A stretch of DNA of 64,000 nt, taken from contig CP092081.1 in NCBI GenBank assembly GCA_022226935.1, positions 2,530,846-2,594,845 of the forward strand. Direction: 5' to 3'. The notes under the pieces were generated by a model. The model saw nothing but the letters and a program-made list of their open reading frames with translations, ran no database searches and was not told the DNA's origin. Made by a program: the position numbers and the translations under genes. This document shows positions 1 to 64,000 of the stretch, piece by piece (position 1 is the first letter of the stretch; the number at the start of each line of letters is the position of its first letter). Origin of the DNA: Nitrospira sp. (GTDB taxonomy: Bacteria > Nitrospirota > Nitrospiria > Nitrospirales > Nitrospiraceae).

Positions 1-195
1 GCAGCCTTAGCCGCAATTGTGGCGGATAACGAACGGGCGGAACAGAGAGCCCTTACCGCATTGAAAGTGGCCGGCGATGCCTTACTTGCCAAGCCACGAT
101 CGCCGGCGGCCAAAAGGACGTATCGAGACGCACAGGCCAAACTGGCCGACGTGCGGCTATTTAACGAGCAACGAATCGAACAATTCACCAAATAA
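1..195 (+). CDS. Hypothetical protein, 3' part only (accessory element)
   Basis: An open frame enters from the left edge and stops with TAA at 193-195, giving 64 C-terminal residues. The fragment is rich in Ala, Arg, Glu and Lys, looks helical, and ends with IEQFTK. It is followed 11 bases later by the next start, with an AAAGGAG ribosome-binding site overlapping the gap, so it is the upstream member of the same short operon (1-1974). I do not recognise a family. The true start lies outside the window. Its position ahead of a terminase-like gene suggests a phage or satellite gene, by context only. Confidence 0.6.
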   Translation, partial: AALAAIVADNERAEQRALTALKVAGDALLAKPRSPAAKRTYRDAQAKLADVRLFNEQRIEQFTK

Positions 196-206
196 AGGAG
201 CTCGAC

Positions 207-782
207 ATGAAGTTGCTACCCGCGATCAAACGAAAACTTACGACATCCGATCAAGAGAGGTTAGCAAGGCTCACGGTGCAGCTTGCGGAGGCGGACGCCG
301 CGCGAGAGGCCGCATACGTGGCGATTGGAGAGGCTTCAGCCGATGAACTTTCCACAAAGAGCGCGGCGGAGAATTACGAGGCAGCGATTACACGGAGTCG
401 CGATCTGACCGCCGCAATAAAGACCGTGGAGGAGCGAATCCAGGCTGCAACTGAACGGGCACGAGTTCAAGAGATGCGACAAAAGCGCGAAGCTTTCCGT
501 GAGACGTTGGCGGTTGTTCAAGAAAAGGCGCAAGTCCTGGACGCCGACTTCGAAGAACTCAACGCTCACGGGCGGGACCTTGCTAAGGCTATTGCGGAAG
601 CGGCCGCAGCGGGTCGGTCGGTAGGCGCAGACGCTGAGTCGCTTACAAACAGATTGGTTCGCGGCAAGTTGACGTTTGACGCCTACGCTAAATTTGCGAC
701 GACGTTAGCGGGCAATTTCAGTTTGCACATCACAAGGCACGGCCTGTATAGCGCTCACTTCCCGAAGCCCGATGAAATTTAA
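207..782 (+). CDS. Hypothetical coiled-coil protein of a mobile element
   Basis: A 191-residue protein with an ATG start preceded by AAAGGAG at good spacing. Residues about 15-150 are almost entirely charged and alanine-rich helix with heptad-like spacing (many Ala, Glu, Arg), typical of a coiled coil. The last 40 residues are less charged. No signal peptide or membrane segment. It sits 11 bases after the upstream partial gene and 47 bases before the next, in the operon leading to the terminase-like gene. I do not recognise a family. Short coiled-coil proteins near terminases can be scaffolds or accessory proteins, but nothing in the sequence proves that. Confidence 0.65.
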   Translation: MKLLPAIKRKLTTSDQERLARLTVQLAEADAAREAAYVAIGEASADELSTKSAAENYEAAITRSRDLTAAIKTVEERIQAATERARVQEMRQKREAFRETLAVVQEKAQVLDADFEELNAHGRDLAKAIAEAAAAGRSVGADAESLTNRLVRGKLTFDAYAKFATTLAGNFSLHITRHGLYSAHFPKPDEI

Positions 783-829
783 TAGATTGGCTTATCTATC
801 CAATCTATGTGAAGAAAGGACAAAACGAC

Positions 830-1528
830 ATGAACGAAGCAACGAATTCCGCACCCTCAAACATCGCCTCCAATGCCACACCAGCACACGTCACGGGGGC
901 GAATCCCGATCCGAATCCCGCCCCCGATGGCCATAACATCCGGAGCGCGGAACACCTCAAGGTGGAATCATGGCTGCGTGAGGATTACGCCGCCGGCAAG
1001 ATGACGACGGATGAATATGCCGCGGCGATGTTGGAGTTGAACGAAGCCCACGAAGAGGCGCCAGATACTCGCACGGAGTCACAAAAGACCTTTGACGCAA
1101 CCTTTCCCCCGGCGAAGCCCGAAGCCTACGCATTCCCGCCCCCGCAGCCTGGCGAACAGGCAACACCCGAACTACGCGCCGCTGATCTCACGACGCGTCA
1201 CTGGTTGTCCACGGCACTCTTCAGCCGTGAACATGGATCTGCCCTGGCGGTTGAAGCCGACCGTGTGGCTCGCAAAATCGAGCATTTCAGCGAGGCACAG
1301 CATGAACTCTTCGCACGCAGTGAACGGCAGACGTTGGAGAAGTTATGGGGCGCCGATACGGAAAAGAACTTGTCCACGGCGCGGGCGTTTATCCGAGAGG
1401 TGGGAGAAAAACACCCGGAACTGATTCAGATGCTCAACGCCACGGGATTGGGAAATTCATCATCCGTCATTGTGCAAATCTACCACCAGGCCGAACGGCT
1501 CATGGCTCGAAATGGGGAGCCGACCTAA
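830..1528 (+). CDS. Hypothetical protein upstream of terminase-like gene
   Basis: A 232-residue protein. A GTG at 809 would add seven residues, but the ATG at 830 has GAAAGGA nine bases upstream, so I prefer it. The first 50 residues are low complexity (Asn, Ala, Pro, Thr) and look disordered. Residues about 45-75 contain a short charged stretch (WLREDYAAGKMTTDEYAAA) like a small helical SHOCT-type module, and the C-terminal half is helical. The stop TAA overlaps the next ATG (TAATG at 1526-1530), which indicates translational coupling to the terminase-like gene. No family recognised. Confidence 0.65.
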   Translation: MNEATNSAPSNIASNATPAHVTGANPDPNPAPDGHNIRSAEHLKVESWLREDYAAGKMTTDEYAAAMLELNEAHEEAPDTRTESQKTFDATFPPAKPEAYAFPPPQPGEQATPELRAADLTTRHWLSTALFSREHGSALAVEADRVARKIEHFSEAQHELFARSERQTLEKLWGADTEKNLSTARAFIREVGEKHPELIQMLNATGLGNSSSVIVQIYHQAERLMARNGEPT

Positions 1529-1974
1529 TGGCCACGCAGAACCGCCTTCTCACGCCGAAGCAGGCCAAGTTCGTCGAAATCTATCTGACGGGGGCCCCGG
1601 CCTCCGTCGCTGCCAAGCAGGCGGGCTATGGGCCAAAGCAATCGGCGCGCGGGTCAGAGTTATTGAAAATCCCCGCTGTCGCCGCCATCGTCCAAGGTGT
1701 GCAAGCCGAGGTAAGAGAAAAGGCCGTGTACAATTTGTCCACGGCGATGCAGGAAACGACGGATGCCATCGCTTTTGCCAAGCTTCATAAGAATTCGATG
1801 GCCTATGCAAAACTCATTGAGTTACGCGCGAAGCTGGCGGGGTTGCTCGTCGAGCGCGTGGCGGTCGAGGTGCAAGCGAATGTAAAAGTTGCGCTTGATG
1901 AGGCGCGGGCCCGTGTAACGAATTGGCGTGGTCCTGTTCTGGATGTGCCCAAAGTTATCAATCCGCTTGAATAG
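1528..1974 (+). CDS. Terminase small subunit-like DNA-binding protein
   Basis: A 148-residue protein starting LLTPKQAKFVEIYLTG followed by ASVAAKQAGYGPKQSA. This is the helix-turn-helix opening typical of phage terminase small subunits (Terminase_2-like): LTxKQxxFvxxYl, then a serine/alanine helix and an AGY turn. Small terminases bind pac or cos sites and direct the large subunit to cut DNA for packaging. The rest is helical with a proline-containing tail. The start is set by the TAATG overlap with the preceding gene. No large terminase follows; the next gene is on the other strand. That absence fits either a decayed prophage or a satellite element that borrows a helper phage's large terminase. 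Confidence 0.7.
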   Translation: MATQNRLLTPKQAKFVEIYLTGAPASVAAKQAGYGPKQSARGSELLKIPAVAAIVQGVQAEVREKAVYNLSTAMQETTDAIAFAKLHKNSMAYAKLIELRAKLAGLLVERVAVEVQANVKVALDEARARVTNWRGPVLDVPKVINPLE

Positions 1975-2015
1975 CCCCCCCCCGAAGTGAGCTTCGGATG
2001 GATTGCGTGAGATGC

Positions 2016-2675
2016 CTATTCTCCCACGTAACGGACTGCGAGGCATTTTCCGGTTGCGGTAAAGTGGCGGGGGGCATAAGGCTTAATGCTATCTTCTCTT
2101 GCAACGAGTTTGTAGGTGCGCTCGACAGAGTCGATTTTGGCAACAAAGACATGTGTGTCGTACCACCCCCCACTGTAGTCTCTTTTAACTTGCTCTGCTG
2201 CCTGCTTAGAGTCGGGCCTGTGATCATTGAAAACATCGCATCGCAATTTGAAATCAATGCTAGTACCACCAAGCCCAAAGCTGGCCTGAATACCATCCAT
2301 CATGCCCCGCTTGAAATGGATTAGGTGTTCTTCACCATATTCCACATCATCAACGTACCCCGTTCCTATAATTGGTCCATTGGGAATCAGCCGTGCTTGC
2401 ACGTCGATAGTCCAGACCGGCCGGCGCGTGAATGCCTCATTCCATTTAGCATTGGCGCCATAGACTTCCTGAAATTCCTTTGTCGCCTGAAGGATCCGTT
2501 CTTTTAACCTTGCGCGTGATTGTTCGCGCTCTTTCGCCTGTTCCTTTTGTGACGGAGGAGGATTTTTCCCATCGCAGGCTACAGGGAACATCATCAGTGA
2601 CCCTAGCAAGAGAGCATGAAAGAGATTAGACGCACAGCGGGGGGCACTACTATGAAACGAGGGCGCTTTGCTCAC
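2016..2675 (-). CDS. Hypothetical lipoprotein, cargo of the accessory block
   Basis: The frame extends up to 2735, but that start would be TTG. GTG at 2675 leaves a better signal sequence: a basic and polar start, then LFHALLLGSLMMFPVAC, a lipobox with Cys. After a charged helical stretch (QKEQAKEREQSRARLKER) comes a globular domain with no motif known to me and several conserved-looking aromatic residues. It is convergent with the terminase-like gene (42 bases apart) and lies between it and tRNA-Lys, so it is probably cargo or the last gene of the integrated element. The start is uncertain and the function unknown. Confidence 0.55.
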   Translation of the reverse strand: MSKAPSFHSSAPRCASNLFHALLLGSLMMFPVACDGKNPPPSQKEQAKEREQSRARLKERILQATKEFQEVYGANAKWNEAFTRRPVWTIDVQARLIPNGPIIGTGYVDDVEYGEEHLIHFKRGMMDGIQASFGLGGTSIDFKLRCDVFNDHRPDSKQAAEQVKRDYSGGWYDTHVFVAKIDSVERTYKLVAREDSIKPYAPRHFTATGKCLAVRYVGE

Positions 2676-2777
2676 CAGATTATGCGGAGAAGAGGTAAGT
2701 GGGGTCGATAGTGGGTTTGAGTAATATTCCGCCAAGTTTTTCGGTTCAATAAAATCTCATAAGTCCTTGATTTATAG

Positions 2778-2853
2778 TGGTGAGTCGGCTGGGATTCGAA
2801 CCCAGGACCCTCGCCTTAAAAGGGCGATGCTCTACCAGCTGAGCTACCGACTC
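2778..2853 (-). tRNA. tRNA-Lys (UUU anticodon)
   Basis: On the minus strand the sequence folds as a full cloverleaf. The acceptor stem is GAGTCGG/CCGACTC, the D arm contains AGCTCAGCTGGTAGAGC, the anticodon stem is TCGCC/GGCGA around loop CTTTTAA (anticodon TTT), the T arm contains GGTTCGAATCC, and CCA is encoded at 2778-2780. Lower-GC accessory DNA begins immediately after the 3' end, so this gene is a likely integration site. Confidence 0.96.
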
Positions 2854-2969
2854 TCCGAACAGGGAGACTGCACATCGTCACGCGAGGATCATGACGGGAG
2901 GGATCATACCACTGACGTGTCCCGGATCGCTACGACGCGCATCCATCACACGTAAAAAAACCATCGAGT

Positions 2970-4373
<1,404 letters not shown>

Positions 4374-4375
4374 TC

Positions 4376-4404
4376 ATGGTAGGATTCGCACCGCGGTTTG
4401 TCAA
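4376..4404 (-). promoter_or_regulatory. Sigma-70-type promoter of purA
   Basis: On the minus strand a perfect -35 TTGACA (4404-4399) is followed by a 17-bp spacer and -10 TACCAT (4381-4376). The predicted start of transcription is near 4369, about 77 bases upstream of the purA ATG. The 4293-4697 stretch contains no supported gene. It holds this promoter, the leader hairpin and the tRNA-Ala promoter. Confidence 0.7.
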
Positions 4405-4600
4405 GCAGGGTTTTCGCCTCTGAGCTGCCAGGCTTTCGCGTCTCGATTTTCTGGTCCGAAGGCCGTCGCATCTTCTCTTCCTCTTCCCAAAACGGGGTTG
4501 TGTCTGACCCTCTTCTTGCGCACGTCTAACGAGGGATTTCTGAGGCCGCGCGTAACGCGAGCACAAAAGAGGTCTGGCACATCACCGTCCCACCCTTTTC

Positions 4601-4630
4601 TTGACTGACAAAATCCGCCCATGCTAGATT
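4601..4630 (+). promoter_or_regulatory. Sigma-70-type promoter of tRNA-Ala
   Basis: TTGACT at 4601-4606, an 18-bp spacer and TAGATT at 4625-4630. The mature tRNA begins 67 bases further on, leaving room for a short 5' leader. Confidence 0.5.
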
Positions 4631-4697
4631 GCGGAGTTACGTCTGCAGCAGTATTCGTTTTCTCGCTGCCTGTGCACAGAAAGATCCAAGCTTGCGT

Positions 4698-4773
4698 GGG
4701 GCTGTGGCGCAGTTGGGAGCGCGCGTGAATGGCATTCACGAGGTCGCCGGTTCAATCCCGGCCAGCTCCACCA
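4698..4773 (+). tRNA. tRNA-Ala (GGC anticodon)
   Basis: A full cloverleaf with acceptor GGGGCTG/CAGCTCC, D arm GCGCAGTTGGGAGCGC, anticodon stem CGTGA/TCACG with loop ATGGCAT (anticodon GGC), T arm GCCGGTTCAATCCCGGC and an encoded CCA at 4771-4773. Confidence 0.95.
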
Positions 4774-4930
4774 AATCAAGCTTGTCCGACCAACACTCCG
4801 GATGTGTGCGGGGATACCAAACTCTACGAGTCATACGCTTAGCCAGCCGCCGCTTCACACGCGGGTGGTGACACTCCGCAGCGGGTACCTCGCCGAACGT
4901 TTCACCTCAGACCCCGAGTACTACTGATCC

Positions 4931-6772
4931 ATGCTTCAGCTTGAATCTGTCCATAAGCAATATTCCACGAAGGTGTTGCTCGAAGGCGCGACCGCACACC
5001 TGAGGCCCGGAGCTCGTGTCGGTCTCGTCGGCCCCAATGGCGCAGGAAAAACGACGCTCTTCCGGATGATTCTGGGCGAAGAATCTCCCGATAAAGGCAC
5101 CATCCGCAAACGCCCGCGACTCCGCGTCGGCTATCTCCCCCAGGAATTGGAAACCATCGTCGGGAAAACGGTGCTCGATGCTGCGCATCGCGACATCTAC
5201 CCGGAGCATGAAGCCGAACGTATTCTTTCGGGATTAGGCTTTACCGAAGCGGATTTCTCCCGGCCGATCGAGAACCTTTCCGGCGGATACCGCATGCGCG
5301 TCGCGCTGGCGCACCTCCTGCTGTCGAACCCCGACGTCCTCATGCTGGACGAACCGACCAATCACTTGGACAAACCGACTCAGCGGTGGTTCGAACGGTT
5401 TCTCCTCGAATCCAATCTGACGTTGCTAGTGATCAGCCACGACACGAAATTCCTCGATGGCATCGCCACGCACATCTGGGAACTCCGGGATCGCACCCTG
5501 CAGGAATATCGTGGAAACTATACGAAGTTCCAGGAACTCCGGGCGGCCCGTGATGCACAGCTCGAGGCAGCGGCGAATCGGCAGAGCAAGGAAGTGGCGC
5601 GCGTGCAGAGCTTTATCGACCGCTTCCGCTATCAAGCGAATAAAGCCAAGCAGGTGCAGTCACGCATCAAACAATTAGATAAAGTGAAACTGATCGAACG
5701 GCAGCGCGATACCAAGCGCGTGCGGTTCAAGTTTCCGCTTCCCGCCGCCAGCGGCCGGCATGTGCTTGAGCTCAAAAGCGTGGCGAAGAGTTACGGGGAG
5801 AAGGTTATTTACCGGTCCCTGGATTTCACGGTGGAACGTGGTCAGCGCATCGCGCTGGTGGGGGAAAACGGCGCGGGCAAAAGCACGCTGCTCAAAATGC
5901 TGGCTGGCGTCTTGCCGTTCGAAAAGGGATCTCGCCATGTCGGTCATGGAGTCACTCTGCACTACTTTGCCCAGCACCAGGCAGAATCCCTGAACCAGGA
6001 CGACACGATTCTGGAATCGTTGGCCGAGGTCTCGGCGCAGGCGGAAACCAATTTTCTCCGCGGCATTGCCGGAGCCTTTCTCTTCAGCGGCGACGACCAG
6101 AAAAAGCCCATCAAGGCGCTCAGCGGCGGCGAACGCAACCGCGTGGCCCTGGCTCGCATGCTGGTGGAACCGGCCAACACCCTCCTGCTCGATGAGCCGA
6201 CCAACCACCTCGATCCGGCCTCGGTGGATATGTTGACGGACGCCATGACCGACTTCCCAGGGACGATCGTGTTTATTTCCCACGATCCGACCTTCCTCGC
6301 CCGCGTCGCGACCATGATCGTTGAAGTGGATGAAGGCCAGGCCAAAACCTATTTGGGCGACTACGAGTATTTCTTGTGGAAGAAAGCGCAGGAATTCGAG
6401 TCGATCAAGGAAAGCAGCGCGGAACTCGCCGCCGCCCAGGGCGACAAATCGTCAGGACCTACGAAGGCCATGGCCTCACAGGTACAACCGAAGTCCTCCG
6501 GCGGAGAACGGCGTGACCTGAGCAAAACGCAGGCACGTCTCGAAAAACAAGTCTCGCGCGCGGAATCTGACATTGCTTCGATGGAATCCAAGGTGAAGGC
6601 AAGAGAACTGGAACTGGCGGACCCCGCGCTCTACCAGGAACTCGGCCGCTGGAGCGAGCTGCAGCGCGAGCAGGAAACCTGGAAGAAAGAACTGGAACGG
6701 CTCACGGCACGCTGGGAATCGTTGTCGGAGGAATTGCAGGAGGTACGGGAGAAACTGACGGCAGCCGGTTAG
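4931..6772 (+). CDS. ABC-F family ATPase (Uup/EttA/YheS-like)
   Basis: 613 residues with two ABC nucleotide-binding domains and no membrane segments, the layout of ABC-F ribosome-associated translation factors. Domain 1 has Walker A GPNGAGKTT, signature LSGGYRMRVALA and Walker B LMLDEPTNHLD. Domain 2 has GENGAGKST, LSGGERNRVALA and LLLDEPTNHLD. Between them is a basic helical linker (about residues 190-265) that in this family reaches the tRNA site. After domain 2 is an acidic and lysine-rich coiled coil (about 525-613) like the C-terminal domain of Uup. Likely role: resolving stalled ribosomes or related translation or DNA-repair phenotypes. The exact subfamily cannot be set by eye. Its stop overlaps the stop of the convergent PilZ gene by four bases. 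Confidence 0.92.
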   Translation: MLQLESVHKQYSTKVLLEGATAHLRPGARVGLVGPNGAGKTTLFRMILGEESPDKGTIRKRPRLRVGYLPQELETIVGKTVLDAAHRDIYPEHEAERILSGLGFTEADFSRPIENLSGGYRMRVALAHLLLSNPDVLMLDEPTNHLDKPTQRWFERFLLESNLTLLVISHDTKFLDGIATHIWELRDRTLQEYRGNYTKFQELRAARDAQLEAAANRQSKEVARVQSFIDRFRYQANKAKQVQSRIKQLDKVKLIERQRDTKRVRFKFPLPAASGRHVLELKSVAKSYGEKVIYRSLDFTVERGQRIALVGENGAGKSTLLKMLAGVLPFEKGSRHVGHGVTLHYFAQHQAESLNQDDTILESLAEVSAQAETNFLRGIAGAFLFSGDDQKKPIKALSGGERNRVALARMLVEPANTLLLDEPTNHLDPASVDMLTDAMTDFPGTIVFISHDPTFLARVATMIVEVDEGQAKTYLGDYEYFLWKKAQEFESIKESSAELAAAQGDKSSGPTKAMASQVQPKSSGGERRDLSKTQARLEKQVSRAESDIASMESKVKARELELADPALYQELGRWSELQREQETWKKELERLTARWESLSEELQEVREKLTAAG

Positions 6773-7146
6773 TCCGTCGACTTCAGCGTCTCTTCCAGGT
6801 AGTAATACAGCCAGCGGTTCTTTTCTTTCGTCACCAGGTCGTCCCACACCACCCCGAGCAACATTCCCTTTTCCCACGGTTTTGCCCAGGCCACCGTGGC
6901 GCTTAACTTCTCTTGCTGCTCCACGCGATCGGGATCCAGAAACGCTAGCGAGACGGTGATCTTCGCGCCGATCGGCAGGGTTTCTTTCGAATGCAGTCCC
7001 GCGCCGATCTTGTTCACATTGTTCAGCACCGCCGTAAATCCCTTGGCCCCGTTCTGCGGGGAGACCAGGGCCGACCCGACCAGGGTTGCGCGGACGTACT
7101 TCCGGCGTTCGCTGACACTTTCGGTTGAATTGGGCTGACGCGCCAT
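6769..7146 (-). CDS. PilZ-domain protein (putative c-di-GMP receptor)
   Basis: A single-domain PilZ protein of 125 residues. The RxxxR box is seen as RRKYVR (residues 14-19), and the second box, normally [D/N]xSxxG, reads NVNKIG (43-48), with Asn in place of Ser. The rest fits the PilZ beta barrel, including a VAWAKPWEKGMLLGVVW strand pair. PilZ domains bind cyclic di-GMP and modulate motility, polysaccharide or regulatory partners. The altered serine may weaken or abolish binding. It lies 41 bases downstream of rarA on the same strand. Confidence 0.75.
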   Translation of the reverse strand: MARQPNSTESVSERRKYVRATLVGSALVSPQNGAKGFTAVLNNVNKIGAGLHSKETLPIGAKITVSLAFLDPDRVEQQEKLSATVAWAKPWEKGMLLGVVWDDLVTKEKNRWLYYYLEETLKSTD

Positions 7147-7187
7147 GGGGACCTCGGTGCTAAGTATAACCGTATAACCAGCTTTGT

Positions 7188-8510
7188 CTAGCCCCTTTCT
7201 TCATCATCTGCGGGCTTCCGAGGGCGGTAATATCGCGCCCCTTTGAGCGGGTCAGGGAGGTGGCCCTGCTCAGCCTTGGCCTCCGGATCATCATGCACAT
7301 ACCGGTATCCCTTGCCATATCCGATGTCTTTCATGAGGGACGTCACGGCATTGCGGAGGTGCAACGGCACACCCAGGTTGCCGTGCTCGCGCGCATCACG
7401 AATGGCCTCCTGCAGGCCCACATAGGACGCATTATCCTTCGGCCGCGAAGCCAGATAAGTCGTGCCATGGGCCAACGTGATCTGAGCCTCTGGCAGTCCA
7501 ACAAACTCCACCGCCTGCGCCACGGCATTGGCCACAACCAGCGCCTGCGGTTCGGCATTGCCGATGTCCTCCGACGCGAAAATCACCATGCGGCGCGCGA
7601 TAAAGCGAGGATTCTCTCCCCCCTCCAGCATACGCGCGAGCCAATAGAGTGCACCATCCGGATCGGAGTCACGCAGACTCTTAATGTAGGCCGAAATCAG
7701 ATTGTAATGTTCGTCGCCGCCCTTGTCGTACCGGAGAGCCTTTTTGAGCAGCGCAGACTCCAGCACCTGTTCGTCGATGACCCGTCGTCCATCTGACCCG
7801 ATCGGCACCTGACCAGCGACAAATTCCAGCGTCGTCAGGAGACTTCTCGCATCACCATTCCCGAAGGCAATCAACCGGTCGCGGGCAGCGGGCTGTACCG
7901 TGAGGCGAAACGAGCCCAACCCACGCTCGGTATCAGCCACCGCACGATCCAGAATCGAGCCCAGGGCGTCGGTTGCCAGCGGATGGAGCACGATCACGAG
8001 GGAGCGAGATAGCAAGGGTGCGATGAGTTCAAAGGACGGATTTTCCGTCGTCGCGCCGATCAGCACCACCGTTCCCCGCTCGACATGGGGAAGAAACGCA
8101 TCCTGCTGCGCCTTATTGAACCGATGAATTTCATCGACAAAGAGGATGGTCGCCATCCCCCTGGCTCGCCGCTGTTCCGCAGCTTTGATGATCTCGCGCA
8201 GTTCCGGGATACCGCCCGTGACTGCCGAGAACGGCACGAACTGCGATTTCGTATACTGGGCCACCAAGCCGGCCAACGTCGTTTTTCCGCAACCCGGTGG
8301 CCCCCAAAAGATCACGGATGACAGCTGATCTTGCTCAATCGCCGTTCTCAACGGCCGCCCAGGCCCTACGACGTCGTCCTGGCCGACGAGATCATCGAAA
8401 CTTCGAGGACGCAGGCGTTCAGCCAGAGGAACCTTCCCGGCTGGCGCTGCCAGCCGCGGAGGCGGAGATGACGCAAATAGATCGCCTGTAGAATCGTGAG
8501 CGGGCATCAT
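7188..8510 (-). CDS. rarA: Replication-associated recombination protein A (AAA+ ATPase)
   Basis: A 440-residue AAA+ protein of the RarA/MgsA/WRNIP1 family, acting at stalled replication forks. Seen: Walker A GPPGCGKTTLAG, Walker B ILFVDEIHRFNKAQQDAFLP, sensor-1 IGATTENPSFEL, an arginine-finger region SRSLV, and the C-terminal tetramerisation domain with EDIGNAEPQALVVA and a typical family end (KGYRYVHDDPEA). The open frame extends upstream to 8624, but the ATG pair at 8510/8507 starts the usual N-terminus (short linker, then PLAERLRPRSFDDLVGQ). No clear ribosome-binding site separates the candidates. Divergent from the hydrolase gene at 8652. Confidence 0.93.
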   Translation of the reverse strand: MMPAHDSTGDLFASSPPPRLAAPAGKVPLAERLRPRSFDDLVGQDDVVGPGRPLRTAIEQDQLSSVIFWGPPGCGKTTLAGLVAQYTKSQFVPFSAVTGGIPELREIIKAAEQRRARGMATILFVDEIHRFNKAQQDAFLPHVERGTVVLIGATTENPSFELIAPLLSRSLVIVLHPLATDALGSILDRAVADTERGLGSFRLTVQPAARDRLIAFGNGDARSLLTTLEFVAGQVPIGSDGRRVIDEQVLESALLKKALRYDKGGDEHYNLISAYIKSLRDSDPDGALYWLARMLEGGENPRFIARRMVIFASEDIGNAEPQALVVANAVAQAVEFVGLPEAQITLAHGTTYLASRPKDNASYVGLQEAIRDAREHGNLGVPLHLRNAVTSLMKDIGYGKGYRYVHDDPEAKAEQGHLPDPLKGARYYRPRKPADDEERG

Positions 8511-8651
8511 CAATCCCGGGTGGAGAGCCTTCTGCATTCTATACGTCGCCACGGAAACACCGCAAACTCGTGTCCTGGCTCGACCATCCTCTTGCTTCTT
8601 AGCCTTGGCAATGCTACCACCCACCAGCGGCTTTTCTTACGGGGTGGACTG

Positions 8652-9461
8652 ATGTTTTTTCAGACACAGGGTATTCGATTGGCGTATGACGACGAGGGCT
8701 CGGGCCTCCCCATCGTGTTTCTGCACGCGTTCCCGTTGAATCGCTCGATGTGGGCGCCCCAGATTAGCGCGCTGTCCACACAATTCAGAACCATCGCGAT
8801 CGATCTTCGCGGGCATGGCGAGTCGGATGCCCCGCTCTGGTCCTTTTCACTCAATCAGTATGCCGATGACGTGGCCGCCCTGCTGGACCACTTGAACATT
8901 CCGCAGGCCGTGCTGGTGGGACTCTCGATGGGAGGATACGTCAGCCTGGCATTTTCACGAACATACGGCAATCGATTGCTCGGACTGGTACTCGCCGATA
9001 CTCGAGCGCAGGCAGATATTCCGGAGGGACGGACCGGGCGCTTTCATCTGGCACAAACAGCCTATACGCAAGGCAGGGAAGCGGTCGCGAACACCATGTT
9101 GCCGAAGTTGCTCGGCTCCACATCTCTGAACCACACGCCTCATCTGGTGGAGCACCTCCGCCAGATGATTCAACACAACCCGGTAAGCGGAATTGTCGTC
9201 GACTTGATGGCGATGGCGGCACGCCCCGACTCCGTTGCCCATCTGTCGGCCATTTCCTGCCCGACCCTCGTGGTGATCGGAGACGAAGACCATACAACGC
9301 CACTCGTCGATGCCCAAGTGATGGCCAGCCACATACCGAATGCCCGGCTGGCCGTCATACCAGCCGCCGGGCACCTGAGTAACTGCGAACAACCTGAGCT
9401 GTTTAATGATCTATTGCGAGGGTTCGTGGAGGGGCTGCGGCCAAACAGCGGGCGATTCTAG
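8652..9461 (+). CDS. Alpha/beta hydrolase
   Basis: 269 residues with a complete alpha/beta-hydrolase catalytic set. The nucleophile elbow is GLSMGG, the acid lies in GDEDHTTP, and the histidine is in [11 protein letters not shown]. The oxyanion region is [12 protein letters not shown], followed by DLRGHGES. It resembles 3-oxoadipate enol-lactonase (PcaD) and related small-molecule esterases, but no catabolic genes surround it, so the substrate is unknown. An upstream frame to 8496 exists; the ATG at 8652 begins the canonical first strand and is preceded by GGGGTGG. Its stop overlaps folE's stop by four bases (convergent). Confidence 0.85.
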
Positions 9462-10093
9462 CCTCCGTCTTTGACGCTGCTACCACGAATGAGCTTGAGA
9501 AATTCTTCTCGGGTCTGCTGTTGGGTGCGGAAGACTCCCAGCATAGAACTGCTCACGGCAACGGTATTTTGCTTTTCAACCCCGCGCATCATCATACAAA
9601 GATGTCGCGCTTCCATGACGACGGCAACACCATGAGCATTCAGCTTTTTCTTCAGCGTTTCCGCGATCTGAACCGTCAGGCGTTCCTGCACCTGGAGGCG
9701 CCGGCTGAAGGCATCGACAACCCGTGGAATCTTGCTCAGGCCCACAACCTTCTTGTTCGGCAGATACCCCACATGGCACTTGCCGAAAAACGGCAATAAA
9801 TGATGCTCGCACATGCTGAAGAAGTCGATATCCTTCACGATCACCATTTCATCGTACTCTATGGGAAAGAGGGCGCCATTGAGTAAGTGATCGATGTCCT
9901 GGCGATAGCCTTGGGTCATAAAACGCATCGCTTTCGCGACACGTTTGGGCGTATTCAGCAGACCATTCCGGCTCGGCTCTTCACCCAACTCAAGTAATAG
10001 CTTCGTCATCAACCCTTCGATCGGGTCGTCGTCGGTGGGCGTTGCAGTGACACGCGACCGTCTGGCGCGGGACCCGGAAACGACTTTAGCCAT
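9458..10093 (-). CDS. folE: GTP cyclohydrolase I
   Basis: A 211-residue enzyme that converts GTP to 7,8-dihydroneopterin triphosphate, the entry to folate and pterin synthesis. Zinc ligands are visible in MCEHHLLPF (Cys, His) and [10 protein letters not shown] (Cys). Other family blocks are [22 protein letters not shown] and [10 protein letters not shown]. About 20 extra N-terminal residues are basic and probably disordered. The start overlaps the end of the pterin-synthase gene by eight bases and has GGAG about nine bases upstream, so the two are one transcript: 6-pyruvoyl-type synthase then folE. Confidence 0.96.
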
Positions 10094-10535
10094 GCCTCAC
10101 TCCATCTTCTCTCCGCACCTGCTTCGCGGAACCGGAATATTCGAAATAGTTGTCTCGCGTCTCGATCACACCCACCTTCACGAGACGTCCCCCCGGAACT
10201 TCATTGACCAAGAGATCCCAAATCAGCAAGACCAAATTCTCTCCGGTGGTCGTTTGTGTCGCAAATTCAGGATCTTTGTTCAAATCCTGATGATCGAAGC
10301 GTCGCACCACAATTCGCTGGACCGCCTCATCGAGCATGGACAGGTCAATCACCTGATGGGTCAGGGGGTCCATTTCGCCCCTCACTGACACGAACACCAC
10401 ATAGTTATGCCCATGTCCATTGGGATTGTTGCACTTGCCAAACGTGGCCCAATTTTCGTCGGACGATAACTGATCGGTATGCAAGCGATGCGCGGCGCAG
10501 AAACGGTAGCGGCGCGTGATGGTGGCTTCAGACAT
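10086..10535 (-). CDS. 6-pyruvoyl-tetrahydropterin synthase / QueD family
   Basis: 149 residues of the T-fold PTPS/QueD family. Zinc-binding histidines are in FCAAHRL and GHGHNY. The catalytic Cys is in [14 protein letters not shown], and the base/acid region includes RFDHQDLN and TTGENL. The family turns dihydroneopterin triphosphate into 6-pyruvoyl-tetrahydropterin (PTPS) or 6-carboxy-tetrahydropterin (QueD, queuosine pathway). The [11 protein letters not shown] form, with folE directly downstream, leaves both options open. No queC, queE or queF is in the window. Ribosome-binding site GGAGAG precedes the ATG. Confidence 0.88.
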
Positions 10536-10572
10536 CCGGGCGACTCTCCAGCAAGATCATCAAAACGAACAA

Positions 10573-10663
10573 GCCGGGAGAGCTACCCGCTAGAGAGGGA
10601 GCCACTCCCGGCCTGATCCGTCACTCAACGAAACATTTGCGCTCCGGTTGGATCACAACCGGA
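10573..10663 (-). terminator. Two hairpins after the IscA-type gene (possible terminator)
   Basis: Just past the stop of the iron-sulfur gene, TCCGGTTG (10643-10650) and CAACCGGA (10656-10663) form a perfect 8-bp stem with a 5-nt loop. A second inverted repeat, GCCGGGAG (10573-10580) / CTCCCGGC (10605-10612), follows. Neither has a T tract, so termination may be partial, which would separate the iron-sulfur genes from the pterin genes downstream. Confidence 0.4.
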
Positions 10664-10669
10664 AGGCTC

Positions 10670-10990
10670 TTACGCACTGAAGGAACTGCCGCAACCACAG
10701 GTGGTCTTGGCTTGCGGATTCTTAATCGAGAAGCCAGACCCTTGCAGGCTGTCGACGTAGTCAACTTCCGCACCTTGCAACAGCGGCGCACTCTGAGAAT
10801 CCATGATGACCTTCACATCACCTTTTTCAATGACCGTGTCGTCATCGGCCATTTTTGACTCAAAGGCCATTCCATACTGATACCCGTGGCAGCCACCGCC
10901 ACGAACATAAATCCTCAGACCGACCACATCTTTTTCCTCGGTCATCAGTTCTTTTATCTTCTGCTCTGCCAATTGCGTAATCGTTACCAT
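10670..10990 (-). CDS. Iron-sulfur cluster carrier, IscA/ErpA (HesB) family
   Basis: A 106-residue A-type carrier with the three conserved cysteines: Cys34 in GGGCHGYQYG and Cys98/Cys100 in CGCGSSF at the C-terminus. These hold an iron-sulfur cluster for transfer to target apo-enzymes. Ribosome-binding site AAGGAGG lies eight bases before the ATG. It is 64 bases downstream of an adrenodoxin-type ferredoxin and nuoF on the same strand, a grouping consistent with cluster delivery to those proteins. Whether it is IscA, ErpA or SufA type cannot be set by eye. Confidence 0.92.
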   Translation of the reverse strand: MVTITQLAEQKIKELMTEEKDVVGLRIYVRGGGCHGYQYGMAFESKMADDDTVIEKGDVKVIMDSQSAPLLQGAEVDYVDSLQGSGFSIKNPQAKTTCGCGSSFSA

Positions 10991-11054
10991 TCGTTGGTCC
11001 TCCTTCTGGTGTGCGTGTTCGGCACGTTATGTTACTTTACCATCTCGCGGGAAC

Positions 11055-11411
11055 TTACGGAAGCCCGGTCCCTTTTTTCCCAAACTGGCTGGACGATGCT
11101 GAGGTAGGTTGCACCCACTTGGTTTCTGGAACGCGAACCACCACATCACCCAATACCTTCGCCTGACAGCCAAGCCGGTGCCACGGCTCCGAGAGGGCTT
11201 CGCGGTCGAGGAGATCCTGTTCGTCAAAATCAATCTCGGACAGGTTCTCTCCGCCCACCTGCACTTCAACCCGGCAGGTCGTACAGGACGCGTTCCCTCC
11301 GCAGTCATGATTGAGTCCAAAACCGAGCACCTTGGCAGCTTCCAGCAAGGTGAGGTTCAGCTCAACCTCCCCACTACGCCCCTCCGGATGGAGAAAACTC
11401 ACGCGCGGCAT
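11055..11411 (-). CDS. 2Fe-2S ferredoxin, adrenodoxin/Isc-Fdx type
   Basis: 118 residues with the 2Fe-2S pattern Cys37-x5-Cys43-x2-Cys46-x35-Cys82 (CGGNASCTTC and RLGCQAKV), the spacing of adrenodoxin-type ferredoxins rather than plant type. The final 20 residues are a polar tail without homology clues. Its ribosome-binding site GAGGAG lies in the 12-base gap after nuoF, so the two are co-expressed. This suggests the ferredoxin exchanges electrons with the NuoF-like NADH-binding subunit, although a role in iron-sulfur assembly with the neighbouring A-type carrier is equally possible. Confidence 0.9.
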   Translation of the reverse strand: MPRVSFLHPEGRSGEVELNLTLLEAAKVLGFGLNHDCGGNASCTTCRVEVQVGGENLSEIDFDEQDLLDREALSEPWHRLGCQAKVLGDVVVRVPETKWVQPTSASSSQFGKKGTGLP

Positions 11412-11423
11412 GTGCCGTCTCCT

Positions 11424-12725
11424 CTACGCCTTCGCGCCGGTCCCAACCTGCGCCGGCTGGAACGGACAACGGTGCATACGAATATGCTCTTCGAACTCAT
11501 GCTGGAATAACCGCAGGCTGCTCTGCACCAGCACGGCGGCACCGGTGATGAGCGTGCAATACCCAGTTCCTTTCACGAAACCGCACAGTTGCAGGAGGGA
11601 GTCCAAATCTTTTTGACTACCCTCTCCCCGCTCAATTTTCTCCACCAGCGTCGCCAGATTGATCGTGCCCATTCGGCAGGGAGGACATTGCCCGCAACTT
11701 TCACCCTTGAAAAAATTCGAATACTTGAGGGTCGCCGCCACCATGCAGGTGGCATCATCAATGACGATGGTCCCGGCCGAACCCAGCCCGGTCCCGGCCT
11801 TCTTGAGCGAATCGAAATCCATCGGCAAATCCAGTTGGTCGGCCGTTACCATCGAGAATGCAGGTCCTCCCGGAAACACCGCCTTGATCTTGCGACCGTT
11901 CGGCACGCCCCCGCCGCACGTTTCGATGAGGTCTCTGATGGTCACGCCCATCGGCATTTCATAGACGCCCGGCCGATTGACCGAACCGCTGAGCGAGAAA
12001 AGCATGGTGCCAGGACATTTCTCAGTCCCCACCTGAGTAAACCATGCCGCGCCATTCTTCAAAATCTGTGGGATATTGCACAAGGTTTCGACGTTGTTCA
12101 CCAATGTGGGCTTGCCGTACAGGCCGAAATCCGTCGGATAAAACGGTGGTTTCTGCCTGGGCATCGCTGGACGGCCTTGCATCGATTCCAACATCGCCGT
12201 CTCTTCTCCGGCCACATAACTGCCGTGACCGGAAAACACCTCCAGCTCCAGATCCACACCCGTGCCGAGAATATTCTTCCCCAACAGACCCCGTTCCCGC
12301 GCCTGGGCAATGGCTTTTCTCAGATTCGCTTCCTCTTCTTCGTACTCATGGTTGACGTAGATATAGGAGGCCTTCGCATTGACTGTTCGAGAGGCGATCA
12401 GACAGCCCTCAATCAACTGATGCGGGATATGCTTGAGGAGGTGACGGTCCTTGAAGGTTCCCGGCTCATGTTCACCGGCATTGCACACAAAGTATCGTTC
12501 CGGCACGCGATGGTTGAGGACCTTGTCCCACTTGATACCGGTTGGAAACCCCGCTCCACCCCGCCCGCGCAGACCGGCCTTCTTGATTTCGCCGACCACA
12601 TCAGCCGGCGTAAGGCCCTTCAGGCACTTTCGCCATGCATCGTAGCCGCCGGTCTTGAGGTAGGGGTCGATTTCCCAGGGCGCCCCATCAAGTTTCTGCA
12701 ATACCCGTGGTTGAGGTAGGGTCAC
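11424..12725 (-). CDS. nuoF: NADH-binding subunit NuoF-like protein, stand-alone
   Basis: 433 residues of the NuoF/Nqo1/HoxF family, which oxidises NADH through FMN and a 4Fe-4S cluster. FMN loop GLRGRGGAGFPTG (51-63), SLBB-like segment in the middle, and cluster cysteines C344-x2-C347-x2-C350 plus C390. The NAD-site block reads NAGEHEPGT (82-90) where relatives usually have NADE; Gly84 replaces the Asp. No nuoE or nuoG adjoins it; instead a ferredoxin gene follows 12 bases later. The start is GTG with AAAGGGA upstream, and a TTGACG-N18-TATAGT promoter lies at 12770-12799. It may serve a complex I encoded elsewhere or an NADH:ferredoxin reaction. Confidence 0.9.
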   Translation of the reverse strand: MTLPQPRVLQKLDGAPWEIDPYLKTGGYDAWRKCLKGLTPADVVGEIKKAGLRGRGGAGFPTGIKWDKVLNHRVPERYFVCNAGEHEPGTFKDRHLLKHIPHQLIEGCLIASRTVNAKASYIYVNHEYEEEEANLRKAIAQARERGLLGKNILGTGVDLELEVFSGHGSYVAGEETAMLESMQGRPAMPRQKPPFYPTDFGLYGKPTLVNNVETLCNIPQILKNGAAWFTQVGTEKCPGTMLFSLSGSVNRPGVYEMPMGVTIRDLIETCGGGVPNGRKIKAVFPGGPAFSMVTADQLDLPMDFDSLKKAGTGLGSAGTIVIDDATCMVAATLKYSNFFKGESCGQCPPCRMGTINLATLVEKIERGEGSQKDLDSLLQLCGFVKGTGYCTLITGAAVLVQSSLRLFQHEFEEHIRMHRCPFQPAQVGTGAKA

Positions 12726-12769
12726 GTTGTTCCCTTTCGGGGGTTACACCCCCAGGTTAGCAGGTAGCT

Positions 12770-12799
12770 ACTATACGGCTGCGCTTTGAGAGCCGTCAA
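12770..12799 (-). promoter_or_regulatory. Sigma-70-type promoter of the nuoF-ferredoxin operon
   Basis: On the minus strand, TTGACG (12799-12794), an 18-bp spacer, then TATAGT (12775-12770). The leader carries a small perfect hairpin (GGGGGT/ACCCCC, 12739-12753) ending just before the AAAGGGA ribosome-binding site, which could affect translation. Confidence 0.6.
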
Positions 12800-12916
12800 G
12801 CCACGTTCGCCTGATTAGGCCTCAATCTCAATCAGTTAGGCCTGATGGACCTATAACAAATTGGCCCAAAGACTCGCCGCGAGGGGCTGAGAACTCACAT
12901 CACAGGTGAGAGCATG

Positions 12917-12957
12917 AAAAAGGGGACTGATCATCCGCTTGGATGACCAATCCCCTT
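12917..12957 (-). terminator. Intrinsic terminator of the norD-like/mdh operon
   Basis: Read on the minus strand, a long stem (AAGGGGATTGGTCATCC with GGATGATCAGTCCCCTT, two internal mismatches) closes on a 4-nt loop, and a run of T follows at 12921-12917. It lies 21 bases after the stop of the membrane-protein gene and gives a clear end to the operon that starts at 18174. Confidence 0.85.
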
Positions 12958-12977
12958 CACGCTGTCCACGCGTAACG

Positions 12978-13565
12978 TTACTTCAAATGGCTCCCTGCGC
13001 CCATAAAGAACAGCATCGGGATGGACAACAGGAAGTTGATCCGCGAAGCATAGAGCGCGGTCTTACCCCACTGAGCCATCTCCGGCGGCGCCGGCGTACC
13101 CTGTGCGGCAGCCGCTACCGCGGCAATCACCTTCTTCTGATTGGGCCAAATGATGCCGTGCACGTTCCCCATCATGATGATGCCAAGGAGCCCACCGATC
13201 CCCAGCGCAATGGCCCCCGTGCCCCCCTTTGAATAAAGGTAGCCATAGAGCACGATACCCGCCAGCACAGTCACCGTGGCCCCATGCCGGAACCAGTTCA
13301 GCGCAGCAGGCATCAGCTTTGGAATGACGATGTTTTTCGTCGGCCCGTCCAAGCTCTTGAGAAAGCCCGCATTGATCAGGTTGAAGAAATACAACAGCCC
13401 GATCCAGGTGATGCCCGCCAAAAAGTGGACCCAGCGGACAACCAGACCGAACCAATCGGCCTCGCCCGCTCCCACCCCGGCCATACCCAGATAGACGACT
13501 ATCAATCCGACAGCAAGCGCAAGCCCTGCGCCCAATGTCTGATACGGATCCTCGAGAAATTTCAT
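12978..13565 (-). CDS. Membrane protein resembling the urate-oxidase (PuuD) N-terminal domain
   Basis: 195 residues with about four to five hydrophobic helices. These include GLALAVGLIVVYLGMAGVG near the N-terminus, WVHFLAGITWIGLLYFFNL, a GATVTVLAGIVLYGYLY helix, and a C-terminal helix ending FFMGAG. WVHFLAGITWIGLLYFFN and GNVHGIIWPNQKKVI match the family pattern of the integral-membrane N-terminal part of PuuD-type urate hydroxylases, whose conserved histidines could bind heme. The C-terminal cytochrome c domain of true PuuD is absent and no purine-degradation gene is nearby. A heme or quinone-linked membrane role is plausible but unproven. Last gene of its operon. Confidence 0.7.
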   Translation of the reverse strand: MKFLEDPYQTLGAGLALAVGLIVVYLGMAGVGAGEADWFGLVVRWVHFLAGITWIGLLYFFNLINAGFLKSLDGPTKNIVIPKLMPAALNWFRHGATVTVLAGIVLYGYLYSKGGTGAIALGIGGLLGIIMMGNVHGIIWPNQKKVIAAVAAAAQGTPAPPEMAQWGKTALYASRINFLLSIPMLFFMGAGSHLK

Positions 13566-13667
13566 ACGCCCCCCAACTGTAACGGTTTACTGCCAACCAC
13601 GTTCTCTACTGCAGGCTGCCGAGCCTTGTCAAGCAACCTGCCATCCTGGCTGTTTTGGTGGGGCCAC

Positions 13668-14609
13668 CTATGCCGTCAACAAACGATCAACCACACCGCA
13701 CAGGTCCCGCACCGCATCGGAGGAGGCTTGCAGCGCCGTCCGTTCCTCAGCTGTCAGATCATATTCCACAATGGACTCTCCACCGCCCCGGCCCAGCCTG
13801 ACCGGCACGCCGACGATGACATCCTTGAGGCCGTATTCACCCTCGCACAATATTGCGCAGGGGAGCACTCGCTTCTGATCCTTCATGATCGCCTCGACCA
13901 TATCAACCGCTGCGGCAGACGGCGCATAAAATGCGCTGCCGGTCTTCAGGAGACCGACGATTTCGGCTCCGCCGTCCTGCGTACGTTTGATCAAGGCTGA
14001 GAGCCGCTCCGGTGACAACCGGTCCGTAATAGGCTTGCCTGCCACAGTCGTGTGGCGAACCAGCGGCACCATGGTATCTCCGTGACCACCCAACACCATC
14101 GCCTCCACATCCGTCCCCGGCACATCGAGTTCCTCCGCGACAAACGACCGTAGCCGGGCCGTGTCCAACACGCCTGCCATGCCGAGTACGCGCGACTTCG
14201 GCAGCCCGCTGACCTTTCGTGCCACATGCACCATGGCGTCCAAAGGATTCGTCACCAGGATCAACATGATGTTCGGTGAACGTGACACCAATTCCTGCAC
14301 CACCGTCTTCACGATTTTGGCATTGGTGCCCAGGAGTTCATCCCGGCTCATGCCCGGCTTTCTGGGAATCCCCGACGTAATAACCGCGATGGACGACCCG
14401 GCCGTCTCGTCATATCCGTTCGTCCCGACCACGCGGGTGCTGTATCCGCAGACGGGGCCGGCTTGGGTGATATCCAGCGCTTTCCCTTGTGGAATTCCCG
14501 GCACGATGTCGACCAGCACGACATCATAGGCATTCTTTTCTGCCAACCGCTGCGCGGCCGTTCCACCCACATTCCCCGCGCCCACCACTGTGATCTTTGG
14601 TCGTCCCAT
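13668..14609 (-). CDS. mdh: Malate dehydrogenase (LDH-like type)
   Basis: 313 residues. The NAD-binding Rossmann motif is [12 protein letters not shown], and the acidic residue choosing NAD is in [10 protein letters not shown]. The substrate loop [14 protein letters not shown] has the malate-specific arginine, and the catalytic His is in [12 protein letters not shown]. It interconverts malate and oxaloacetate in the (reductive) TCA cycle. The frame runs up to 14651, but the ATG at 14609 has GAGGTGG six bases upstream and begins the canonical strand. It lies between a 136-residue hypothetical gene and the membrane protein in one operon. Confidence 0.95.
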
Positions 14610-14681
14610 TATTTCCACCTCGTGAAGCGTGAACAGTGAAACCTCAGGCACGAAGTCGCCATCGCACCTGCCTCACACGTT

Positions 14682-15092
14682 TCACGCCGGTTCGTGACCC
14701 GTCCAGCCGCCGACCTTAAAATTGATCGTGCAGACAAAATTATCCCCGTCATAGAAATTCACTTTAATTTTCTTTTTGCCGTACTTCGCTGCGAGAAATT
14801 CTTCGGGCGCATCCACTAATGCCTGATACCCGCCTGGCGGGTATTCACCCAGCTCGTGAAACACCACGATCATGCCGGCTTTCACTTCCTCCAAAATTTT
14901 GGCGGTGCACCGCGGATAGATTTCCCAAAACTTGGCGTCAATGGCTTCTCGCGTGGGCTCCGGACGCTCTTCGCCGGGCTTGAAGTCTCGATTCGCAAAC
15001 TTGGCCTGCCGCCGAACATAGGGATACTGATGCCCCGTGAACAGTTTATAAAGCCAGGGCGGCACGGTCGGTCGGGGAGGCTGCTCAATCAT
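14682..15092 (-). CDS. Conserved-looking hypothetical protein between norD-like gene and mdh
   Basis: A 136-residue soluble protein with no signal peptide or membrane helix. The N-terminus is proline-rich (PPRPTVPPWLYKLF), the middle is helical (AIDAKFWEIYPRCTAKILEEV), and the C-terminus looks like a small beta fold (KKIKVNFYDGDNFVCTINFKVGGW). I do not recognise a family. A GGAG lies nine bases before the ATG. It is 43 bases downstream of the NorD-like gene and 72 bases upstream of mdh, all on one strand, so it probably shares their expression. Confidence 0.65.
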   Translation of the reverse strand: MIEQPPRPTVPPWLYKLFTGHQYPYVRRQAKFANRDFKPGEERPEPTREAIDAKFWEIYPRCTAKILEEVKAGMIVVFHELGEYPPGGYQALVDAPEEFLAAKYGKKKIKVNFYDGDNFVCTINFKVGGWTGHEPA

Positions 15093-15135
15093 GGTTCGTA
15101 TGCTCCAATGCTGAAGAGGCCTTATGCACGACGGG

Positions 15136-18100
15136 TCAGGCCGTCAGCCGATGGTAAATCCTTGGGAGCTTCTCCGGCAACCCCTCCACCCGATCAATCA
15201 CCACATAGCGCACATCCCCGTACATCCGTCGCAGATAAGGATCCGCCTGCTTGTCGATCGTGATACAGACCGGTTCAATCCCGCTCGCCCGGGCTTCCCG
15301 CAGAGCCATGCGTGTATCTTCCAAGGAATAGTCGTCCTTGTATCCATCATCCAACGGACGGCCGTCGCTGATCATGACCAACAATCGCGTTCTTGCCTGA
15401 CGAGCAAGCAGCTTCGTCGTCGCATGCCGAATGGCCGCGCCATCGCGATTCTGCTGCAATGGAACCATGCCCCCCAGTTTCGCGCCCGCCCGTCCGGTCA
15501 CCAGCTCGTCAAAATCTTTGACCGCGACGAAATCCACCTGATGGCGCCCCTGCCCGGAATAGCCATAGACGGCAAATTGGTCCCCGATCGCAGAGAGCGC
15601 TTCGCAGAGCAGCACTAACCCCTGCTTTTCGATATCGATGATTCTCCGTCCCTGTTCAACCTGACGGCTGGTGGACCCGCTGAGATCGACCAAAAACGCC
15701 GCGGCCACCTCGCGCTCTCGCTTCTCTCGCCTCACATAGATCCGTTCCGACGGCTCAATACCCGCTTGCAGATCTGCTAGACGGCCGATAACGGCATCCA
15801 TATCCAGATCTTCACCATCCAATTGGCCGGGTACGCGCCGTAATCCCGGAGGGCGCAGGCTTTCGAAATAGCGGCGCAGAAGCGCGACCGGACCACGCTG
15901 CGCCGCCAAGGTCTCTTCCACAAAATCCGACGACCCTTCGACCGCGTCCCGCTCGACCACACGACACCAATTCATCCGATAGTCCTGAATGGCGGCATCC
16001 CATTCACGATAACGAACCGCCTTGACTGTGTCGGACGTTTCATCTTCAGACCGCATCCCCTCGCCTTCGACCGCCAACATCTCTTCGACCAGCGAGGGCT
16101 GTCGTCGACCCGGCACTAACATCTCTTGAGACATCTGCTGCGAACGCGCCGTACCGGCACCGGATGATCCGCCTGAATCACCAGCTAGACCAGCTCCGCC
16201 TTCACGATCTCCTTGACCGGACGCAGGACTCTGTTCAGGCGCAGATTCAGTGCGGTCTCGCACCAGATTGGGGTCCATTGCCCCACGATAGTCCCAATTA
16301 TCCATTGGACGGTACGTGTCGGAAAGATCCTCCGAAGCCTTTGGCGCAGGAATGGACTGTTCGAGCGCATTCGCCTCGTCTGAGTTTGGAATGGCCTCGC
16401 GACGGATGGCCAATAACTCGTCCATCGAGACATAGAGACGGTCGGCCAATCGCACTGCCTCTTCCGCAGTGGCCAACGGATGGAAGATGCTTTGACAGAG
16501 GCTCCAGAGGTGAGTGATCTCATGCTTGAGCGCGTCAGGAAGCGGCAGGGAACCGGCATCGTCGACCGTGGAGAAGAGCAGGAGCTGATCGACGATCAAT
16601 TCGCGCACCGTCATGCCATGCGCCAAACTTCGCACCTGCACCGCATCTTTGGCGATCACGGCTAAATCCCGGCTCAGGCCCGGATATTCGCGACGCAGCA
16701 AGTATTCGACGCGGGCATCTTCGACGAGCGCCCAGAGATCGCGGATAAGCCCTGGCTGAGGATACCGTGCGAACATATCACCCAAGGTACGGACTTCACG
16801 CGAGGCCTTGCGTCCATAACGTTGCGTCAAATCCTCACTGAGGTTTTGCAAATGGGCGAGGGGTACATCGAAGGTGCCAAACTCCAAATGTCCCGCCTCG
16901 TGCGCGGCCATGACCATGTAGAGACGGACATTCTCATCATGAGTCGGGTGCCGCCTGACGAGCGACGGCAATCCGATGCTCCGCCCATCGTCACTGACCG
17001 TGGCACGCACCATCGGCTGCGCTGATTCGAGCGAGTCGGGCAAATCGTAGATCTGCAGATCGCGGCCGCAGAGGGCCTGAGCAAATAACTTGACCCGCCT
17101 GGCGATCTGCCGCAACGGCACGCCGCTCATGGCCTGCGACAAGGCGCCCAATGCTTTTTCGGACTCCATGCCAAAGTATGCGCGGCCCCCTTCCACGTTG
17201 TACTCCAGCACGTCCATCCCGGAGGCAAACCAGGACTGAAACTTCTGTTGCGCTCCTTCACCTGATCCAATCAATCCGACCAATTCAGGGCAACGGCGAA
17301 TATAGGCTAAGGCCGTCTCGGCATCGCGCTCAGCCAGTATCAGGCCGTATTGCAGGACCTGCCTCCGCCATTCATCAGTCGGGAGACCACGGAGGATCGA
17401 AGGGGCTTCTGCGAGGACCGCAATACCCATCTCCGGCGACCGCTCGGCGATGTGCGCTCCGACGCGAATGACTTGGTGACGTGATGTCTGATCGGGAATA
17501 TCCCCAAGAATGCCGGGACTCGTCCGGAAGAATTCCAACGCTCCCAGATAGTCGGGCTTGCCGAGGCTATTGTCGACAATGAGCGTCATCCCGAACTGCA
17601 TCCAGGCTCGAACGGTATCGAGGGAGAGCACGCGAGCGACGGCAGGAATCTGACGGATATACTCCACCGCCAAGGCAAAATCGGTCTCTGACAACTCACA
17701 GGCCAGTTCCATCCACCTCGGCCAGTCGACTGGGAGCAGAACGGGCACCACTTCCGGCGCAATCCGAATAAATTCCACCGCCACATTGGCCTGGCGGTCG
17801 GCCAACTCCAAACCGGCAGCCAATACGACGGCTCGCTGAGGTGGATCGAGCAGACCCAGCAGGAGAGGACTCTCTTTGAAAAACCGTAATGCCAACGCCC
17901 CCGAATCAGCCGCGATGGCGACTCCCAGATCGAGCCATGGCAACACCTCGGCAAGCAATCCCCGGCGCTGCAATTCCAGCAAAGCCTCGATCGCACCCCT
18001 GGCCGCTTTTGGCGCAGCGTCCGTGAGTTCCTCGAGCAATAGCCACACCCCTGCCGGCGCATCCGGTCTGGTAGCCGACGCGGCAATAGCGTCGACCAGC

Positions 18101-18174
18101 GCTGTAGCGGAACCCGGCCCGAGTTGGTCGGCCAGCCGCTCGATAAGTTGTGGGAAGGAGTGCCCGGGTGCCAT
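15136..18174 (-). CDS. NorD/CbbO-like VWA protein with N-terminal helical repeats and HEAGH motif
   Basis: A 1012-residue protein. Residues about 85-330 contain six or more tandem repeats of about 38 residues (for example EYIRQIPAVARVL, EFFRTSPGILGDI, AYIRRCPELVGLI), forming a helical solenoid. Then HEAGH (425-429) followed about 60 residues later by LVEDARVEYLL, a zinc-site-like pair; a low-complexity acidic and glycine linker (about 600-690); and a C-terminal VWA domain with MIDAS DLSGS (830-834). NorD and CbbO work with a MoxR-type ATPase (NorQ/CbbQ) to insert metals or remodel enzymes; a CbbQ-like gene lies at 20954-21793. The frame runs to 18264, but the promoter at 18205-18233 lies inside that extension, which favours ATG 18174. 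Confidence 0.85.
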   Translation of the reverse strand: MAPGHSFPQLIERLADQLGPGSATALVDAIAASATRPDAPAGVWLLLEELTDAAPKAARGAIEALLELQRRGLLAEVLPWLDLGVAIAADSGALALRFFKESPLLLGLLDPPQRAVVLAAGLELADRQANVAVEFIRIAPEVVPVLLPVDWPRWMELACELSETDFALAVEYIRQIPAVARVLSLDTVRAWMQFGMTLIVDNSLGKPDYLGALEFFRTSPGILGDIPDQTSRHQVIRVGAHIAERSPEMGIAVLAEAPSILRGLPTDEWRRQVLQYGLILAERDAETALAYIRRCPELVGLIGSGEGAQQKFQSWFASGMDVLEYNVEGGRAYFGMESEKALGALSQAMSGVPLRQIARRVKLFAQALCGRDLQIYDLPDSLESAQPMVRATVSDDGRSIGLPSLVRRHPTHDENVRLYMVMAAHEAGHLEFGTFDVPLAHLQNLSEDLTQRYGRKASREVRTLGDMFARYPQPGLIRDLWALVEDARVEYLLRREYPGLSRDLAVIAKDAVQVRSLAHGMTVRELIVDQLLLFSTVDDAGSLPLPDALKHEITHLWSLCQSIFHPLATAEEAVRLADRLYVSMDELLAIRREAIPNSDEANALEQSIPAPKASEDLSDTYRPMDNWDYRGAMDPNLVRDRTESAPEQSPASGQGDREGGAGLAGDSGGSSGAGTARSQQMSQEMLVPGRRQPSLVEEMLAVEGEGMRSEDETSDTVKAVRYREWDAAIQDYRMNWCRVVERDAVEGSSDFVEETLAAQRGPVALLRRYFESLRPPGLRRVPGQLDGEDLDMDAVIGRLADLQAGIEPSERIYVRREKREREVAAAFLVDLSGSTSRQVEQGRRIIDIEKQGLVLLCEALSAIGDQFAVYGYSGQGRHQVDFVAVKDFDELVTGRAGAKLGGMVPLQQNRDGAAIRHATTKLLARQARTRLLVMISDGRPLDDGYKDDYSLEDTRMALREARASGIEPVCITIDKQADPYLRRMYGDVRYVVIDRVEGLPEKLPRIYHRLTA

Positions 18175-18204
18175 TCCTGTGTTCCATTTTGAGGGAAGTG
18201 GTGG

Positions 18205-18233
18205 ATTGTAAAGGACACAATTTCGCTTGTAAA
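18205..18233 (-). promoter_or_regulatory. Sigma-70-type promoter of the norD-like gene
   Basis: On the minus strand TTTACA (18233-18228), exactly 17 bp, then TACAAT (18210-18205). Transcription would start near 18198, leaving a leader of about 24 bases before ATG 18174 and ruling out the longer start at 18264. Confidence 0.65.
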
Positions 18234-18306
18234 CTGTGTCTTCGCAGGCGGGACCACCGGACACCGATCGATTTTTTCAGTAGAACATTGTCACGCGAGG
18301 AGCGGA

Positions 18307-18753
18307 ATGGCTGAGCCGAGCAAAGAAAGTCTCGAGAAGATGCGGAAGTATGTCAAGGGCTTTGCCGAGAAGAGCGGCACGGCCATGCACCCGAATCCTG
18401 CCGTGACCAACGCCGTCGTGCTGGGGTTAGCCGCGCACGTCGATGAGTTGGGAAAGCCGCTCTGTCCCTGTAATTTCTATCCGGACAAACAAGCCGAGGC
18501 CAAGCTGCGTCGCTGGATGTGCGCGTGCGACGAAATGCAGATCTATAAATATTGTCATTGCCTGCTCTTTGTCCGTGAAGACGGCATGCCGATTACCGAG
18601 TATTTGCCGGAAGATCATGAAGGCCGCCAATGTTATGGCCTCATTACCGATCCGACCCCCGACAAAGGCCGAGCGCTTCGCCACAAAGCGTTGCCCATGG
18701 CACCGAAGGTGCCGGATGCCCCCGCGACTCCGGATTCCTCAACGCAATCGTGA
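18307..18753 (+). CDS. ftrB: Ferredoxin:thioredoxin reductase catalytic subunit
   Basis: 148 residues with the full six-cysteine signature CPC-x16-CxC-x8-CHC: Cys53, 55, 72, 74, 83 and 85, around LCPCNFYPDKQ, MCACDEMQIY and KYCHCLL. The family couples a 4Fe-4S cluster to a redox disulfide to pass electrons from ferredoxin to thioredoxin. The small variable subunit (FtrA) is not adjacent, as is usual outside plants and cyanobacteria. The last 30 residues form a proline- and alanine-rich tail. GAGGAG precedes the ATG. The stop overlaps the next start (GTGA), so it is translationally coupled to the M28 peptidase gene. Confidence 0.95.
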   Translation: MAEPSKESLEKMRKYVKGFAEKSGTAMHPNPAVTNAVVLGLAAHVDELGKPLCPCNFYPDKQAEAKLRRWMCACDEMQIYKYCHCLLFVREDGMPITEYLPEDHEGRQCYGLITDPTPDKGRALRHKALPMAPKVPDAPATPDSSTQS

Positions 18754-19994
18754 GCCGGTTTTCCTGCCATCCACCGGCTTGCCTTCGCTATGGCCTGGTA
18801 GCTTTCGCCATGCTGGTCTGCTTCAATCTTGCCGGCTGCCTCCACACCATGGAGGCCATTGATCCGAGAGCCTTGCCAATCACGACCGCACCGGCGCAAC
18901 GATTGCAGACACACGTGTCCTTCCTCGCGAGCCCTGCGCTGACCGGCCGCCAACCGGGAACGCCAGGCAACCGCCAGGCCGCGCAATACATCGAGGAACA
19001 ATTTCGCCTGGTCGGGCTGCAGCCGCTTACCTCACTTGGCAGCTATCGACAGACCATTTCCGATCGGATAGGCGACAACGTCATCGGAGTGATCCCGCCG
19101 ATCAATCACACCGCTCGCACCCGCTGGATTGTGATCGGGGCTCATTACGATCATCTGGGATATCCCTTCCTTGGAGCCGACGATAATGCGTCCTCCATCG
19201 CCATCCTGATCGAGACGGCTAGAAACCTGACGGGGCTCTCTCGCTACGGCATCATGTTTGTCGGGTTGAATAGCGAAGAGTCCCCCTACTTCGGCACGGC
19301 CGACATGGGATCACAGTTTCTATTTCACCACTTGCCTCCGGAAGTCGGCGCTGCAGAGAATCTTCAAGCCGCGATCATCATGGATTTGATGGGAGGCGTG
19401 CATTGGGCTCCGCTCAAGGATGCGATCTTTGCCACCGGCGCAGAGAAAAGTCCTGAACTGTATCGACGGGTCACTCAAACCCAGACCTCATCCCTCAAAG
19501 TGTACCCCGGGGGAATCCATCTCGTGGAAGAAATTCCTGATCACGGCCACAAGGCCTTCAGCGACTATGACGTCTTCCGCAACCATCAGACCCCGTTCCT
19601 GTTTCTCTCCGCGGCGCGCTCACCCCGTTACCACACGGCAGGCGACGTCGCGAGCACGCTCAACTACGAACGCATGGCCGCGACTGTGGAGTGGCTGCGC
19701 CATCTGCTCGCGCTGATGGGGCAGGACGAGGCACCCTATTCTTTTGATGCGCACCGGGTGGAGTTTGCCGATGAAGTGGCCTCGTTCCGCAGCCTCGTGG
19801 AGCAGGCGATTCACGAGGAGACGCGCATTCCAGGGACATCACGCTGGTCGTTGAGAAAATTGAAGCAGGACGCTGAATGGCTGCGAGAGGTCCGAGGATC
19901 CGCCCCGACGCCGCAACACTTGGAGCGGCTGGAGCGAATTTCTATTCGTGTCCAATGCCTGATGGCCGACTATTCCGGCTGTTTTACGTTTTAA
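18750..19994 (+). CDS. M28-family metallopeptidase, lipoprotein
   Basis: 414 residues. A GTG start at 18750 overlaps the ftrB stop (GTGA). A lipoprotein signal follows, with hydrophobic core LVAFAMLVCFNLAGC and lipobox Cys. The peptidase domain has the M28 di-zinc ligands in order: GAHYDHLG (His), GADDNASS (Asp), NSEESPYFGT (Glu pair), MDLMGG (Asp) and RYHTAGD (His). It probably acts as an aminopeptidase on the outer face of the periplasm. The C-terminal 100 residues are an extra helical region without motif. Coupling to a thioredoxin-system gene is unusual and has no obvious functional reason. Confidence 0.88.
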   Translation: MSRFSCHPPACLRYGLVAFAMLVCFNLAGCLHTMEAIDPRALPITTAPAQRLQTHVSFLASPALTGRQPGTPGNRQAAQYIEEQFRLVGLQPLTSLGSYRQTISDRIGDNVIGVIPPINHTARTRWIVIGAHYDHLGYPFLGADDNASSIAILIETARNLTGLSRYGIMFVGLNSEESPYFGTADMGSQFLFHHLPPEVGAAENLQAAIIMDLMGGVHWAPLKDAIFATGAEKSPELYRRVTQTQTSSLKVYPGGIHLVEEIPDHGHKAFSDYDVFRNHQTPFLFLSAARSPRYHTAGDVASTLNYERMAATVEWLRHLLALMGQDEAPYSFDAHRVEFADEVASFRSLVEQAIHEETRIPGTSRWSLRKLKQDAEWLREVRGSAPTPQHLERLERISIRVQCLMADYSGCFTF

Positions 19995-20030
19995 ATCTGC
20001 GGTGACTTACTGCGGTCACGGATCATGCGC

Positions 20031-20516
20031 TTATTGCCATCCGTCGGTCTCGTACCCCTTTTCCTTCAGACAACGTTCAACGAAGGCGGCATAGTCCTGT
20101 TGCGGTTGTAAGGGCTTGTAGGTCCCGGCGAACAGACCCAAGACCCCGCCGACCGCCCCGCCTGCGGCGGCCCCGATGGCGATACCGGTTGGCCCGCCGA
20201 CTAACCCTGCCGAGGCTCCTACTGCCGCGCCGCCGATGACTCCTAGCGCGGCGCCGGCGCCGGCATTTCCGCTCCGATTCGCTCCATGCTGCAATCCGGA
20301 CCGCTCCGCTTTCACCCCACAGACTGCGGCTTCATCCCGGGCTTGTTGCTGTCCGTGGAGCTGTAAATAGGTCGTCGACTTGAAGATGGGTTCCGGCCCT
20401 GCACAACCAGTCACGGTCAGGACGATCAGAGCCATTACGCATCGAGACATCGTCGATCCGATTTTTTTCAGAAGAGGCCGCCGCTGCCATACCCCGACAT
20501 CCGACTCACCAGGCAT
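20031..20516 (-). CDS. Glycine-zipper lipoprotein
   Basis: 161 residues from an ATG with GAGGAC just upstream; a later ATG at 20450 is a second candidate. Both give a lipoprotein signal ending VLTVTGC. After a polar stretch comes a long glycine zipper (GAALGVIGGAAVGASAGL, then GIAIGAAAGGAVGGVLGLFAG), which can insert in or stack on membranes. The C-terminus QDYAAFVERCLKEKGYE is typical of this lipoprotein class. Related proteins sit in the outer membrane. Last gene of the minus-strand run starting at 26508. Function unknown. Confidence 0.75.
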   Translation of the reverse strand: MPGESDVGVWQRRPLLKKIGSTMSRCVMALIVLTVTGCAGPEPIFKSTTYLQLHGQQQARDEAAVCGVKAERSGLQHGANRSGNAGAGAALGVIGGAAVGASAGLVGGPTGIAIGAAAGGAVGGVLGLFAGTYKPLQPQQDYAAFVERCLKEKGYETDGWQ

Positions 20517-20571
20517 AACGTCCTCGCAGCAATAGTGCCTCACGCATTCAGGAGTGCGACCCAACCGCTAC

Positions 20572-20922
20572 TTACTCAAGTTGGAGTTGTGCGCGCACCT
20601 GTTCGGCAGAACGCCCCCTCACTAAAATTCGCTTCTGACGGCTACTCGCCCCGCTGAGAATCTCGACGGCACTCAGCGGCAAGCCACATGTACGGGACAG
20701 GAACCGGCATAATTCCTCGTTCGCCGCACCATCGGCTGGCGGGGCTGCCACACGAATTTTAATCGCATGACCGTGAAGCCCTGCGCATTGCGTCCGGGAA
20801 GCTTTCGGCTGGACATGAACGGAAATGACGGCGCCCTCGGGTGTGGTGCGAACGACCTGCTCTGCTGCCGCGGGTTTGGACTCCCGCCAGGAATTGTGGG
20901 TGGTCACAACATTGTGGAGCAC
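20572..20922 (-). CDS. DUF167 / YggU family protein
   Basis: 116 residues. The conserved DUF167 core is clear: VISVHVQPKASRTQCAG, then IKIRVAAPPADGAANEEL, and VEILSGASSRQKRILV. The family is small, cytosolic, widespread and of unknown function. The first 25 residues are outside the domain and the real start may be further in. It lies between the CbbQ-like ATPase gene (31 bases upstream) and the glycine-zipper lipoprotein gene. Confidence 0.88.
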   Translation of the reverse strand: MLHNVVTTHNSWRESKPAAAEQVVRTTPEGAVISVHVQPKASRTQCAGLHGHAIKIRVAAPPADGAANEELCRFLSRTCGLPLSAVEILSGASSRQKRILVRGRSAEQVRAQLQLE

Positions 20923-20953
20923 GCAGAGTCGGTGAGGCGCAAAGAACGAACAG

Positions 20954-21793
20954 CTAGAAAACCGCTTTCACGACCTCGATGATGCTGCGCACCATGTCCG
21001 GGTCATCGGTAATCGGCCTGGCAATCGCGACATCGCAGGCTCGATCCGCAGGCACGCCCTGCTTGATCAACGTCGCCGCATAGATCAACAATCGCGTGCT
21101 GACGCCTTCTTCAAGCCCGTGATTCTTGAGGTTGCGGACCTTCTCGGCAATTTTGACCAGCCGCTGGGCGATCTCGGGACTGACACCGGCCTCATGCGCC
21201 ACGACCCGGCTCTCGACATCCGGCAGCGGATAATCGAACTCGATGGCCATAAACCGCTGTTTGGTGCTTTGCTTCAGATCTTTCAGAATGCTTTGATAGC
21301 CAGGGTTGTAGGAGATCACCAGCATGAACTCATCCACCGCCTCGATGACCTGCCCTTTTTTTTCAATCGGCAGCAGCCGCCGGTCATCGCTCAGCGGGTG
21401 GATGATGACCGTCGTATCTTTACGCGCCTCGACGATTTCGTCCAGATAGACGATCGCTCCCTGCTTCACGCCGAGGGTCAGCGGACCATCCATCCACACC
21501 GTCTCCTGCCCCTTCAAGAGATAGCGGCCGACAAGGTCGGAGGCGGTCAAATCCTCGTGGCAAGCCACGGTAATGAGCGGGCGCCCCAGGCGATAGGCCA
21601 TGTGCTGGACGAACCGGGTTTTCCCGCAGCCCGTGGGGCCCTTGAGCATCACCGGCATGCGGCTCTGCGCCGCAATGGTAAAGAGCCCGACCTCGCCCCG
21701 CACGTCGGCGTAAAACGGTTCACGCGCGATCCGGTACTGGTCGATGTCTTGTGCCTGCCCTTTCGGCGCCGTCGCTGCTCGCCCCTCGCTCAT
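20954..21793 (-). CDS. CbbQ/NorQ-type MoxR AAA+ ATPase
   Basis: 279 residues. Walker A is [13 protein letters not shown], Walker [14 protein letters not shown], followed by [11 protein letters not shown], and sensor-1 [10 protein letters not shown]. The C-terminal CbbQ_C region reads [15 protein letters not shown]. This is the CbbQ/NirQ/NorQ branch of MoxR ATPases, which partners a VWA protein (CbbO/NorD) to activate metalloenzymes such as cNOR or Rubisco. The likely partner is the VWA gene at 15136-18174. The ATG at 21793 has AGGAG seven bases upstream; the open frame extends further to 21838. Confidence 0.92.
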
Positions 21794-21901
21794 TCCGCCA
21801 CTCCTGCCTGAAAATGAATAAAGTGCATGGTGCGCCACGATAAACGGAAACCGGCAGGAAGTTCAAGCGACCGACGAACAGCGCCGGAGCAATCACACCG
21901 C

Positions 21902-24900
21902 TCAGCCGACCTTCGAGCCATCCAGCACTTCGCGAACTTTTTGGGCCAGCGTCGTGGGTGTGAAGGGCTTTTGCAGAAAGGAGTGCTCCGTATCGATACC
22001 GCCTTTGGAGAAGGCCGGGTGGTCCGGGTAGCCGGACATATAAAGCACTTTGACTTCCGGACGGACTGTCGCGAGCTTTTCGGCCACTTCCGGGCCGCTC
22101 ATTTGCGGCATGACCACATCTGTGAGAAGCAAATGGATCGGGCCGGCATGTTTAGCACCGGTCAGCAACGCTTCGATGCCATGTCGAGCTTCCAACACCG
22201 TATAGCCATGGAGACGCAACGTCTCATTGACCAGGCGGCGGACACCCGGTTCATCCTCGACCAACAAGACGGTCTCGCGCCCTCTCACCGAATCACCGCC
22301 CACGGCGACCGATTCGGTTTCCTCGCTCACCGCTTCCACGCGCGGGAAGAAAATTTTAAAGGTGGCCCCCCGACCCGGCTTGCTCTCGACCTCGATGAAC
22401 CCGCCGCTTTGCTTCACAATCCCATAGACCGTCGATAATCCAAGCCCCGTCCCCTTGCCCTTTTCCTTGGTCGTAAAGAATGGCTCAAAGACGTGGGACT
22501 GCGTATCTTCGTCCATCCCATGGCCGGTATCGCGCACGATGAGCGCGATGTACGAACCAGGCTCGGCGCCCATCGGTGGGCGGTTGCGGCGTTGGCCGAA
22601 TTGTACATTGGCCGTCTCGACGGTCAACCGGCCGCCATCCGGCATGGCATCGCGGGCGTTGACGGCCAGATTCATGATGACCTGTTCTACCTGGCCGGGA
22701 TCCGCCTTCAACTGGCCCAATCCCGGATCGAGAACCGTACACAGCTCGACGATGTCTTCACCCAACAAGCGACGGAGCATGCCTTCCATGTTATGGATCA
22801 CTGCATTCAGATCGAGCACCTTCGGGGCGATGAATTGCCGGCGGCTGAAGGCCAGCAACTGCCCGGTCAGACCCGATGCGCGATCCGCCGCCTTTTTGAC
22901 CTCCTCCAGCTCCTTCCGGAATCCGTCGGTCGGCGAGAGCCGGCTCAGCACCAGCTCGCTGTATCCTCGAATCACCGTCAGCATGTTGTTGAAATCGTGC
23001 GCCACGCCGCCGGCGAGTCGTCCGACGGCTTCCATCTTCTGCGACTGCTGAAGTTGCGCTTCCGTGCGTCGCAGCGCATCCTCCGCACGGGCCCGTTCGC
23101 CGAACTGTCCGATCTTGAGGCCGACATCGGCGACCATCTTCAGCAATTGCTCATCCGGCTGTTTGATCTCGCGCCGGAAGAGTTCGATGACGCCTTCGAC
23201 CTCCGTTCCGACTCGAACCGGGAATCCGAAGGCGCCGTGCAGTCCCACGCGTGACGCCGCGCCACCGCGAGGGAAATTCGCTTCCTGCACGACGTCCTTG
23301 ATCCAGGTCGGTTCTCCCCCCTGCCAAATCCGTCCGGGAAGTCCCTTGCCGATCCCGAAGGTATGCCGCCAGGTGTCGAGGACAAATTCTTCGGCATTCA
23401 GCCCCGGTGACTGCCACACATCCAGACAGCGCAGCACGCTGCCCTGCCGGTCGAGTCGCCAGAAGATGCCTAATTCCCATTCCAGGCTTTCGCAGATGGC
23501 CTGCAGAATTTTTGGACCGGCCTCTTCCAGGGTCCGCGATTCCGCCAGCACTCGGGTGACGGCATACTGAGACGCCAGCTGGCGTTCGGTCCGTTTGCGC
23601 GCGGTAATATCGCGAATGAAGGCACTGAAAATATAGGCGTCGCCCAATCTGGCCGGAGAGATGGTAATTTCCACCGGGAATTCATGGCCATCGCGATGAC
23701 TGCCCATCATCTCAATACGACGATTGAGAAGGGCGCCTTGTCCGGTATCGAGGAAATGCCGCAGCCCGCGCTCATGCCCTTCCCGATCCCGAGCGGGAAT
23801 CACCGTATCCGACACGCGACGGCCCAGGGCTTCCTCGCGTTCCCACCCGAAAATGTTGACGGCCTGCGCATTCCAATCCGTAATGATGCCGCCGGCATCC
23901 ATGGAAATCACGGCGTCTAACGCCGTATCGACGATGACCCGGTTGCGTTCCTGGCTCTGCAAGAGGGCCGCCTCCGCCGCGCGCGCCCATTCGCTCTCTT
24001 GCTGCGCCTGACGATGCTGCTCGCGCAATCGTCCGGTGGCCCAGAGCAACAACCCCACCATCGGAAGCCACACCACCACACCGGCAATCCCGAGCTTCCA
24101 CATCATCGCCCGGATCGGCAAAAGAATGACGTCGCGATCCATGCGCAGCAGAATCGTCCACTGCAAGCCGGAATAGTCGCTGTATCCATTGGTCTGGGAA
24201 TACCCTGTCACGACGGGGACATGGCGGCGAGCATGTATTTCTTCAACATATCCCGCCTTGCCTGAACTGCTCCGCACCACCGAGGGCAGATTGAGCTCGC
24301 GCAGATTGACCCGGTCGATACTGGAAGAGGACGAATCCACAAATACCAGCCCGCCCTTGGTCAGAAATTGATATTCGAAGGGACCGGCCGCGCCGTCGGT
24401 TTGCTGAATTTCGCGCACCGTTTCAATGAGCACATCTTCCAGCATCGGCAGTCCGATGCGGGTCGTGACGGCGCCGAGAAACTGCCCGCCGACGCTGAGA
24501 ATGGGTGCGGTAAAGGCGATTGACTCGATCTTGTGATTCGATTCATGGATCTCGACTTCATCGACCTGCACCGTGCCGGTCTGCCGCACCCGGTCGAACC
24601 AACCGCTCCGGCTGTAGTCCTGGCCGATGGCGGACGAATCCGTCGCGGCAATCATCCGTCCATGAGAATCCGTCACTCCCAGCCAGAGATAGACCGGCGC
24701 ATAGGTCTCTTTCATCCACTGCAGATATTCATTGATATATTTTTTATCGACAGCCCGGTCGGTGAACGCGCGCGCCATCATGCGCACGTCCGCATGGCGC
24801 TCGAAGAGCAAGCGGTCGAGTTTGTCCGCGATCTCCGCCGAGGCGAGCGTGAGATTTTCTCCGGTCGCCTCCACCATTCGCACCTCGATCGACCGCAACA

Positions 24901-25003
24901 TGACCACGCCGATTACCAGCGCCACAATCGTCATGCCCACGATCAACACGGGAAGCCACGGATAGGATCGGCGGGGGAAACCTGGAAGGGGCGAGGCCGT
25001 CAT
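21902..25003 (-). CDS. Hybrid sensor histidine kinase (Cache-PAS-GAF-HisKA-HATPase-REC)
   Basis: 1033 residues. TM helix 17-36, a periplasmic Cache-like sensor (40-300) containing WLGVTDSHGRMIAATDSS, second TM about 303-323, PAS (about 350-470, DITARKRTERQ at its end), GAF (about 490-640), HisKA with phospho-acceptor His669 in GGVAHDFNNML, HATPase (N box NLAVNARDAMPDGG, G boxes), and a C-terminal receiver with Asp962 in LLTDVVMP. It should autophosphorylate on an external small-molecule signal. Its start overlaps the YkgJ-DUF2156 gene stop by four bases (ATGA), so the two are coupled. No separate response regulator adjoins it. Confidence 0.93.
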   Translation of the reverse strand: MTASPLPGFPRRSYPWLPVLIVGMTIVALVIGVVMLRSIEVRMVEATGENLTLASAEIADKLDRLLFERHADVRMMARAFTDRAVDKKYINEYLQWMKETYAPVYLWLGVTDSHGRMIAATDSSAIGQDYSRSGWFDRVRQTGTVQVDEVEIHESNHKIESIAFTAPILSVGGQFLGAVTTRIGLPMLEDVLIETVREIQQTDGAAGPFEYQFLTKGGLVFVDSSSSSIDRVNLRELNLPSVVRSSSGKAGYVEEIHARRHVPVVTGYSQTNGYSDYSGLQWTILLRMDRDVILLPIRAMMWKLGIAGVVVWLPMVGLLLWATGRLREQHRQAQQESEWARAAEAALLQSQERNRVIVDTALDAVISMDAGGIITDWNAQAVNIFGWEREEALGRRVSDTVIPARDREGHERGLRHFLDTGQGALLNRRIEMMGSHRDGHEFPVEITISPARLGDAYIFSAFIRDITARKRTERQLASQYAVTRVLAESRTLEEAGPKILQAICESLEWELGIFWRLDRQGSVLRCLDVWQSPGLNAEEFVLDTWRHTFGIGKGLPGRIWQGGEPTWIKDVVQEANFPRGGAASRVGLHGAFGFPVRVGTEVEGVIELFRREIKQPDEQLLKMVADVGLKIGQFGERARAEDALRRTEAQLQQSQKMEAVGRLAGGVAHDFNNMLTVIRGYSELVLSRLSPTDGFRKELEEVKKAADRASGLTGQLLAFSRRQFIAPKVLDLNAVIHNMEGMLRRLLGEDIVELCTVLDPGLGQLKADPGQVEQVIMNLAVNARDAMPDGGRLTVETANVQFGQRRNRPPMGAEPGSYIALIVRDTGHGMDEDTQSHVFEPFFTTKEKGKGTGLGLSTVYGIVKQSGGFIEVESKPGRGATFKIFFPRVEAVSEETESVAVGGDSVRGRETVLLVEDEPGVRRLVNETLRLHGYTVLEARHGIEALLTGAKHAGPIHLLLTDVVMPQMSGPEVAEKLATVRPEVKVLYMSGYPDHPAFSKGGIDTEHSFLQKPFTPTTLAQKVREVLDGSKVG

Positions 25004-26508
25004 CGTCTGAACTCCGTCACAACATAATTCGGCACCAATCGGGCAGGATGGTACCCGCGCTTGGCTTTCGCCAGACTCGGAAGACCGGAATCATCCATCG
25101 TGTTGATCCAACATGCGCCTTTGGCGAGCGCTTGGCGACAGAATTCACGAAACACGAACGCGCCCGCCCCCACCATATCCCGATCCGCCACTTCCAGCAA
25201 GACACAGAACACTGATTGATTGAGCCACAACCCCATCGTATAGGCCCGAATGCGCCCCCCGACTCGCACCACTGCTCCGGTCAGCCCCAACTCACTATAT
25301 GCCGACAACGCTGTCTCATGGGCTCCGACGGCATCATCCAGGAGAGCATTGGCCCACTCACTCGATCCAGACCGCAGCTTCTGTTCTCTCCATTCACGAA
25401 ACAGACTCGCACAAGCCGTCTGATCGCGTGCATCGTAGGGTTCCAGCACCCCGCCATGTTCGCGCATGAAGCGATTGCAGGCTGCGCGCGGTGATCGATA
25501 GGCTTCTCCGGCAAGGTCGACCAGATCGGCAGCAGCATACAGATAGTCCGGCTCTTTTGGGGTGACCTCATACCCCAACATTCGCAAGGCGGGAACGCAG
25601 GCTTCCGGAACATTGTCCATCCTGCTGACAGGAGACTCGCCGTTCCACTCGCGCATGACGCGAAACGCCTCAGCCGTCGCCTGATCAAGAGGCCCCCTCC
25701 CTAAAGGAGGCAAGGCCAAGAATATCCCGTCTGGTGATTCGGCGAACAAGCACAGATGCCCCTCTAGGTCGGCCCATGTATACGTCAACCGGTGTCGCCA
25801 GATGTAATGGTAGGCAAATGAAGCCGCGGCGAGGGGAGTTTCCTGAAAGCCGGCGGTGACGGCCAAGGCGGCCTCCATGCGCCCTCGGTCCTGAATGGTC
25901 AGCGGTTGCCTGCCTATCCGCGTCTTTCCCTGCTGCACACGTTCCGTTACCCTCGCCAATGTCCGCAAAGGAATGACATCGTCCTGAAACCGCCCGATGA
26001 GCCTAGGATACCGCGCGAGCATCGCCACCCGCTCGTCCTGCTCAATCCATTGCGCCACTGCGTCTGCCGCCTGATCAACCAGCGACGCCGAGGCCTCGCG
26101 CATGTACGGACACTTCGTATCCCACCCGAGGAGGACATGGGTGCGCTCGGCATCCCACATCAAGGCAAACGGGTAGAGTCGACAGTCCAGCGGGCGGACC
26201 TCATAAATCCGACAGTGCGAGGTCTCACTGTCAAAGGCCGGGCAGACGTATCCTTCTCCAGCCGGATTCTGCACCAGACTAATTTGTGTGCCTTCGGTAG
26301 CCGGAAACAGTTCCGGCGTGAGACCGGCCGCCAGCGCTGCCCGGATCTCATCGCCGGTAAAAAAGGGGCGCAAGAAGCTGTCTCGCTCGGGAAACCGGCA
26401 ACACACATCGCAGTGAAGACAGGTCGTGCTCGGCACGATCTGCAGGAGAGACTGCCCGACAGGCCGTGTGGGACGCGCCGGGGAGATTGGAACGAGTGGA
26501 CTCGTCAT
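25000..26508 (-). CDS. YkgJ-type cysteine cluster protein fused to DUF2156 domain
   Basis: 502 residues with two parts. Residues 30-115 carry the YkgJ zinc- or iron-chelating pattern: C30xxC33xxC36C37, then Cys89, Cys99 and RPLDCRLYPF with Cys109. Residues about 190-500 resemble DUF2156, the GNAT-like fold of the phosphatidylglycerol lysyltransferase C-terminal region, seen in EAYRSPRAACNRF, FREWREQKL, GAFVFREFCRQ and a final WINTMDDSGLPSLAKAKRGYHPAR. No membrane helices, so it would act in the cytosol. The substrate is unknown; a transferase with a metal-binding or Fe-S regulatory domain is the simplest reading. Coupled to the downstream sensor kinase. Confidence 0.8.
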   Translation of the reverse strand: MTSPLVPISPARPTRPVGQSLLQIVPSTTCLHCDVCCRFPERDSFLRPFFTGDEIRAALAAGLTPELFPATEGTQISLVQNPAGEGYVCPAFDSETSHCRIYEVRPLDCRLYPFALMWDAERTHVLLGWDTKCPYMREASASLVDQAADAVAQWIEQDERVAMLARYPRLIGRFQDDVIPLRTLARVTERVQQGKTRIGRQPLTIQDRGRMEAALAVTAGFQETPLAAASFAYHYIWRHRLTYTWADLEGHLCLFAESPDGIFLALPPLGRGPLDQATAEAFRVMREWNGESPVSRMDNVPEACVPALRMLGYEVTPKEPDYLYAAADLVDLAGEAYRSPRAACNRFMREHGGVLEPYDARDQTACASLFREWREQKLRSGSSEWANALLDDAVGAHETALSAYSELGLTGAVVRVGGRIRAYTMGLWLNQSVFCVLLEVADRDMVGAGAFVFREFCRQALAKGACWINTMDDSGLPSLAKAKRGYHPARLVPNYVVTEFRR

Positions 26509-26590
26509 GAGCTGGCGCGCATTGTACCACTAACCCGTGCGTCGTCCTACTAGCCCACACCAGTGCCATCACGAGCGACCTCCATGGCAA

Positions 26591-28246
26591 ATGGGAAGAG
26601 ACGCCGGTGCGCATCCCTGGCGCCTCGCCGACTTGTACCAGTGCAAGAGGCCATGGTACGATTTGCTCCACCTCGAATCAGACCGCGACTGCGAAGCAGG
26701 CGACTGCGCTGCGAGCATCGAGGATATTGCATTGGCACTGGCACAACATTCACGTGAGCCATTGAACTCCGACGAAGCCCGCCGACGTTGTCTCGCAATC
26801 CGTGATGCGCTCGTTCACGCCGGAGTCTATGGCTCGGCCGAAGCGGAACAGGGCACAGCCACGGCCGGTTCTGGAGTGTCGCCGATACACTTCCGCCTCT
26901 CCCCGACACCTTTCCCGCTTTCTTCGTCTGAAGTCATATTTTTTCAGCATTTGGGGCAAGATCTCCTGGCCTTTTACCGGGCATTGAACCGTCTGTATCA
27001 GGACAGTATCCGTGGGACCCAGCCTGGTTGGGTTGCGGCCTATCTCGATCAGGGCAAACCGGAATCCCTCATCACCTTTAGTCGGATGAACCGGTTTCGC
27101 AATCTGATACCGGGCATCATTCGACCGGATGTGATCCCCACTGCCGACGGCATGGTCATCACGGAGCTCGATTCCGTCCCCGGGGGCATCGGCCTGACAG
27201 CTTGCATGGCACGCGCCTATGATGATCAGCTCGCGGCCGCTTCTTCGTCCGCTTCCGCACCATCCGAACGGTCTCCCCTGATTGCCGGCCGTGACGGCAT
27301 GTTGCAAGGGTTCGCCGCGATGCTGCGCGCGCAACAGGGCGACCTGGAGGGTTGTCTCGCGATTGTCGTCTCCGACGAGGCAAAGGAGTACCGACCGGAG
27401 ATGGAATGGATGGCTCAGCGCTTGCGCGACATCGGTATCCAGGCGTCTTGCGTCGAGCCTCGGGCAATTCGTTGTACCGATGAAGGGCTGTTTCTCCAGG
27501 ATGAACAAGGATCGCGGCCGATCGGCTTGCTCTACCGCTTTTTTGAACTCTTCGACCTGAAGAACATCCCGAAAGCCGAGCTCATGATGTATGCTGCCAA
27601 GAAAGGACAGGTGGCCGTCACACCGCCTTATAAGCCGGCCTTGGAGGAAAAGCTAGCGTTCGGGCTGTTCCATCACCCCGAGCTCGAGCCATTCTGGGAG
27701 CAGACATTGGCCGCCGAGACGAGAACGACTTTGCGGCACGTACTCCCTCGAACCTGGATTCTCGACCCGCAACCGGTGCCGCCGACCGCAATCATCCCGC
27801 ACCTCCTCATCAGCGGGCGGGCCGTATCGGACTTTCGCCGGCTGGCCCACACGACTCAAAAGGAACGGCAACTGGTGCTCAAACCCTCCGGATTCTCCGA
27901 ATTGGCCTGGGGCAGCAGAGGCGTCTCCATCGGGCACGACCTGCCACAAGTCGAATGGGCCGCCGCCTTGGAGCACGCGCTACAGTCATTCCCGACGACC
28001 CCTTACGTCCTGCAAGAATTCCACAAGGGCCGCTTGTTCGACGCGTTCTATTGGGATGAGCAGCGAGACACGGTGGTGCCAATGTCGGGGCGCGTTCGCC
28101 TTTCTCCATATTATTTTGTCGCCGGCGACAAGGCTGAACTCGGCGGGATCCTTGCGACACTCTGTCCCGCCAATAAGAAGATCATTCACGGCATGGTCGA
28201 CGCAATCATGGCGCCCTGTGCGATCGCGTCGAGCTTGCCCGCGTAG
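26591..28246 (+). CDS. Uncharacterised protein, possible ATP-grasp-like ligase
   Basis: About 551 residues (569 if GTG 26537 is used; neither start has a clear ribosome-binding site). Mid-protein motifs such as ITELDSVPGGIGLTACMARA and LVLKPSGFSELAWGSRGV are reminiscent of circularly permuted ATP-grasp enzymes (glutathionylspermidine-synthase-like), including a Lys followed by a glycine/serine loop, but I cannot confirm the fold by eye. No signal peptide or transmembrane segment. It starts divergently from the YkgJ-DUF2156 gene and heads a plus-strand run through 33640. An ATP-dependent carboxylate-amine ligase is the working guess. Confidence 0.6.
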   Translation: MGRDAGAHPWRLADLYQCKRPWYDLLHLESDRDCEAGDCAASIEDIALALAQHSREPLNSDEARRRCLAIRDALVHAGVYGSAEAEQGTATAGSGVSPIHFRLSPTPFPLSSSEVIFFQHLGQDLLAFYRALNRLYQDSIRGTQPGWVAAYLDQGKPESLITFSRMNRFRNLIPGIIRPDVIPTADGMVITELDSVPGGIGLTACMARAYDDQLAAASSSASAPSERSPLIAGRDGMLQGFAAMLRAQQGDLEGCLAIVVSDEAKEYRPEMEWMAQRLRDIGIQASCVEPRAIRCTDEGLFLQDEQGSRPIGLLYRFFELFDLKNIPKAELMMYAAKKGQVAVTPPYKPALEEKLAFGLFHHPELEPFWEQTLAAETRTTLRHVLPRTWILDPQPVPPTAIIPHLLISGRAVSDFRRLAHTTQKERQLVLKPSGFSELAWGSRGVSIGHDLPQVEWAAALEHALQSFPTTPYVLQEFHKGRLFDAFYWDEQRDTVVPMSGRVRLSPYYFVAGDKAELGGILATLCPANKKIIHGMVDAIMAPCAIASSLPA

Positions 28247-28318
28247 GGCGGAGTGAGACCGGCTATGCGCTTATTCTCTCGGTCACCGGCTTTTCACTCT
28301 TTTTCCCAATAGGTACTC

Positions 28319-28564
28319 ATGGCCCTCACCTTCTATCATGTCCGTTGGTGTCCCGATTGCGCGGTCGTCCGGGATCGCCTCGGTGAATTGAACCTGTCCT
28401 ACGAAGACGTGGTCGTGCCGGATTTCCGGCCGATGCGCAAACAAGTCTACGAGGTCTCCGGCCAATATTATGTCCCGGTCTTGAAAGACGGAGACACGGT
28501 GCTTACGGAGACCCACGACATTCTGGCCCACCTGCAGACACACTACGACAAGGCGCAGCCGTGA
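28319..28564 (+). CDS. Thioredoxin-fold protein (glutaredoxin/GST N-terminal type)
   Basis: 81 residues. WCPDC places Cys11 and Cys14 in the redox position of glutaredoxins, followed by YEDVVVPDF, the cis-proline stretch YYVPVLKDGDTVLTET and an ending helix ILAHLQTHY that resembles the N-terminal domain of glutathione S-transferases. It may act as a small dithiol oxidoreductase. It sits 72 bases after the ATP-grasp-like gene and 120 bases before the radical SAM gene. Confidence 0.82.
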   Translation: MALTFYHVRWCPDCAVVRDRLGELNLSYEDVVVPDFRPMRKQVYEVSGQYYVPVLKDGDTVLTETHDILAHLQTHYDKAQP

Positions 28565-28684
28565 AGAGGTCGCCGACACCTGCGGGGCGACCGCTGAAGA
28601 TCACGGAGCAGACCAGATGCCAGGAACAGGCGCCGGCCGATACGGCCGGGCCGGTTGGAACGGCATCAGCGAAAGGATAGACAC

Positions 28685-29818
28685 GTGGAGGATTGGAAAC
28701 GCATCCTGGCCCAAAGTGTGGTGAAGCCCAAGGACCTGGCCGAGCGGCTCGGTGTCGATCCAAAGGAAGTCGAAGACATCGTGGGCGACTACCCCATGCG
28801 CATTACGCCGACCGTGCTGGCTACCATCAGGGAAAAGGGTGATGCGATCTGGAAGCAGGTCGTGCCCGATCGCGCCGAAATGGCCGATGCCGATGCGGAG
28901 GATGATCCGCTCGAAGAAGACCTGATGAGCCCCGTGCCGCATCTGGTCCACCGGTATCCGGACCGCGTGCTCTTGATGGTCACCAATCAGTGCCCGATCT
29001 ATTGCCGGTTTTGTACACGGAAGCGACTGGTCGGCAAACCGGGCTTCCTCAAAAAGGGAGAACTCGACCGGGCCATCGCCTATCTGCGCGAACATCAGGA
29101 AGTGCGGGACGTGATCCTGTCCGGCGGTGATCCGCTGTTACTGCCCGATCACCTGTTGGAACGAATCCTCAAATCACTCCGCACCATTCCCCATTTGGAA
29201 TTGATCCGGATCGGCACGCGGGTACCGGGGAGCCTCCCCGAGCGCATCACGCCGAAACTCTGTGAGATCATCAAGAAATATCATCCGTTTTACATGAACC
29301 TGCACTTCAACCATCCGGATGAACTGACGCCGGAGGTGAAGCGCGCCTGCGGCATGCTGGCCGACGCCGGGGTTCCCCTGGGAGCACAGACTGTGTTACT
29401 GAAGGGGGTTAACGACGATCCCGAAGTCATGAAACGGCTGATGCACCAGCTCCTGCTGGCGCGCGTCAAACCCTATTACCTGTATCAGGCGGACCTGACC
29501 AAAGGCACGAATCATTTCCGGACCTCAGTGGAAACAGGGCTGAAGATCATCAAGTCCTTACAAGGTCATACCAGCGGGATGGCGGTTCCTCACTTTGTGA
29601 TCGATGCTCCCGGCGGCGGCGGGAAAATTCCCCTGCTCCCCGGAGACTATCTCGTCAATCTGGATGAAGATGGTGCAGTGCTGAGAAACTACGAAAACAA
29701 TACGTATCACTATCCCCAGCCCGGCTCCCCTCAAGGCCGCGAGTTGCCGATGGTTGGCGCCCACCCTTCTTGGGCCGCTGCCGGCAACGGGTGTGACTCA
29801 GGGGGTGAGCACCTGTGA
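28685..29818 (+). CDS. KamA-family radical SAM aminomutase (lysine 2,3-aminomutase-like)
   Basis: 377 residues. The radical SAM cluster is C103-x3-C107-x2-C110 in NQCPIYCRFCTRKR, and the PLP lysine is in DAPGGGGKIPLLP. Residues that bind the lysine ammonium in lysine 2,3-aminomutase appear conserved: Asp in YLYQADLTKG and Asp in FVIDAPGG. It would interconvert L-lysine and beta-lysine, or modify EF-P if EpmB-like. No ablB acetyltransferase or epmA is present. The GTG at 28685 with GAAAGGA seven bases upstream is the best start (longer frame to 28655). Its stop overlaps the next start (GTGA). Confidence 0.9.
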   Translation: MEDWKRILAQSVVKPKDLAERLGVDPKEVEDIVGDYPMRITPTVLATIREKGDAIWKQVVPDRAEMADADAEDDPLEEDLMSPVPHLVHRYPDRVLLMVTNQCPIYCRFCTRKRLVGKPGFLKKGELDRAIAYLREHQEVRDVILSGGDPLLLPDHLLERILKSLRTIPHLELIRIGTRVPGSLPERITPKLCEIIKKYHPFYMNLHFNHPDELTPEVKRACGMLADAGVPLGAQTVLLKGVNDDPEVMKRLMHQLLLARVKPYYLYQADLTKGTNHFRTSVETGLKIIKSLQGHTSGMAVPHFVIDAPGGGGKIPLLPGDYLVNLDEDGAVLRNYENNTYHYPQPGSPQGRELPMVGAHPSWAAAGNGCDSGGEHL

Positions 29819-30966
29819 AACGTGCCGCTTCCTCGAAGGGAATTCTGCCATACCAGCATATCACTCAACTGATTGCCCGTGGCGCCATCAAGTCGGATGC
29901 CACGATCGAAGACCGCCAGATCCAGCCGGCTAGCCTGGACCTGCGGCTGGGCAAAAAAGCCTATCGTCTGATCAGTAGCTTCTTGCCCGAGTTATCGGCC
30001 ATCAGCAGCCGTCTCAATGTGCTCGACTTTTATCAATCCGATCTCGTCATGTACGAGATGGATCTGACGCAAGGCGCCATTCTGGAGAAGGGGCATGTGT
30101 ATCTGGTGCCGCTCCTGGAGCACCTCGAACTGCCGGCCACGCTCCGCGCCCGTGCCAACCCCAAAAGCACAACAGGCCGCCTGGACGTGTTTACCCGTAT
30201 CGTGACCGACCTCAATGCCGGGTTTGATGAGATCCGGGCCGGCTATACGGGGCCGCTTTATCTGGAAGTGGTCCCCCGATCATTCGCCATCAAAGTACGC
30301 ACCGGTGATTCTCTCAATCAAATCCGGTTCGTGCGCGGAGACGCGACGGTCTCAGATACCGCTCTCCACAAATTGCATGAAACCGATCCCCTGCTGTTCC
30401 GCAACGCCTCCGCTCCGAAACCGCTTCCGCAAAAAGAGTTCCGGACGGAGCGTGGGCTGTTTTTGCGAATCGACCTCACCGGGAGCGCTCACGAAGAAGC
30501 AGTCATCGGGTATCGTGCAAAGAAGAACAGCCATGTGATTGATCTGGCGAAGATCGGTCACTATGCGGCCTTGGATTTCTGGGAACCGTTAAAGAGACAC
30601 CGGCATGACAGCCTGCTATTGGAGCCGGAAGAGTTTTATATCCTGGCGTCCAAGGAGCGAATCCGCGTCCCGGCCGGGTATGCCGCCGAAATGGTGGCCT
30701 ACGAAGCGGCCTGCGGCGAGTTGCGCACGCACTATGCGGGATTCTTCGACCCCGGTTTCGGGTATGGCGACGGGACGATGCGTGGCACGCAGGTCGTGCT
30801 GGAAGTTCGCCCGCACGATGTGCCGTTCCTGATTCATGACGGGCAAACCTTCTTCAAAGTAGTGTATGATCGAATGTTGACGATCCCATCGCAAGTATAT
30901 GGGACGGCGCTCGGCTCGTCATACCAACGACAAGCCCTCACCCTCAGCAAACATTTTAAGGCCTGA
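29815..30966 (+). CDS. 2'-deoxycytidine 5'-triphosphate deaminase (two-domain form)
   Basis: 383 residues made of two copies of the dCTP deaminase/dUTPase fold. The first copy has IQPASLDLRLG, RARANPKSTTGRLDV and NAGFDEIRAGYTGPLYLEV. The second has EFYILASKERIRVPAGYAAEM and the GFFDPGFGYGD with GTQVVLEVRPHDVPFLI pattern. It matches the long (about 370 residues) bacterial form rather than E. coli Dcd (193). The enzyme deaminates dCTP to dUTP for dTTP synthesis. The GTG start overlaps the radical SAM gene stop by four bases, so they are co-translated. The metabolic link between them is not obvious. Confidence 0.9.
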   Translation: MKRAASSKGILPYQHITQLIARGAIKSDATIEDRQIQPASLDLRLGKKAYRLISSFLPELSAISSRLNVLDFYQSDLVMYEMDLTQGAILEKGHVYLVPLLEHLELPATLRARANPKSTTGRLDVFTRIVTDLNAGFDEIRAGYTGPLYLEVVPRSFAIKVRTGDSLNQIRFVRGDATVSDTALHKLHETDPLLFRNASAPKPLPQKEFRTERGLFLRIDLTGSAHEEAVIGYRAKKNSHVIDLAKIGHYAALDFWEPLKRHRHDSLLLEPEEFYILASKERIRVPAGYAAEMVAYEAACGELRTHYAGFFDPGFGYGDGTMRGTQVVLEVRPHDVPFLIHDGQTFFKVVYDRMLTIPSQVYGTALGSSYQRQALTLSKHFKA

Positions 30967-30968
30967 AC

Positions 30969-31376
30969 ATGCCACCTCCCAGCGACCTCCCAGATCCCAC
31001 TACCCGTCCGTCCTGGCCGCCTCCACATCGCCCGGACGACGAAAGCACCTCCGATCGGCAGGCGCACGTCTTCGGGATGATGATCGGCACGGCCTTGATG
31101 TTCATCGGCTTTTTGGACGTGTTTCTCTCCATCAGCGGCGGCTTTGAAATTAACGTCGTCCCGCTCTTGATTTACTTCAGCGGCATCGCCGTCTGGGCTA
31201 ACGCAGTCGTGGAAAATCCGACGGTCCGCTATTCCTTGATGGCAGGATCCGTCCTGATCAGTCTGGCCTTCTTTCATTACGGCGAAGTGTTGTTCTGGCA
31301 TAAGCAGGTGGTCTTCTGGTCCACCGTCGCCATCGTGATGTACTTCATGTTTAAGGACCCCAAACCAACCGCGTGA
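30969..31376 (+). CDS. Small integral membrane protein, unknown
   Basis: 135 residues. The first 35 are polar and proline-rich (PPPSDLPDPTTRPSWPPP) and probably cytosolic. Four hydrophobic helices follow, in hairpin-like pairs: MMIGTALMFIGFLDVFL, VVPLLIYFSGIAVWANAV, YSLMAGSVLISLAFFHYG and VVFWSTVAIVMYFMF. No enzyme motif. It starts two bases after the deaminase stop (AAGG within the preceding codons) and abuts the glycosyltransferase gene directly (TGAATG), so it is part of the same transcript. It may be a partner of the transferases that follow. Confidence 0.7.
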   Translation: MPPPSDLPDPTTRPSWPPPHRPDDESTSDRQAHVFGMMIGTALMFIGFLDVFLSISGGFEINVVPLLIYFSGIAVWANAVVENPTVRYSLMAGSVLISLAFFHYGEVLFWHKQVVFWSTVAIVMYFMFKDPKPTA

Positions 31377-32138
31377 ATGGCCGCGGGCGACCCTCACGCC
31401 GGCGCGTGCTCTCCGGCCCCGATGACCATTGCCGTCATCATGCCGGTGCTGAACGAATCCCGTTGCCTCGCTCACACGATCGCGCATACCCGGACCTTGG
31501 GATTTGATGAGTTACTCATCGTCGACGGCGGCAGTTCCGACGACACCTTCGCCATTGCGCAATCGTCCACCAAGCAATGTGCTACACATCCCTCGCCATT
31601 GCGCGGATCGATGCGTGTATTGAGGGCCCCGCGCGGACGCGCGAGGCAACTCAATACCGGCGCGGCCGCGAGCGCGTGTGATGTCCTGCTCTTTCTGCAT
31701 GCTGACACCCTCCTCCCCCCGAACGCCAGGCAGGCCATCTTGACCGCACTATCCGAGGCCGCCTGCGTCGGCGGGCGCTTCGATGTCCGTTTCGACTCCT
31801 CGCGCCTGCCCGCCCTCGTCATCAGCAGCCTGATGAACGTGCGCTCGCGCTGGAGCGGGATCGCCACTGGTGACCAAGCAATCTTTGTCCGGCGCGCCGT
31901 TTTAGAGAGGATGGGAGGATTTGCCGACATTCCTCTGATGGAAGACATCGAGTTCACGCGGCGGCTCAAACGAGCCGGACAAGTGGCCTGTTTGTCTGAT
32001 CAGGTCGTGACCGCCTTCCGCCGATGGGAGCAGCAGGGCCCTCTTCGCACAATTCTGTTGATGTGGACCCTTCGCTTCCTGTACTGGATCGGGGTCAGCC
32101 CGCATCGGCTTCAACACTTTTACAGCATGGTGAGATGA
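31377..32138 (+). CDS. Family 2 glycosyltransferase (TIGR04283-like)
   Basis: 253 residues, or 238 if the ATG at 31422 is used. A GT-A fold with MTIAVIMPVLNESRCL, LIVDGGSSDDT, the acidic metal site FLHADTLLPPNA, and GDQAIFVRR plus MEDIEFTRRLKRAG. This matches the small family named TIGR04283, often encoded beside DUF2064/TIGR04282 proteins as here. Family names refer to arsenosugar biosynthesis, but that role is not established for most members and no arsenic genes are in view. No membrane helix except a short C-terminal hydrophobic stretch. Confidence 0.82.
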   Translation: MAAGDPHAGACSPAPMTIAVIMPVLNESRCLAHTIAHTRTLGFDELLIVDGGSSDDTFAIAQSSTKQCATHPSPLRGSMRVLRAPRGRARQLNTGAAASACDVLLFLHADTLLPPNARQAILTALSEAACVGGRFDVRFDSSRLPALVISSLMNVRSRWSGIATGDQAIFVRRAVLERMGGFADIPLMEDIEFTRRLKRAGQVACLSDQVVTAFRRWEQQGPLRTILLMWTLRFLYWIGVSPHRLQHFYSMVR

Positions 32139-32142
32139 ATTC

Positions 32143-32895
32143 ATGAGCCCCCAACCCTCGGACCGTAAACAGACGGCATCCGCAGCCTTGGTGATCTTCG
32201 CCAAAGCGCCGGTCCCCGGACAGGTGAAAACCAGACTCTGTCCGGCCTTGACCGAAGACGAAGCCGCCACGCTGCACGGCAGCTTTGTTCTTGATACCCT
32301 CGAACGTACCAAAGCTGCGGCCGGCACCTTCAAGCTCTCGTTCGATCGTGTTCTGGCCTGCGCCCCCTCGAGCACGCATGTGTTTTTCCGCATCATGGAA
32401 GCGCGCCACGGGGTGACCCTCCTCGATCAGGAAGGCGACGATCTCGGCGCGCGCATGCGACACACGTTCGATCAGCTTTTCGCCCGCGGTTACCGACAAA
32501 TCTGCCTGGCGGGAACTGATGTCCCGTCACTGCCGCTCACGCACTATCGCGATGCCTTTGCAGCACTCTCTCGGCATGATCTCGTGCTGGGACCGGCCAA
32601 CGATGGCGGATACTACCTGATCGGCATGACGAGGCCTCACCCGGCCCTTTTTGAGCATATTCCTTGGTCGACGAACCAGGTCCTGACGCTCACTCAGCAG
32701 AAGGCTGCGGCAGAAGGGCTGAAGACTGCCCTCCTGCCTCCATGGAACGACGTGGACACCGTGGAAGATCTTCAAGCCTTGATCGAGGATTGCGTGGCGG
32801 ATAAGAAACGCCCGAAGAAGGAACGCGTCTATTCCACCAGAACAGCAGGAACGCTGGAGTTGCTCGCCAAACGCCTGCGCGAACGCCGGGCGTAG
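32143..32895 (+). CDS. DUF2064 / TIGR04282 nucleotidyltransferase-fold protein
   Basis: 250 residues. The start of the fold is LVIFAKAPVPGQVKTRL, the signature nucleotide loop of DUF2064, followed by LLDQEGDDLGARM, CLAGTDVPSLPLTHY (acidic metal site) and GPANDGGYYLIGM. The C-terminus PWNDVDTVEDLQAL is typical. Proteins of this kind are often paired with TIGR04283 transferases; the pair probably makes a sugar-linked product. It lies four bases after the transferase gene and 10 bases before the SDR gene. Confidence 0.85.
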   Translation: MSPQPSDRKQTASAALVIFAKAPVPGQVKTRLCPALTEDEAATLHGSFVLDTLERTKAAAGTFKLSFDRVLACAPSSTHVFFRIMEARHGVTLLDQEGDDLGARMRHTFDQLFARGYRQICLAGTDVPSLPLTHYRDAFAALSRHDLVLGPANDGGYYLIGMTRPHPALFEHIPWSTNQVLTLTQQKAAAEGLKTALLPPWNDVDTVEDLQALIEDCVADKKRPKKERVYSTRTAGTLELLAKRLRERRA

Positions 32896-32905
32896 AAGGA
32901 GACCT

Positions 32906-33640
32906 ATGCCCAACAATGTCGCCCTCATCACCGGCGGAGCCAAGGGAATCGGCCGCGCCATTGCCCTCGACCTTGCCGCGCAACAGTGGTCCATCGCCAT
33001 CTGTTACCGCACCAGTGCCGCAGCCGCAAAGGAAACCAGCGCCGCCATCGTGGCACGCGGCGGCCAAGCCCTCGCCCTGCCCTGCGACGTGTCCGACCCG
33101 GCAGCGTCCAAGCAATTGGTTGAACAAGTGGAAAGGCAATGGGGCAGGATCGACGCGTTGATCAATGGAGCCGGCCCTTACCATCGGGTGAATCTCTTCG
33201 ACGAAACGACGGCGGGTTGGCGCGAGATGTTCGACGGCAATCTTCACCCGATTTTTTATCTCGGGCAAGCCGTCGCGCCAGGCATGAAAGCGCGGAAGCA
33301 TGGGCGAATCATCAATTTCAGCATGGCCAATGCCGACCAGATGGTCGCCCAGCCGGACGTGACGGGACATTACATTGCCAAAGCCGGGGTCTTGATTTTA
33401 ACTCGTACGCTGGCGAAGCTGCTCGCCCCCTATGGCATCACGGTCAACGCGATTTCACCCGGCTTTATCGATTCAGGCAGTGCGCCACCGGAAGAACTGG
33501 CAGGCGTCGTCAAACGGATCCCGGCCGGATATGTCGGAAGCGTGGATGATACGGTCGCCGCAGTGAGGTACTTATTGAGTGAGGAGGCGCGTTACGTCAA
33601 CGGGGCTAATTTGCATCTCAGCGGAGGATGGGGCATTTAG
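32906..33640 (+). CDS. Short-chain dehydrogenase/reductase (FabG-like)
   Basis: 244 residues. Cofactor loop TGGAKGIGRAIA, NGAG structural motif, catalytic Ser in INFSMAN, YIAKAG supplying Tyr and Lys, and SPGFIDSG. The ending YVNGANLHLSGGWGI is typical of FabG-type reductases that form tetramers. AAGGAG precedes the ATG. It is last in the plus-strand run starting near 26591. Substrate unknown; context suggests reduction of an intermediate of the neighbouring transferases. Convergent with the HAD-UbiA gene, 10 bases away. Confidence 0.88.
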   Translation: MPNNVALITGGAKGIGRAIALDLAAQQWSIAICYRTSAAAAKETSAAIVARGGQALALPCDVSDPAASKQLVEQVERQWGRIDALINGAGPYHRVNLFDETTAGWREMFDGNLHPIFYLGQAVAPGMKARKHGRIINFSMANADQMVAQPDVTGHYIAKAGVLILTRTLAKLLAPYGITVNAISPGFIDSGSAPPEELAGVVKRIPAGYVGSVDDTVAAVRYLLSEEARYVNGANLHLSGGWGI

Positions 33641-33650
33641 TGTGATCGCC

Positions 33651-35087
33651 TTACTTGGCCAAGAAGAGAATGGCGCCAATCATGACTGCCATCACATAAC
33701 TTTTGGGATCTTTCACGGCGAAGACGACCGGGTCATCATCCATTCGATTCCGATAGGCCAGCATCCAGATCCGGCTGATCCAGTACAACATCACCGGGCA
33801 GACCAGCCATAGGACCTCGGCATGGGAATACAGCAGCAACACCTCTTTGCTGCTGATATACAACGCCAAAACCAACACCGCCAGCAAGCCGCTTGCTGTG
33901 CCGATGCTGGAGATATGCTCCAGATCCGTCACCCAGTACCCTCGTCCATGCAGCTCTGTTTCCTCGGTCTGGCTCGTGAGACGCAACTCGGTAAAGCGCT
34001 TGACCAGGGCAAGACTAAGAAAGAGAAACAGCGAAAACGTCAACAACCAATGGGACGGAACCACCTCGGTGGCAGCCCCGCCACCATACACCCGCACGGT
34101 ATAGAGCTGGGCCAGCACAATCACATCCAGCAGCACGAACTGCTTCAAGTAGAATGAATAGGCCGTGGTTAAGACCAGGTATGCTGCCAACACGATTAAA
34201 AACGCGCGAGGGAGCGCGAAGGCCAAGGCCACGCCTGAGACCAGGCAACCCGCAGCCAGGAATAGGCCGAAGGGAATGGACAGGCTGCCGGAGGCAAACG
34301 GCCGATACTTTTTTCGGGGATGCCGGCGATCGGAAGCGAGATCAAGGCAATCATTGATAATGTAGACGGATGATGCGGAAAAACTGAATGACAGGAACGC
34401 CAATGCGGCTTGGATCATCAATGTGCGATTGGTGAGTTGATGGGAGGCGACGACCGGGATGAACACCAACACATTCTTGGCCCATTGATGCACGCGTAAG
34501 GCTTTGGCGACCGGCTTCAGCCACCTCCCCGGTTGACTGAAGACCCGGCTGACGGGTGCAAGCGCTTGCGCACGGTTCGCCAACCCGGCGGACGCACTGA
34601 CGACAATCGCTTCATCGGCTTCGGCCCACACCGGCAAATCCGCGGCAGAATTTCCCGCATACGCAAACCGGCGAGTTCCATAACGTTCGACCAGGAGCGC
34701 CACCTTGCGCGCGCCTTTCAGATTGATCGACGCATCACTTCCGAACACCCGCTCTTCGAACAAGCCAAGATGTGCGGCCACGGCATGAGCAAAACTCACA
34801 TGACTCGCCGTCGCCAACACCAGTTTCCGGCCGGATCGTCTTTCCTCGGTCAGAAACTCGACCAGATCCTGGTCATAGGGCAACGTGGTAGCATCGAGGG
34901 TCACTCGACGGGCAATTTCGTGTTTAAAATGGGCTTTGCCTTTGAGCAACCAGAACGGAAGCAGGAACATCGAGAGCGGATTCTGTTTGAGAAGCGCCAG
35001 GAGTGACTCCCATAACAAGTCGGTCTTGATGAGCGTGCCATCAAGATCGACGCAGAGCGGGCTCTTCGCTGGATAATCCTCACCCAT
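33651..35087 (-). CDS. HAD phosphatase domain fused to UbiA-family prenyltransferase
   Basis: 478 residues. The N-terminal HAD domain (about 10-180) has CVDLDGTLIKTD, a TASH motif and AYAGNSAADLPVW. The C-terminal UbiA domain (about 195-478) has eight or so membrane helices and the signature NDCLDLASDRRHPRKK followed by RPFASG, as in decaprenyl-phosphate phosphoribosyltransferase. Such fusions may make and dephosphorylate a polyprenyl-linked pentose phosphate for cell-envelope arabinose or other glycans. The frame runs to a TTG at 35180; ATG 35087 begins just ahead of the HAD domain and is preferred although no good ribosome-binding site is seen. Confidence 0.85.
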   Translation of the reverse strand: MGEDYPAKSPLCVDLDGTLIKTDLLWESLLALLKQNPLSMFLLPFWLLKGKAHFKHEIARRVTLDATTLPYDQDLVEFLTEERRSGRKLVLATASHVSFAHAVAAHLGLFEERVFGSDASINLKGARKVALLVERYGTRRFAYAGNSAADLPVWAEADEAIVVSASAGLANRAQALAPVSRVFSQPGRWLKPVAKALRVHQWAKNVLVFIPVVASHQLTNRTLMIQAALAFLSFSFSASSVYIINDCLDLASDRRHPRKKYRPFASGSLSIPFGLFLAAGCLVSGVALAFALPRAFLIVLAAYLVLTTAYSFYLKQFVLLDVIVLAQLYTVRVYGGGAATEVVPSHWLLTFSLFLFLSLALVKRFTELRLTSQTEETELHGRGYWVTDLEHISSIGTASGLLAVLVLALYISSKEVLLLYSHAEVLWLVCPVMLYWISRIWMLAYRNRMDDDPVVFAVKDPKSYVMAVMIGAILFLAK

Positions 35088-35253
35088 GAGTGGTAAGGAG
35101 GATTCTATCGGCCAGGAAGCGGTCTCGCAAGAAATTACAGGAAGTCCAGCAGTTCGAGCGCCCTGTCTCTTCGCAGACAAGGCGCCGATGTCGAGAGAGA
35201 ACCGGCGCAGCGACGGCGAGGAGCCGTCACCGTGGCTTATCGGGCTGCACGGT

Positions 35254-35583
35254 CTAAGACTCGGCGCCGAAAGCCTTCTTCAGCAGCGGCATCACTTCGC
35301 CCTTCGCTTCCATCGGGTCCAGGATATCCGTGTCGCCGTAAAACTGCCCGTCGATGAACACCTTCGGCAGAGTCGGCCAATTCGTCAATTTGGTCAAGAC
35401 CTCGCGTTTGGCGGGCTGAGACAAGACATCGATCAGTTCATAGGGATACCCGTACTTCTCGAAAAAATGCATGGTCTCCCGGGTAAACCCGCACATGGGC
35501 ATGGTTTTGGTGCCCTTGCCGTAGATCAAGATTTTGTTGGATTTGATTTCTCGTTGAATTTCTTCTTCAATCGGGTCAGCCAT
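35254..35583 (-). CDS. grxD: Monothiol glutaredoxin (Grx4 family)
   Basis: 109 residues with the CGFT monothiol active site (MCGFTRETMHFF), the glutathione site region TNWPTLPKVFIDGQFYGDTDIL and normal family length. Such proteins bind a bridged 2Fe-2S cluster and transfer or sense it, usually with BolA. AAAGGGGGACC lies just upstream of the ATG. The gene follows bolA by 11 bases on the same strand, the expected partner arrangement. The C-terminus ends LLKKAFGAES. Confidence 0.94.
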   Translation of the reverse strand: MADPIEEEIQREIKSNKILIYGKGTKTMPMCGFTRETMHFFEKYGYPYELIDVLSQPAKREVLTKLTNWPTLPKVFIDGQFYGDTDILDPMEAKGEVMPLLKKAFGAES

Positions 35584-35594
35584 CTGGTCCCCCT

Positions 35595-35840
35595 TTATGG
35601 TTTCACTTCATCCGGTGTCGTGGCCGTAATTTCCAGCGCATGGATACGCCCGTCTTTCATCGGCCCGGCTAATGCCTGATACACCATGCGATGCCGGTCC
35701 AGGAGATTCTTCTCGGCAAATCCCGTAGAGGTCACGCGCACGATCAAATGGTCCTGCGTGCCGGTCTTGTCGATCACGGTGACAGCGGCATCGGGGAACA
35801 CTTGACGGATATAGGTCGTTACGGCTTCGGCGGTAATCAT
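35595..35840 (-). CDS. BolA family protein
   Basis: 81 residues with the BolA signature: FPDAAVTVIDKTGTQDHLIVRV, then LLDRHRMVYQAL and GRIHALEITATTPDE. The conserved His in RHRMV is the residue that can ligate the cluster shared with a monothiol glutaredoxin. Stop and next start are 11 bases apart, so bolA and the glutaredoxin form a two-gene operon in iron-sulfur handling or iron sensing. Nothing clear precedes the ATG as a ribosome-binding site. Confidence 0.93.
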   Translation of the reverse strand: MITAEAVTTYIRQVFPDAAVTVIDKTGTQDHLIVRVTSTGFAEKNLLDRHRMVYQALAGPMKDGRIHALEITATTPDEVKP

Positions 35841-36005
35841 CTGTGCGCAGAATAGCGCATCCGGGAAGCCGAAGGCAATGAGATGTACTGCAAGTCAATG
35901 TGTGGAGGGCCCAGTCGTTGCACGGATGGCAATTTACCCGGCAGCCCGTTACACTACGCCGCGATACTTAGTCCATGTTATGCGCGTAAGCAGAAAGGAG
36001 AACCC

Positions 36006-36368
36006 ATGTCTCAGACGATGTCCCGCCAGCCACGCCCGCTCGTACGAACAACCATGTTCGTGTTGCTCCTTGTGCTCGGAAGCCAAACCACGCTCTCGGT
36101 GAGAACGGCTTCGGCGGCCGGTTCCGGATCGGAAGCCATTCAAGGCCTGGGAAGTTACTTTCTGACCTTACCCTATGGCGGAATCAAGATGGCCGTCGCC
36201 GTACTCGGAGCCGTTGCGGGAGGAATGGGGTTCATTTTTACCGGTGGAGACAAGGCCACCGCCGACAAAATCTGGGGCCCTGCTATAGGCGGGGAATATG
36301 TCGTGACACCGCAACATCTCAGAGGCGAGAAAGACCTTCATTTCTTCGGTAACCCGCCTGCCAAATAG
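36006..36368 (+). CDS. Small exported protein, unknown
   Basis: 120 residues. ATG 36006 has AAAGGAG well placed; the frame is open to 35883 without a ribosome-binding site. A signal peptide (RTTMFVLLLVLGSQTTLSV, probable cleavage after ASA) is followed by a glycine-rich helix (IKMAVAVLGAVAGGMGFIF) and a short soluble end DLHFFGNPPAK. It may be a periplasmic or membrane-inserted component. No homologue recognised and no operon partner: 247 bases upstream of it lie without a real gene on this strand. Confidence 0.65.
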   Translation: MSQTMSRQPRPLVRTTMFVLLLVLGSQTTLSVRTASAAGSGSEAIQGLGSYFLTLPYGGIKMAVAVLGAVAGGMGFIFTGGDKATADKIWGPAIGGEYVVTPQHLRGEKDLHFFGNPPAK

Positions 36369-36481
36369 TGCGTATAGCAGGCGTCCGATCGGATACGCCT
36401 CGCCTTCTTCACTTGTTCAACCGGTCAGCCCCTATCGCCGTGATGGCTCTCAGAGAGTGCCTGCCGGTGGTGCATTTCACT

Positions 36482-36510
36482 AGGGCTGGTGGATCCCAAC
36501 CACCAGCCCT
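36482..36510. terminator. Perfect 11-bp hairpin between genes
   Basis: AGGGCTGGTGG and CCACCAGCCCT form a perfect stem with a 7-nt loop (36482-36492 / 36500-36510). No T tract follows on either strand, so this is a weak or factor-dependent terminator for the small exported gene, or a regulatory hairpin. The whole gap 36369-36650 holds only this and the promoter-like site below. Confidence 0.35.
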
Positions 36511-36575
36511 GCCGTCCTCTCCGCAGAATAACCGGTAACTGCTTGAAATATAGCAATTTTTTCTCATCCCCTTCG

Positions 36576-36591
36576 AGGCACATCTGTTGCT
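36576..36591 (+). promoter_or_regulatory. Possible sigma-54 promoter of the signalling operon
   Basis: GAGGCACATCTGTTGC fits the -24/-12 pattern: GG at 36577-36578 and GC at 36589-36590 are separated by exactly ten bases, with CAC after GG and TT before GC. A start near 36602 would leave a leader of about 50 bases before ATG 36651. Evidence is the pattern only. Confidence 0.4.
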
Positions 36592-36650
36592 GTACCGTAT
36601 GATCAAATGGGTCGCGACATTCCATCTCGTCACACACCAAGGAGGGGATC

Positions 36651-37085
36651 ATGGGAGAATTTAAATCGGGCTTTTTCATGAGTGAAACCGCCTGCAATGG
36701 CCGCGTGCTGGTCGTGGATGACGAACCTGACATTCGCAAAGTCGTCCGCATGACGCTGCAGAAAGCCGGCTACGAGGTCATCGAAGCGGAAAACGGAGAG
36801 AAAGCCATAGAAGCGATCAACACCGGAGAAAACCGGCTGCTACTGGACGTCCTCATTTGTGATATCCGCATGCCGAAGATCAACGGAGTTGAGGCCATTG
36901 CCTATTTCCAGCAGGAATGGCCACGCGTCCCGATTATCGTGCTGACGGGATTTCCCGACACTGACATGGCCACCTCCTTCCTCCGTAGTGGCGTCGTTGA
37001 TTACCTGGTGAAACCGGTGGAGGGGGAAAAACTTCGCACTGCTGTGGCCAGGGCTATGGAGCAACGGGAGCTCGCCCAACTTTAG
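36651..37085 (+). CDS. Single-domain response regulator
   Basis: 144 residues, only a receiver domain: acidic pair in VLVVDDEPDIRK, phospho-acceptor Asp71 in LICDIRMPKI, conserved Thr in IIVLTGFPD and Lys in YLVKPVEG. AAGGAGGGGATC precedes the ATG. Such CheY-like stand-alone receivers relay phosphate to a downstream partner. It is the first gene of a run with two histidine kinases and a heme protein and is the natural target or phosphate sink of those kinases. No output domain is attached. Confidence 0.93.
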   Translation: MGEFKSGFFMSETACNGRVLVVDDEPDIRKVVRMTLQKAGYEVIEAENGEKAIEAINTGENRLLLDVLICDIRMPKINGVEAIAYFQQEWPRVPIIVLTGFPDTDMATSFLRSGVVDYLVKPVEGEKLRTAVARAMEQRELAQL

Positions 37086-37199
37086 CAAGGGCCCCTGCCG
37101 CATCGGTCTTCAGAACTCGCCGTCGGGAAGAGGTGATCACCTCCCCGACGGCGACGCCCTGCACCACAGGGGTTTTTGTCACTCCACCCGGAGCCAGGC

Positions 37200-38249
37200 A
37201 TGACATCCACCAGCACAAAGATTGCCATCATCGGCGCAGGACGAGGCGGCACGGCGCTGCTGGACCTCCTGCATCAGATTCCCGATGTAGATATCGTGGG
37301 CATCGCGGACAAGGACCCCGCCGCACCCGGGCTCCAACGTGCGAAGGATTTGAATGTGCCGGTTGAGGACCAAGTGTACGACCTCATCCGCAACCATGGC
37401 GTCAATCTCATCATGGACGTGACCGGTGATCCATCCATGGCCCCATTCATCCAAGCGATGAAACGTCCCGGGGCGGAAGTCTTGAGCGGAGCCACCACAC
37501 GGCTGTTATGGAAACTCGTCCAGCACCAATCGAAACTGGAAGCCGAACTGTTCCAGGCCGATAAACTGGCCGGATTAGGCTCCTTTGCGGCAGGTATCGC
37601 GCATGACATCAATAACCCGCTACAGCTCATCCTTGGCCTTGCGGAAAATCTCACGGACGAGCAAGATTTGGCCGTCGTTCATGAACAGGCGCGCGACATC
37701 ACCGAGGCGGTGAAACGCACCAGCGCCATTTGCCGCGACCTCACCCGGTATGCACGGCGCAACGCGACGGGAGAGGACATCATGGTCAATCTCAACACCA
37801 AATTGGACGAGGCGCTGAGAATCGCCCGCTATGCCGTGACGCTGCAGGATGTCACCGTCGTGAAACGATATGCGGAAGACGCCTCTGTGCTAGGGAACCC
37901 TGACGAATTGCTCCATGTTTTCGTCAATTTGATTACGAATGCCGTTCAAGCCATTCAGGATCGCGGCACATTAACCCTGCAGACGACCGTCAGCCCCGAC
38001 GGCCAGGTCAGTGCGTCGGTGAGTGATACGGGATGTGGGATTCCGAAAGAGGCGTTCTCGAAAATCTTTGAGCCCCTGTACACCACAAAACCCCCGGGGA
38101 AAGGCACGGGGCTCGGCCTGTACAATGTGATGTCGGTGATTTCGAAAATGGAAGGACATATTTGCGTCGAAAGCGACCTCGGTGTCGGCACGACCTTCCG
38201 GATCGAATTTCCACAGGTGCAACCGACTACATCATGCGCGCCCCTATGA
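37200..38249 (+). CDS. Histidine kinase with N-terminal nucleotide-binding Rossmann domain
   Basis: 349 residues from the ATG with GGAG nearby. The first 100 residues are a Rossmann fold: KIAIIGAGRGGTALL (G12xG14xxG17), a second strand DVDIVGIADKDP ending in an acidic residue (NAD preference expected), then HGVNLIMDVTGDPSM. Directly after comes a HisKA domain with His135 in AGIAHDINNPLQ, and an HATPase domain (FVNLITNAVQAIQD, DTGCGIPKEAF, GKGTGLGLYNV). There is no membrane segment. It looks like a soluble kinase that reads a dinucleotide or redox state. Its stop overlaps the next start (ATGA). Confidence 0.85.
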   Translation: MTSTSTKIAIIGAGRGGTALLDLLHQIPDVDIVGIADKDPAAPGLQRAKDLNVPVEDQVYDLIRNHGVNLIMDVTGDPSMAPFIQAMKRPGAEVLSGATTRLLWKLVQHQSKLEAELFQADKLAGLGSFAAGIAHDINNPLQLILGLAENLTDEQDLAVVHEQARDITEAVKRTSAICRDLTRYARRNATGEDIMVNLNTKLDEALRIARYAVTLQDVTVVKRYAEDASVLGNPDELLHVFVNLITNAVQAIQDRGTLTLQTTVSPDGQVSASVSDTGCGIPKEAFSKIFEPLYTTKPPGKGTGLGLYNVMSVISKMEGHICVESDLGVGTTFRIEFPQVQPTTSCAPL

Positions 38250-40723
38250 GGATCACCTGGCGCCCCTTCTCCAATCCGCTGGGATGGGGACTGAAACGTA
38301 AGCTCATCGTCTCGATGCTGCTGGTCGGCGTGGTTCCTCTACTACTCGGCCTCGGCATGGCCTTCCTCCAAGGCTCCAAAGAGATCCAAGTCGTGAGCGG
38401 CGAGAGTTTCCAGGCCTTGGCCACGGAAGCCGCCCGCAAATTGGACTTGCTCGTCGCGGAGGAAGTCGCCAGAACGTCCCGCATTGCGACACATCCGGAC
38501 ATCATCCGTCAGTTGGAGCACCATCGAGATCTGCTGCAGACTGCCGACAAGACGCTGTCCGCGGCGACGTTGACTCAACAACGAACGCGGTGGGCCGCGC
38601 GAGATCCAGTGGCGATCAAGGCGATCACGGAAAATCGCACTGCGCTCATGCTGCGAGGCTTCTACGCAGGGGCCCAAAATGAGTCGGACTTATTGTTGCC
38701 TCAGGTCGTCCGGGCTGCCACCAAGAAACTCTTCATCACGGACGTGCAGGGCAATCTTTTTGCCGCCCTGACCACGACTCCCAGTTTTTCGCATTCGGAG
38801 AGTCCCTGGTGGACGGGCGCCTACAATAAAGGGGTCGGGCAGCTGTACATTGAGGACCTGCACTTTGATAACCAGGCCAATGCGTACGTGTTCAGCATCT
38901 CCCTCCCGATCATGGATAGTCTTCGCTACGAAGTGGTCGGGGTCCTGCATCGAGTCATCGATGCCAAGGAGTTCTTTTCTCCGTCCACTCACCCCATCCG
39001 GTTCGGCCGCACCGGCCATGTGATGTTGATCGACAGCCGAGGAATCGTCCTGAGCTGCCCCATCCTTCCGACGGGGGTCCAACTGTCGGACCCGTCTCTG
39101 ATTCCCGAGGTGACGAGGCCCCAGCCGGGCTGGGTCACTGCCGATAGCGACGGGCACGGCGGGCAAGGCACCGCCATCATCGGATTCGCGCTGCTTCCCG
39201 AAACCAGTCGCGCGACGAACGGCTCCCTGGAAAATGGCGCCTGGCATACCTTCGTGTGGCAGTCTTCCGACGAACTGTTCGCACCGATCCATCACTTGAT
39301 GACGTGGATGATGATCCTGGCGTTGGTCGCGCTCTTCCTGCTCGCGACGCTGGGGTATTTTGCCGCCAGCCGGATCGTCACGCCGGTCCGCCGGTTGCAG
39401 GAGGCGGCACGCCTCATCGGCCGCGGAGAATTGCAGGAGCCGCTACACATTCACACGGGTGATGAACTGGAAGATCTGGCGGTCGAATTCAACCGCATGC
39501 ACAAGCAGCTGCAAGCCTCCTTTGCCGGATTGAATACGCAGGTCGAAGAAAAAACGCAGGAAGTGCAGTATCTCCAGAAAGCGACCGACCAGGTGCTTGA
39601 TGCCGTCCCCACGCCGATCATCATGGTGGATCAGCAAGGCCTGATCCAATACATGAACAAGGCATCGCGCGAAACCGTGCAGACAGATAACTGGTCGTCC
39701 CGTCCACTGTTCGACCTGTTGCCCATTGACGAGGAGCACCGCCAGGCGCTGCGTCGAGACCTGAGATTGGTGGAAGAGGGCATGTCCCTTACACCGCCTC
39801 GCCACGACCACGAACCGTTGTCCAAACCGGCGCGCGATCCGCTCAATCAGACCCTCGGTCCCGCCGCGTCCTCATCCCGCCGCGAGCTCCGTATCGGATC
39901 TCATCTGTACCAGTACGAATGGTTTCCGCTGGAAAGCCGGAGCGGCGCAGGGAAGCGATTCGGCCTCGTGCTCCGGGACACCACGGATGAGAGCCGCTTG
40001 CAGGATCAGCTGATTCAGGCTGAAAAATCTGGCAGTCTCGACGTGCTGACCGCCGGCATCGGCCACGAACTTAATAATCCCTTATTCGGGATTCTCGGCC
40101 TTGGCGAAGCCATTCAGGAAGAAGGCGATCTGGTACGCGCCAAAGGCTACGCGCAGGACATCATCGGTCATGGACGAAAGATGGCGGCCATCATACGGGA
40201 TTTCACCGGCGTGGCGACGCGCGAATCGAAGAGCCAACGGATAGCCGTCGATGTGACGGCGCAACTGGAACAAGCGCTGGCCATTGTGCAGACATCACAC
40301 GAGTGCCTGGGCCTCAACGTGCAAAAACACTATGTGCCTGTGTCCTCCGTGACGGCACTTCCCGACCAGGTTCGGCTGGCCTTCATCAATGTTCTCACCA
40401 ATGCGATTCAGGCGATGAACGGGCAGGGCAACTTATGGTTGACCACGGAGGAGCAGGACGACGTGATTACGATCAAGATCAGAGACAATGGACCCGGCAT
40501 TCCCAAGCAGCATCTCGCCAAAGTCTTCGATCCGTTTTATACGACCAAGGGGCAGGGAGAAGGATCCGGCTTGGGGCTCACCGTCGCGCAACGCTTGATC
40601 AAGAAATTCGGCGGCGAAATCCGGATGGAAAGTCCTCCGGACGGTCAGGGCACCACCTGCGTCATTACACTGCCGGCGGATAAGGCTGCGGTACGAAAGG
40701 AGGAGCCATGCGTCTCATCCTGA
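38246..40723 (+). CDS. Cache-HAMP-PAS sensor histidine kinase
   Basis: 825 residues. TM helix 19-42, a periplasmic Cache-type domain (about 45-345) with KLFITDVQGNLFAALTTTP and GHVMLIDSRGIVLSC, second TM 353-372, HAMP (373-425), coiled coil, PAS-like domain (about 448-590, PTPIIMVDQQGLIQYMN), HisKA with His607 in AGIGHELNNPLFG, and an HATPase. The ATG at 38246 forms an ATGA overlap with the previous gene, which fixes the start; longer starts in the same frame are not needed. It has no receiver, so it probably phosphorylates the receiver at 36651. The next gene overlaps by 16 bases. Confidence 0.92.
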   Translation: MRITWRPFSNPLGWGLKRKLIVSMLLVGVVPLLLGLGMAFLQGSKEIQVVSGESFQALATEAARKLDLLVAEEVARTSRIATHPDIIRQLEHHRDLLQTADKTLSAATLTQQRTRWAARDPVAIKAITENRTALMLRGFYAGAQNESDLLLPQVVRAATKKLFITDVQGNLFAALTTTPSFSHSESPWWTGAYNKGVGQLYIEDLHFDNQANAYVFSISLPIMDSLRYEVVGVLHRVIDAKEFFSPSTHPIRFGRTGHVMLIDSRGIVLSCPILPTGVQLSDPSLIPEVTRPQPGWVTADSDGHGGQGTAIIGFALLPETSRATNGSLENGAWHTFVWQSSDELFAPIHHLMTWMMILALVALFLLATLGYFAASRIVTPVRRLQEAARLIGRGELQEPLHIHTGDELEDLAVEFNRMHKQLQASFAGLNTQVEEKTQEVQYLQKATDQVLDAVPTPIIMVDQQGLIQYMNKASRETVQTDNWSSRPLFDLLPIDEEHRQALRRDLRLVEEGMSLTPPRHDHEPLSKPARDPLNQTLGPAASSSRRELRIGSHLYQYEWFPLESRSGAGKRFGLVLRDTTDESRLQDQLIQAEKSGSLDVLTAGIGHELNNPLFGILGLGEAIQEEGDLVRAKGYAQDIIGHGRKMAAIIRDFTGVATRESKSQRIAVDVTAQLEQALAIVQTSHECLGLNVQKHYVPVSSVTALPDQVRLAFINVLTNAIQAMNGQGNLWLTTEEQDDVITIKIRDNGPGIPKQHLAKVFDPFYTTKGQGEGSGLGLTVAQRLIKKFGGEIRMESPPDGQGTTCVITLPADKAAVRKEEPCVSS

Positions 40724-41301
40724 CACTCTTCCGATCACCAATCTTGTGGTCGACGCTGCTTCTGGCCTGTGTCTCCGCCTCTTCATTGCAGGCGAAGGAT
40801 CTCACGCCGCCGGCAGGCATCTCTCCGGAGAGGGTCGCGGACTTCGTCCATGCCGTGCTCGATGCCGACCGGACGATTTATACCAACCAGGTCGTCAACC
40901 GCATGCAGGCGAAAGGCATCGTCTCCGCCGCCGAACATTGGGAGCATGAAAACGCCCTGCCGCTGCCCGCACAATTTCTCCAACATTCGGGCAAGCTGGT
41001 CGCGGAGTCCGGACGCGGGATCCGCTACCGCCTCATCAGCCTCTGGCCGATTTATCAGCGCAATGCGCCGGCGACGGAATTGGAGCGCCGGGCGCTGGAA
41101 AGTTTCGCGCAGACGCCGGATCGTCCCTTCACCGGCATTGTGACCAGCGGCCGCAAACAATTCTTTCAAGCCGTGTATTCGGATCGCGCGATTTCCGCCG
41201 CCTGCGTCAAATGCCACAATAGTCATCCCTTGAGCCCGAAGCGAGACTTCGCCCTCAATGATGTAATGGGGGGGATGACGATCACAATTCCGCTCGACTG
41301 A
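40708..41301 (+). CDS. Tll0287-like (DUF3365) c-type heme sensor protein
   Basis: 197 residues with a signal peptide (SPILWSTLLLACVSASSLQA) and one heme c motif CVKCH near residue 166, followed by NSHPLSPKRDF. The domain is that of Tll0287-like proteins, which bind heme in the periplasm and are proposed gas or redox sensors. AAAGGAGG lies inside the end of the kinase gene, ten bases upstream of the ATG. Last gene of the signalling operon; it could feed information to the Cache domain kinase by direct contact. Confidence 0.88.
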   Translation: MRLILTLFRSPILWSTLLLACVSASSLQAKDLTPPAGISPERVADFVHAVLDADRTIYTNQVVNRMQAKGIVSAAEHWEHENALPLPAQFLQHSGKLVAESGRGIRYRLISLWPIYQRNAPATELERRALESFAQTPDRPFTGIVTSGRKQFFQAVYSDRAISAACVKCHNSHPLSPKRDFALNDVMGGMTITIPLD

Positions 41302-41324
41302 CGGGAGAGGCGATCAACAGAGGG

Positions 41325-42416
41325 TCAGGACTTTGCGGACGGCACGGAGGGCGCGGCCAGCGGCATCTGGTATTCGTCGCGGTAAATCTGCAGCGCAGTC
41401 AGGAACAGTCCGACGAGAATCGGCCCGAGAAACAAGCCGAGAATACCATAGGCCGCCAGACCGCCGAGCACGCTGAACGTCAGCAACAACACGGGAATCT
41501 GCGCGCCCTGGCCGATAAAGAGCGGCTTCAGAATTTGATCGATAGTGGACACGACGCCGATGCCCCAAGCCAACATCACCAGCCCCTTTCCCACCGTACC
41601 GGACCACAGAAGATAGCCGGCTACCGGCCCCCAGATGAGCGCCGTGCCGCCGAACGGCAACGGCGCCAGCAGGATAGTCAGGGCCATCAAGACCATCGGA
41701 AAAGGCACGCCCAACACCGCATAAGCCGCTCCGGCGAGCAATCCCTGGGCGACCGCCGTCAGCACAATCCCCTTCACGACGGCGCGAATGGTTTGATCCA
41801 GGCGAACGAGAATCTTGTCTTTATGCGAGGCTTCGAGCGGAATCAGACCGTACAGCGACGCCAGCCAATGCCGGCCGTCTTTGAAAAAAAAGAACAGGGT
41901 AAACACCATGACCAGAAAATCAGCCACCAGCATGAACACGTCGCGCACGAGGTCGCTCAATTCCCTCACGATAAACTGGCTGAACGTCTTGGCGCTCGAC
42001 AACACAAACTGCTCCAGGTCGCTTTCCTGTCCCGTGAATCGTTCCAACCACTCGCGCGCTGTCCTTCCGCCGGGGAGTCCCGAGAGTCGATCCGGCAACT
42101 GCTGAACGCCTCCCGAGGCAATCCACTCCCGCACCGCGCGCTCGGCGGATCCGGCCTCCTTCACCAACATCGCGCTGAGAACAATGAGCGGCACCACCAC
42201 CAAGGCAAGCGCAGCCAGCGTCAAGAGCACCGCGGAATGCGACTCCTTCCCGCCGAGCCAGACCGTCACTCGCACATGGAGCGGAAAGCAGAGATGCGCC
42301 AGGATCACGGCCCAGAGGACCGGAAAGACGAAGGGGCGGAACATCAGGGCCATCTGATACAGCAGGGCCAGCAGGACGCCGAAAAAGCAGGCTGCAAAAA
42401 TTTGTCGTCGATTCAT
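41325..42416 (-). CDS. AI-2E family (PerM/YhhT-like) transporter
   Basis: 363 residues with about eight membrane helices and the family pattern: paired helices at both ends with a central helical region. Characteristic stretches are FTLFFFFKDGRHWL and LAPLPFGGTALIWGPVAGYL, then GLFLGPILVGLFLTALQIYRDEY near the C-terminus. Members export small molecules or serve as Na+/H+ antiporters; the name AI-2E does not prove signal export. It is convergent with the heme protein gene (23 bases). The last residues are polar (PLAAPSVPSAKS). Confidence 0.9.
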   Translation of the reverse strand: MNRRQIFAACFFGVLLALLYQMALMFRPFVFPVLWAVILAHLCFPLHVRVTVWLGGKESHSAVLLTLAALALVVVPLIVLSAMLVKEAGSAERAVREWIASGGVQQLPDRLSGLPGGRTAREWLERFTGQESDLEQFVLSSAKTFSQFIVRELSDLVRDVFMLVADFLVMVFTLFFFFKDGRHWLASLYGLIPLEASHKDKILVRLDQTIRAVVKGIVLTAVAQGLLAGAAYAVLGVPFPMVLMALTILLAPLPFGGTALIWGPVAGYLLWSGTVGKGLVMLAWGIGVVSTIDQILKPLFIGQGAQIPVLLLTFSVLGGLAAYGILGLFLGPILVGLFLTALQIYRDEYQMPLAAPSVPSAKS

Positions 42417-42592
42417 GAAGAGATAGAGGTCATCGTGCCTGCGCCGTTGATAGCAGAACCTGCCCGTGATGTCACGCGCCGGTTTTGCGATCCTCGTGCC
42501 TGCCTGGAGGAACTCTCGCTGCGCAGCGGGAAGAAGGGGTGAGGTTAAAGGCGCGCCGGATCCGGCGGCCGGGAGGTCGGGAGAGACGCCGT

Positions 42593-43087
42593 TCAGGCGT
42601 TCTCACCGGCCATGGCCACCGCTTTGGGACGCTGGGAGGCAATGTCCCGCACATTGCCGGGAAGCTTCTGCGCGTCATCGCCCCACGAGGTGACGCCCAT
42701 ATCCGAGAGGCCCTGAAATTTGGCCCCGTCTTCCATGGAGAATGCCGGCGCGTGCACTTCGCCGACGAGCAGCCCGGTCTTCAGCAATTGAATGCGCTCC
42801 GTGGCCCGCACCGTCGCTTTGATTTTTCCGCTGCTGATGATGGTCCCCGCCGTGATGGTGCCCTGCACGACTCCGTCTTCGCCGATCACCACCGTCCCGC
42901 TGGTTTGCAAATCCCCCTCCAGCCGGCCATCGATGCGCACCGTGCCTTCCACATGGATTTCCCCCCTGAGCAACACACCTTTGGCCAGCAGGGTGATATT
43001 GTCGCTTTCCACAAAGCCGGGCTTCTTCATCATCTGGAGCTCCTTGTCGCGGGCGGTGTCGGATGAACCGGAGAACCAACTCAACAT
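42593..43087 (-). CDS. Bactofilin (polymer-forming cytoskeletal protein)
   Basis: 164 residues. The right-handed beta-helix core lies at about 27-130, with repeated short strands such as LRGEIHVEGTVRIDGRLEGD, VVIGEDGVVQGTI, IKATVRATERIQLL and GLLVGEVHA. Bactofilins polymerise without nucleotide under the membrane and organise cell shape and murein synthesis, consistent with the neighbouring class A penicillin-binding protein 32 bases upstream. The N-terminal WFSG patch resembles the membrane-targeting sequence of the family. The proline- and alanine-rich tail is disordered. Confidence 0.93.
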   Translation of the reverse strand: MLSWFSGSSDTARDKELQMMKKPGFVESDNITLLAKGVLLRGEIHVEGTVRIDGRLEGDLQTSGTVVIGEDGVVQGTITAGTIISSGKIKATVRATERIQLLKTGLLVGEVHAPAFSMEDGAKFQGLSDMGVTSWGDDAQKLPGNVRDIASQRPKAVAMAGENA

Positions 43088-43119
43088 GAGCTGAGCCTAC
43101 ACCAGCTTTTCGATGGCAC

Positions 43120-45414
43120 CTAGAAAAAACCAAAACTGCGCTTCACGCGTTCCCAGATGCCGCTCCCGTGCACCTCGCAATACACCGATGGCTCCGTGCC
43201 TTCGATAAACAGCTCGGCCGAACGTTGCGGACATTTCGAGGTCGCCAACTGCGAGGACTGCGGATCGATGTCGCGCGTGATCACGGCGGGCGGCATGATG
43301 AAGTCGCGCGGTGCGGCGGGCAGGATCTGGCGCACAAATTCCACCCACATCGGCAATGCGGCTTGCGCGCCGGTCAGATGCAACGCCTCTTCATCATCAA
43401 ATCCCACCCAGGCCCCCACCACCACATCCGGCGTATAGCCGATGAACCAAGCATCGCGATAGCCGTCCGTCGTGCCCGTCTTCCCGGCCACGATCCCGCG
43501 CAGCCCCATGGCCTTGGCCTTCGCCGCAGTCCCCCGTTCCACCACCCCTTTCAACAACGACGTCATGACATACACCGCTTGGGGAGACACCGCCTGGTGC
43601 CTCGCCGGCGTATGATGCCAGGCCGGATCGCCTTCCGGCGTTATCACCGCCTGCAGCGCCGTGGGGGCCATGCTGACTCCTTCATGAGCCAGGACGCCGA
43701 ATGCCGAGGTCATCTCCAGAAGCGACACACCGGAGGTGCCGAGAGCGATGGAAAGATTATCGGCCAGCGGACTCCGAATTCCGAGTTTCTCGGCCAGCTG
43801 GAGAATGCGTTTCGTGCCGACGAGCTGCGCGATCTTAACCGCCGGAATATTGAGCGACTGTTCCAACGCGGTTCGCAGGGACACCGTCCCGTGAAATTTA
43901 TGGTCGTAATTCTGAGGCGTCCACCGGCCGGTGGCTGATTCAAACGTGACCGGTTCATCGACGATCGAGGTGGCCGCCGTCACCGGTTGCCCGCCGTGTA
44001 ATTCGCGACGAGCCTCCATGGCCGCGAGATACACCAGCGGCTTGAAGAGCGAACCGGGCTGGCGCTTCGCCTGCACCGCTCGATTGAATTGGCTGGCGCG
44101 GTAATCGCGGCTGCCCACCATCGCCAGAATGCCGCCGGTTTTCGGATCGATCGCCACCAGCGCGCCCTGCAAGACCGTGGGATGTTTTTTCAATGCCGGA
44201 TAGGCCGTCTCCAGCTTGGTGAGTTCGTTCTCCAGCGTCTGAGTGGCCAGCCGTTGCAGCACAGGATCGAGGGACGTGTAGGCCCTCACCCCGTCCGGCA
44301 ACGGCGCGCCGGTCGCCTCCTCCACCTGCCGCAAGAGATAGTCGACAAAAAAGGGCGCATCCGCCAGCGTGTCCTGCGGCGGCATAACCTGAACTGGCGT
44401 CTTGACGGCCTGCGCCCAGACCTCATCATCGATCAGACCCTGTTCGTGCAGACGGCCCAGCACCACATCGCGACGCTGCTTGGCCAAAGCGGCATTTCTC
44501 AACGGCGAATAGGTATTCGGCCCCTTGATCATGCCCACCAGTAAGGCCGCCTCTTCGAGGCTGAGGGTATCGACCCGTTTGCCGAAATACCGGTGAGCCG
44601 CTTCGCCGACGCCGTAGATCGACACGGAACCGACCTGGCCGAGATAGATTTCGTTGGCATAACTTTCGAGAATGGCCTGTTTCCGGTATTTCGCCTCCAA
44701 CACCAAGGCGGCGATGGATTCCTTCAGCTTCCGCCCGAACGTTCGCTGCGGGGAGTAAAACAGGTTCTTGGCCAATTGCTGCGTGATGGTGCTGCCGCCT
44801 TGGATCACCGTCCCCTTGGTCACATTCGTCCACACCGCCCGCCCCACGGCGATCGGGTCGATGCCCGGATGGCTGAAAAACCGCCGGTCTTCAATGGCGA
44901 GTAAGATATCCAAAAATCGCGGAGAGAGGTCGTCGTACGACACCCATTCCCGGACCTGCCGCGACGCGCCGCGCAGCCCGCTGATCAACTGCGGCTCCAG
45001 ATAGGCCGGAAACAGTTCGTCGCCCGTCTGGATCGACAAAACCCGCGCCACTCGCCCCTGCTCCACTACGAGACGGGCCGGGATCGGACGCAGATGAAAA
45101 TCGGAAAATTCGTGCAGATAGATATCGATTTCGCCAGAGCCGACGCGAAACTCTCCTGGCGCGCGCACGGCCGTCTCGACCGCTTGATAGCCCAGCCGGG
45201 TCAGGCGCTCGATCAAGTGCGAGGAGACCACATCCAAGTCGGGTTTCAACAGAAAGGGCGCGCCATAGATGAGGCGGGGCGGATGTTCATCTCCCGCCGG
45301 CAGCGCGAGGCTGGCGGAAAGGTACAGTCCATAGGCCAGGGCGCTCCCCGCGACGAGGAGGAAACTGCCTGTCATCGCCACAAGCCCGCGGAAAAGCCAA
45401 CGCCTCACGAACAT
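43120..45414 (-). CDS. mrcB: Class A penicillin-binding protein, PBP1B type
   Basis: 764 residues. TM helix 10-30, then a UB2H-like domain (about 50-145) with FRVGSGEIDIYLHEFSDF, the hallmark of PBP1B. Next the GT51 glycosyltransferase with Glu175 in AIEDRRFFSHPGID and QGGSTITQQLAKNLF, and the transpeptidase with S455LFK in PGSLFKP, SLN, and GKTGTTDGYRD. It builds peptidoglycan. The open frame reaches 45573; ATG 45414 (GGTGG nearby) is the first that gives a compact cytoplasmic tail. An LpoB-like activator is not seen. Divergent from the FadL gene. Confidence 0.93.
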   Translation of the reverse strand: MFVRRWLFRGLVAMTGSFLLVAGSALAYGLYLSASLALPAGDEHPPRLIYGAPFLLKPDLDVVSSHLIERLTRLGYQAVETAVRAPGEFRVGSGEIDIYLHEFSDFHLRPIPARLVVEQGRVARVLSIQTGDELFPAYLEPQLISGLRGASRQVREWVSYDDLSPRFLDILLAIEDRRFFSHPGIDPIAVGRAVWTNVTKGTVIQGGSTITQQLAKNLFYSPQRTFGRKLKESIAALVLEAKYRKQAILESYANEIYLGQVGSVSIYGVGEAAHRYFGKRVDTLSLEEAALLVGMIKGPNTYSPLRNAALAKQRRDVVLGRLHEQGLIDDEVWAQAVKTPVQVMPPQDTLADAPFFVDYLLRQVEEATGAPLPDGVRAYTSLDPVLQRLATQTLENELTKLETAYPALKKHPTVLQGALVAIDPKTGGILAMVGSRDYRASQFNRAVQAKRQPGSLFKPLVYLAAMEARRELHGGQPVTAATSIVDEPVTFESATGRWTPQNYDHKFHGTVSLRTALEQSLNIPAVKIAQLVGTKRILQLAEKLGIRSPLADNLSIALGTSGVSLLEMTSAFGVLAHEGVSMAPTALQAVITPEGDPAWHHTPARHQAVSPQAVYVMTSLLKGVVERGTAAKAKAMGLRGIVAGKTGTTDGYRDAWFIGYTPDVVVGAWVGFDDEEALHLTGAQAALPMWVEFVRQILPAAPRDFIMPPAVITRDIDPQSSQLATSKCPQRSAELFIEGTEPSVYCEVHGSGIWERVKRSFGFF

Positions 45415-45495
45415 CGCCACCGGATCCCCATATCGCCGAGCATACGCGATCCCGCGCATGAAAGCACATTCGTCCCGGGCCGGGCCGGCTGCGGC

Positions 45496-45525
45496 TTGAC
45501 AAAATACCCTGCCTCCTCTTAGATG
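45496..45525 (+). promoter_or_regulatory. Sigma-70-type promoter of the FadL-family gene
   Basis: TTGACA at 45496-45501, an 18-bp spacer and TAGATG at 45520-45525, about 64 bases before the GTG start at 45589. It lies in the divergent region upstream of the PBP1B gene. Confidence 0.5.
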
Positions 45526-45588
45526 AGCCGCACAAGACCGTCTGGCTACGATCTTGTACCTAGACCTATTCACACGAGGAAATAACCG

Positions 45589-47052
45589 GTGAGTACGATG
45601 CGCCTCTTTACCGCCCTTCTTTCATCCAGGACCGACCGGCCGGCTGTGCGTGGGAAACGGTTGGCTCGCCCCCAGAACAGTCGCTCCGCCGCTCGTCTGC
45701 TTCTAGCCTGCAGCGCGCTGCTCGGCGCGTGGTCAACCATGGGTCCAGTCTCGGTATTCGCCGGAAGTTTTCGCATCTACGATCATAGTGCGTCGGCGAC
45801 CGGTCAAGCCTCCGCCTTTACGGCTCAAGCCGATGATGCCTCCGCCGGCTATTACAACCCGGCCGGCATGACCCAGCTGCGAGGGGTTCAACTCTCAGCC
45901 GGCACCACCCTCATCGCCGGCGGTTTTTCTTTTCAGAACGCCGCAGGCGCACAGGCCAACGGAGACCTCCGCGGAAGCGTGGCGGTGCCACCCCCGTCCA
46001 ACATCTACATTACGGCCAATCTGAAGGACCTGGGCATCGGCTCCTCCGACAGCACTGCAGTCGGCCTCGCCGTCTTCAGCCCGTTCGGCACGTTAACCCG
46101 CTGGCCGGACAGCAGCCCCTTTTCGACGGCCACCACCAAGGCCGCTTTCGAGTTGATCGACATTCGTCCGTCCATCGCCTTCAGGCCACTCCCGGACTTC
46201 GCCATCGGACTGGGAGCGGATGTGTATACGTTTTCAGGAGCCTTCGGAGAAGGACAGGTCGAACGGCAATTTCGCTGGCCGGGCGGGCTCGGCATTCCAG
46301 CCGGCACCGGCATGGAGTTAAACGGGCGGGACACGGCCGCCGGCTGGAATGCCAGCCTGCTGTATACCCCGCTGCGCAATGAAGATGGCAAACCCCTCGT
46401 CAATATCGGGCTGATCTATCGCAGCCAGGCCACCCTGCACCTCGACGGGCAATTGCTGGCCGGCGGCACCCATATTGCGGACGCGCGGACAACCTTCGTG
46501 GTGCCCCAGGTCCTGACGGGGGGCATCGCCCTATGGCCCGTCCGCAATAAAGAACGCGAATGGAAACTGGAATTGGATGTGGACTATACGGGGTGGAAAT
46601 CGGTCCGTAACCTGGATTCACAGCTTTCAAACGGCATCACGGTCGCCACCCCGGCCAACTGGATGAGCGGCTACACGGTCATGATCGGGACGGAGCACAA
46701 GTGGCTCAACCCGGAATCCCTCCCTGATTGGGATATCGCTCTGCGTGCCGGGTACTGGCATTCACAAAAGGCGATTCCCGATCAAACCTTCAACCCCGCC
46801 ATCCCCGACGGCGATAACCATGCGGTGTCCACCGGCATCGGGTTCATGTGCCGGGACAACGGGCGATTTCTCGGGGTGATACCCTGCGGGGGGACAAGCA
46901 AACTGAGCCCCAAGGGACTCGGTATCGATCTCGCGTACCAGGCCATTTTGTATGAATCGAGGACCGTTGCAGGCAATGTGAATCCGACCGTGAATGGAAC
47001 CTATCGCACCACCTTGCACGTCGGATCACTCAATCTCCGTGTGAATTTTTGA
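45589..47052 (+). CDS. OmpP1/FadL-family outer membrane channel
   Basis: 487 residues. A long signal region (about 55 residues with hydrophobic LLLACSALLGAW) is followed by the FadL N-terminal hatch ATGQASAFTAQADDASAGYY then NPAGMTQL. Many amphipathic strands follow, ending LNLRVNF, an aromatic C-terminus recognised for outer-membrane assembly. FadL channels import hydrophobic compounds across the outer membrane; in an autotroph the substrate is open. Two starts are possible: GTG 45589 (GAGGA nine bases upstream, chosen) and ATG 45598. A promoter-like TTGACA lies at 45496. Confidence 0.9.
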   Translation: MSTMRLFTALLSSRTDRPAVRGKRLARPQNSRSAARLLLACSALLGAWSTMGPVSVFAGSFRIYDHSASATGQASAFTAQADDASAGYYNPAGMTQLRGVQLSAGTTLIAGGFSFQNAAGAQANGDLRGSVAVPPPSNIYITANLKDLGIGSSDSTAVGLAVFSPFGTLTRWPDSSPFSTATTKAAFELIDIRPSIAFRPLPDFAIGLGADVYTFSGAFGEGQVERQFRWPGGLGIPAGTGMELNGRDTAAGWNASLLYTPLRNEDGKPLVNIGLIYRSQATLHLDGQLLAGGTHIADARTTFVVPQVLTGGIALWPVRNKEREWKLELDVDYTGWKSVRNLDSQLSNGITVATPANWMSGYTVMIGTEHKWLNPESLPDWDIALRAGYWHSQKAIPDQTFNPAIPDGDNHAVSTGIGFMCRDNGRFLGVIPCGGTSKLSPKGLGIDLAYQAILYESRTVAGNVNPTVNGTYRTTLHVGSLNLRVNF

Positions 47053-47166
47053 TGCCTGCCTTGTCATCGATCGTGCTAGAGTACGCTATCCGACTGCGCG
47101 TGCGGATCGTCGCCGTCTAACGGGTACCGCGTGCAGGACGCATCTGTTATCGAGCGAGGTCCTCCC

Positions 47167-49527
47167 ATGGATCGCCCGGCCCACACCGATCCGGCCCAGG
47201 AACTCCAATCACAACAAGTCTCTGTTCTGTACCGCAACATGCCCACCGGCGTGTTGGCGAGCGCCGTCAATGCCGCCATTCTTGCCGCAGTGGAATGGAC
47301 CGTGGTTCCGCACACGCCGCTCATTCTCTGGGTGACCATCCTCTGGCTGATTGCCGGTGCGCGGGCGCTCCTCATCTACAACTATCGTCGAACGACTCCC
47401 GCCACATGGAGCAGCGCCGACTGGCACCGCTGGATGCTGGTGACGACCACCATGGCCGGCGTCGGGTGGGGAGGCAGCGTCTATTTTCTCACACCGGAAA
47501 TTCCGCTGCCCTATGAACTCGTACAGTTATTCGTGCTGGGCGGCATGACGGCCGGGGCGGTTTCCGTCCTGTCAGTCTCCTTTCCACTGTTCCTCTGCTA
47601 TGCCGTGCCTGTGACCCTTCCCACGCTGGGACATCTCTTCCTGAGCGGCCACGACTTTCATGTGATCATGGGAGTGATGGGGACGCTGTTTCTGTTTGCG
47701 ACGATTCACTCTTCCTGGACCTTCAATCATGTGCTGCTGTCCTCCCTTCGGTTGCAACTGGAAAAACTCAGCCTGGTACAGTCGCTCACCGCGCGCACCG
47801 AAGCCGTGGAGCGGCTGAACCAGGACATTACAAAAGAAATACATGATCGCCGTGTGATCGAGGAGCAATTAAGAACGGCCCAGACCGATCTTGAACAACG
47901 CATCGCCAAACGCACCGCCGACCTGGCCCATGCCAACGCCAGGCTGCAGGAAGAAGTCCAGGAACATCGGCGGACGGAAGGGGCCCGGCTGTCGAGCGAA
48001 AAACGGTTCAATTACCTCACCGACAATCTCAACCAAGGCGTGTGGTTCGCTCATGCACACCCGCCGCAAGTGCTCTACGTGAACCCGGCCTTCGAGCGAA
48101 TCTGGGGACTGCCGGCCGCTCGGTTTTATGAGAACCCCAAACTCTGGCGCGATTGCGTGCACCCGGACGACCAACGGATGGTCACCGAGATGTACGACGC
48201 GGAACTGACCAGGCCCACGGGACGCGACGTGCAACTGCTGTATCGCATCGTACGACCCGACGGGAAAATCCGGTGGATTCACGATCGGATGGTGATTCAT
48301 CGCACCGGCACAGGCGAGGTCGATAGTCTCAGCGGCATTACGGAAGATATTACGGATGCCCGCGAACTGGAAGACCAATTGCGGCAGGCGCAAAAAATGG
48401 AAGCGGTCGGACGATTGGCCGGAGGCGTGGCGCACGACTTCAACAATGTCATGACCGTCATTCTCGGCTATAGCGCCGTCCTCCTTCAGGAACTGAGCCA
48501 GAATTCTTCGGCCCGGTATTTCGTGCAGGAAATTCAGCGCGCCGGCGAACGCTGCGCGGCACTGACCGGCCAGCTGCTGGCCTTCAGCCGCAAGCAGATG
48601 TTGCACCCGGTCTCTTTAGATCTGCATCGAGTGATCCGCGATCTGATGGCACTGTTAAAAAGCCTGATCGGCGAACACGTCACGATCGTCTTACAGCTCG
48701 ACCCCTATCCGCGATGGGTCAAAGCCGACGCCGTGCAACTCGAACAAGTGCTGCTCAACCTGGCCGTCAACGCCCGCGACGCGATGCCGCATGGCGGCAC
48801 CTTGACCATCGATACCTGTCAGGTGCTTCCCCAGGAAGTGTGGGGGCCCGGACATGATTCCCGCACGACACGAACCTATGTCCGGCTGCGGGTGCACGAC
48901 ACGGGAACCGGCATCGATGCGGCCACGAAGGCCAAAATCTTCGAGCCGTTTTTTACGACCAAACCGCCCGGTCGGGGAACCGGCCTTGGCCTCTCCACCG
49001 TCTACGGCATCGTGCATCAAAGCGGAGGCACGATCTCCGTCGATAGCGCCGTGGGGCAGGGCACCACCATGACGGTCTTTCTTCCGGAAGTCGTACCGCC
49101 GCATATCGCCCTGCCGCCCGCGCCCGTCGAATCAGACCAGAAAACAGGGACAGAAATTATTCTGCTCGTCGAAGACGAGCCCTCGGTCCGTTTGCTGACG
49201 CAGCACATCCTTCGCACACATGGCTATACCGTGCATGAAGCGGAAGACGGGTTCCAGGCGATGGATCTCATCCGACGTCATACCCTGCACATCGATTTAT
49301 TGATCACCGATCTGGTGATGCCGGGCATGAACGGCAAGGAGCTCGCGATGCGGCTGCGCAGCCACTTCGGCGATTTGAAGGTGCTCTACATGTCGGGGTA
49401 CAGCGACAACCTGCCGGTCACGGGCGGCGAGAGTCAGGGACAGACAACCTTTTTACAGAAACCGTTCTCGCCGGAAGATTTGATCCGCCTGGTGCGCGAG
49501 ATCCTGCACTCAGTCTCTCCCGCCTAG
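47167..49527 (+). CDS. Hybrid sensor histidine kinase with N-terminal membrane domain
   Basis: 786 residues from ATG 47167 (GAGG upstream; the frame is open from 47131). Six membrane helices (about 30-190) form a MASE-like integral-membrane sensor, followed by a coiled coil (about 200-280), a PAS domain (about 280-400, FERIWGLPAARFYENPKLW), HisKA with His423 in GGVAHDFNNVMTV, an HATPase and a C-terminal receiver with Asp715 in LLITDLVMPGM. The signal is unknown; it probably lies within or at the membrane. Convergent with the symporter gene, stops overlapping by four bases. The closest relative in the window is the hybrid kinase at 21902. Confidence 0.92.
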   Translation: MDRPAHTDPAQELQSQQVSVLYRNMPTGVLASAVNAAILAAVEWTVVPHTPLILWVTILWLIAGARALLIYNYRRTTPATWSSADWHRWMLVTTTMAGVGWGGSVYFLTPEIPLPYELVQLFVLGGMTAGAVSVLSVSFPLFLCYAVPVTLPTLGHLFLSGHDFHVIMGVMGTLFLFATIHSSWTFNHVLLSSLRLQLEKLSLVQSLTARTEAVERLNQDITKEIHDRRVIEEQLRTAQTDLEQRIAKRTADLAHANARLQEEVQEHRRTEGARLSSEKRFNYLTDNLNQGVWFAHAHPPQVLYVNPAFERIWGLPAARFYENPKLWRDCVHPDDQRMVTEMYDAELTRPTGRDVQLLYRIVRPDGKIRWIHDRMVIHRTGTGEVDSLSGITEDITDARELEDQLRQAQKMEAVGRLAGGVAHDFNNVMTVILGYSAVLLQELSQNSSARYFVQEIQRAGERCAALTGQLLAFSRKQMLHPVSLDLHRVIRDLMALLKSLIGEHVTIVLQLDPYPRWVKADAVQLEQVLLNLAVNARDAMPHGGTLTIDTCQVLPQEVWGPGHDSRTTRTYVRLRVHDTGTGIDAATKAKIFEPFFTTKPPGRGTGLGLSTVYGIVHQSGGTISVDSAVGQGTTMTVFLPEVVPPHIALPPAPVESDQKTGTEIILLVEDEPSVRLLTQHILRTHGYTVHEAEDGFQAMDLIRRHTLHIDLLITDLVMPGMNGKELAMRLRSHFGDLKVLYMSGYSDNLPVTGGESQGQTTFLQKPFSPEDLIRLVREILHSVSPA

Positions 49528-51014
49528 CGCGACTGATGAGTCCCGGTATGCGATTCCACCGGTATGCTGTGAGATCGATGACCAACCGGAGCGTCGATGG
49601 TCGCTGGATGAGTAATCCACTGAGGCAGCAACGATCCAACCACCATTCCGCCTGCGGCCATCAACGCGCCGACTAGCTGCGGCGGCCAGACCTGATCCGG
49701 CGTGACCATCCCTTCCAACATGAGCCAGGTCGCGAGACCGGCGACAATGGCGCATATCGCACCTTGTGCCGTCGCTCGCGACCAATACAAACCGGCCAAG
49801 AGTGGGACGAACGCCGCCACCAGCGTCACTTTATACGCACTCTCCACCATTTTAAAAATGCTGGCTTCCGAGTTGAGGGCGAACAGCAACACCAGCGCGG
49901 CGAATCCGACCAGCACCGACCGCATCACCGCGAGCAGGCCTCGATCGCCGATAGTCGGCATGAGGCTCTTGACGATATTCTCACTGAAGGCCACGGACGG
50001 CGCGAGCAACGTGGCCGATGAACAACTCATAATCGCGGACAGCAAGGCGCCGAAAAACACGATCTGCGCGGCGAGCGGCGTGTGCTGCACGATCAGGGTC
50101 GGGAGAATGAGTTGGGAGTCCCGCTCCAGCAGATTCGCCACCTGCGCCGGATCGATCAGCGTCGCCGAATAGGCCAGGAACATCGGCACGAAGGCAAAGA
50201 AAAAGTACAGCGTGCCGCCGAGCACGGATCCCCGCACCGCGGTGCCTTCATCCCGCGCCGATGTAATCCGCTGAAACACATCCTGCTGAGGAATCGATCC
50301 GAACATCATGGTGACCCAGGCGCCCACGAATGGAATCCACGTCTCGAGCTGTGCAGGCGGGAAAAAATCCAATTTGCCCGCCGCCGCTGCATGAGTGACC
50401 ACCGTGCCCACTCCACCTGCTAGGCCGCTGATCACGGACCCGATGTAGAGCATGCCTCCCATGATGATGGTGATTTGCACGAAATCAAGAATCGCCACGG
50501 AGAACATGCCGCCGAATGTCGTGTACGTCAGAACGATCAGCGCGCCCAACACCATACCGGCGGACTGGCTCATGGCACCGTCCGTGACGACGTTGAACAC
50601 TAGCCCCAACGCCTTGATCTGTGCCGAGACCCACCCAAGATACGAGGCGACGATGCAGAGAGTGCACAGCACTTCAACCGCGCGATTGTACCGCAACCGG
50701 TAAAAGTCTCCGATCGTGAGAAGGTTCAATCGGTAGAGTCGGCGGGCAAACCACAAGCCGGCCAGAATCAAACAGAGGCTCGATCCGAATGGATCGGCGA
50801 CGACCGCTCGGAGCCCGTCTTTGACGAAGGTAGCGGAAATGCCGAGGACGGTTTCAGCCCCGAACCAGGTCGCAAACACCGTGGCCGTTACCACGGGCAG
50901 AGGAAGGGACCGGCCGGCGACGGCAAAATCCTTGGTGTTATGGACACGAGTCGCCGCATACAACCCGATCCCGACCGAGCACGCAAGGTACAGAATCACG
51001 AAGGAGAGGAGCAT
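49524..51014 (-). CDS. Sodium:solute symporter family protein
   Basis: 496 residues with about 13 membrane helices and the SSS-family features: an N-terminal VAGRSLPLPVVTATVFATWFG region, GLVFNVVTDGAMSQSAG, the sodium-site stretch GALLSAIMSCSSATLLAPSVAF, and GLYWSRATAQGA. It would import a solute with sodium (proline/acetate/sugar-type are family examples). The substrate is not clear. The polar C-terminal tail (HRSHSIPVESHTG) is atypical. It has no obvious partner gene; the 180 bases upstream hold no gene but the hairpin at 51140-51170. Confidence 0.9.
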   Translation of the reverse strand: MLLSFVILYLACSVGIGLYAATRVHNTKDFAVAGRSLPLPVVTATVFATWFGAETVLGISATFVKDGLRAVVADPFGSSLCLILAGLWFARRLYRLNLLTIGDFYRLRYNRAVEVLCTLCIVASYLGWVSAQIKALGLVFNVVTDGAMSQSAGMVLGALIVLTYTTFGGMFSVAILDFVQITIIMGGMLYIGSVISGLAGGVGTVVTHAAAAGKLDFFPPAQLETWIPFVGAWVTMMFGSIPQQDVFQRITSARDEGTAVRGSVLGGTLYFFFAFVPMFLAYSATLIDPAQVANLLERDSQLILPTLIVQHTPLAAQIVFFGALLSAIMSCSSATLLAPSVAFSENIVKSLMPTIGDRGLLAVMRSVLVGFAALVLLFALNSEASIFKMVESAYKVTLVAAFVPLLAGLYWSRATAQGAICAIVAGLATWLMLEGMVTPDQVWPPQLVGALMAAGGMVVGSLLPQWITHPATIDAPVGHRSHSIPVESHTGTHQSR

Positions 51015-51139
51015 GAGGCTATCTGCGCATCGGTGAGATCACACCCGGCGGGTGACGTGCGAGGCGATTGTAGCGATGCCCGTGTATCGACGCAATGCCG
51101 TATCGCCCACTTGGAAGGGAGAGCCGAATTCCCGAGACG

Positions 51140-51170
51140 GCTTGCGCAGGCGCAGAAGGCCCGCGCAAGC
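51140..51170 (-). terminator. Hairpin after the KGE-rich protein gene
   Basis: GCTTGCGC (51140-51147) pairs with GCGCAAGC (51163-51170), an 8-bp perfect stem, 25 bases after the stop of the small exported gene on the minus strand. No T tract, so a factor-dependent terminator is more likely. The remaining bases from 51015 to 51139 show no feature. Confidence 0.3.
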
Positions 51171-51194
51171 GCTTCGTTCTCTGCGAAAAACGGG

Positions 51195-51470
51195 TTATTC
51201 CGTTTTCGCTTTCAGTTCCTTGACTTTGCCCTTGGCCTTTTCCATGGCCGCATTCCCCTTTCCCTTGGCGCGCTCCACTTCAGCCTGAACTTTGTTGCCT
51301 TTGGCTTCTTCGACTGCGGCCTTCGCCTCGCCCTTGACTTCCTCAACCTTGGCCTTTGTGTCGCCCTTCAGCTCCTCCATCTTGGCTTTCATTTCGCCGG
51401 CCCAACCGAGAGAACACAGGCCAAACATCGCAGCCAGCAATACCGAGATCACCACAGATGACTGTTTCAT
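51195..51470 (-). CDS. Exported lysine/glutamate-repeat (LEA-like) protein
   Basis: 91 residues from ATG 51470 with AGGAGG six bases upstream. A signal peptide (VVISVLLAAMFGLCSLGWA) is followed by about 65 residues of charged helix with a rough 11-residue period: KAKMEELKGD, KAKVEEVKGE, KAAVEEAKGN, QAEVERAKGK. The pattern resembles late-embryogenesis-abundant-like or apolipoprotein-like stress proteins. It probably forms an amphipathic helix in the periplasm. No enzyme motif. The longer open frame to 51557 lacks a signal-compatible start. Confidence 0.75.
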   Translation of the reverse strand: MKQSSVVISVLLAAMFGLCSLGWAGEMKAKMEELKGDTKAKVEEVKGEAKAAVEEAKGNKVQAEVERAKGKGNAAMEKAKGKVKELKAKTE

Positions 51471-51679
51471 GCGCATCCTCCTTATCCCGACCATAGGGTG
51501 GCTATTGCACCGATGAACTGCGTTGGACAGTCTGCGCCCTTGCAACCGTCGCCACAATCGCTGGAACAGACTACGGAATCCTATGGATCACATTGAGCAC
51601 GAACCACAGCTCAACAGACACGAATGGCGAAAAACGACCATTTCATTGACTTCCAATCGCACCATGATACGAATAGGCC

Positions 51680-51898
51680 ATGCGTTACTCACTGTACTTT
51701 GTTTGGGTGGTGGCCGTCCTGTCCATCTGCATCTTGACGACGCTGGCTTCGTTTCCGGTCCTCACGAACGGGGAGCGTCATCCGGAGCCGCAGATCGCGG
51801 CAGGGCCGGAGAAATTGCGGACGATCAAGATTCACCGGCTGCGGTGCAATCCGTTCACATCCTCCTGCCACCTGGCCAAGCAGAAGCCCCAGCGCTAA
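51680..51898 (+). CDS. Possible small exported or membrane-anchored protein
   Basis: 72 residues: a short hydrophobic N-terminus (YFVWVVAVLSICILTTLA) and a 45-residue soluble part with two cysteines (LRCNPFTSSCHLA) and basic end. It may be a real small secreted protein, but the ribosome-binding site is weak, so support is modest. A longer frame across the same bases (51523-52179) is a shadow of the opposite NmrA gene. Confidence 0.4.
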   Translation: MRYSLYFVWVVAVLSICILTTLASFPVLTNGERHPEPQIAAGPEKLRTIKIHRLRCNPFTSSCHLAKQKPQR

Positions 51899-51927
51899 CT
51901 CCTCCCGCCCGGCACCTTCCCCCGCCG

Positions 51928-52878
51928 CTAGGAGAGGGGAATCCGTGTCTTGTTCGCCTCCAGCCATTGCGCAAAGGTCTGCAGCCGGCCATTGAGCGCC
52001 CGCGCGATCGCCGGTTCTCGGGCCGCGCAAAAGACGGCATTGAAGTCGCGTTTAAACTGAAACATATTGGCCAGATCATCCGCCCCCGGAAACCCGAAGG
52101 TCCGGTAGACTTCCGGCGGCACCGCTTGATATCGCACCTCGCGCCCGAGCGCTTTGCTCAAGGCGTCGGCCATTTGTGAACCGGTAAGATGCTCGCCCGC
52201 GATGCCGACCGTTTTGCCGAGATAGGCGTCCCGCTTCTTGAAGATGCCCAACGCACACTTCCCGATGTCGTCCGCCGCAATCCCGGGCAACCGGGCCTCA
52301 CCCATAGGAAGCGTGAAGACGAGCGTCCCATCCGGCCCTGGTTTCGGCCCCATGCCGAAGTAAATGAGGTTGTCCCAGTAAAAGGACGTGAGCAGAAAGG
52401 TCGTGGGCAGCCCGAGTTGCTTAAACAGCTGGTCCGCTTCACCCTTGGCATCGAAGTGCGGCACCTTATATTTGCCCATCAACGTCGGCATCCGGCTGTC
52501 GGAGCACGGAACCCAGCGACGCGTATCTTCCAAGGTCGACCAGATCACATGCCGCACCCCCACCGCCTTGGCAGCTTTGGCCATGGCCTCGGCTTCGGCG
52601 TACTCCTTTTCGGGAGACAAATGCGCCCAGAAGAACGTGACGCAAAACACGCCGGACGCGCCGGCAAATGCTCGCTTGAGACTCTCTTCGTCATGCACAT
52701 CGGCAGCCACGACTTCCGCGCCGAGCCGGGCGAGCTCCTTGGCCTTGTCGGAATGGACGTCCCTGGTCAACGCGCGCACCGTCAGACCACTGGCCGGATC
52801 GGCCAAGATCGCCCGCGCCAACCCACCCCCTTGCATCCCGGTCGCCCCGACCACCGCGATCACCTGCTTCTCTCCCAT
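51928..52878 (-). CDS. NmrA/HSCARG-like NAD(P)-binding protein
   Basis: 316 residues from ATG 52878 with GGAG upstream. The NAD(P) loop is IAVVGATGMQGGGLAR, the motif of NmrA-like atypical SDRs, which often lack the catalytic Tyr. Later blocks are ASGVFCVTFFW, VRHVIWSTLEDTR, and GEHLTGSQMADALSKALG. These proteins sense the NADP(H) level or reduce quinone-like substrates. Length agrees with HSCARG (about 299). No neighbours suggest the substrate. The upstream frame to 52968 is not required. Confidence 0.87.
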   Translation of the reverse strand: MGEKQVIAVVGATGMQGGGLARAILADPASGLTVRALTRDVHSDKAKELARLGAEVVAADVHDEESLKRAFAGASGVFCVTFFWAHLSPEKEYAEAEAMAKAAKAVGVRHVIWSTLEDTRRWVPCSDSRMPTLMGKYKVPHFDAKGEADQLFKQLGLPTTFLLTSFYWDNLIYFGMGPKPGPDGTLVFTLPMGEARLPGIAADDIGKCALGIFKKRDAYLGKTVGIAGEHLTGSQMADALSKALGREVRYQAVPPEVYRTFGFPGADDLANMFQFKRDFNAVFCAAREPAIARALNGRLQTFAQWLEANKTRIPLS

Positions 52879-53042
52879 AATCCCTTCTCCTTTGCGTATC
52901 GTGCCTGCGAGACTGGCACATATTCCTGCGCCGTCGCTGTCAACCAACGAAGCAGTCATCCGTTTCATTCTCTACGAGCCGGATCTGGTCTTCACCGGCA
53001 AAGCCATGCTAGGCTGTCAATAGCTAGCCAGGGAGGAGCGTC

Positions 53043-53549
53043 ATGGTACGTCTTAGGACTCACCGATTGGAATCCCCTCGGCAATGGTTTGCCTCTCTCG
53101 TAATGGGATTGAGCGCCCTGTTGTTCGCACTGCCGGTGTTTGGCGCAGAATCGTCCGGTCCCTGGGAATGTTCGAACTACACGGGTGATGCCCACACTCG
53201 ATGCCTGCAGGCCTTTATCGAAATCCAACGAGAAAAAATCTCGAAGCTGGAGGCGGAAGTCCAGCTCCAGCAAAGCACCGTCGGTCAGCTGAAAGATCAA
53301 GCCGACCGGCAAAGCGCCATGACGGCTGACTTGCAGCGGCAAATGGCGCAACAATCGTCCGCTCCTTCCACCTACACGTACGTTTCCCCCGGAATTGCCC
53401 CCGGCTTGTTGTACGGATACCCCTCCGTCGGCTTTGGCTTGTATCTCGGCCGCCCCTGGCTATACGGCTCCCCGTTTTATGCGCGGCCCTATGCCTGGGG
53501 GCCGCGTTACTACCGGCCCTACTATGGACGCTGGCATCGTCGCTGGTAG
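53043..53549 (+). CDS. Exported coiled-coil protein with Tyr/Gly/Pro-rich tail
   Basis: 168 residues, GGGAGGAG before the ATG. A signal peptide (ASLVMGLSALLFALPVFG) leads to a domain with two cysteines (WECSNYTGDAHTRCLQAF) and a coiled coil (EKISKLEAEVQLQQSTV). The last 60 residues are rich in Tyr, Gly, Pro, Trp and Arg (YLGRPWLYGSPFYARPY), suggesting adhesion to envelope or mineral surfaces, or assembly with itself. I do not recognise a family. It is transcribed alone; a hairpin follows at 53587-53615. Confidence 0.7.
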   Translation: MVRLRTHRLESPRQWFASLVMGLSALLFALPVFGAESSGPWECSNYTGDAHTRCLQAFIEIQREKISKLEAEVQLQQSTVGQLKDQADRQSAMTADLQRQMAQQSSAPSTYTYVSPGIAPGLLYGYPSVGFGLYLGRPWLYGSPFYARPYAWGPRYYRPYYGRWHRRW

Positions 53550-53586
53550 GCCTGTGACGAACCTGTTCTTGCGCTACCTATATGGT

Positions 53587-53615
53587 GGACGAGCCACTTA
53601 GCGAGAGGCTCGTCC
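53587..53615 (+). terminator. Probable terminator after the Tyr-rich exported gene
   Basis: GGACGAGCC (53587-53595) and GGCTCGTCC (53607-53615) form a perfect 9-bp stem with an 11-nt loop, 38 bases after the stop. A short T-containing tract (TCTATTTCC) follows within ten bases. Confidence 0.5.
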
Positions 53616-53682
53616 GCCGATCTATTTCCTTCCCCCCTTCGATTCCGCCTTTTTCATCCCACAACTGCTGATGACGTCGCGC

Positions 53683-53710
53683 CGGACTGTATGCTAAACC
53701 ATACAGTCCG
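53683..53710. repeat. Perfect 11-bp inverted repeat upstream of ankyrin gene
   Basis: CGGACTGTATG and CATACAGTCCG are perfect arms around CTAAAC (53683-53693 / 53700-53710). It lies 37 bases before the GTG start at 53747. Arms of this length and symmetry could be an operator or a leader hairpin. No second copy was noticed in the window. Confidence 0.5.
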
Positions 53711-53746
53711 CATGGCAACCTCCTGATTCGTCTTTGTTGGGGCCCC

Positions 53747-55711
53747 GTGGGTCGCTTGCACCACAGCACCGGCGTTACCTGCGCCATCCTCTTCCTGATG
53801 TGCGGATGCTGGTCCGTCAGTGATGCTCGTCCCATTGAGAAACGGGCAAAGCCCGTCGTCACCGGCGCCGACGCGGAACAATCGATCCATATCGCCCTCA
53901 CCGAAAGCACGCCCACCAGGACCCAGGTTTTACTCGACCGCGGAGCCAATATCGAAGCCCGCAACGCCCGAGGAGCCACGCCGCTCATCACCGCGGCAGC
54001 AAGGGGCAACCTTACGCTCGTCCTCTTGCTCTTGAATCAAGGCGCGGAAGTAGACGCCCGCGATCGGGAGGGAAACACCGCGCTGCACGAAGCCAGCCTG
54101 CAAAGCCATCTGCCCTGCGTCGAAGCGCTCCTCACCGCAGGGGGGCAGACATCCATCCGGAACGGGGTTGGATTTACTCCACTTCACCAAGCAGTCAGAC
54201 GTTTCTGGGAAACGGCCGGCGAATCCCGCGCAGACCGCTTGGCGCGACAAGCCACGGTGATTCACCGGCTGCTTCGTTCGGGAGCTGATCCGCAGATGCA
54301 GGATAGCGGAGGAAGGACTCCGGTGGTATTGGCCATGGAGAGCGACAATGCCCCGCTGCAACAGGCGTTCAGCGCGCCGCTTGTTCATGCTACACCGACT
54401 GCCGTCTCTCCCCCACATCCCCAAGCGCCTGCAGAAGGATCACTCGATACCGGTCAGGCCATCGTTACGACGCCTGCCGACATCGACTCGGGCCCACGTC
54501 GCAATCCCAGTGAGGTCACCACGCCCCCATCGCCTCTGGATCAACCCAAGGAAGCGCCGGCTCTTCTCTCTGGGCAGCCACCCGCTCCACCATCCAATCC
54601 GGCAGCCGCTACTCCAGACGCGACAGATGGTAATTCCCGAGAAACATCTGCGCCAACCGGTTCAGCGCCGGCACACCCAACATTGACCGCGCCAGCTTCA
54701 CCTGACACTCAACCGATACCGACTCCGAAACCACCCGCCACGGCGCCACCGTTGCCACCAAACCCTGAACCACACATCCCCGCACCGGCGCCACAGGCAG
54801 CCGTTCGTCAGGACTCGGGCACATCAAGAGCAACCATGCAGGCATCGGTGCAGCCCTCCATCTCTCCACTGATCCAGACGGCGCCGCCGTTCGACAGTGA
54901 CAGCGCTCGACCGATCCCACCCCCGTCACCGGCTGCGACAGAAGATTCTCCACGCACGATCGTACCGACTCACTTGCCGCCGGATCATCGAGAGAGTGGC
55001 ACAGAACAAACAGCGCGCGAACCGGCGGTTCCACCGACCACAGTTGCTCAGGCTCCGTCGCCTGTTGAAACCGGCCCTCGCAGCCCTACCATTCCTCCAA
55101 CACCACCATCCCCATCGGCAGGGGAGAACGCGTGGCCCATGGTTCGCAGGGAGGAACAAACATCACCAGCCATCGTCTATAGCCGCCCGGAGGAACCAAC
55201 GGCGAAGGCCTCTCCTGCCCCCTGGCTTTTTCAGAACGTGGGATTCGGTCTGGGCTTGGGCTGGACTCATAACCTCGGACCGCGGCGGGTGGAGTCCGTC
55301 TCCGTGGCATCAAACCGCATCGTACGCATCGACGATGAACGCAACGATCTGGTGCGCGTGATGCCGGAAGTCCATCTCTGGATCGATCGGTGGGACGAAC
55401 AACGATGGAGCTGGGGGCCATTTCTCGCCGTGGCGCCGGGATCCCGGATCATCAATGCCGTAGGAGGCGGCCTCATGGTGGGATACCGGCCGCATCAACA
55501 CGATCGGTACAGTGTCAATTTCGGCATCGGCGGTACCCTGGATCTGGATACCCGTGTGCTGGGAGACGGCATCATTGCCAATGAGCCGTTGCCTCCGCGG
55601 GAAACCAGCGCCCGCACGAAGCAGACGACCGGCGCCGGGCTCCTCGTGTTCTTTTCAGTCGGATGGGATCTCTCAGCCCCTCGCCAAGCTCAGCCGCCCG
55701 AGCGCAAGTAA
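53747..55711 (+). CDS. Ankyrin-repeat lipoprotein with proline-rich linker and barrel-like C-terminus
   Basis: 654 residues. A GTG start leads into a lipoprotein signal (VTCAILFLMCGC). Residues about 40-210 hold four ankyrin-type repeats (ANIEARNARGATPLITAAA, AEVDARDREGNTALHEA, GVGFTPLHQAVRR, then ADPQMQDSGGRTPVVLAME). A proline/threonine/alanine-rich linker of about 260 residues follows, then a C-terminal domain (about 485-654) of alternating strands (FGLGLGWTHNL, YSVNFGIGGTLDLD, GAGLLVFFSVGWDL) like an outer-membrane barrel fragment. The order suggests a tethered protein that spans the periplasm. An inverted repeat (53683-53710) precedes it. Confidence 0.8.
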   Translation: MGRLHHSTGVTCAILFLMCGCWSVSDARPIEKRAKPVVTGADAEQSIHIALTESTPTRTQVLLDRGANIEARNARGATPLITAAARGNLTLVLLLLNQGAEVDARDREGNTALHEASLQSHLPCVEALLTAGGQTSIRNGVGFTPLHQAVRRFWETAGESRADRLARQATVIHRLLRSGADPQMQDSGGRTPVVLAMESDNAPLQQAFSAPLVHATPTAVSPPHPQAPAEGSLDTGQAIVTTPADIDSGPRRNPSEVTTPPSPLDQPKEAPALLSGQPPAPPSNPAAATPDATDGNSRETSAPTGSAPAHPTLTAPASPDTQPIPTPKPPATAPPLPPNPEPHIPAPAPQAAVRQDSGTSRATMQASVQPSISPLIQTAPPFDSDSARPIPPPSPAATEDSPRTIVPTHLPPDHRESGTEQTAREPAVPPTTVAQAPSPVETGPRSPTIPPTPPSPSAGENAWPMVRREEQTSPAIVYSRPEEPTAKASPAPWLFQNVGFGLGLGWTHNLGPRRVESVSVASNRIVRIDDERNDLVRVMPEVHLWIDRWDEQRWSWGPFLAVAPGSRIINAVGGGLMVGYRPHQHDRYSVNFGIGGTLDLDTRVLGDGIIANEPLPPRETSARTKQTTGAGLLVFFSVGWDLSAPRQAQPPERK

Positions 55712-55798
55712 CACAGTGCACCACATCGTCGGCAAAACTCGCGATTGACGTCACTCGCTGAAATTGACTAAGGTGGAACGCCCAAGGAGAATCAAGCA

Positions 55799-56743
55799 AT
55801 GACCACACAGCCTCAGTTTCCGAACGAGCAGACCGAAACGGGCGAATTCAGACGGCAGGATGACGCATTCCGCCAGTGGGTGACCGCAGACGGTCGATCA
55901 GGCTTTCCTGCCGCCTCCGGACGCTATCACTTGTATGTCTCCCTGGCCTGCCCTTGGGCGCATCGCACCATCATCGTCCGAAAGCTCAAGCAGCTGGAAT
56001 CGGTCATCGGGATGACCGTGGTGGATCCCATTCGCGACGAGCAGGGCTGGGCCTTTCGCAACGGACAAGGCCACTCCATCGATCCGATCAATGGATTTCG
56101 CTTCCTGAGCGAAGCCTATCGCCTGACGGACCCGGCCTACAACAGCCGCGTCACCGTGCCGGTATTGTGGGATATCGTCACGAAACGCATCGTGAGCAAT
56201 TCCGACGACGATCTCATGCGGATGTTCAATGCGGAGTTCAACCGCTTCACTGCGAGTGCGCTGGATCTCTACCCTGCGGCGCTCCGCGCGGACATCGATG
56301 CGATGAACACGTTTCTCTATGAGCAGGTGAACAACGGCGTGTACCGGGCGGGATTCGCGACTTCTCAGCGCGGCTACGAACAGGCGGCGCGATCACTCTT
56401 TGCGGCGCTCGATGAACTGGACCGCAGGCTCAGCCAACGCCGCTATCTCTTCGGCGCGCAATTCGTCGAATCCGATTGGCGGCTCTTCGTCACACTCATC
56501 CGGTTCGACGCCGTGTATCACGGGCATTTCAAATGCAATGTCCGCCGCATTATCGACTACCCGAATCTGTCCGGCTACCTTAGAGACCTCTATCAGGTGC
56601 CCGGCATCGCCGAAACGGTCAATGTCGACCATATCAAGCGTCACTACTATGTCACGCATGATGACATCAACCCGACCCGCATCGTGCCCATCGGACCGCA
56701 ACTGGATCTCGAAAGCCCTCACGGAAGAGACGCATTCTCCTGA
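55799..56743 (+). CDS. yqjG: Glutathionyl-hydroquinone reductase
   Basis: 314 residues of the Xi-class glutathione transferase family. The active-site Cys51 is in LACPWAHRTIIV, with the N-terminal YHLYVSLACPW typical of YqjG/PcpF. Additional family blocks are AEFNRFTASALDLYP, YEQVNNGVYRAGFA and DWRLFVTLIRFDAVYHGHFK. It reduces glutathionyl-hydroquinones to hydroquinones. AAGGAG lies nine bases upstream of ATG. Transcribed alone. Presence of such an enzyme suggests quinone detoxification or handling; glutathione synthesis genes are not in the window. Confidence 0.94.
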   Translation: MTTQPQFPNEQTETGEFRRQDDAFRQWVTADGRSGFPAASGRYHLYVSLACPWAHRTIIVRKLKQLESVIGMTVVDPIRDEQGWAFRNGQGHSIDPINGFRFLSEAYRLTDPAYNSRVTVPVLWDIVTKRIVSNSDDDLMRMFNAEFNRFTASALDLYPAALRADIDAMNTFLYEQVNNGVYRAGFATSQRGYEQAARSLFAALDELDRRLSQRRYLFGAQFVESDWRLFVTLIRFDAVYHGHFKCNVRRIIDYPNLSGYLRDLYQVPGIAETVNVDHIKRHYYVTHDDINPTRIVPIGPQLDLESPHGRDAFS

Positions 56744-56856
56744 TCGGCCGAGCCGCACATCCAACATGCAACTGAAACAGACGAGGTAGTTACCCTTCCT
56801 ATGCTTCGGACAAGCCTTTCATTCGGCAAGGCGACAGACGCGTCCGCACGATCTGA

Positions 56857-56982
56857 GCAGGTGGCTCACAATGGTCGTCCAACGAGGCCGCAAGGCGCGA
56901 CACGAATGAGGCGTGCCCTCCGGGTGCGTCGAGTGAGCGTCGCAACCGAGAACGACGCGGGAGGCCGTTTTCAGCCGCCTGC
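56857..56982. repeat. 126-nt structured intergenic element
   Basis: The element is bounded by GCAGGTGGCT (56857-56866) and AGCCGCCTGC (56973-56982), which pair over 10 positions with one G-U. Inside, GCGAC (56897-56901) pairs with GTCGC (56939-56943), and an apical stem GGCGTGCCC/GGGTGCGTC (56910-56918 / 56922-56930) closes on a 3-nt loop using G-U pairs in RNA. A further small palindrome follows at 56984-56997. The weak frames here (56801-56998 plus; 56799-57188 minus) look non-coding. It could be a dispersed palindromic repeat or an ncRNA. The gap 56744-57059 contains nothing else. Confidence 0.55.
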
Positions 56983-57059
56983 CCAAGAATTTTCTTGAGC
57001 CGCAGTGGCTCCCTGGCATATGGTGAGCCAGTCATGCTGTTCAGCAGAAAGGATCCTCT

Positions 57060-57737
57060 ATGCGTCATGTGACCGGTGCCGTTTTCGCAGTGGTGCTTCT
57101 CATGTCCTCGCTTAGTTGGGCCGCGGCCCCCGAACCGGCCAACGATGAGCAGAAAACCTTGTATGCCCTGGGGGCAGCCATCAGCCAATCGCTGATGCCC
57201 TTCACGCTGAACGAGTCCGAACTCGAATTCGTCAAGGCCGGTCTGGCCGACGGCGTGCTGAAGCGCTCACAGAAGGTGGACATGAATGTGTACGGGCCGA
57301 AGATTCAGCAGATGCAACAGGTCCGATCCAATGCGCTGGCCGACGTCGAGAAGAAAGCCGGCGCTGCATTCCTGGCCAAAGCGGCGGCGGAACCTGGCGC
57401 CAAGAAGACGGAATCGGGCGCCATTGTGACGATGATCAAGGAAGGCAAAGGCGCAAGTCCGAAAGCCACGGATACGGTCAAGGTTCATTACCATGGCACC
57501 CTGACCGACGGAACTGTCTTCGACAGCTCTGTGAAACGTGGCGAACCGGCCACCTTTCCGCTGAACCAGGTGATCAAATGTTGGACCGAAGCGGTACAGT
57601 TGATCAAGGTCGGCGGCAAGAGCAAGCTCGTCTGCCCGTCCGGCATCGCCTACGGCGACCGTGGGTCACCCCCGGTGATCAAGCCCGGAGCCACCCTGGT
57701 CTTTGAAGTGGAACTGCTGGATATCGTCAAGCCATAG
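57060..57737 (+). CDS. FKBP-type peptidyl-prolyl isomerase, periplasmic (Mip/FkpA-like)
   Basis: 225 residues with a signal peptide (AVFAVVLLMSSLSWA). An N-terminal helical dimerisation domain (about 25-105: YALGAAISQSLMPF, ELEFVKAGLADGV) is followed by the FKBP domain (about 115-225): VKVHYHGTLTDGTVFDSS, PLNQVIKCWTEAVQL, and PSGIAYGDRG then TLVFEVELLDI. It catalyses proline isomerisation in envelope proteins. Cys at KCWTEA and LVCPSG are atypical but compatible with a disulfide in the periplasm. AAGGATCC lies upstream of ATG. Confidence 0.95.
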   Translation: MRHVTGAVFAVVLLMSSLSWAAAPEPANDEQKTLYALGAAISQSLMPFTLNESELEFVKAGLADGVLKRSQKVDMNVYGPKIQQMQQVRSNALADVEKKAGAAFLAKAAAEPGAKKTESGAIVTMIKEGKGASPKATDTVKVHYHGTLTDGTVFDSSVKRGEPATFPLNQVIKCWTEAVQLIKVGGKSKLVCPSGIAYGDRGSPPVIKPGATLVFEVELLDIVKP

Positions 57738-57750
57738 CCTCTATTGAACG

Positions 57751-57783
57751 GGCTCTTCCGGGGTCTACGCCCCCGAAGAGTCC
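57751..57783 (+). terminator. Terminator after the FKBP gene
   Basis: GGCTCTTCCGGGG and CCCCCGAAGAGTCC form a long stem (57751-57763 / 57770-57783) with a short loop, 13 bases after the stop. A TTTT tract appears about ten bases later. Confidence 0.55.
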
Positions 57784-57846
57784 TTCCGCGGTGTTTTCCC
57801 CTTTCTCACTTAAGTATTCTTCAGAGACCTCCGATAGACATAGCAG

Positions 57847-57870
57847 GGCCTTACATTGCGATGTGAGGCC
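57847..57870 (+). promoter_or_regulatory. Leader hairpin before the REC-HATPase gene
   Basis: GGCCTTACAT (57847-57856) and ATGTGAGGCC (57861-57870) pair over ten positions with one G-U around a 4-nt loop TGCG. No T tract. It sits 57 bases before ATG 57927 and may be an RNA control element. Confidence 0.35.
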
Positions 57871-57926
57871 ACACCCTACGCCTTCTCCCCCGATAGCTTG
57901 GCCGGCAACCGGAGGTGCTCCATATT

Positions 57927-58850
57927 ATGATCTTCCCTCAACCAGAGCTGTTACTCGTCGATGACTCTCCACTGAACCTGAAGATTCTGATGGAGTTTCT
58001 TCCCGATCGTCAATATCGCTGCACCACCGCGCAAGGAGGCCAGCAAGCCTGGGATATGTTGGAAGCTGAGCCCGATCGCTTCCACGCCGTGCTGCTCGAC
58101 CGCATCATGCCCGGGATGGATGGGATGGAAGTCCTCCACAAGATGAAACACCATGAGGCGCTGAGCCAGATTCCCGTCATCATGCAGACTGCGGCTTCGA
58201 CACATCAACAGACCCTGGAAGGACTACAGGCAGGAGCCTACTATTATCTGGCTAAACCGTTCGACCAAGCGACGCTGCAAGCCATCGTTGATGCCGCGGT
58301 CCGCGACCATATCAGCTATCTCGACATTCGGCAGGATCTGCGCCGGACCACGACGACCATGCGCCTGTTGGAGTCCGGAACATTCCACTTCAAAACGCCC
58401 GAGGAAGCGAGAAACTTGGCCATGCTGCTCGCGCACGCTTATCCCGATGCCCATCGAGTGGTCACCGGCATCCTCGAATTGACCTTGAATGCGATCGAAC
58501 ACGGCAACCTGAGCATCGGATACAAGGAAAAGTCACGCCTCATCGAGGAAGATAAGCTGGAGGAGGAAATCGCCCATCGGCTGAGCTCGCCCCCTTACTC
58601 CTCGCGTGTCGCCACGGCGAAATTTTCCCGCCAGCCGCATGGACTGTCATTACACATCACCGATCAAGGGAACGGATTCGACTGGAAAAAATACCTGGAC
58701 TTCGACCCTGAACGCGCCTTTGATACCCACGGACGCGGAATCGCCATGGCCAACAAGGTCAGCTTCGATTCCATCGAGTACCGCGGGAACGGCAACCAGG
58801 TGATGACGGTGCTCCACCTTGAGCAAGCGGCACCGGCCCTGGCGGTATAG
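57927..58850 (+). CDS. Response regulator with anti-sigma-type HATPase output
   Basis: 307 residues. Receiver domain (about 7-130) with phospho-acceptor Asp58 in VLLDRIMPGM and Lys in YLAKPFDQ. After a helical linker comes an RsbW/SpoIIAB-like HATPase_c_2 domain (about 160-300), seen in GILELTLNAIEHGNLSIGY, HITDQGNGFDWKKY and DTHGRGIAMANKV. Such proteins couple a phosphorelay to partner switching, controlling a sigma factor or anti-anti-sigma factor. GGAGG lies 11 bases upstream of the ATG; GTG 57915 is possible. No anti-anti-sigma gene is adjacent. Confidence 0.88.
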   Translation: MIFPQPELLLVDDSPLNLKILMEFLPDRQYRCTTAQGGQQAWDMLEAEPDRFHAVLLDRIMPGMDGMEVLHKMKHHEALSQIPVIMQTAASTHQQTLEGLQAGAYYYLAKPFDQATLQAIVDAAVRDHISYLDIRQDLRRTTTTMRLLESGTFHFKTPEEARNLAMLLAHAYPDAHRVVTGILELTLNAIEHGNLSIGYKEKSRLIEEDKLEEEIAHRLSSPPYSSRVATAKFSRQPHGLSLHITDQGNGFDWKKYLDFDPERAFDTHGRGIAMANKVSFDSIEYRGNGNQVMTVLHLEQAAPALAV

Positions 58851-58927
58851 AGACGCCGTTCACGTCCGACTGCTCTCCGCCCCATCACCTCCGCTCAAAT
58901 CCGACTACCCGGCGCGGCGCCGAACGC

Positions 58928-60328
58928 CTAGCGAATCTCGAGACGTGATACCGCATACCACCGGTCCGCTCGTTTGCCCTCGATCGCTACCTCGACCATT
59001 GCAGAGCGGGCATCTTCGGAAAGAATCGCCACATCCAACGTATACGAACCGGCAAGAACAGTTTTGGGCAACACCACCGTATCCTCGGCCCGGTGCGGGG
59101 GTCCAGGCAGCCACTGCTTCAGATCGGCAGAACTGATCCACTGCGCCACGACTTGGTCTGTGCCGGACCGCAATCGATACGCCAGCGGCCAAGCATGATA
59201 GATCGGCGCCACGCCTTTATTCTCCCACCGTGATTGAATGACGATCGACTCACCCGCGCCGCTCACTCCCGGATGGGTCAGCTCGCGCAGCACAAATCGA
59301 TACCCGATCTTCTTCAGAAACTCATTGAAGCGGGGCCGCCATGCGGCCGGCACCGGCTTCGACTTGGCGTTCAACACCGAGACATGCCATTCAAGCCCCT
59401 TCTCCAGGATCCGGTCGAGATCGAATCCCCGCTCGTACCATTCATGGATATAGCCGCAGACTTCCATCTGCACCGGCCCGCGCTTCCACGCATCGGCGAT
59501 CGCCGGCTCCTCCAACACCGGCGCGTAGGCATGTTCCATGTGATTCCAATCGGGACTGAAATAGCCGTAGTCTCCGAAACAATCCCCTCGCCAGCCGGCC
59601 CCTCGCGTCGTCGCATATTTCAGTTGCCCGCCGTGCAACATCACGAGCGGAGTGCCGGCAAAATATTTGAGATACCAATCCGTAATCGCGACCTGATTGG
59701 CCTCACTGGGATAATAGGCCTTGCACTGCGCCTCCACGCCCCCACAGCAGGCCGTATTCCATTCGCCCCAACAACCCACCGATCCGATATCCACATGATC
59801 GATGTCGAGCGATCGGCCATACCGGTTGCCGAAGGCGCGGATGAGCCGCTCATGGTAGTCGAGAAAAATGGGATGGTTATAGTCGGGGAAAATGCCGTCC
59901 GATTCCTTGACGCTGCCGACCCCCTTATCGAGCAGCCATTGCGGGGTGCCGGTCTTGTACTCGGAGACGATCCGGATGGCGAGTGTCTCCCCCTTGGCCT
60001 TCGCCTGGGCGATGATCCCGTCCACCAACGCAAAATTATACTGGCCCTCCGCCGGCTCCAGCTCGGCCCAGGGCCAACGGAAATACGCCACGGTCGTATG
60101 CGGATATTCATCGGCCTTGGGCGGACGGCCGAAACCGAAGTGAAAGTCGGCAAACCCCATCCCGGGATTATCTAACACGTCGTCGATTTCCCGAGGCTGC
60201 ACCGTCACGAGCTTGCCCGTAGAACTGGCGACTGTCCCGCCCGATCCGCCGCTCAGGGGAGACACACACGCAGCCACACTCAGCCCCACGATGACCAGCA
60301 ACGCTCGCTTCCATCCCTCGCTGTGCAT
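58928..60328 (-). CDS. DUF4832-containing lipoprotein, glycoside-hydrolase-like
   Basis: 466 residues from ATG 60328 with AAAGGAG upstream. Lipoprotein signal VIVGLSVAACVSP. The N-terminal half looks like a TIM barrel of GH42/GH-A type (NPGMGFADFHF, YFRWPWAELEPAEGQYNF, DIGSVGCWGEWNT with an acidic residue), and the C-terminal part is a beta-sandwich DUF4832 (LREL to VIQSRWENKGVAPIYHAWPLAYRL). Family members are mostly uncharacterised exported enzymes. Acid catalysts at the expected places are suggestive, not proof. It has no carbohydrate genes nearby. Confidence 0.78.
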   Translation of the reverse strand: MHSEGWKRALLVIVGLSVAACVSPLSGGSGGTVASSTGKLVTVQPREIDDVLDNPGMGFADFHFGFGRPPKADEYPHTTVAYFRWPWAELEPAEGQYNFALVDGIIAQAKAKGETLAIRIVSEYKTGTPQWLLDKGVGSVKESDGIFPDYNHPIFLDYHERLIRAFGNRYGRSLDIDHVDIGSVGCWGEWNTACCGGVEAQCKAYYPSEANQVAITDWYLKYFAGTPLVMLHGGQLKYATTRGAGWRGDCFGDYGYFSPDWNHMEHAYAPVLEEPAIADAWKRGPVQMEVCGYIHEWYERGFDLDRILEKGLEWHVSVLNAKSKPVPAAWRPRFNEFLKKIGYRFVLRELTHPGVSGAGESIVIQSRWENKGVAPIYHAWPLAYRLRSGTDQVVAQWISSADLKQWLPGPPHRAEDTVVLPKTVLAGSYTLDVAILSEDARSAMVEVAIEGKRADRWYAVSRLEIR

Positions 60329-60470
60329 ACGTGCTCCTTTCATCACTCATGTTCCGGCGTGCCCTGCGCCGGTAGCTCATCCCGTCACGTATGCCACCGG
60401 ACGCATCTGACAGTAGGGCCGCACCGCAAAGTATGGTAGGGTACGCGGCCAGACACAAGGAATGCGCGAC

Positions 60471-61355
60471 ATGCCGACCTGGTTTTCAGCCTCTTCGCTT
60501 TCAGATTCCGTGGTTATTACCGGGGCATCGTCCGGCATCGGAGCGGCTTGCGCCCTCGCGTTGGACACACTCGGGTACCGTGTCTTCGCCGGTGTCCGTG
60601 ATCCCGCAGACGGCGAGAGGCTGCAGCGGCAAGCCGGTCCGCGCCTGATGCCCATTCGTCTCGATGTCACCGATTCTGCGTCGATCGCAGCCGCCAGCCA
60701 CACGGTCGCGGCCATGGTGGGCGACCGCGGCCTTGCGGGCCTGGTGAACAATGCCGGCATCGGCGTGGCCGGTCCCATCGAACTGCTGCCGCTGGCCGAT
60801 TGGCGGCGTCAATTCGAGATCAATGTGTTCGGACTGATCGCGGTCACCCAGACGTTCCTGCCGTTGATCCGCAAGGGACGAGGACGCATCATCAACATGG
60901 GCTCCATCGCCGGACGAGCCTCCATGCCCTTCATGGCCCCCTACGCTGCCTCCAAACATGCGCTGGAAGCGATCACCGATGCCCTCCGCCTCGAACTGCA
61001 ACCATGGGGCATCCGCGTCGCCCTGATTACGCCGGGCGCCATTGCGACGCCCATTTGGAGGAAGACCCGAAAAGAAGTCGATACCTGGGATGCCACCTGG
61101 AGCGAGGACCTCAAGACCCTGTATAAGGAAGGCTTCACCCGTATCAAGGAAGCCGCCACGGCAGCCGGCGAACAGGCCCAACCGGCGAACGTCGTCACTG
61201 CGGCGGTGGCGCATGCCCTGCGATCCCGCTGGCCGAACACACGGTACCTCGTCGGCTCCGACGCCGCGATTCGTTCGTGGCTCGCCCTCCTCCTTCCCGA
61301 TCGCCTCAACGATTGGATCATCACCCGTATCGTGAAGCTTCCCCGCCGCCGCTGA
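60471..61355 (+). CDS. Short-chain dehydrogenase (11-beta-HSD1/retinol dehydrogenase-like)
   Basis: 294 residues. Cofactor loop VVITGASSGIGAACAL, structural NNAG, catalytic Ser in NMGSIAGRASMP, YAASKHAL supplying Tyr and Lys, and ITPGAIATPIWRKT. This is the classical SDR type acting on steroid, retinol or fatty-acyl-like substrates. The second ATG (60471) has AAGGA nine bases upstream; the first, at 60462, sits too close. The C-terminal region WLALLLPDRLNDWIITRIV is hydrophobic and may associate with the membrane. Divergent from the DUF4832 gene. Confidence 0.88.
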   Translation: MPTWFSASSLSDSVVITGASSGIGAACALALDTLGYRVFAGVRDPADGERLQRQAGPRLMPIRLDVTDSASIAAASHTVAAMVGDRGLAGLVNNAGIGVAGPIELLPLADWRRQFEINVFGLIAVTQTFLPLIRKGRGRIINMGSIAGRASMPFMAPYAASKHALEAITDALRLELQPWGIRVALITPGAIATPIWRKTRKEVDTWDATWSEDLKTLYKEGFTRIKEAATAAGEQAQPANVVTAAVAHALRSRWPNTRYLVGSDAAIRSWLALLLPDRLNDWIITRIVKLPRRR

Positions 61356-61361
61356 CAAGCG

Positions 61362-62147
61362 TCACCGGCGGGCCGTCCGCACCATATCGATCACCTGCCC
61401 TTGCCCGTCGAGATAAATCGCGACGGTCTCATTGGGGTTCAGCTGCTCGATGGCCGGTTGCAGCAGGGGACGCACGGGAAAGGATTGAATGTCGTCGATC
61501 TTCATCCTGAGCCGCATGCGGCCGTCGCCGATCGTCACAAACGCGCCCTCCACGCGGCGCTGCGGCGCAGGCAAGGAGGAGCCGACGCCTAAATCACGAG
61601 GCTTCCCCAGCGATAATACATCGACGAGCAAATAGGCGCGATCGACCGCGAAGTCGGCCGTTTCTCCGACCTCCAGCGCGGCGAGTTTCTCCATCGTCAC
61701 AGACCGCGCGTAGAACCCCACATCACGGCCGGTATCGAGGCGAATCGTGACGCGTTCCTTTTGCGGATTGAACACCTTGCCCAACGATCCGCGAAACACT
61801 TTCGTCGGCGGCGTCTCGGCCGGACGTTGGTAGGCGACGATGTCGTCCTGGTCGTTGACCATGATCTCCACGGCCCCGCCGACCTTCAATCCACGGGCTT
61901 CGTCGCCACCGGCTTCCAGCGACAGATACCGAGGAGCCCGCTCCCCGGTCTCCACTTCCACGCGATCGCCGGTGATGCTGCGGATCGTCCCTTTCACGAG
62001 TCTGGCGCTCGCCAGAATACCCGGCACCGGTTTCAATTCCTCGATGCTGAGCCCGGACATAAGCTTGGCCGAACTGCCGCATCCGGCCAGGCACAGCAGC
62101 GTCATCACACTGACCCAAACGGAATGCCGCATGTGTAAGGCTCTCAT
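61362..62147 (-). CDS. Hypothetical lipoprotein with repeated beta domains
   Basis: About 261 residues (ATG 62147 with AAGAG; ATG 62132 is possible). The signal ends VMTLLCLAGCGSS, a lipobox. The mature part is built of short OB-like or beta-barrel segments: GTIRSITGDRVEVETGE, LKVGGAVEIMVNDQDDIVAYQRP, RVTIRLDTGRDVGFYARS and a final EQLNPNETVAIYLDGQGQVIDMV. No catalytic motif recognised. It may be a periplasmic or outer-membrane adaptor. Convergent with the SDR gene (six bases). Confidence 0.7.
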   Translation of the reverse strand: MRALHMRHSVWVSVMTLLCLAGCGSSAKLMSGLSIEELKPVPGILASARLVKGTIRSITGDRVEVETGERAPRYLSLEAGGDEARGLKVGGAVEIMVNDQDDIVAYQRPAETPPTKVFRGSLGKVFNPQKERVTIRLDTGRDVGFYARSVTMEKLAALEVGETADFAVDRAYLLVDVLSLGKPRDLGVGSSLPAPQRRVEGAFVTIGDGRMRLRMKIDDIQSFPVRPLLQPAIEQLNPNETVAIYLDGQGQVIDMVRTARR

Positions 62148-62338
62148 TCTGCTCTTGGTTATCACGGTATCCGATGATAAAACAAATCGCCGCTCCGTGG
62201 CGAGCAGAGCCGCAACCCCGCATACAGAAGGATGACCAGGTGAGTAGGATGCAACCAGGACGCCTGTCGCGGCCCTAGGCTTCCTGTGATAGGTATGCTA
62301 GAAACGCTGCTGATAAGCCGCATTCATCGGCAACCTCG

Positions 62339-63538
62339 ATGCGTATGACGCTTTCTTCCGTATTGCTGCGCTACCTGATCGGCCTTGGCGCCGCCTTGAA
62401 CCTGGCCGGCTGTCTCTCGCCACCGACGCTGACACGCGCCGTCGTCTCCTACGATGAGGCCATAACGGATGCCATTTCCAAGCAGCTGCTGCTGAATATC
62501 GCGCGCGCGCATCACCATCAGCCGGTCCACTTTACGGGCGTCTCGAACATCGCCGCCACCTTCGATTTCCGCGTCAATGCCGGAGCGACCCCGGCATTGA
62601 CCGGAGAATCCGGCACAACCCTCCTCCCGGTCTTCGGCGGCAGCGTCGCGGAAAATCCTACGATCAGCATTGCGCCGATTGACGGAGAAGAGTTCACGCG
62701 GCGCCTGCTGACGCCCTTCCAAGAAACCAAATTCACGCTCCTCCTGCGACAAGGCGGGGATATCGATCTTCTGCTGCGTCTGATGGCAAAAGAGCTTCGA
62801 GTGAACGATCACGGGGAGGATGTCGCCTACCGGAACAACCCGACCGATAAACCGGGGTATGAGATGTTCCGGAAGGCGGTGCTGCATATTTCCGCCATTC
62901 AGGATGCCAATCGCCTCTATGCGGAATCCATGCTGTTCGAACGCACCTGGACCATTCCGGCCGAGTCCGTGACGGCCGAAGGCTTCAAAGCGCTGGAGCA
63001 GGACTATCTGGTCAACTACGATCCGCAACAGAAAACCTATCGCCTGCGCAAACCGGTATCCGGACGGATTCTCATCACGAACTACGATCCCAACACACTC
63101 CCGCACGAGGAGCGTGTCCGGCTGCACGAGGAAGCAGAACAACGCCCCATGAACGATGTGTCATTCGACATTCGTCCGGGGCACTATGGGGGAGAGTGGC
63201 CGCTGAAAGGCGAGTTCCGGCTTCGCAGCTTCAACACCATGCTGAACTTTCTGGCGCAGTCGGTGGACGAAGAACCGGAATATGCGGTCGAGAAAGACAG
63301 CCGCACACCACCCTTTATGGATAATCCGGTCAGAACCATGGACTTACTCGTCCAAGACTCCAGCCCGCCCGAATCAGATATGACCGTGCGGTCCCATGGC
63401 AAGTATTACTCCGTCAACATCACCGGCCCCCTTGCCCGATGGAACCGCGAGGCCTTCAAGCTCTTGTACCAACTGTTCCAGATGACCGTCACAGAAGTGT
63501 CGCGCAGCGGCGTCCCCAGCATTACGATCGCGAAATAG
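62339..63538 (+). CDS. Hypothetical lipoprotein
   Basis: 399 residues. Signal LLRYLIGLGAALNLAGC with lipobox Cys. The start of the mature part, LTRAVVSYDEAITDAISKQLLLNIARAHHHQ, then SNIAATFDFRVNAGATP, does not match a family I know but looks well ordered. The C-terminal half has several beta-rich blocks (DVSFDIRPGHYGGEWP, FRLRSFNTMLNFLAQSV). It is probably an outer-membrane-anchored protein. Divergent from the preceding lipoprotein gene; the ATG has no obvious ribosome-binding site. Confidence 0.7.
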   Translation: MRMTLSSVLLRYLIGLGAALNLAGCLSPPTLTRAVVSYDEAITDAISKQLLLNIARAHHHQPVHFTGVSNIAATFDFRVNAGATPALTGESGTTLLPVFGGSVAENPTISIAPIDGEEFTRRLLTPFQETKFTLLLRQGGDIDLLLRLMAKELRVNDHGEDVAYRNNPTDKPGYEMFRKAVLHISAIQDANRLYAESMLFERTWTIPAESVTAEGFKALEQDYLVNYDPQQKTYRLRKPVSGRILITNYDPNTLPHEERVRLHEEAEQRPMNDVSFDIRPGHYGGEWPLKGEFRLRSFNTMLNFLAQSVDEEPEYAVEKDSRTPPFMDNPVRTMDLLVQDSSPPESDMTVRSHGKYYSVNITGPLARWNREAFKLLYQLFQMTVTEVSRSGVPSITIAK

Positions 63539-63563
63539 CCGGCGGCGGCATCACATCTTCCCG

Positions 63564-63588
63564 TCATTTTCTTGCCTCATTTTCTTGC
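63564..63588 (+). repeat. Tandem 12-bp direct repeat
   Basis: TCATTTTCTTGC occurs twice (63564-63575 and 63577-63588), one base apart, in the gap between two envelope genes. A GTGTGGC/GCCACAC hairpin follows at 63613-63640. Two copies in phase could be a regulator-binding site or replication slippage. Confidence 0.5.
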
Positions 63589-63690
63589 AACTTCAGGAGG
63601 CACTCCATTAGGGTGTGGCTGGTCGCACCTGAGGCCACACGAAATCCGGCACGGTGACTTGCCCGCACATTCAGTTACGCTTCAACGCCC

Positions 63691-64000
63691 ATGTACGCTA
63701 AACATGTCTCCCCCTCGCTCTGGCGATGGATCTTTCTCATGACCGGGCTCCTGATCACCGCGCATGCATGGGCGGATGAAGTGGTCATGTCCAACGGAGA
63801 TCGACTTACAGGGACGATCGTCAAAATGGAAGAAAAAGTGCTGACCTTGCAAACGGACTATGGCGGCGAGATCAAACTCGATTGGGGAAAAGTTCAGCAC
63901 CTCTCATCCCACAGCCCCTTGAAAGTTCTCGCTCCGGGAAAGGCGCACGACTTGTTGCGGGATTTTTTCTACGGAACCGACGACGTGGTGGAGGTATCGG
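63691..64000 (+). CDS. DUF481-like outer membrane protein, 5' part
   Basis: The frame starts at ATG 63691 and runs off the right edge (103 codons in view). A signal peptide (IFLMTGLLITAHAWA) leads to DEVVMSNGDRLTGTIVKMEE, LTLQTDYGGEIKLDW and GKVQHL, the small beta domain that precedes DUF481 barrels (salt-induced outer-membrane type). The next residues form a linker ending FFYGTDDVVEVS. The remaining barrel lies outside the window. The ribosome-binding site is weak. Confidence 0.65.
   Translation, partial: MYAKHVSPSLWRWIFLMTGLLITAHAWADEVVMSNGDRLTGTIVKMEEKVLTLQTDYGGEIKLDWGKVQHLSSHSPLKVLAPGKAHDLLRDFFYGTDDVVEVS

Follow-up and report, generated by a model that had tools for sequence, protein, structure and literature searches.

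A conserved Nitrospirales gene cluster in which a Rossmann-domain kinase and a Cache kinase with a candidate c-heme partner may share one lone receiver

Nitrospira are key nitrifiers, and tractable regulators in these bacteria are few. Four genes at positions 36651-41301 of a 64-kb Nitrospira stretch (hereafter the window, i.e. the whole stretch of DNA that was analysed) raise the question whether a lone receiver, two histidine kinases and an exported heme protein constitute one signalling module and, if so, which signals it might integrate. The initial annotation had described them as a coupled four-gene redox signalling operon; its four genes and their domain assignments were all verified from the ORF positions and Pfam, and the features referred to below are as follows.

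36651..37085, + strand, lone receiver (REC), 144 aa (PF00072)
37122..37149, + strand, conserved 11-bp RNA hairpin in the receiver-kinase intergenic region (RNAalifold covariation)
37157..37176, + strand, terminator-like stem with T run, window genome only (consensus scan)
37200..38249, + strand, RossHK, soluble histidine kinase, 349 aa (Pfam, AF2 model, fold comparison)
37212..37514, + strand, Rossmann-type sensor domain of RossHK (profile matches in PDB)
38234..40723, + strand, CacheHK, membrane histidine kinase, 829 aa, alternative start 38246 (Pfam, hydrophobic segments)
40708..41301, + strand, stand-alone sCache_heme protein (DUF3365/Tll0287), 197 aa, signal peptide (PF11845)
41203..41217, + strand, CVKCH c-heme attachment motif, aa 166-170 (sequence; invariant in 51 orthologues)

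The cluster order is thus lone receiver, RossHK, CacheHK and c-heme protein (DUF3365/Tll0287, currently named sCache_heme), and the cluster is also present in Candidatus Nitrospira defluvii (FP929003.1), where the Rossmann domain is 82% identical. The RossHK and CacheHK genes overlap by 16 bases if the latter starts at the ATG at 38234, or by 4 (ATGA) if it starts at 38246, and the CacheHK and DUF3365 genes overlap by 16 bases. Among 24 same-genus loci, all with intact gene order and overlaps, the second junction is -16 in 24/24 and the first is either -16 or -4. The receiver gene, however, lies about 107-161 nt upstream of the RossHK gene within the genus, so that the coupling proposed earlier holds for the two kinase genes and the heme gene and not for the receiver.

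The receiver-RossHK gap contains the 11-bp hairpin, which is conserved in 20 species with compensatory change at 4 pairs (RNAalifold); its covariation was 0.239 compared with 0.115 after shuffling (0/500 shuffles), and it was also above all slid versions. The terminator-like stem at 37157..37176 did not score above the shuffled background in the consensus scan, and the T run that follows the hairpin in the window genome is absent from other species. We infer that transcripts are processed or partly terminated at the hairpin, allowing receiver levels to differ from those of the kinases. Since this conserved element parts the receiver from the kinase genes, a single four-gene operon is not proven: the conserved gene set stands, while its transcription layout may actually be 1+3.

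Co-occurrence of the four genes had been put forward as a check, and they are kept together in the same order in 51/51 named loci with enough contig, which rules out non-conservation. Specifically, receiver, RossHK and CacheHK are found in 61/61 named HisKA-type loci, with the c-heme gene present in all 51 for which enough contig was available. A RossHK orthologue was identified in 28/29 same-genus genomes and none was seen in the remaining one (G024; 89% complete, about 410 contigs). The four-gene order is the same in the family genera g2, g3, g6, g10, g13, g15, g17 and g21. The four genes also occur together in another family of the order, with none of the tested flanking genes nearby (L174, L176, L179, L180), and one genome carries two complete copies of the cluster (L296, L297). 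Mere local synteny was rejected because the unit persists beside different flanking genes and has been duplicated as a unit; chance ORFs were rejected because protein identity is kept across genus (86-99%), family (61-84%) and order (49-72%).

Smaller layouts were found further out, i.e. receiver-RossHK-CacheHK (L175, L177) and receiver-RossHK (L178, L181), and one genome has a CacheHK relative and no identified RossHK (L295). These layouts read as stepwise growth of the cluster, and loss fits equally. That RossHK can accompany a receiver without CacheHK, and a CacheHK relative can occur without RossHK, indicates that the halves can work separately. Moreover, at E 1e-40 or better TIGR03478 (NxrB-type) had no match in the window genome or in G030, G033 and G327, each of which has the module or the kinase belonging to it; matches did occur in genomes in which the four-gene unit was not found, namely those of g23 and small ones, G034 and G074 among them. 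These distributions disagree and give no simple link between the module and nitrite oxidation.

The receiver (PF00072, E 1e-29) is a single REC domain without an output domain and with an intact active site (acid pair D23/D24, phospho-acceptor D71, T99, Y118 and K121). An alternative start at 36678 was rejected, since the ATG at 36651 has an AAGGAGG site genus-wide and the MGEFKSGFF codons vary at the wobble position only. With 96-100% identity in the genus, and values of 98.6/84/72% for genus, family and order, the receiver is by far the best conserved of the four proteins. LovR, together with LovK, is a phosphate sink (PMC5964349), and with this precedent the receiver, instead of integrating signals as a hub, might drain phosphate from the kinases or restrain them by feedback; the missing output domain and the hairpin, which may mean separate expression, are compatible with such a role. 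We regard it as distinctly improbable, because the degree of conservation at all three ranks suggests several constrained interfaces and no other linked receiver is there for it to drain.

RossHK comprises a Rossmann half-domain (about aa 5-105, with GAGRGG and the invariant D37), HisKA (H135, HDINNPL) and HATPase_c. HisKA and HATPase_c score far above the Pfam cut-offs and a fold search with the full AF2 model returned a match list filled by kinase cores (Z about 22 for the HK core against PDB kinases). Pfam matched the Rossmann half below threshold (DapB_N, 23.3 bits vs the cut-off 25.6), and a homologue passes (GFO_IDH_MocA, 26.2 vs 24). The AF2 model has an N-terminal beta-alpha-beta fold (pLDDT 84-94 over aa 11-90), and among PDB entries the Rossmann profile matched an acetaldehyde dehydrogenase that is NAD-dependent (E 8e-5) and, less strongly, Rex (E 1e-3). 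As the catalytic half is absent, we read the domain as a sensor. A Rossmann-type sensor is present in 104/169 sampled Nitrospirota genera; it is also found in a second, HisKA_3-type kinase adjoining a LuxR-type regulator gene, and it recurs in large hybrid kinases of other phylum members.

Which ligand might this sensor read? By the rules known from dehydrogenases an acidic residue after beta2 favours NAD over NADP, and NAD rather than NADP is accordingly the ligand predicted from the invariant Asp that closes beta2 in RossHK. Pfam matches that are weak and divided among DapB_N, GFO_IDH_MocA, CoA_binding and NAD_binding_3 would also suit a domain whose ligand is something else, be it CoA, a different nucleotide or an acyl compound, or one that is a degenerate protein-interaction module; this appears somewhat unlikely, given that RossHK homologues show no or almost no variation at the GxGxxG glycines and at the acidic position following beta2, and that NAD-dependent enzymes and Rex, a sensor of NADH, head the PDB profile matches.

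CacheHK has two hydrophobic segments and the Pfam domains dCache_1, HAMP, PAS, HisKA and HATPase_c, arranged as a transmembrane segment (24-42), periplasmic dCache, a second transmembrane segment (355-373), HAMP, PAS, HisKA and HATPase_c. Both kinases have H-boxes (HDINN and HELNN) and complete ATP-binding boxes (N, G1, F and G2 motifs), and the catalytic key positions are invariant in RossHK homologues. A tree built from 21 kinase cores of the window genome places RossHK, CacheHK and an orphan kinase (G000:C1:2108252) in one clade (support 100/99). The DHp regions of RossHK and CacheHK match at 25/60 positions, topped only by the orphan kinase within the clade, with the others at 20/60 or less. 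Paralogous kinases often retain a common partner, and it is plausible, judging from these sequences, that one receiver is common to RossHK and CacheHK.

The other possibility is that RossHK is the sole partner of the receiver, with CacheHK and the heme protein forming a separate sensor for another regulator, or acting as a phosphatase only, clustered for co-expression. The DHp residues directly after the phospho-His indeed differ between RossHK and CacheHK, receiver-RossHK pairs occur without CacheHK (see above), and the fusion proteins described below unite the receiver with the Rossmann sensor only. We nevertheless consider a RossHK-only partnership quite unlikely, because the two kinase cores are close paralogues, their genes overlap and co-occur in all 61 named loci, and the window contains no further receiver linked to the cluster.

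Receiver-Rossmann fusions were identified in 17/236 genomes of the order (8/37 genera). These proteins (about 264-271 aa) consist of receiver beta1-beta4, the Rossmann domain plus a helix, and receiver beta5-alpha5, i.e. the RossHK sensor is inserted between receiver beta4 and alpha4 and ends just before the position of the RossHK H-box. An assembly error was rejected, since one copy is on a single-chromosome MAG (L245/L265) and the fusion is common to many genomes. The AF2 model (mean pLDDT 75) has outer segments that rebuild a complete REC domain (Z 19.0, rmsd 1.9, 123 residues aligned over 16..263). Fusion-carrying genomes of g23, g20 and g16 are without a close CacheHK (best 29-31%). The fusion is the strongest independent sign of a common pathway for the receiver and the Rossmann sensor and, together with the close paralogy of the kinase cores, it strengthens the reading of the genes as one set.

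The product of the fourth gene matches PF11845 at 69.8 bits (cut-off 24.1). Its only hydrophobic segment is N-terminal and signal-peptide-like, it is not fused to a TM/HAMP signalling module, and apart from one CVKCH the mature part is Cys-free. The CxxCH is kept in 51/51 orthologues, and an extra Cys after residue 30 is found in 0/51. A PDB search with the single sequence gave no match, and the profile reached 5B82 (E 5e-12) with the N-terminal part outside the alignment; the axial-ligand test is therefore based on the Cys counts. DUF3365 was redefined as sCache_heme in 2026 and, of the members described, a signalling-associated one releases NO slowly, the NO-sensor type being fused to a signalling module, and a stand-alone one with an axial Cys (Cys/His heme ligation) resembles a redox protein (PMC12889525). 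The present protein, stand-alone and yet with 0/51 axial Cys, falls outside both described classes. From its sequence we would expect the sixth ligand to be exchangeable or non-Cys, in which case NO binding or a redox change could be reported to CacheHK. Besides this protein, the window genome encodes seven with a DUF3365 domain in different contexts; among these seven, one lies beside an aminotransferase gene and one is part of a chemotaxis receptor (L073).

Redox roles, as opposed to signalling, have been assigned to stand-alone members of the family (PMC12889525), and the protein might accordingly be a periplasmic electron carrier or NO scavenger that is co-expressed with CacheHK without being its sensor subunit; the varied contexts of the seven other proteins, including the one beside the aminotransferase gene, fit this. 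Against it, all 51 orthologues lack the Cys that makes Cys/His ligation stable in the redox type as characterised, the heme gene overlaps the CacheHK gene genus-wide, and the heme protein is better conserved (89/65/56% in genus, family and order) than the overlapping kinase (about 87/62/49% for the kinases). A carrier or scavenger thus seems unlikely to us, and we favour an accessory sensor.

Taken together, we find it rather probable that the four genes represent one signalling module in which two related kinases with different inputs converge on a lone receiver. This draws on the observed anatomy, co-conservation, kinase-core ancestry, motifs and fusion proteins; the ligands, the phosphotransfer, the contact between the heme protein and CacheHK, and the output are what we infer. 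RossHK would read a cytosolic dinucleotide, probably NAD(H), via its N-terminal Rossmann domain, and CacheHK would read the periplasm through dCache with the secreted c-heme sCache protein as accessory sensor; with no Cys ligand of the kind found in redox-type members, the heme of that protein would report on NO or on the redox state. Both kinases would phosphorylate the receiver, which might pass the phosphate on to an HPt protein or signal by protein contact, as MrrA or Spo0F; the window genome has several stand-alone-sized HPt frames, none of them tied to the cluster. A more specific version is offered tentatively and, on balance, with more doubt than confidence: an NAD(H)-reading Rossmann domain would control a lone receiver in two ways, through RossHK sharing the receiver with the heme-assisted CacheHK and, elsewhere, by insertion at the beta4-alpha4 switch, so that the reducing power of the cytosol and the NO or redox state of the periplasm would be integrated on one receiver.

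If true, Nitrospira-type bacteria would have a direct, order-wide and testable route for keeping cytosolic NAD(H) in balance with the supply of electrons in the periplasm. It would add the Rossmann domain as an input of histidine kinases, as well as a whole domain inserted at the receiver switch, and it would widen the 2026 view of the sCache_heme family by tying one of its stand-alone c-heme proteins to a particular kinase.

How, then, does the cluster compare with known systems? The initial annotation knew of no described system with this composition, and our searches of the open-access literature found no paper on the combination, nor any that describes this cluster, Rossmann-HisKA kinases or Rossmann-inserted receivers. 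The parts are of known kinds, and what we have not found described in that literature is the combination, the Rossmann-HisKA input and the Rossmann-inserted receiver. As in Rex, which carries a winged-helix DNA-binding domain, a Rossmann domain with GxGxxG is the candidate NAD(H) sensor in regulation; unlike in Rex, this half-domain comes joined to a histidine kinase or set inside a receiver, and RossHK begins with the Rossmann domain itself, with no N-terminal winged-helix DNA-binding domain. In TorS-TorT a periplasmic partner, the binding protein TorT, which is without heme, hands the signal to a membrane kinase; CacheHK likewise has a candidate periplasmic partner, which unlike TorT carries a c-heme. 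MrrA of Caulobacter, which has at least six kinases as phosphate donors and in turn supplies LovK and PhyK, is similarly a lone receiver without an output domain that takes phosphate from kinases of differing sensory type (PMC5964349), whereas here two kinases, the candidate donors, and a heme protein are encoded beside the receiver. Another single-domain receiver tied to redox binds an Fe-S cluster and feeds back on its two-component system (PMC7078487); there the cofactor is inside the receiver, while here the redox input would come via the kinases, or via the Rossmann domain inserted in the receivers of other genera. Finally, the novelty of the heme part is weakened by the 2026 characterisation of the sCache_heme family, with which our protein shares the PF11845 domain, the invariant CxxCH, export and a stand-alone state (PMC12889525; PDB 5B82); it differs from the redox type in the absence of the axial Cys, and from the NO-sensor type in being unfused and genetically coupled to a separate Cache kinase.

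The core of an orphan PAS-type kinase encoded elsewhere in the same genome groups with the cores of the two kinases of the four-gene unit, the soluble Rossmann-HisKA kinase and the membrane-bound Cache kinase (support 100/99), and it is possible that this protein constitutes a third input to the receiver of the unit.

Orphan PAS-type kinase: G000:C1 around 2108252 (genome carrying the window); L332:5741-7597, minus strand

A second Rossmann kinase, of the HisKA_3 type, is paired with a LuxR-type regulator; this pair is common across the family and adjoins nrdR in the window genome.

HisKA_3-type Rossmann kinase and LuxR-type regulator: L059:6090-7253 and 5429-6100, minus strand; further loci L060-L063 and L124-L130

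The Rossmann domain also occurs inserted into a receiver, between beta4 and alpha4/beta5, in 17 of the 236 Nitrospirales genomes (8 genera).

Receiver-Rossmann fusion: L245:5683-6477, plus strand
Receiver-Rossmann fusion: L265:1501-2292, minus strand
Further fusions: L266-L282

The Rossmann sensor domain is further present in a Rokubacteria MAG (L258, QHSC01000080.1; 47% identity) and in a hybrid kinase from another family within the same phylum.

Hybrid kinase, 1142 aa: L183:4277-7705, plus strand; Rossmann domain in front, with GAF, PAS, receivers and GGDEF

A gene for a protein matching no Pfam family lies directly 5' of the receiver gene; most members of the genus conserve it at this place, several species do not. 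A paralogue of the stand-alone DUF3365 protein overlaps a class-V aminotransferase gene by 4 bases rather than a kinase gene.

161-aa protein: window 35883-36368, plus strand
Stand-alone DUF3365 paralogue, 44% identical: L074:4883-5485, plus strand

Finally, the host may not be a nitrite oxidiser, or the part of the genome that encodes NxrB may be missing from the sequence searched. A PF13247 search of its genome returned a single weak and short match, and no NxrB-type subunit was found in the whole genome (TIGR03478, E<=1e-40), compared with two in N. defluvii.
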